In this document: positions 1 through 21,378 of the stretch, in pieces | How positions within the stretch are numbered: position 1 is the stretch's first letter | How the letters are laid out: every line of letters begins with the position of its first letter | Virus record (IMG/VR): IMGVR_UViG_3300030118_006098 | Coordinates: 1-21,378 of that record | Strand: one strand, 5' to 3' | DNA from: a virus | DNA length: 21,378 nucleotides | Notes under the pieces: generated by a model | What the model saw: the letters and a program-made list of their open reading frames with translations, nothing else | Database searches by the model: none | What the model was told of the DNA's origin: nothing | Made by a program: the position numbers and the translations under genes

Positions 1-2
1 TT

Positions 3-74
3 GTTAAAAATGATTTTGATTTTTCTATATTCAATCCTCCAATTGAAATTGTCGATGGTATTGATCCAGAATAA
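3..74 (+). CDS. C-terminal end of an upstream gene (partial, unidentified)
   Basis: An open frame enters from the left edge and ends at a TAA at 72-74. The 23 visible residues end in ...IEIVDGIDPE. Only the last codons are present, so the family cannot be named. Its position before a tail fibre gene in a T4-like cluster suggests a structural (baseplate or tail) protein, which is inference from context only. The stop codon lies inside a candidate late-promoter motif for the next gene. Confidence 0.45.
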   Translation, partial: VKNDFDFSIFNPPIEIVDGIDPE

Positions 75-77
75 ATA
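70..77 (+). promoter_or_regulatory. Candidate T4-type late promoter (AATAAATA)
   Basis: AATAAATA matches the NATAAATA late-promoter pattern described for T4-like cyanophages (T4: TATAAATA). It overlaps the TAA stop of the upstream gene. By T4 geometry, transcription would start about 6 nt after the motif, at or next to the ATG at 83. A/T-rich octamers are common in DNA of this composition, so the support is moderate and rests on position. Confidence 0.4.
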
Positions 78-82
78 AGAAC

Positions 83-3000
83 ATGGCAATAGATTTTCCA
101 AATAATCCAAATAGTGGTGATGTTCACTCAGTCGGAGGTGCTTCTTGGAAGTATAATGGATATGCATGGACAAGAATACCTGATCCTGGTGCAAAAGGAG
201 AACCAGGTGATAAAGGTGCAGAGGGTGAAAAGGGGGATACAGGACAAGATGGAAATCCTGGTGACAAAGGTGAAAAGGGAGAAAAAGGTCAGAAGGGTGA
301 TAAAGGTATCAAGGGAGAGAAAGGGCAGAAAGGTGAGATAGGTGATAAGGGTACACAAGGAGAAAAGGCAGGTTTAGTTTATCAATTTTCTAATGCCACA
401 TCAATGGTTGATCCAGGCATTGGTAAGTTTAGATATAACAGTACGACATTTTCATCAATAACAACTATAGCGATTGATATTGCAGATAAAAATAGTAATA
501 GTGTATCAAATTTTCTTGATACATGGAATGATTCTAATAGTGAAATTGACGGAGTATTAGAAATAAAGTCAAATGATAATAGTGATACCACATTATCAAT
601 ATTTCAAGTTACTGGTGTATCAAATAATTCAGGTTGGTTTTCAATTACTGTGCAGAATGGCACTGGAACCATACCGTCAGACCTTGAAACATGTGTAATA
701 AACTTTATAAGAACAGGAGATAAAGGTGCAAAGGGTGAGGTTGGACCTCAAGGTTTAGGTGGTGTAAGTTTTGAATATCAGTTCAACGGTACAACCATAA
801 CTGACACTGATCCTGGCAATGGTAAGATCATAATGAATAATTCGAGTGTGTCTAGCACAACTCAAATATACATTGATGATGTTGAAGGTGGATCTACAAA
901 TACAAATATTGAAACTTTTCTCCGAACTATTGATGACTCTAATAGTACAGTCAGAGGTCATTTAAGAATCACAGATAAATTTAATGGAAATAAATTTGTA
1001 TTATACTCAATCACTGGATCAAGTGTTGAAGCAACTGGTTATCATAAAATAAATGTAACACATGTGACGGGCGATGTTGCTGGTAGTGGTAATTTTGCAA
1101 ACAATGATGATTTAGTTTTAACATTTGCAAGAACAGGAGATAAGGGGCAGAAGGGAGAAATAAATGTATTTGAGATTGAAATTCAAGATGGTGATAATAC
1201 AGATGAAGAAAAATTAGTTTTAACAGGTCCGTCAAGTTCTGATGAGGTAGTCTTTGAGGCAGGAACAGGATTAAGTATTGCGAGAACTGGAGATAAGATT
1301 ACATATACTAATACTGTAATCAATACACAATTAACCACAGAGCAAGTTCAGGATATTGTTGGTAATATGTTCTCTAACAATACAGAGACAAGAATATCGG
1401 CAACTTATGAAGATTCAGATGGAACTATTGATTTAGTTGTTGATGATATGACATCTGATAATAATACAACTTATGGTATCTCTGCTGCAGATGGTGATAA
1501 TAGTGATGAAGAGAAGATAGTATTGACAGGAACGAATCCATCCACAACGGATGATGTTGTGCTTGAAGCAGGAACGGGATTAAGCATAGCGAGAACTGGA
1601 GATAAGATTACATTTACCAATACTGATACTGGTTCGGGTACTCCTTCTTTAACTACAGAGGAAGTTCAGGATATAGTTGGTGGTATGGTTTCTGGTAATA
1701 CTGAAACTCGTGTCAACGTTTCTTATAATGATGCTGCAGGTAAATTAAACTTTGTTGTTGATGATATGACATCAGACAACAATACTGAATACTTACTAAA
1801 GTCATTACAAAATTCTGGATCAAATCAAAATCCCTTATTAACTCTGCAGACTACAGGAGGATCAAACGCAGATACAGTTGAATTAGCGGGTTCTGACGGT
1901 ATTACTGTTAATAGGACTAATGATGGTAAGATAACATTTGGTGGTGCTGCTGTTGGTGGATCAAATACAGTTCTCACAAGACAAGATAGTGGTGATGCTG
2001 TGCATCCAATTGTGTATGTGGATTCTACCACTGATAATACACTAAAAACTTTAAAGACTGAAAATCAGGCTAATAGGTTAGCATACAATCCATCTGGTAA
2101 TCTACTTTACTCATACATTACACAAGTACATCAATTAAAAACATTCAACAGTGGTAGTGTAGGTAACAATGGGCAAGTATTAGTATCTGGTGGTTCTGGA
2201 GCAGGTTGGTCATGGACTGATGCCTCAAACGTTGGTGGTTCTGTTGATAACTATGTTGACAGTCTTTCATTTAGTGGTGGTACACTTACTGTTGGTAGAA
2301 CTGGTAGTCTATCTGATCTAACAATTAACATATCAAGTGTTAATACAAATGATAATACAACTTATGGATTATCAGTAGCGAGTGGAGCTGCATCAAACCA
2401 AGAGAATATAAGATTAACAGGATCAAATCCAAGTTCAACTGATGATATAATATTAGAGGTTGGTGCTGGATTAAGTATTGCGAAAAGTGGAGATAAAATT
2501 ACATTAACAAATACTGATACAGGATCAAGTGTTCAAGGAGTGCCGACTGGTACGATTGTAATGTATGGTTCATCATCTGCTCCTACTGGTTGGTTACTAT
2601 GTGATGGTCAATCAACAAGTGGATATGCTGCTTTAGCAGCGATTGTCGGTAGCACTGTTCCTGATTTAAGAAGTCGTTTCGTTGTTGGTGCTGGTAGTGG
2701 ATACTCAGTTGGAATGACAGGTGGTGCAAATTCTGTTACATTGACCGTATCGACTATGCCTTCTCACAGTCATAGTACAAATAACCATGACCACTCACTT
2801 TCAGGAAAAGTTACAGGAAATCCAAACACAACACTGACAGGTACTGCTACATACATTGCTGAAACATGGGGAAGTGCTGGTAGTGCATCAGGTATTTTTG
2901 GACGTAATGGTGGATATAGTAACTACTACACACCATCTCGTGTTGATAGTAGTCCAACTGGTCAATTAACTATAGATGCAACACACACTCATGATTTAAG

Positions 3001-3106
3001 TGGAGTTACAGGTCCTGCTGCTCCAAATACGAATAATGATGGTGGAGGACAAGGACATGAAAACAGACCTCCTTATTATGCATTGACGTTTATAATTAAA
3101 ACTTGA
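83..3106 (+). CDS. Collagen-like tail fibre with C-terminal tail-collar domain
   Basis: Large virion fibre protein of 1007 residues. After a short N-terminal segment, residues 36-95 form 20 uninterrupted Gly-X-Y triplets. Lysine fills Y in 13 of them and proline in 2; no Lys or Pro occupies X, where Glu/Asp dominate. Two homologous modules of about 120-130 residues follow (from about 98 and 230), each closed by RTGDKG and a short collagen remnant. Next come repeats built on TGLSIARTGDKIT and VVDDMTSDNNT. Residues from about 820 to the end are a phage tail-collar domain: PTGTIVMYGSSSAPTGWLLC near its start, a PDLRSRFVVG motif, and the typical NRPPYYALTFIIK end. Gly-X-Y stretches trimerise fibres in several phage families and the collar domain is usual at fibre tips. 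Probable role: distal tail fibre or receptor contact. Exact position in the virion cannot be assigned. The next gene is an oxygenase, 35 nt downstream. Confidence 0.85.
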   Translation: MAIDFPNNPNSGDVHSVGGASWKYNGYAWTRIPDPGAKGEPGDKGAEGEKGDTGQDGNPGDKGEKGEKGQKGDKGIKGEKGQKGEIGDKGTQGEKAGLVYQFSNATSMVDPGIGKFRYNSTTFSSITTIAIDIADKNSNSVSNFLDTWNDSNSEIDGVLEIKSNDNSDTTLSIFQVTGVSNNSGWFSITVQNGTGTIPSDLETCVINFIRTGDKGAKGEVGPQGLGGVSFEYQFNGTTITDTDPGNGKIIMNNSSVSSTTQIYIDDVEGGSTNTNIETFLRTIDDSNSTVRGHLRITDKFNGNKFVLYSITGSSVEATGYHKINVTHVTGDVAGSGNFANNDDLVLTFARTGDKGQKGEINVFEIEIQDGDNTDEEKLVLTGPSSSDEVVFEAGTGLSIARTGDKITYTNTVINTQLTTEQVQDIVGNMFSNNTETRISATYEDSDGTIDLVVDDMTSDNNTTYGISAADGDNSDEEKIVLTGTNPSTTDDVVLEAGTGLSIARTGDKITFTNTDTGSGTPSLTTEEVQDIVGGMVSGNTETRVNVSYNDAAGKLNFVVDDMTSDNNTEYLLKSLQNSGSNQNPLLTLQTTGGSNADTVELAGSDGITVNRTNDGKITFGGAAVGGSNTVLTRQDSGDAVHPIVYVDSTTDNTLKTLKTENQANRLAYNPSGNLLYSYITQVHQLKTFNSGSVGNNGQVLVSGGSGAGWSWTDASNVGGSVDNYVDSLSFSGGTLTVGRTGSLSDLTINISSVNTNDNTTYGLSVASGAASNQENIRLTGSNPSSTDDIILEVGAGLSIAKSGDKITLTNTDTGSSVQGVPTGTIVMYGSSSAPTGWLLCDGQSTSGYAALAAIVGSTVPDLRSRFVVGAGSGYSVGMTGGANSVTLTVSTMPSHSHSTNNHDHSLSGKVTGNPNTTLTGTATYIAETWGSAGSASGIFGRNGGYSNYYTPSRVDSSPTGQLTIDATHTHDLSGVTGPAAPNTNNDGGGQGHENRPPYYALTFIIKT
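374..2530 (+). repeat. Intragenic protein-module repeats in the collagen-like fibre
   Basis: Two module families recur. The first is about 120-130 residues: it begins near 374 and again near 773, each copy ending in FxRTGDKG plus GxK/GE triplets (near 710-750 and 1130-1160). The second carries DEEKxVLTG, GTGLSIARTGDKIT, QDIVGxM and VVDDMTSDNNT and occurs near 1190-1490 and 1490-1790, with a diverged partial copy near 2340-2530. At DNA level a 24-bp stretch is identical at 1280-1303 and 1589-1612 (starts GCGAGAACTGG). Duplication and divergence within a fibre gene is the simplest reading. Confidence 0.75.
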
Positions 3107-3135
3107 TTGACAATAGTGAAAAACTATACTAAAAT
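3107..3135 (+). promoter_or_regulatory. Sigma70-type promoter before the first oxygenase
   Basis: TTGACA at 3107-3112 begins immediately after the fibre stop codon; TAAAAT at 3130-3135 follows with 17-bp spacing. The expected start site is about 3142, which is the A of the ATG, so the transcript would be leaderless. A TATACT at 3125-3130 overlaps, but its 12-bp spacing is too short. Confidence 0.6.
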
Positions 3136-3141
3136 AGTTTT

Positions 3142-3732
3142 ATGAATGAATTAATACAAATTATTAAATTAATTGAACCTGATGAAGTTGATGAATTAAA
3201 TAAACATATTGATTCGTTGAACTTTAATCGTAATTCAGTTTTTAGTGATAAAGGTGATACTTCTATAGTTGATTCGATTAGAACTAGCACTGGCACTTCA
3301 TTAGATGATAATCATGAAATCACACAAAAATTTCATGCAAAGATAAATAAGGGATTAGATGAATATAAACGTAGAGTAGAGAAAATACATTATAATTTTT
3401 CTTACTATCCTATACCTGGTGGTGAAAGAACAAGGTCATGGAGAGAAGGTATACAAATATTACAATATGAAAAGACACAAGAATATAAATTTCATCACGA
3501 TGCAGCACAGAGAAGAGAACAAGAGGAGTATCATCGTAAAATATCTGTTATAACATACTTAACCGAAGATTTTAAGGGTGGTGGAACTGCCTTCCCACAC
3601 GCTACATATAAACCAAAATCAGGATATGCATTGATTTTTCCATCTAATTGGTGTTACCCTCATGCAGGGGAACCAGTTGAAGATGGAGTCAAGAGAGTGG
3701 CAGTTACATGGTATTATGTAGAGCAAACTTGA
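3142..3732 (+). CDS. 2OG-Fe(II) oxygenase, prolyl 4-hydroxylase-like
   Basis: A 196-residue protein with the C-terminal double-stranded beta-helix core of prolyl-4-hydroxylase-type dioxygenases. These enzymes use Fe(II), O2 and 2-oxoglutarate to hydroxylate protein side chains or small molecules, releasing succinate and CO2. Visible iron ligands are H118 and D120 (in FHHDA) and H174 (in HAGEP); R185 in KRVAVTWYY fits the 2-oxoglutarate carboxylate binder. The GGGTAFP strand around 146-152 is typical of the family. Length is normal for the phage and bacterial form without extra domains. The gene lies directly behind the collagen-like fibre and before an unknown small gene, all on the same strand. 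Substrate is unknown: fibre Lys/Pro is attractive given the neighbour, but a metabolite is possible. No ribosome binding site is seen before the ATG, consistent with the promoter abutting it. Confidence 0.85.
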   Translation: MNELIQIIKLIEPDEVDELNKHIDSLNFNRNSVFSDKGDTSIVDSIRTSTGTSLDDNHEITQKFHAKINKGLDEYKRRVEKIHYNFSYYPIPGGERTRSWREGIQILQYEKTQEYKFHHDAAQRREQEEYHRKISVITYLTEDFKGGGTAFPHATYKPKSGYALIFPSNWCYPHAGEPVEDGVKRVAVTWYYVEQT

Positions 3733-3756
3733 CCAATTGCATACATATGATATAAT
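3729..3756 (+). promoter_or_regulatory. Sigma70-type promoter overlapping the oxygenase stop codon
   Basis: TTGACC (3729-3734) contains the oxygenase TGA stop; TATAAT (3751-3756) follows after 16 bp. The expected start is near 3763, before the ATG at 3776. If used, it favours that ATG over the upstream TTG at 3737. Confidence 0.5.
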
Positions 3757-3775
3757 AGGTTATTCATATACAGAC

Positions 3776-3970
3776 ATGGACGACTTTGTATTAACTGTAG
3801 AGATTGATTTATGCTCTCGTACATTTTCCCTTCTAAGTGAGAATGGTGATAACAGAAAGATAAAATGTGAGACACCAGAGGAGTTTATGAGGGTGTTGAG
3901 AGTATGCGATCAATTATTACCACCAGAAGATATAACTTACAAAGAATTAGCAACTCAGAAAGATAAGTAA
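3776..3970 (+). CDS. Small protein of unknown function
   Basis: A 64-residue reading from ATG 3776. A TTG at 3737 would add 13 residues (HTYDIIGYSYTD...) whose pattern continues the beta-strand character, so the longer 77-residue form is also possible. I chose the ATG because the candidate promoter just upstream would start transcription after the TTG. The protein is acidic, with FVLTVEIDLCSRTFSLLSENG, CETPEEFMRVLRVCDQLLP and a Lys-rich end. This suggests two or three strands followed by a helix. No catalytic motif, signal peptide or membrane segment is visible. I do not recognise the family. It sits between an oxygenase and a giant fibre gene on the same strand; that context does not identify its job. 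Confidence 0.6.
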   Translation: MDDFVLTVEIDLCSRTFSLLSENGDNRKIKCETPEEFMRVLRVCDQLLPPEDITYKELATQKDK

Positions 3971-3982
3971 TCAACTAGAAAG

Positions 3983-3989
3983 CTAAATA
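3983..3989 (+). promoter_or_regulatory. Candidate late promoter (CTAAATA)
   Basis: CTAAATA lies in the 67-nt gap before the giant fibre gene, 48 nt upstream of its ATG. It resembles the cyanophage late-promoter core. The remaining gap (3990-4037) is A/T-rich and has no clear Shine-Dalgarno beyond an A-run with a G just before the ATG. Confidence 0.35.
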
Positions 3990-4037
3990 GACCTAGTATT
4001 GTATGGTCTTGCCATCAAATTATAGTAGATAAAAAAG

Positions 4038-7000
4038 ATGCCTCTTAATAAGCTAGAGAATTTCATTAAGAATGCAGAGGGTCGCATTCTTTATGTAAAT
4101 CCAAATGATCTTGATTCGACAGATGGAATAGAAAATCAAGGCAATTCATTAACTAAACCCTTCAAGACAATTCAGAGAGCACTCATTGAAGCTGCTAGAT
4201 TTTCTTACCTGAAAGGTGAAGATAATGATTTTGTTGAGAGAACAACTATATTACTATTTCCTGGCGAACATATTGTAGATAATAGACCTGGTTTTGGTAT
4301 CAAATCTGAAGGTGGACAAGCAAAGGCAGTGAGTCCTGGTGGTGCATCAACTGGAGCATTAGAAACACTATCACTTACATTGGACTCTAATTTTGATTTA
4401 ACACAAGAAGATAATATACTTTACAAATTTAACAGTGTAAATGGTGGTGTTGTTGTACCTAGAGGAACATCTATTGTTGGACTTGATCTAAGAAAAACAA
4501 AAATTAGACCAAAGTATGTTCCTAATCCCACAGATGATAACGTAAAACAATCTGCAATATTCAGAATAACTGGTGCATGTTATTTCTGGCAGTTCACAAT
4601 GTTTGATGGGGATGAATTTACAACAGTATATACAGATCCCACTGACTTTTCATCTGATAATCGTAGTAAACCAATATTCTCACACCACAAACTAACTTGT
4701 TTTGAATATGCAGATGGTATAACAAGACTTGATCAATTTAGTGATCTGACAGATTTAGATATTTACTATAGTAAATTATCAAATGCATATAACAAGGCAG
4801 CAGCTAACAGGGAAATAACACAAAAATATCCAGCAGCACCCAAAGGTTTTGCACCTCAAAAACCAGAGTTTGAGATTGTAGGAGCTTTTGCAACCGATCC
4901 TATTAATATTACATCAATTGAATCTGGTGATGGTGCTGTGCCTGGTCCAGTCGTTACAGTAGTCACAGCTATACCACATAATTTATCTGGAGGAACACCA
5001 ATTAAAGTTCGTGGTGTAAATTCACCAGACTATAATATTTCAACAAAGGTAGCAGCTGTTATAAATGACACATCATTTACATATCTATTACCTATCGTTC
5101 AAGCTAATTTACCTGCTGGAGTTGCAGGTGGATTAAGTGCAGCAGGTGCACAAGTATTAGTTGAAACTGACACAGTAACAGGTGCGTCACCTTATATCTT
5201 TAATATATCGCTACGTTCAGTATTTGGTATGCAGGGTATGCATGCAGATGGAAAGAAGGCAACTGGATTCAGATCAATGGTCGTTGCCCAGTTTACTGCT
5301 GTATCTTTACAGAAGGATGACAGAGCATTTGTTAAGTATAATCAAAATAGTCGTAGATACGAAGGAATAATATTTTCTAAACAAACTGGTGAGAGATTGT
5401 CAGCAGAGGCATCGTCAACAAATGCAACAACTGTATACCATTTAGATCAAGAAGCAAATTATAGGAAGGGTTGGAGAACAAGTCATATTAAAGTCAGTAA
5501 TGATTCAGTTGTCCAGATTGTGTCAGTGTTTGCAATTGGATTCCATAGTCATTTTAATATGATAAATGGTGCTGACGCATCAATCACTAACTCTAACTCC
5601 AACTTCGGTACATTCGCTCTTGCTGCTGAAGGATTCAAGAAAGATGCATTTGACAAAGATGATAAAGGTTTTATCACCTCTATCATTACTCCACGTTCAG
5701 TTAATACTGTAGATAGAAAAATTGATTATCTACAATTAAGACATGCGGGAGGATTCTTAAATTACCCGACTAATCTAATAAAATTATATCTTGAGGGTCA
5801 AGAAAGTATCACAGAACCACCATTAAATATAGTTCAGGGTTTTAGAATTGGTGCAAAAGTTGGAGAAACTATTAATATTGATAAAGGTGGTACAACATAC
5901 ACAGCAACCGTTGTTATGCAACAACCTAGTGGTGTTGCAACAGAGACATCAGAGAAAAAATTTGAGGCAACTCATTCAGATGTAAATGCTTCTAGAAAAA
6001 ATATATTCTCAACAGTCGGTGCACACAGTTTATCAAACGGTGAATCTATTAGAATATTTGCAGATAATGGTAAATTACCAGAGAATATTGATCCTAATAC
6101 AGTTTATTTTGCAATTACCACTGCTGGTGATTCTAGTCTAGCAGCGAATGAAATCAAAGTTGCATCATCTAAAACTAATGCAAGTTTAGATACTCCAGTT
6201 CCAATTAACACAATCGCATCGCCTTTAGACAAGTTTAATATTGTAAGTAGGGTATCTGATAAAGCACCTAATGATCCTGGTCACCCACTTCAATACGATG
6301 ACACAAACAATAATTGGTTCTTACAAACTCTTGCTGCTGGAAATACAATTATTCCTGCAATCGCTGCTGGAACAATTGACAACTTAGATATTTCGTATAT
6401 TAACAGGAGAGATGATAATCGTGGATTAGATGAGAAGATATACAAATTAAGATACCTTGTACCTAAAGAACTTGTTAATGCGAAAGATCCAACAGATGGA
6501 TTTATCTTACAGGATTCAAGTTCTACCAACGTGGTTTCAGATGCTGAATTTACAAAGAGTGAGATTAATACATCAAACTATGATTTTGATAGAAACACTA
6601 GATTTATAGCACAGGCAAGTTTTACCAGTGGTCCTCCCGCTAGAGTCACTCTTCGTTCTGATAAAGTTCACAATGTAAATGTTGGTGATCAGGTTGTTAT
6701 TAGAAATATAAAATGTTCTAATAATCCAAATGGTGTTGATAATAAAGGTTACAATGGAACATTTTTAGTTACCGATGTTGTAAATCGTAGAGAGTTTAAG
6801 TATTCTAATATTGATACAGATGGTGTTCCACATTCACCTGGTACTTTTGTAAATACGACACATACAAGAAATAATCAATTACCTAGATTTGACCGTAATG
6901 ATAACAAAGCAAATCTTTTTGTATATCGAACTGAAGTTGTAAGTCCTTATATTCAAGGTGTACAAGATGGTATCTATCATTTATTTGTATTGAATTCAAA

Positions 7001-9962
7001 CAATCAGATGACAGATTCATCTGGTGAGTTTAGTGAAGATAAATTCAATCAAAATATTGTTAATCTATATCCAGAGTATGATCGTGACAATGTTGATGAT
7101 AATCCACCTGAAGCAACATCTCATGCGAAGAACTCACCGATTGGTGATGTGGTGACTAATGATCTTAAGAAAAGTATTACAAGAGAAACTGTAAACAATT
7201 TCTTACAGACATTTGATATTACTGACACTGTTTCTACAGTTACAGATAATACCACAACTGCAACTCTCATATTCAATGAGGAGCATAGTTACAATGCTCT
7301 AAAGAATTTCACTGGCACACTTACTGGTGGTAGTGGTCATACAAATGGCACATACTTTAACATCAAACTGTTTAGTGATTCTAATCAACCAGCGACTGCA
7401 ACTTGGAAGGGTGCGACTGCTGACTTAACTGTAAGTGGTAATGCAGTTACCCTTACTGGTTTTAAGATTAATCAAGGTGGTTCAGCATACTCAAATGGAG
7501 ATCAATTATATTTTGACAGTTCTGATGTAGCAACAGGTGGTATTGCAGGTTCACCAAGTGCGAATATTACGATTAACACTGCTGATATATCCGTAGCAAC
7601 AGATCATTATGTTCAGGTTACTGGTATTACAACTGGAACTGATGCATACTATCGTATTCATTCAATCGACAATACAAAGCAAATCAAGGTTAAGAAAACT
7701 GCTGGTGACAAAATTTTAGAGGGTCAGCAAGTCGTTGATTTAGGACCTGTTGGTTCTATCTCAGGAACACCATCATTTACTGGAGGAGTTACAACATTTA
7801 CAACGACAAAGGCACATGGTTTAGTTGTTGGTAATTCATTCCGAGTCTTGAATAGTAGTGATGCAAATCTTGGAGATTTTATTGTTAAATCTGTTTCAAC
7901 TGAAAAAATATTTACTGCGACTACAACTTCTGCATTGACATCACCTGCATTTATTCTTAAGCATGGTTTATCCGCAAACAATGCATTGTCTGGTGCGGGA
8001 GGGGAGAACATTGGTGCAAGAGGATTATCTGTCTTTGATCATGATACATTAATAGCAACAGAAGAAGTAACCTCAAATAAATCCTCATTTAGTGTATCAT
8101 TATTTGATGGCAGCACAACAGTGGGTCAAATACTAGGTAGATTCCCACTTGGTTCTTACATTCAGATTGATAATGAGATCATGCGTGTCTCAAAGAACTC
8201 CTTATCATCTGGTAAAATCACTGTAATAAGGGGTGCTTTAGGAACAATTACAGTTACTCACCCTGTAAACTCACTTATTAAGAAAATAAAACCACTTGCG
8301 ATAGAGTTAAGAAGACCATCTATATTAAGAGCATCGGGTCATACATTTGAGTATGTAGGTTATGGACCAGGTAACTATTCAACTGCACTTCCACAATTAC
8401 AAAATAGAACATTATCAGAGAGAGAAGAGTTCTTATCACAAGCACAAGAGACATCTTGTGGTAACGTTGTTTACACTGGTATGAATGACAAAGGTGACTT
8501 CTATATTGGAAACACCAAGATTGCATCTGCAAGTGGACAGCAAACTACATTTGATATTCCGATTCCTACGATTACTGGTGAGGATCCAAATCGTTTAAGT
8601 ATTGTTGCTGATGAAGTTATTGTTAAAGAAAGATTACTCGTAGAGGGTGGTCAATCAAAGACAATCTTATCTCAGTTTGATGGTCCTGTCACATTCAATC
8701 AGGATGTGGTAATGAATGATGATTTAGTTGTAGTTGATGCAACTTCATTGAAGGGTAATGTCACGATTGGTGGTGTGACAGAGATTAGAAATGATGTCAA
8801 AATAAAGGCAGATAACTCAGAGTTTGCCATACAAAATGCTAGTGGCACTGATAAATTTACAGTTGATACTGATAATGGTAATACTATTATTGAAGGTAAT
8901 CTAACAGTTAATGGCAATGTTATTGGTGATGGGGCAACTGATCTTTCTGGATTTAATAATGTTACTGCAACTGCTTTCTTTGGTGATGGTGCAGGATTAA
9001 CGAATACTGGTGCAACATTATCATCATCGGGAACGGATGGTGACGAACAGAGAGTTGTTTTGACCCACCAAACATCAGGAACAATGACAAAGGGAACGAC
9101 TGATGGTGATCTAACATTTGTTTCTTCCTCTAATACACTTAAAGCCACAAACATTGTTGGTGCTTTAACTGGTAATGTAACTGGTAATGTAACTGGTGAC
9201 TTGACAGGAACTGCTTTACTTGCAGAAAACATCGATATTCCTGGACAACGTATTCCATTCAATAGCACTGCTGCTACCACTACATCATCAGCTAACTTAC
9301 AGTTTATTAACCCGCAATTAACTGGTACAAATTTAGAAATTAAATTAAATGATAATAAGCGAATAATATTTGGAACTGATGGTGACATGGTAATGCTTCA
9401 TGATGATACTAATGGAGGAATTACTAATAGTAAAGGTGATTTAACAATTAAGGGTGGAACACAAAATGGTGATGGAGTGTTAATTAGAACAAATGATAGT
9501 AATGATCATGAAATTGCAAAATTTGAGAAAGATAGTAACGGTGGTGCTGGAAGATTTACATTATTGCATGCAGGTCAACCTAGAATTGAGAGTAATAATT
9601 CAAGAACTGAAATAAAAAATGGTGATTTAGCAGTCATTGGGCATGATCTAATTGCTTTTGCATCATCTGACAGAAACTTGAAGGATAATATTACTATCAT
9701 ACCTAATGCACTTGATAAAGTAAATGCAATTAGTGGCAACACATTTACTTGGAAAGACCCATCCAAGAAAGAAATCGGACCTGAAATAGGTGCAGAAGAT
9801 GTTGGTGTTATTGCACAAGAGGTTGAAGCACTTGGTTTACCAGGTATTACAACCACAAGAGATGATGGAACATTGGCAGTTCGTTATGAAAGATTAGTTC
9901 CAATACTTATTGAAGCTATAAAAGAACTATCTGCCAAAGTTACTGCACTTGAGGGTTCATAA
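4038..9962 (+). CDS. Giant tail fibre with C-terminal S74 intramolecular chaperone
   Basis: A 1974-residue structural protein. The N-terminus (ILYVNPNDLDSTDG, then PFKTIQRALIEAA) has the start of a parallel beta-helix of the kind seen in T4-like marine phage fibres. The middle is long, strand-rich and repetitive, lacking enzymatic motifs. Near 1600-1760 come repeats of the GNVTGNVTGDLTG type. The C-terminus is a peptidase S74 domain. These autochaperones trimerise and fold the beta-helix tip and then cut themselves off. The catalytic pattern SDRNLKDNI gives S1877 and K1882, so cleavage is expected between S1876 and S1877, releasing about 98 residues. The tail of that domain has GVIAQEVEAL, VRYERLVPILIEAIKEL and a short coiled-coil end, all typical. 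Mature protein would be about 1876 residues. Probable role: long side or tail fibre for adsorption; host receptor unknown. Confidence 0.85.
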   Translation: MPLNKLENFIKNAEGRILYVNPNDLDSTDGIENQGNSLTKPFKTIQRALIEAARFSYLKGEDNDFVERTTILLFPGEHIVDNRPGFGIKSEGGQAKAVSPGGASTGALETLSLTLDSNFDLTQEDNILYKFNSVNGGVVVPRGTSIVGLDLRKTKIRPKYVPNPTDDNVKQSAIFRITGACYFWQFTMFDGDEFTTVYTDPTDFSSDNRSKPIFSHHKLTCFEYADGITRLDQFSDLTDLDIYYSKLSNAYNKAAANREITQKYPAAPKGFAPQKPEFEIVGAFATDPINITSIESGDGAVPGPVVTVVTAIPHNLSGGTPIKVRGVNSPDYNISTKVAAVINDTSFTYLLPIVQANLPAGVAGGLSAAGAQVLVETDTVTGASPYIFNISLRSVFGMQGMHADGKKATGFRSMVVAQFTAVSLQKDDRAFVKYNQNSRRYEGIIFSKQTGERLSAEASSTNATTVYHLDQEANYRKGWRTSHIKVSNDSVVQIVSVFAIGFHSHFNMINGADASITNSNSNFGTFALAAEGFKKDAFDKDDKGFITSIITPRSVNTVDRKIDYLQLRHAGGFLNYPTNLIKLYLEGQESITEPPLNIVQGFRIGAKVGETINIDKGGTTYTATVVMQQPSGVATETSEKKFEATHSDVNASRKNIFSTVGAHSLSNGESIRIFADNGKLPENIDPNTVYFAITTAGDSSLAANEIKVASSKTNASLDTPVPINTIASPLDKFNIVSRVSDKAPNDPGHPLQYDDTNNNWFLQTLAAGNTIIPAIAAGTIDNLDISYINRRDDNRGLDEKIYKLRYLVPKELVNAKDPTDGFILQDSSSTNVVSDAEFTKSEINTSNYDFDRNTRFIAQASFTSGPPARVTLRSDKVHNVNVGDQVVIRNIKCSNNPNGVDNKGYNGTFLVTDVVNRREFKYSNIDTDGVPHSPGTFVNTTHTRNNQLPRFDRNDNKANLFVYRTEVVSPYIQGVQDGIYHLFVLNSNNQMTDSSGEFSEDKFNQNIVNLYPEYDRDNVDDNPPEATSHAKNSPIGDVVTNDLKKSITRETVNNFLQTFDITDTVSTVTDNTTTATLIFNEEHSYNALKNFTGTLTGGSGHTNGTYFNIKLFSDSNQPATATWKGATADLTVSGNAVTLTGFKINQGGSAYSNGDQLYFDSSDVATGGIAGSPSANITINTADISVATDHYVQVTGITTGTDAYYRIHSIDNTKQIKVKKTAGDKILEGQQVVDLGPVGSISGTPSFTGGVTTFTTTKAHGLVVGNSFRVLNSSDANLGDFIVKSVSTEKIFTATTTSALTSPAFILKHGLSANNALSGAGGENIGARGLSVFDHDTLIATEEVTSNKSSFSVSLFDGSTTVGQILGRFPLGSYIQIDNEIMRVSKNSLSSGKITVIRGALGTITVTHPVNSLIKKIKPLAIELRRPSILRASGHTFEYVGYGPGNYSTALPQLQNRTLSEREEFLSQAQETSCGNVVYTGMNDKGDFYIGNTKIASASGQQTTFDIPIPTITGEDPNRLSIVADEVIVKERLLVEGGQSKTILSQFDGPVTFNQDVVMNDDLVVVDATSLKGNVTIGGVTEIRNDVKIKADNSEFAIQNASGTDKFTVDTDNGNTIIEGNLTVNGNVIGDGATDLSGFNNVTATAFFGDGAGLTNTGATLSSSGTDGDEQRVVLTHQTSGTMTKGTTDGDLTFVSSSNTLKATNIVGALTGNVTGNVTGDLTGTALLAENIDIPGQRIPFNSTAATTTSSANLQFINPQLTGTNLEIKLNDNKRIIFGTDGDMVMLHDDTNGGITNSKGDLTIKGGTQNGDGVLIRTNDSNDHEIAKFEKDSNGGAGRFTLLHAGQPRIESNNSRTEIKNGDLAVIGHDLIAFASSDRNLKDNITIIPNALDKVNAISGNTFTWKDPSKKEIGPEIGAEDVGVIAQEVEALGLPGITTTRDDGTLAVRYERLVPILIEAIKELSAKVTALEGS

Positions 9963-9965
9963 ATA
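9958..9965 (+). promoter_or_regulatory. Candidate late promoter (CATAAATA) overlapping a stop codon
   Basis: CATAAATA matches NATAAATA and contains the TAA stop (9960-9962) of the preceding fibre gene. It lies 16 nt upstream of the next ATG (9982). The arrangement repeats that at 70-77. Confidence 0.45.
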
Positions 9966-9981
9966 ACTAAAAAAAATACTG

Positions 9982-12900
9982 ATGGCGAATATTAAAAAGA
10001 GTTTCAATTTTAGGAATGGTGTTCAGGTAGATGAAGATAACCTGTTGGTGACTTCGACTGGATTGGTGGCAATAGGTAAGACCGTCCCTACTGAAGCACT
10101 TGACGTTATCGGAAATGTAATTATATCTGGTGTAACGAGTTCTGTATTCTCACAAACAGGTGTTCTCACTGTAACATCACTTGAACCTACTACTATTATT
10201 GGAGCAGGTGTTAGTGTTGTGAGTGGTGTTGTCACATCAAATAGTGGTTCTGGAATAGTAACTTATTATGGTGATGCGAGATTCTTACAAGGTATGCCAA
10301 CTTCACAGTGGCAAGACACAAATGCAGGATTTGGTGTAAGTAGTATTTACAACACAGGAGGCACAGTTGGTATTGCAACTACAAATCCTCAATCTACTCT
10401 TCAAGTTGGTAATGATCCTTTCTCTTCAGGGATAGGTGTTGGTATTGCATCTGCTGGTAATATTAGAGCATCTGGCACAATCACTGCATCATCACTTGTA
10501 GGTGCTGTGACAGGAGATGTGACGGGAGATGTAACGGGAGACATAACAGGAAATATTACTGGTAATGTCACAGGTAATCTTACTGGTCTAGTAAATTCTG
10601 CTGGTATTTCTACGTTTGCTGGTATCAACGCTACAGGTCGTGTTGTAGGTGCAGCAGTAAGTAATGTTATTCCTTTCTTCTATTCTAATTTTAGTGATTT
10701 GCCATCACCTGTTACATATCATGGAGCGTTTGCTCATGTTCATTCTACTGGTAAAGGATACTATGCTCATGGAGGAGCATGGATTGAATTAGTTAATAAA
10801 GATACTAGTGGTAATGTCGCACTTGGTAATGATTTAGATGTTGATGGACATACAAATTTAGATAATGTGAGTGTTGCTGGTGTAACAACTTTTGCAAGTG
10901 GAACAGTATTTACTGGTGCAATAGATGCGAATGGGGATTTAGATGTTGATGGTCATACTAATTTAGATAATGTTAGTATCTCTGGTGTCACGACTTTTGC
11001 AGGTGCGATTAACGCTGATGGAGGAGCTAATATTGATAATGTTCAGATAGGTGTTACAAATGACAACGAGATTGATACATCTACTGGCAATTTGACAATC
11101 GACTCTGCTGGTGGCACAACAACAATAGATGATGATTTATCAGTAACTGGTCAGATTACATCACCATTTATTGAATCAACAGGTGCAATTAAGGCATCAT
11201 CACGACTTGAATCCCAATTAATTGGTGTTGGTACTGATAATCCTGCAAACTTCATTCATGTAAGACAGAATGGTGACACCGAGATTCAAGTTACAAGTGA
11301 TACAGGATCCGCAGGAATCACAGTTGGTAGAGAACCAGCGACTGCAAATACAAATAATGCTGAATTTAGATACGGTTTGGTATCTACAGGTTCACCATAT
11401 AGTTCAGCACAGTCACTTGATATAATCAATTATGGAACTGATAACTTTAATTATTTCTTAAGTGCTAATAATCCTGGTGCTGTAGATGGAGACTTCCACT
11501 GGCATAAAGGATTTAATTCTGCAACATTAATGACTCTTACGGGGATTGGTGGATCACTTGGCATTGGTGTTACAACACCTACCACTAGATTAGAAGTTGA
11601 TGGTGGTGCAAAGTTTAGTGGTGCTGTTGAGATAACTAATACTTTAACTTTGGGTGTTCCGTTAAATTCTAACGTTGTTGGTAATGTCACAGGTAATCTT
11701 ACTGGAAACGTAACAGGAAACGTTAATTCAACAGCGGGATTATCTACAATAAGAAATCTCTTTGTAAATCAAGGACTTGGGATAGGTGTAACAGATTCAG
11801 GTAACAAAGTAAATATTGGATCAAGTTTAGATAATAGAATTTTTATAAACAATGATAGTCAAATTGGTATAAAAACTGACAGGATATCTGAAACTAATGT
11901 AGTTGTTGAGATTTTAGGAAATGTAAGACTTAAAAAAGCTGTATCAGTTGGTGATACAACTAGATCAGCGGTTGATTTTTCTGATGCAGTCAATATAACA
12001 AATGAGGGTGAGACTGGATTACCATTTAATAGATCACAACTTGCTTACATGATACCTCCAAGAGTAAACACAAGTCAAAGAGATCTACTTCGTGATGCTC
12101 ATACAAATTCAGCAACCTTATTATCAGGATCATTAATTTATAATACAAGCACTAATACTATTCAGGTATATGATGCCTCAAGCACCTCATGGTCTTCACT
12201 TGGTAGTGGCGGTGGAGGTGATGTTAACCAAAATGCCTTCTCTACTATTGCAGTATCAGGTCAGTCAAACGTAGCTGCAGATTCTACAACTGATACATTA
12301 ACATTAGTTGCTGGATCTAATGTAACAATTACAACAGATGCTGGAAGTGATAGTGTTACTATCAACGCAAGTGGTGGTGGAAGTGGAATTAATAATGTTG
12401 TAGAAGACACATCCCCACAACTTGGTGGTAATCTTGATGTACAAGCAAGGGAAATTAATACAAGCACATCAAATGGTAATATAAAACTAACTCCAAATGG
12501 ATCTGGTGTTGTTGAAGTTAGAGGAGCTGGAGGAAATGATGGTACATTACAACTCAACTGTTCAGCACAAAGTCATGGTATTAAATTAAAATCACCACCT
12601 CATAGTGCTGGTGCAAGTTATACATTAACATTCCCGAATAATATTGTTAGTGGACAATTCCTTAAAACTGATGGATCTGGAAATTTAAGTTGGGATAGTA
12701 GATTAGGTGCAGGATTTGTAAATGCTGCTGATTATGGTCTTGATGCAAGTGCGACAGATGGTACTAATGTAACTGCAATCAATAATGCAATTGCTGCACT
12801 AGGAGCAAATGGTGGAACTATATTCTTCCCTGGTGGAATGTTCTATCTAAATGCTGCGATTGAATTAACACAAGCAGCAAATGAAAATTCACTTCGTTTT

Positions 12901-14001
12901 GTTGGTTCTGGTCATCAAAATTATGGTGGTGGTTCTGATACAGGTGGAACTGTTCTAAGAAGAGACGCTGATGATGAGTTCTTTAATATAACAAACTCTC
13001 GTGCGATTCATTTTGTAGGAATTACATTTAAGGGTGGAGCAGCAAATGGTTCAGGTGGAAACAGTGGTATAAGTGGTGGTAACGGTGCAATTTATGTTGA
13101 AGCAAATGCAGGTTGTCAGGGATATTTGATTGAAAATTGTGTATTCCACGGTATTGCTAACTGTATCCACTTCAAGGGATTAAGTGACTCAATAATTAGA
13201 GGATGTAGATTTAGAAATGTACCATCGAACGAGGGTAATGGTGCTTGTATTAAACTAGATGAAAATGGAAGTGAGGTCATTGATCAAATTCGTATTCAAG
13301 ATTGTGTACTTGATGGTTCACCTGATGGTTCTGCACTTAATAACGCTATTGATGGAATTGCAATATACAATACAGTATCAACAGTTTATGTTACAAACAC
13401 ATCTGCAATAAGATTGAGAAGATCATTCTACTCAGATAGCACTTGGGATGGTAATTTCTTCTACTTCCAAAACTCTGAAGCGGAAAGAGCATCATCTGAC
13501 GGATTTAGTATAAATGGAACTGGTAATTTTGTGACTATTGATAATTGTTTCTCATCTACAAATAATGGTCATGGTATCAATATTGGTGGTTCACAAAATT
13601 CATCACTTAATATTACCAATCCAAATGTTCGAGATAATTCTGGGCATGGAATATTAATAGATGGACCTACAAATAATTGTAGTATTGTAAATCCAGCAGT
13701 CGGTGGAAACAGTAGAGGTAGTTCTGGAAGCAATCATGGTATTGTAATTGGAACAAATGCAAATAATGTTTACATCACAGGAGGAAAGATTGGTGGTAAT
13801 ACTGATGAGTTAGCTGGAACTGGAACTCAGGGTTATGGTATTCAGATTAACGGTAATACTCATAGTAATATAAGAATTATCGGTACGAATGTTACAGGTA
13901 ATGCTACAAATAGTTCTGAGGGTATTACTCAATCTATTAGTTCTGGAACTGGAAACTCAATTCAGTTTAACGCAGGTTCAACAGTCACAATTAACACATA
14001 G
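9982..14001 (+). CDS. Tail fibre with C-terminal pectate-lyase-like beta-helix
   Basis: A 1339-residue fibre protein. It starts MANIKKSFNFRNGVQVDEDN, followed by VTSTGLVAIGKTVPTEALDV, resembling fibre N-termini of T4-like marine phages. Residues about 170-205 and 565-580 carry GDVTGD/GNVTGN/GNLTG repeats, and residues about 285-350 hold two copies of LDVDGHTNLDNVSxxGVTTF. From about residue 908 it becomes a pectate-lyase-3-type right-handed beta-helix: VNAADYGLDASATDGTNVTA, AINNAIAALGANGG, TIFFPGGMFYLNAA, then repeating coils with NGxGxxI turns to the end. In phages this fold often binds or depolymerises surface polysaccharide; catalytic residues cannot be assigned by eye, so enzyme activity is open. 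No S74 domain is present, unlike the previous gene. The next gene starts 4 nt after its stop. Confidence 0.82.
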   Translation: MANIKKSFNFRNGVQVDEDNLLVTSTGLVAIGKTVPTEALDVIGNVIISGVTSSVFSQTGVLTVTSLEPTTIIGAGVSVVSGVVTSNSGSGIVTYYGDARFLQGMPTSQWQDTNAGFGVSSIYNTGGTVGIATTNPQSTLQVGNDPFSSGIGVGIASAGNIRASGTITASSLVGAVTGDVTGDVTGDITGNITGNVTGNLTGLVNSAGISTFAGINATGRVVGAAVSNVIPFFYSNFSDLPSPVTYHGAFAHVHSTGKGYYAHGGAWIELVNKDTSGNVALGNDLDVDGHTNLDNVSVAGVTTFASGTVFTGAIDANGDLDVDGHTNLDNVSISGVTTFAGAINADGGANIDNVQIGVTNDNEIDTSTGNLTIDSAGGTTTIDDDLSVTGQITSPFIESTGAIKASSRLESQLIGVGTDNPANFIHVRQNGDTEIQVTSDTGSAGITVGREPATANTNNAEFRYGLVSTGSPYSSAQSLDIINYGTDNFNYFLSANNPGAVDGDFHWHKGFNSATLMTLTGIGGSLGIGVTTPTTRLEVDGGAKFSGAVEITNTLTLGVPLNSNVVGNVTGNLTGNVTGNVNSTAGLSTIRNLFVNQGLGIGVTDSGNKVNIGSSLDNRIFINNDSQIGIKTDRISETNVVVEILGNVRLKKAVSVGDTTRSAVDFSDAVNITNEGETGLPFNRSQLAYMIPPRVNTSQRDLLRDAHTNSATLLSGSLIYNTSTNTIQVYDASSTSWSSLGSGGGGDVNQNAFSTIAVSGQSNVAADSTTDTLTLVAGSNVTITTDAGSDSVTINASGGGSGINNVVEDTSPQLGGNLDVQAREINTSTSNGNIKLTPNGSGVVEVRGAGGNDGTLQLNCSAQSHGIKLKSPPHSAGASYTLTFPNNIVSGQFLKTDGSGNLSWDSRLGAGFVNAADYGLDASATDGTNVTAINNAIAALGANGGTIFFPGGMFYLNAAIELTQAANENSLRFVGSGHQNYGGGSDTGGTVLRRDADDEFFNITNSRAIHFVGITFKGGAANGSGGNSGISGGNGAIYVEANAGCQGYLIENCVFHGIANCIHFKGLSDSIIRGCRFRNVPSNEGNGACIKLDENGSEVIDQIRIQDCVLDGSPDGSALNNAIDGIAIYNTVSTVYVTNTSAIRLRRSFYSDSTWDGNFFYFQNSEAERASSDGFSINGTGNFVTIDNCFSSTNNGHGINIGGSQNSSLNITNPNVRDNSGHGILIDGPTNNCSIVNPAVGGNSRGSSGSNHGIVIGTNANNVYITGGKIGGNTDELAGTGTQGYGIQINGNTHSNIRIIGTNVTGNATNSSEGITQSISSGTGNSIQFNAGSTVTINT
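10513..10590 (+). repeat. Tandem 12-nt-type repeats coding G-D/N-V/I-T
   Basis: Six to seven near-copies of a GGxGATGTxAC / GGxAATxTxAC unit encode GDVTGDVTGDITGNITGNVTGN. A 26-bp block within it (10561-10586, starting GGTAATGTCACAGG) is exactly repeated at 11680-11705 in the same gene and frame. A similar run lies near 9171-9200 in the previous fibre. These are ideal sites for recombination between fibre genes. Confidence 0.75.
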
Positions 14002-14005
14002 TCTA

Positions 14006-14986
14006 ATGGTAGTTAAAAGTTCGGGTAGTCCTAATCCACCTCTCTCATTTGGGGAGATTGAAACTGAATTTGGTCAAAATCCTGGCAGAAGTTTAGGGAG
14101 GTATCGTAGCACCCATCCCGACTTTGAAAATGAAGATCTAACACTTTTTGGTGGTGAATTAAATAATCTCCCACTTGATGATGGTATTCCAACAAGCGGT
14201 GAAATTAAATTTAGTGATTTTTATGGAAAGAGATTAAATATTGTTGTTGATTTACATTCAACAGGTAATACTAATTTTAATCACAATGCCTATACGAATA
14301 GATTTGCAAACGGAAATTACAGAATAGTAGGAGATTATCGAACTTCAGTTACTAAAAATACATGGCAGGGTGGCAAGAAGGTAATAATACACATTAATAA
14401 GGAATTTGGGTCTCAAGGAGCAACAAATATAAATGACGTTGCTCTTGAAATGGGTGATATAAGCGATACAATTAGTAACGCTTGGCCAACAGCGACTACA
14501 TTTGCGATTGATGTTGGTAGTAGTGGTCTTGTAGGTGGTAAAGGTGGTAATGGTGGAGATAGTGGAAACGAAGAAACTTCTGGTGAAGATGGTGGTAATG
14601 GCACAAGTGGTATGAAAATACATTCAGGTTTTCAAGACGAGATCACTGGCGAGTCAAGAATATTTGGCGGTGGCGGTGGCGGTGGAAGTGGTTCTGGAGC
14701 TGAGCAAAATGACTGGGGAGATAGAAACTCTGCTTCTGGTGGTCGTGGAGGTGGTGGTGCAGGTTTGCCAGGTGGAGAAGGTGGTAATGAAAATGTAAAT
14801 GAAGCTGGAACTGCAAACGCAGGGGGAGATGGTATAAATGGTAATAATGATGCAGAAGCAGTAGGTGGTAATGGTGGTAACGGAGGAGGAAGAAATCAAG
14901 CGGGTGAAAATGCGAGTGGTGGAGGAAGTATTGAGGGTTCTAATGGAAACGGTGGACCTGCTGGTAATCAATATACTTTTTATTGA
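14006..14986 (+). CDS. Glycine-rich adhesin, T-even gp38-like
   Basis: A 326-residue protein from ATG 14006, 4 nt after the preceding fibre stop. An in-frame ATG at 13889 is rejected because its extra 39 residues lie inside the preceding gene in another frame. Residues about 1-75 contain LSFGEIETEFGQNPGRSL and IPTSGEIKFSDFYGKR, an attachment-type segment common in T4-like marine phage virion proteins. Residues about 75-170 are a non-repetitive strand-rich domain. The last 150 residues are dominated by Gly-rich runs (GGKGGNGGDSGN, FGGGGGGGSGSGAE, GGRGGGGAGLPGGEGG, GGNGGNGGG) separated by short variable loops. That alternation is the pattern of gp38 adhesins of T2/T6/S16-type phages, where polyglycine-II helices display receptor-binding loops at the fibre tip. 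Direct homology to gp38 cannot be shown by eye. The gene converges with a minus-strand gene and overlaps it by 7 nt. Confidence 0.7.
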   Translation: MVVKSSGSPNPPLSFGEIETEFGQNPGRSLGRYRSTHPDFENEDLTLFGGELNNLPLDDGIPTSGEIKFSDFYGKRLNIVVDLHSTGNTNFNHNAYTNRFANGNYRIVGDYRTSVTKNTWQGGKKVIIHINKEFGSQGATNINDVALEMGDISDTISNAWPTATTFAIDVGSSGLVGGKGGNGGDSGNEETSGEDGGNGTSGMKIHSGFQDEITGESRIFGGGGGGGSGSGAEQNDWGDRNSASGGRGGGGAGLPGGEGGNENVNEAGTANAGGDGINGNNDAEAVGGNGGNGGGRNQAGENASGGGSIEGSNGNGGPAGNQYTFY

Positions 14987-15546
14987 GCAAATTCATACCA
15001 TCCTGTAGCGATATATTTGGTTTCTGTATGACTCACTTGACCTTTATGCATGTGTGTCCAGTATGATGGCCACATGACTAAACGACCTTGTACAGCATTG
15101 ATACCCATTTTATAAGATGGAAATAAAGTTCCCCCATCTTGCAAAGTATTTAAGTAAATCATCCAGACGAGAACTCGTTTAGATGATATTTTATCTGTGA
15201 CTTCACAGTGAGTTTTATAAAACCCATCACTGGGATTGTATTTTTGTATGTTGTAAGACGATGTGCACTTCCAAGGTGGTATATTATTAATATCAGGATA
15301 TTCTCTTTTGTATTCCTTAATAAAAGTATGCAAACAAGATGATATCAATTTGCTAGTTATAGTTTTATCATTAAAATTATGATTTATATCAATAGATTTT
15401 TTGACATTTAATTTGATTTTATGATTACCAACTCTCCCATCAATTTGATTTTCTTTATCATTCTCAAAGTCAAAGATTATTTTATTGCATTTATTTTGGT
15501 CAAGAGCATTATCAAATATTGAAATAAAAAGTGGATTATCAATCAT
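14980..15546 (-). CDS. 2OG-Fe(II) oxygenase (third gene of minus-strand operon)
   Basis: A 188-residue dioxygenase-like protein. The core is in the C-terminal half: H113-C-E115 supplies the H-x-E iron pair, with distal H167 (THMHKG) and the 2OG-binding basic residue probably K177 in KYIATGWYEF. LQDGGTLFPSYK is the usual strand leading to a substrate loop, and GRLVMWPSYWTH precedes the distal histidine. The N-terminal 90 residues are Lys/Asn-rich and diverged, probably substrate recognition. Start overlaps the upstream gene's stop by ATGA (15543-15546), implying translational coupling. Glu instead of Asp in the triad is tolerated in the superfamily. The substrate is unknown. The gene ends tail-to-tail with the glycine-rich adhesin and no hairpin terminator is visible between them. 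Confidence 0.78.
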   Translation of the reverse strand: MIDNPLFISIFDNALDQNKCNKIIFDFENDKENQIDGRVGNHKIKLNVKKSIDINHNFNDKTITSKLISSCLHTFIKEYKREYPDINNIPPWKCTSSYNIQKYNPSDGFYKTHCEVTDKISSKRVLVWMIYLNTLQDGGTLFPSYKMGINAVQGRLVMWPSYWTHMHKGQVSHTETKYIATGWYEFAQ

Positions 15547-16193
15547 CTTTTACTTTCTTTAATTCCAAAAAATGAAGTAATAGCATATCTTCCATATCCA
15601 TCATAATAATCTGAATCTTCAATTTTTACCTTCCTAACTCCATGTTCTACCCAACCTGGAAAGATTATTAAAGAATTATTTTCGCATGGTAAGTTCATTT
15701 TATATTTTGGAAACTGTAAATCACCACCCTTAAATTTTTTTGGTTCTTTATAAAAATATGAAAATGCCAAAAACTGAAATGGTGAGTCTGTATGTGGGTC
15801 ATAATATTCGTCATTATGATAATATCGCACCTTTGTTATGTCCCAATTAGCTTGATTAGCAAGACCTACACAATCATGAATCTCTGAAAAAGTATCTAAA
15901 ACACCACAATTAAATATTTTTCGATTCATTGTAAGAATGTTAGATATATTTCTAAAATTAGTTTTTTCTTTTTCTTTTGTCCTGTCACGATATATGTCAT
16001 CAAGTAAAAGTGCCTTTGCGTTTGTCCTATCAACAACTCCACCATATTTTTTTGCATCAAGAAGTTTATTTGGTGCAGTATAAAAATCTAACTCTTTCCA
16101 AATTAAGTTAAGTTCTGCTTCATTGTAGAAATTATAAACGATCATCATGGGAAATGGATCGCAATATAATTCTGCTTCTAATTGTTCTTTCAT
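15543..16193 (-). CDS. 2OG-Fe(II) oxygenase (second gene of minus-strand operon)
   Basis: A 216-residue protein with the cleanest facial triad on this strand: H134-T-D136 (YDPHTDSPFQF), distal H184 (GWVEHGVRKV), and R202 (GRYAITSFF) as the likely 2OG salt-bridge partner. KKFKGGDLQFPKYK and NNSLIIFPG are the typical core strands. It belongs with the P4H-like 2OG-FeII_Oxy_3 grouping by motif order and length. The N-terminus CDPFPMMIVYNFYNEAELNL resembles the opening strand-helix (landing in IxxNFLS-type sequence) of phage 2OG oxygenases. It is coupled on both sides by 4-nt ATGA overlaps, so all three minus-strand genes are likely made together. Substrate unknown. Confidence 0.83.
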   Translation of the reverse strand: MKEQLEAELYCDPFPMMIVYNFYNEAELNLIWKELDFYTAPNKLLDAKKYGGVVDRTNAKALLLDDIYRDRTKEKEKTNFRNISNILTMNRKIFNCGVLDTFSEIHDCVGLANQANWDITKVRYYHNDEYYDPHTDSPFQFLAFSYFYKEPKKFKGGDLQFPKYKMNLPCENNSLIIFPGWVEHGVRKVKIEDSDYYDGYGRYAITSFFGIKESKR

Positions 16194-16789
16194 AATTGAT
16201 TACTTTGTATCCATGCCCATGAGGTAACTAGATATTTGTCACCATCTATTGGTGGATTTCCTCTGTGAACATGTGTATATTGGCATGGGAATATCAAAAC
16301 ATCTCCAGCTGACGCTACTTCTCTCTTATTTTGATATAGAAATTCAGTTTCACCTCCATCAAAATCATCGTTGAGATAAACTTGTATCACAAAAGTTCTA
16401 CGAGCATCACTAACATTACCATTTTCATAGTGCCATGTATGAAAACCTCCACCACATTTAATTTTTTTAATCTTACAATCATGTATAAGAAATTTTCTTA
16501 ATCCAAGAATAGGGAATTGCTTCAAGTATTTGTCAATACAAGGTTGTATTTTAGGAAATATTTTATTACATATTGAAGATGCAGTAGGGAGTGTAATACC
16601 ATCATCAGATAGCACGTTGATTGCATCTTGATCTTGAAATGGTCGATTTGTAAGGTCTTGCTCAAATAAGATGCAATTCTCATCAAAAAAATCAATATGT
16701 TTAATTATGTCTCTACATTCATCCCTTGAAAATATTTTTTCATACCTTATAATAAAATCAGTAATGCGTTCGTTTTCGTTAACTGTCAT
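16190..16789 (-). CDS. 2OG-Fe(II) oxygenase (first gene of minus-strand operon)
   Basis: A 199-residue protein read from ATG 16789. A TTG at 16807 would add six residues but lies upstream of the predicted transcription start (about 16802), so the ATG is preferred. Triad by motif: H120-Y-E122 (FHTWHYENG), distal H175 (HVHRGNPP), and K185 in KYLVTSWAW as the 2OG ligand. DDFDGGETEFLY and AGDVLIFPCQYTH are the expected core strands. The H-x-G-x-P segment after the distal His and the Lys in the last strand both resemble prolyl-4-hydroxylases. It is the promoter-proximal gene of the operon and overlaps the next gene by 4 nt. The three operon members are clearly diverged from one another, arguing for different substrates or sites rather than recent duplication. 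Confidence 0.8.
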   Translation of the reverse strand: MTVNENERITDFIIRYEKIFSRDECRDIIKHIDFFDENCILFEQDLTNRPFQDQDAINVLSDDGITLPTASSICNKIFPKIQPCIDKYLKQFPILGLRKFLIHDCKIKKIKCGGGFHTWHYENGNVSDARRTFVIQVYLNDDFDGGETEFLYQNKREVASAGDVLIFPCQYTHVHRGNPPIDGDKYLVTSWAWIQSNQL

Positions 16790-16808
16790 GATAAATCTCA
16801 ATAACAAT

Positions 16809-16836
16809 ATTATATCATATATATCTCAGTTGTCAA
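16809..16836 (-). promoter_or_regulatory. Consensus sigma70 promoter for the oxygenase operon
   Basis: On the minus strand, TTGACA (16836-16831) and TATAAT (16814-16809) are both perfect hexamers with 16-bp spacing. The expected start is near 16802, about 13 nt before ATG 16789. Its -35 box is the same DNA as the -35 of the divergent halogenase promoter. Confidence 0.7.
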
Positions 16837-16858
16837 AAAGTAGTTTTTATGTTATATT
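16830..16858 (+). promoter_or_regulatory. Sigma70-type promoter for the halogenase gene
   Basis: TTGTCA (16830-16835), 17-bp spacer, TATATT (16853-16858). The predicted start is about 16865, the A of the halogenase ATG, so the mRNA should be leaderless. It is back-to-back with the minus-strand promoter and shares its -35. Confidence 0.65.
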
Positions 16859-16864
16859 ATCTAA

Positions 16865-17953
16865 ATGATTAAGATTGCTATTGTTGGTGCTGGTAATGCT
16901 GGTTGTGTGACAGCGTTGCACTTCCAAAAATATTTGTCAGAGAAAACAGATAAATTTGAGATAGACATTTACCATAGTCCGCATTATCATCCGATAGAAA
17001 AGGTGGGTCAAGGTACTAATCTATCACTTCCAAGATTAATTTCATCTGTTCTAGATATAAATTGGTATAATAATCCAATAGGTGCTACTATAAAAACAGG
17101 CATATTATACGAGAACTGGGGAAAGAAAAATAATAAGATATTTCATCCATTGGGCGATATGCACGATGCATCCATGCACTTTGTACCTAAAAAATTATCG
17201 GAATGTGTGATTGAATCTAAATTATTCAACGTTATTGAAAAAGTCATAAATGAAGCAGAAGAAGATATAGATGCAGATATTATTTTTGATTGTCGGGGTA
17301 GGCATAATCGAGATCATAGTAAATATGATACATTAATTAATCCATTAAATAGTGTTCTCCTATCTGTAAAATATGAGAGAGATATTGATTTAATATACAC
17401 TAAATGTGTGGCAACACCTAATGGATGGACTTTTGTTATCCCTAATCAAAATAGTGTATCATATGGATATTTGTATAATAATCAGATAACAAAAAAAGAG
17501 GATGCTATAGATGATTTCACATCTAGATTTCATTTAGATTTTATCACTGATAGTCTTGATTTTGATAATTATATGGCAAAAAGTTTTTATAATGGTAAGA
17601 GAACTATTTTGCAGGGAAATATGTATGGATTCATAGAACCAATGGAGGCTACATCTGTTGCTTTTTATCAATATATTTGTAGACAATCTTGGGACTTTAT
17701 ATTTGATATACAGACATTTAATTATTGTAATAATAAAATAAGAACAAATATGAAACAATTAGAGACAATTATACTTTGGCATTACCAATATGGATCTAAG
17801 TATGACACACCTTTTTGGAACTATGCTAAATCTCTACCATTTAATCCTGATGATAAATTTTATGAAATGATAAGTAATGAAGAAAATGATCCTAAACAAT
17901 ATGGACAATGGAAGAAATGGAATTTTGATAATTGGAAGTCAGGAGTAGAATAA
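16865..17953 (+). CDS. Flavin-dependent (tryptophan-type) halogenase
   Basis: A 362-residue FAD enzyme predicted to chlorinate, brominate or iodinate a substrate using FADH2, O2 and halide. The N-terminus has the Rossmann FAD motif GAGNAG (8-13) on a hydrophobic strand. K77 in ATIKTGILYENWG lies where the catalytic Lys of PrnA-type halogenases (K79) sits. NGWTFVIP (186-193) is the signature GWxWxIP with the second Trp replaced by Phe190. IEPMEATSVA (257-266) matches the (I)EPLEATS motif lining the FAD/substrate channel and bearing the conserved Glu. It is shorter than the usual bacterial 500-550 residues, lacking much of the C-terminal substrate-covering region. A cyanophage halogenase (VirX1 of phage Syn10) with relaxed substrate range and iodination activity is known, giving precedent. 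No flavin reductase is visible nearby, so the host would supply FADH2. It is coupled to the next gene by TAATG. Confidence 0.85.
   Translation: MIKIAIVGAGNAGCVTALHFQKYLSEKTDKFEIDIYHSPHYHPIEKVGQGTNLSLPRLISSVLDINWYNNPIGATIKTGILYENWGKKNNKIFHPLGDMHDASMHFVPKKLSECVIESKLFNVIEKVINEAEEDIDADIIFDCRGRHNRDHSKYDTLINPLNSVLLSVKYERDIDLIYTKCVATPNGWTFVIPNQNSVSYGYLYNNQITKKEDAIDDFTSRFHLDFITDSLDFDNYMAKSFYNGKRTILQGNMYGFIEPMEATSVAFYQYICRQSWDFIFDIQTFNYCNNKIRTNMKQLETIILWHYQYGSKYDTPFWNYAKSLPFNPDDKFYEMISNEENDPKQYGQWKKWNFDNWKSGVE
17941..17945 (+). promoter_or_regulatory. Ribosome binding site that fixes the start of the next gene
   Basis: AGGAG lies 7 nt before ATG 17953, which overlaps the halogenase stop as TAATG. It is one of the few clear Shine-Dalgarno sites in the window and supports ATG 17953 over the upstream in-frame TTG at 17932. 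Confidence 0.7.
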
Positions 17954-18474
17954 TGTTTACCATACCATTTTATCAATATAAAATAGAAAATTGGGATATT
18001 AAAAAACAACAATTACTTAAAATATGTTCATCAATTAAATTTGAGAAACAGACAGATATTACAGCAGATAATCTATATACGGATCATGGAAATGATGGAC
18101 GTTATAAAAACGATGTAGTGGATATATTAAAAGATGAAATTGTTAAATTTTCAAACGAATCTAATTATAAAAATTTGATGCTTACTGACGCATGGTTTCA
18201 ACAATATTATCGAAGTCAATTTCATTCTCCTCACGATCATGGTGCCATTGGGTATAGTTCTGTGACATACATAAAGTTTGATAGACAAGTGCATCAACCA
18301 ACAAATTTTATTGCACCATTTTCTGATCCTAATGGTGATAAAATCGAATTTGTTCCAGATGTAGATGAAGGACAAATTATATTTTTTCCATCAACTATCA
18401 CTCATTATGTGTTACCAACTAAAACAAATAAAAAAAGAGTTATATTATCTTTTAATCTTAAAAGTGCGGGTTGA
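17953..18474 (+). CDS. 2OG-Fe(II) oxygenase-like protein (2OG-FeII_Oxy_5 type)
   Basis: A 173-residue protein. The pattern is that of the small phage and bacterial group with ...AWFxxY...HSPHxHxxxxSSVTYIKF... followed by EGQIIFFPSTITHYVLPT and KKRVILSFN. H94 and H96, distal H151 and R162 are the candidate active-site residues. The first pair reads H-D-H, so the canonical carboxylate ligand two residues after a His is not obvious; this H-x-H form appears typical of the group. Function in this group is largely untested. The N-terminal MFTIPFYQYKIENW also fits the group. It is read by coupling to the halogenase (1-nt overlap, strong Shine-Dalgarno), so the two probably act on one pathway. It could be a non-heme iron hydroxylase, or an inactive or differently liganded relative. 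Confidence 0.7.
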   Translation: MFTIPFYQYKIENWDIKKQQLLKICSSIKFEKQTDITADNLYTDHGNDGRYKNDVVDILKDEIVKFSNESNYKNLMLTDAWFQQYYRSQFHSPHDHGAIGYSSVTYIKFDRQVHQPTNFIAPFSDPNGDKIEFVPDVDEGQIIFFPSTITHYVLPTKTNKKRVILSFNLKSAG

Positions 18475-18477
18475 ATT

Positions 18478-18594
18478 ATGAAAAAATATACATACCTTTG
18501 GTATGGTTGTTCGAGAAGCTGTAGATATTTTTTAAGACCCGACTTGCAAGAGGAGGGTTTTTGTGTTATAATGAGGAGAAAGTATGAGGTATGA
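18478..18594 (+). CDS. Candidate small ORF, 38 residues
   Basis: It starts at ATG 18478, 3 nt after the preceding stop, and its TGA (18592-18594) directly abuts the methyltransferase ATG. It therefore fills the 120-nt gap between genes exactly. The product starts MKKYTYLWYGCSRSC, then has YFLRPDLQEEGF and a basic end. Cys at 11, 15 and 33 and a coherent aromatic/charged pattern look protein-like. There is no clear Shine-Dalgarno before it. I do not recognise a family. A promoter-like sequence and a short inverted repeat fall within it, so it could instead be a regulatory spacer. Confidence 0.5.
   Translation: MKKYTYLWYGCSRSCRYFLRPDLQEEGFCVIMRRKYEV
18534..18562 (+). terminator. Weak terminator-like inverted repeat
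   Basis: AAGACCC (18534-18540) can pair with GGGTTTT (18555-18561), including one G-T pair. The 14-nt loop holds a perfect CTTGCAAG palindrome. The T-run is short (five T, then G). It could end halogenase-operon transcripts, but it lies within the candidate small ORF and overlaps the -35 of the next promoter. Confidence 0.25.
18544..18572 (+). promoter_or_regulatory. Promoter for the methyltransferase pair
   Basis: TTGCAA (18544-18549, four of six matches), 17-bp spacer and a perfect TATAAT (18567-18572). The expected start is near 18579, before the methyltransferase ATG at 18595. GAGG (18586-18589) is the likely Shine-Dalgarno for that ATG. Confidence 0.5.
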
Positions 18595-19566
18595 ATGGTC
18601 GATTGTAAATACATACAAGACGATTGCGTAAGATATTCAGATAATTGTAAAGAACAGTATGATTCGATAGTCACAGACCCACCCTACGGTATTGAGTATC
18701 TTGGTAACAGTTGGGATACTTACCAGAACTGCGTGGCATTTAAGAGTGGAACTTGGGAGTCGATTGCAAAGACACTCAAACCAGGTGGACACTTACTTAT
18801 CTTTGGTGCATCGAAGACCTTTCATCGACTCACTTGTGCTGTTGAGGATTCAGGACTAAGGATTAAAGATGTCTTGATGTGGTTATATGGTCAAGGTATG
18901 CCAAAGAGTCAGAACATCGGTAAGAAAGACCCAAAGTGGGAAGGGTGGGGAACTGGACTGAAACCCTGCTATGAACCGATACTACTAGCACAGAAACCTA
19001 TCTCAGAGAAGACAATCGTAAAGAATTGTCAGGAACATGGAGTGGGTGGTATCAATATTGAAGAGTCGAGATTAGAGTCAGGTCGATGGGCAGGGAATGT
19101 ATTGCATGATGGAAGTGAAGAGGTTGAGAATGAGTTTGCAAAGTTTGGTGAGCGTGGGAATGGGTGGTCGAGAAACTATGGTGTCGAGGATTATCAGGGC
19201 AGACAATATGGTGGTGGTGTCTTTGGTGGTGGAGGATATATTGGAGATACTACCTATTGTGATGAAGGAACTGCGAGTCGGTTCTTCTATTCGACAAAGA
19301 GTTCAGTTAAAGAGAGAACACATAATCGAACAATTGAAAACGATCACCCAACTGTCAAGAACTTAGAGTTAATGAAGTATCTAATCAAACTTATCACACC
19401 CAAAGGGGGAACTGTATTCGATCCATTTGCAGGGTCAGGCACAACTCTTATCGCAGCAAAGGAACTTGGATATGATTCAATAGGAGTTGAACTTTCAGAG
19501 GAATATTGTAAGATTATAAATGACAGAATTAAAGCAGTTACATCTCCATTAGAACAACTATTATAG
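18595..19566 (+). CDS. DNA methyltransferase (adenine-N6 or cytosine-N4), beta order
   Basis: A 323-residue amino-methyltransferase that moves a methyl group from S-adenosylmethionine to an exocyclic amino group in DNA. Catalytic motif IV is DPPY at 28-31 (TDPPYGIEYLGNSWD). The AdoMet-binding motif I, FDPFAGSGTT (275-284), is near the C-terminus, followed by GVELSEEYC. The IV-then-I order defines the beta class (PF01555 type). The middle carries RWAGNVLHDGSEEV, a Gly-rich segment around 195-215 and ASRFFYSTKSSVKER, then HPTVKNLELM. This arrangement is common in phage orphan methyltransferases, with the target-recognition region in the Gly-rich middle. The target sequence cannot be read off. 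No restriction enzyme is adjacent, so self-protection or regulation is likelier than a full restriction-modification system. The start is the first ATG after an in-frame TGA. The partner methyltransferase begins one base after its stop. Confidence 0.9.
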   Translation: MVDCKYIQDDCVRYSDNCKEQYDSIVTDPPYGIEYLGNSWDTYQNCVAFKSGTWESIAKTLKPGGHLLIFGASKTFHRLTCAVEDSGLRIKDVLMWLYGQGMPKSQNIGKKDPKWEGWGTGLKPCYEPILLAQKPISEKTIVKNCQEHGVGGINIEESRLESGRWAGNVLHDGSEEVENEFAKFGERGNGWSRNYGVEDYQGRQYGGGVFGGGGYIGDTTYCDEGTASRFFYSTKSSVKERTHNRTIENDHPTVKNLELMKYLIKLITPKGGTVFDPFAGSGTTLIAAKELGYDSIGVELSEEYCKIINDRIKAVTSPLEQLL

Positions 19567-19567
19567 T

Positions 19568-20239
19568 ATGAGTAAACTTAATTTATATAATGATAATTGT
19601 ATGAATATCTTACGCACTCTTGAGAGTGGTAGTGTTAATTTAACACTTACAGATATACCGTATGATGAAGTAAATCGAAAGAGTGGTGGACTTAGAAATT
19701 TAGATAAGAGTCATGCTGATGTCATTACATTCCCTCTTGACGATTTTATCGATGAAGTTGTAAGAGTTACATCGGGTAGCATTTATATTTTTTGTGGTTC
19801 AGTTCAAGTATCACATATTCGAGATAGATTAATTGAACATAAAATGTCAGTACGACATTGTATATGGGAGAAGACAAACCCATCACCAATGAACGGTCAA
19901 CATATATGGTTATCAAGTATCGAGAATTGTGTGTTTGGGAAAAAATCAGGAGCTACCTTCAATGAACATTGTAAGTCAGCAGTATGGAGACACCCGATTG
20001 AGCATTATAAAGATCACCCTACACCAAAACCAGTTAAGTTAATGTCAAGATTAATTGAAGCGAGTTCTAACATAGGAGATACTGTATTAGATCCCTGTAT
20101 GGGTAGTGGTGCAATCGGAGTCGCAGCTAAGCAATGTGCAAGAGACTTTATAGGGGTAGAATTAAATAAAGAATACTATACGATGACAGAAGAAAGAATA
20201 CAAAGTCAAACTGGAAGTGTTCTTGATTTTCTTTCATAG
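19568..20239 (+). CDS. DNA methyltransferase, second, with DIPY catalytic motif
   Basis: A 223-residue amino-methyltransferase of the same beta layout. Motif IV is DIPY at 29-32 (TLTDIPYDEV), a variant of (D/N/S)PPY that keeps the Asp, second Pro and Tyr. Motif I, LDPCMGSG (174-181), is followed by GVELNKEYY. HPTPKPVKLMSRLIE before motif I is typical. It is about 100 residues shorter than its neighbour, lacking the Gly-rich insert, so the target-recognition region is small (about residues 60-135, including WEKTNPSPMNGQ and ENCVFGKKSG). Because the two enzymes differ clearly, they probably methylate different sites. The gene is separated from the previous stop by one base and lacks its own visible ribosome binding site, so it is probably translated by coupling. 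Confidence 0.87.
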   Translation: MSKLNLYNDNCMNILRTLESGSVNLTLTDIPYDEVNRKSGGLRNLDKSHADVITFPLDDFIDEVVRVTSGSIYIFCGSVQVSHIRDRLIEHKMSVRHCIWEKTNPSPMNGQHIWLSSIENCVFGKKSGATFNEHCKSAVWRHPIEHYKDHPTPKPVKLMSRLIEASSNIGDTVLDPCMGSGAIGVAAKQCARDFIGVELNKEYYTMTEERIQSQTGSVLDFLS

Positions 20240-20268
20240 TTGACAAAATAATAATTATGCACTATACT
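20240..20268 (+). promoter_or_regulatory. Consensus sigma70 promoter of the ParB-like gene
   Basis: TTGACA (20240-20245), 17-bp spacer, TATACT (20263-20268). It begins right after the methyltransferase stop. The expected start is about 20275. This is one of the strongest promoter matches in the window and suggests early expression by host RNA polymerase. Confidence 0.72.
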
Positions 20269-20276
20269 AAGTGCAA

Positions 20277-20303
20277 GTCAGTTGAACAACGGTTCGGTCT
20301 GAC
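20277..20303 (+). promoter_or_regulatory. Hairpin at the very 5' end of the ParB-like mRNA
   Basis: Positions 20277-20281 (GTCAG) pair with 20299-20303 (CTGAC). Positions 20282-20287 pair with 20292-20297 (two G-T pairs, four Watson-Crick), with one bulged base at 20298 and an AACG loop at 20288-20291. This gives an 11-bp stem starting about 2 nt after the predicted transcript start. There is no U-run after it, so it is not a terminator. It could stabilise the mRNA or be a protein-binding site. Confidence 0.5.
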
Positions 20304-20325
20304 CTTAATTTACAAATTAATTATT

Positions 20326-21333
20326 ATGTTATCGCATACCTATCTGGGTCGTTGTGACGTTCCAGACATTTCAAGTCTTCCAAATAGAGAAGCAAGAAGA
20401 AAATTCCGTACAGGAGTTTACACTCATACAGTCGTTGAAGATGTTTCAAAGATTGATACGGGTGGTGGCACAGAAAAAAACAAAGCAAGAGCAAAAGGAA
20501 CTGATACAGTTCATACTGATGCACTTTTTGCTGAGTTTGAAAGAGGAATCAGATATGACCAATTACCACCTATAGTTATTAAAATAGGAGAGATTTACCG
20601 CTTAATTGATGGGTTTACTCGTGTGAGAGCATTGAAGAAACGCAATCAAGAGAAGTGGGTTTTTGATGTTTATGAACTTGTTGATGGTTACGACTTGCAA
20701 GACCTTGTAGATGAAATTGGATTAGGAGCAAACAATCACATTTCATCGAAGAAATCAGATAGAGCAGATTTTGTTCTTACTGGTATTAATTGGGTTCAGC
20801 GTCAAGAAGATAAAACATTATCTAAATCTCAAATCAAAGAATGGGTCAACAACATACCTCACTCATTTTCAAATGACCAAGTGAATGGAATAGTAACTTC
20901 TATTTACGATAAAGCATTTCCAGACACTTCAGTTGCAACATTTACTGAAGCAAGTGCAGCTTCTTATCTTGAACCTTTAGGATTTGCATCAAAGGGAAAG
21001 GTTAATGATGATGGTCTTTTAGGTAGAACAGTTGTAGCATCAGCAAATGCAACCAACTCTCCTAGAAACTTTTGTGCTATACTCAAAGACTTCAAAGAAA
21101 CTGGTAAAAAAACCAGAGTAAATATCTTTGCTCCAAATGGAACATCAGCAAAAGATGTTGTAAAAGTTATTGAAGCACAGAAAAAAGAATATCTCTTGTT
21201 AGCAGAAGCTATACAGGAAATGGCAGTTCTTATTAAAACAGATAAGAATTGGATGCCATTTGAATTCGGTGTTCGACCTTCTCAATTAGTTGACCACGAC
21301 CCTGATGGTAAGTTCGTACCATTAGACAATTAA
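20326..21333 (+). CDS. ParB/sulfiredoxin-fold domain protein
   Basis: A 335-residue protein. The frame is open from ATG 20257, but that codon lies inside the promoter, so ATG 20326 (MLSHTYLGRCDVPDIS) is chosen. Residues about 60-120 form a ParB-N/Srx-like fold: LPPIVIKIGEIYRLIDGFTR, then VRALKKRN and WVFDVYEL, with DGFTRVRA in place of the ParB box GxxRxxA. That fold binds or hydrolyses nucleotides in ParB and in phage ParB-like nucleases. The downstream GANNHISSKKSDRADF (about 134-149) and the all-helical remainder resemble phage ParB-domain proteins without the ParB centromere-binding helix-turn-helix. No partner ParA is present. Its function is unknown: DNA binding, nuclease or regulatory roles are possible. 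It is a monocistronic unit next to two methyltransferases, bounded by its own promoter and terminator. Confidence 0.72.
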   Translation: MLSHTYLGRCDVPDISSLPNREARRKFRTGVYTHTVVEDVSKIDTGGGTEKNKARAKGTDTVHTDALFAEFERGIRYDQLPPIVIKIGEIYRLIDGFTRVRALKKRNQEKWVFDVYELVDGYDLQDLVDEIGLGANNHISSKKSDRADFVLTGINWVQRQEDKTLSKSQIKEWVNNIPHSFSNDQVNGIVTSIYDKAFPDTSVATFTEASAASYLEPLGFASKGKVNDDGLLGRTVVASANATNSPRNFCAILKDFKETGKKTRVNIFAPNGTSAKDVVKVIEAQKKEYLLLAEAIQEMAVLIKTDKNWMPFEFGVRPSQLVDHDPDGKFVPLDN

Positions 21334-21344
21334 TCAAGTGTCAC

Positions 21345-21370
21345 AAACCCCCTGCAAAGGGGGTTTTTTT
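21345..21370 (+). terminator. Intrinsic terminator after the ParB-like gene
   Basis: AAACCCCC (21345-21352) pairs with GGGGGTTT (21359-21366) around a TGCAAA loop, and the DNA continues as a T-run to 21370. It lies 11 nt after the stop codon. This is the strongest terminator in the window. Confidence 0.92.
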
Positions 21371-21378
21371 ATGCTATC

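Follow-up and report, generated by a model that had tools for sequence, protein, structure and literature searches.

For fifteen years the 'tryptophan halogenase' of cyanophages has figured among the accessory genes without an explanation. An ortholog cluster published in 2010 mixes two types of it, compact genes of 1104–1167 bp being placed together with full-length genes of 1437–1593 bp (PMC3037559). The described enzymes that bear most closely on the compact type are bacterial peptide brominases. SrpI, from a sponge microbiome, needs the leader of its peptide and did not brominate free tryptophan; its published landmarks comprise the catalytic Lys84, Tyr102 and Tyr110 (both self-brominated), LysC peptides ending at residue 135, and a loop, 105-PQQVS-109, that touches the leader in a model (PMC10286304, PMC10858898), the surface loop as a whole spanning residues 104–110 (PMC10858898). 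MppI, another enzyme of SrpI-like kind, acts as a brominase on a lanthipeptide, and its K73A mutant is inactive (PMC11791876).

The gene considered here lies in a window of viral DNA of 21,378 nucleotides, in which an ORF at 16865–17953 (+ strand, ATG to TAA) encodes a protein of 362 amino acids. It matches the PF04820 profile with an E-value of 2e-34 (score 119.7 bits, cut-off 21) and phrog_2928, 'tryptophan halogenase', with an E-value of 5.7e-64, in agreement with the first-pass annotation, which had proposed a compact viral halogenase-family ORF at this position. Comparison with ten relatives gives a dN/dS of 0.06–0.18, indicating purifying selection; together with the homologs this rules out a chance or mis-called frame.

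Reading the protein from its N-terminus, the FAD-binding GxGxxG motif takes the form GAGNAG (residues 8–13; 16886–16903), with G8 and G10 invariant in all 76 Phe-type rows of the alignment. Lys77 (17093–17095), the predicted catalytic lysine, aligns with the SYK of RebH and with K75 of VirX1, and is present in every row of both types (76/76 Phe-type, 35/35 Trp-type). The motif GWTFVIP follows at residues 187–193 (17423–17443), retaining W188 and replacing the second Trp of GWxWxIP with Phe190 (17432–17434), and EPMEATS lies at residues 258–264 (17636–17656); its second Glu, E261 (17645–17647), occupies the position aligned to the catalytic Glu and is kept in 74 of 76 Phe-type rows, with Gln in the other two. 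The earlier description of these features—an FAD motif, K77 region and EPMEATS all kept, with GWTFVIP standing in for GWxWxIP—is borne out, and in the alignment K77 and E261 both fall on active-site positions, neither being displaced. The protein reads WTFVIP rather than the strict WxWxIP, as the whole subfamily has Phe here; WxWxIP or its variants are, however, also absent from some accepted flavin-dependent halogenases (FDHs), such that the motif is not strictly defining (PMC8407142). By profile, predicted fold and catalytic residues the protein is filed as a PF04820 flavin-dependent halogenase, and FDH-type catalysis is well supported by the alignment and the model taken together.

Two further residue positions deserve mention. 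At residue 49, within VGQGT (17009–17011), the protein has Gln where full-length enzymes carry the 'strap' Glu (E46 in both PyrH and VirX1); this position is Gln in 64 of the 76 Phe-type proteins and Glu in all 35 Trp-type rows. For the PyrH E46Q mutant a structure is available (2wes). The two rows with Gln at the catalytic Glu position are divergent compact proteins from phages S-SSM7 (L085; EPIQATS) and P-TIM40 (L088; EPLQALS), which, judged on this residue, may be weakly active or serve another function.

To place the Phe in context we used homologs from viral contig searches (77 and then 80 loci) and 50 records from annotated phages. Wherever the motif could be read, compact homologs (about 345–398 aa) all have GWxF (GWTFVIP, GWCFYIP, GWMFGIP and others), whereas full-length homologs (mostly 480–550 aa), viral or bacterial, all have GWxW; in the curated alignment the second-Trp column holds Phe in every compact or related protein (76/76) and Trp in every full-length one (36/36). 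A tree of 116 rows needs exactly one change of Trp/Phe label. When the Phe column is removed, a 57-row tree still sets the phage-Phe, RiPP-bacterial-Phe and Trp groups each to one side of a branch (UFBoot/SH-aLRT of 100/96, 100/95 and 100/99, respectively). All GWxF proteins thus sit on one side of the GWxW branch of this unrooted tree, the phage clade being sister to the RiPP clade and not within it. Phe190 is, on this alignment and tree, a fixed marker of the subfamily with a single origin, and not the individual change in this gene that had first been supposed. VirX1, put forward in the first-pass annotation as the relevant comparator, turns out to belong to the Trp/full-length group; tree, motif and indels all rule out that the 362-aa protein is its ortholog or of its type.

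Some side observations arose from the same homologs. A BD1-7 clade bacterium, returned by the genome scan described below, carries on its chromosome a 369-aa GWCF halogenase (L095:4682–5791) that groups with S-ShM2 inside the phage clade, a position suggestive of transfer from phage to bacterium. In Syn10 (L083:3269–6374) and S-RIM44 (L093:1748–4859) two overlapping full-length halogenase genes stand in tandem, only the second gene of the Syn10 pair being VirX1.

The AlphaFold model of the protein (pLDDT 91.8, pTM 0.91) aligns end to end with FDH structures over 347–360 residues, with Z-scores (VIA) of 38.4 for AbeH, 34.6 for a RebH variant, 34.3 for PrnA, 33.4 for MibH and 30.3 for VirX1. Relative to VirX1, the largest losses in the alignment correspond to residues 100–160 (internal, ~61 residues) and 470–530 (C-terminal, ~61 residues), with smaller ones at 197–213 and 437–456; the junction left by the internal excision lies at approximately 17156–17170. 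About half of the lost length is therefore internal: the C-terminus is indeed trimmed, as originally noted, but this is not the main cause of the small size, and a description of the protein as mainly a C-terminal truncation has to be corrected. Since the model follows the FDH fold along its full length, it retains the FAD box and tunnel, and what has been lost are pieces of the variable part that binds substrate; this reduction probably leaves the active site open, which upholds, at the level of the model, the suggestion of a wider pocket, although not the accompanying one that the lost Trp alters the chemistry. According to an alignment made via the SrpI-like bacterial protein L097 (see below), the leader-contact loop of SrpI lies at the position where full-length enzymes carry the segment excised in the phage protein.

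Seven basal bacterial GWxF proteins were found. Three, outside the phage clade, came from a genome scan (L096–L098), each with the excision at VirX1 ~100–160, and four more from the family to which the Ruegeria genome belongs. The genomes sampled numbered 369 for the class of Granulosicoccus and 394 for the family of Ruegeria, each set drawn evenly from a larger group. Six of the seven adjoin RiPP-type genes and the seventh an ABC exporter; the RiPP-type proteins are 419–454 aa long. The Ruegeria gene (L096/L262) has a LanM and a precursor with Nif11 leader alongside, YcaO cyclodehydratases adjoin L098, L258, L260 and L261, and ABC exporters adjoin L097, L259, L260 and L262, those of L260 matching NHLM models best and one of L262 carrying a C39 peptidase. 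Near L097 the ABC exporter is the only profile-confirmed neighbour; near L259 those confirmed in this way are an ABC exporter and a desaturase-GlnE protein, the latter common to L258 and L260. This protein, in which a fatty-acid-desaturase domain is joined to a GlnE-like region, recurs in three of the bacterial clusters (L258:14469–16865, L259:11871–14339, L260:2021–4387). Two bacterial RiPP-type halogenase genes have directly after them a gene for a giant kinase-AAA-GAF-cyclase sensor protein of 1842–1859 aa (L263:10196–15775, L261:9752–15280), and in L263 a second FAD protein lies upstream.

It is through L097 that the subfamily can be tied to SrpI. Its K83, Y101, 104-PQQVS-108, Y109 and K134 correspond, at a constant offset of one, to K84, Y102, 105-PQQVS-109, Y110 and K135 of SrpI; by this comparison, made with published landmarks and not with the full SrpI sequence, L097 reproduces every landmark that could be checked. 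The nearest bacterial GWxF relatives decorate ribosomal peptides, and the phage substrate is on this account probably a peptide or protein. Our preferred reading, to which we give a probability of roughly 0.55, is that the gene encodes a compact GWxF halogenase of a subfamily common to marine phages and SrpI-type RiPP brominases, acting on a peptide or protein; by analogy, phages would probably use it to add bromine or chlorine to such a substrate rather than to free tryptophan. A cellular reductase would supply FADH2, whose reaction with O2 and halide would generate HOX at the FAD site; HOX would pass down the tunnel to Lys77 and Glu261; and an aromatic side chain of the peptide or protein, probably Trp or Tyr, held over a site opened to the surface by the internal excision, would there be halogenated, most likely brominated. 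Against this, the phage clade is sister to the RiPP clade on an unrooted tree, and the type of substrate may differ between them.

The genetic context of the phage gene differs from that of its bacterial relatives. Among the window ORFs there are no RiPP precursor or maturation genes alongside the halogenase; Nif11 is absent from 22 virus records, including eight complete phage genomes, which disposes of a Nif11 precursor carried on these genomes; and of the 25 Pfam families met most often in genes adjacent to the halogenase, none is a RiPP maturation family. Small neighbours with a Trp in their last eight residues show no excess beside halogenase loci, and a small peptide with C-terminal Trp, encoded next to the gene as its substrate, was rejected on these grounds.

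An alternative that we hold possible, if on the unlikely side, is a small-molecule halogenase whose open pocket takes indoles, phenols, or the precursor of a phage-directed secondary metabolite or surface sugar. Fold and catalytic residues suit it equally, VirX1 takes many small substrates in vitro (PMC8407142), and an open site would also explain a broad scope such as that of BrvH in vitro (PMC5945002). A published proposal moreover has a cyanophage cluster of halogenase and 2OG oxygenase producing a halogenated metabolite or modifying polysaccharide (PMC7824862); the protein named there is, however, AGH07741.1 and not the compact S-SSM6a gene AGH07521.1. The compact clade is also not the clade of VirX1, and its sister group tailors peptides, which favours the peptide or protein substrate.

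Oxygenase genes surround the halogenase in the window as well. Three 2OG-Fe(II) oxygenases of PF13640 are divergent from it, at 16190–16807 (phrog_61), 15543–16193 and 14980–15546 (phrog_61), all on the − strand, and a fourth, of PF13759 (phrog_81; 17953–18474, +), starts on its stop codon (TAATG). Of 65 non-redundant loci, 22 have a 2OG gene directly beside the halogenase (14/61 on each side), in many cases with an overlap, and such genes are also found farther out: 16/55 at −2, 9/56 at +2, 9/43 at −3 and 4/49 at +3. Neighbour-position controls show enrichment at and near the halogenase with no sharp peak. Measured against the share of PF13640 in eight complete cyanophage genomes, ~3% of the annotated genes, the association is real; PF13640 is nevertheless common and clustered in these phages (5–13 matches per genome), and with 9/43 at −3 the adjacency may reflect a shared accessory island. 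For the peptide halogenase MibH, proline in the substrate peptide has to be hydroxylated first (PMC12615548), and by analogy joint action of halogenase and hydroxylase is plausible. Tentatively, and more as a suggestion than an expectation, the compact halogenase and the adjacent prolyl-hydroxylase-like oxygenases might form a cassette that modifies a virion protein or a host peptide; candidate targets would be the tail fibres encoded nearby, which are collagen-like or rich in glycine, or, on the host side, a prochlorosin, and halogenated proteins or peptides would then be made under viral control.

Elsewhere in the window, a collagen-like tail-fibre gene (83–3106) is directly followed by a prolyl-hydroxylase-like PF13640 oxygenase (3142–3732), an arrangement which suggests that the oxygenase hydroxylates the fibre, and two adjacent N6/N4 DNA methylase genes (18595–20239) come after the halogenase block. 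At the DNA level there is one weak match, between the fibre and a marine single-cell virus, besides short YadA-like ones with cyanophages. Full-length phage halogenases (L092, L091, L093 set) also occur near fibre genes: that of S-SRM01 between a tail fibre and a gp37-gp38 adhesin, that of S-CREM1 near a collagen-like gene and that of S-RIM44 near a tail fibre assembly gene.

Hydroxylases as neighbours bring to mind a further reading, a peptidyl monooxygenase that, like QhpG, would use C4a-hydroperoxyflavin to hydroxylate an aromatic side chain within a peptide or protein. According to one proposal, WxWxIP prevents hydroxylation, although its authors regard the part played by single residues as unclear (PMC10696468), and the present protein has lost one of the two Trp; QhpG is, besides, the sole NCBIfam match of the protein (E 5e-4), albeit at 19.1 bits where the cut-off is 240. 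The re-face channel of QhpG, a true peptidyl-Trp monooxygenase, contains Trp181 and Trp183 (PMC7876137), which from their spacing appear to be the WxW pair, so a Trp pair does not exclude hydroxylation. As QhpG keeps the pair and SrpI-like L097 has Phe, F190 alone does not mean oxygenation, and the notion that loss of the Trp alters the chemistry, raised at the outset, loses its footing; conversion to a monooxygenase by W-to-F exchange was accordingly kept at low weight. With K77 invariant and E261 nearly so, as halogenation expects, we regard the monooxygenase as improbable. The fixed-WxF clade, including its SrpI-like protein, lets the WxWxIP idea be tested on natural variation. That the gene is redundant or decaying and has no catalytic function, which the Gln at position 261 in S-SSM7 and P-TIM40 and the altered state of the best-known FDH motif might recall, is very improbable given the dN/dS, the conservation of K77 and E261, and intact frames in well over 100 viral loci.

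Set against known systems, the compact protein shares fold, GxGxxG, Lys and Glu with PrnA, RebH and PyrH, free-Trp enzymes of 510–550 aa with GWxWxIP to which it is 18–22% identical. VirX1 from cyanophage Syn10 (6qgm; it matches CPUG_00131 over its whole length except the start) is likewise a phage FDH of the same fold (347 residues aligned at 2.8 Å, 21% identity) with Lys and Glu, but has 530 aa, GWVWNIP, both segments that the phage protein is without, and a place on the other side of the tree. QhpG, a flavoprotein of ~430 aa resembling FDHs, also acts on Trp within a protein, yet differs as a monooxygenase with a winged-helix domain, the peptidyl-Trp dihydroxylase of CTQ biogenesis (PMC7876137). 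MibH halogenates a peptide and is full-length in the PDB (541 aa), such that the excision is not required for peptide substrates. With SrpI and MppI the phage protein shares the catalytic Lys and, judged from SrpI-like L097 and not from the SrpI sequence itself, GWxF, the internal excision and EPLEAT (EPMEAT in the phage protein); it differs in its shorter length, in Gln49 and in its neighbours. Because RiPP context was tested and is absent, the protein is not filed as SrpI-type, although the best reading, by analogy, is that it works like these enzymes. The compact 'tryptophan halogenases' (prnA, T4-GC 212) of S-ShM2, S-SSM5, S-SSM7, P-TIM40 and other phages are annotated by homology and belong to the same subfamily (360–390 aa, GWxF, 25–39% identity). 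Cyanophage halogenases are thus of two types, one full-length and VirX1-like, the other compact and akin to peptide brominases, a division that makes the question testable, halogenated peptides or proteins being expected from the compact type and not halogenated tryptophan, and that turns the compact clade into a source of many small enzymes as candidates for brominating peptides and proteins.
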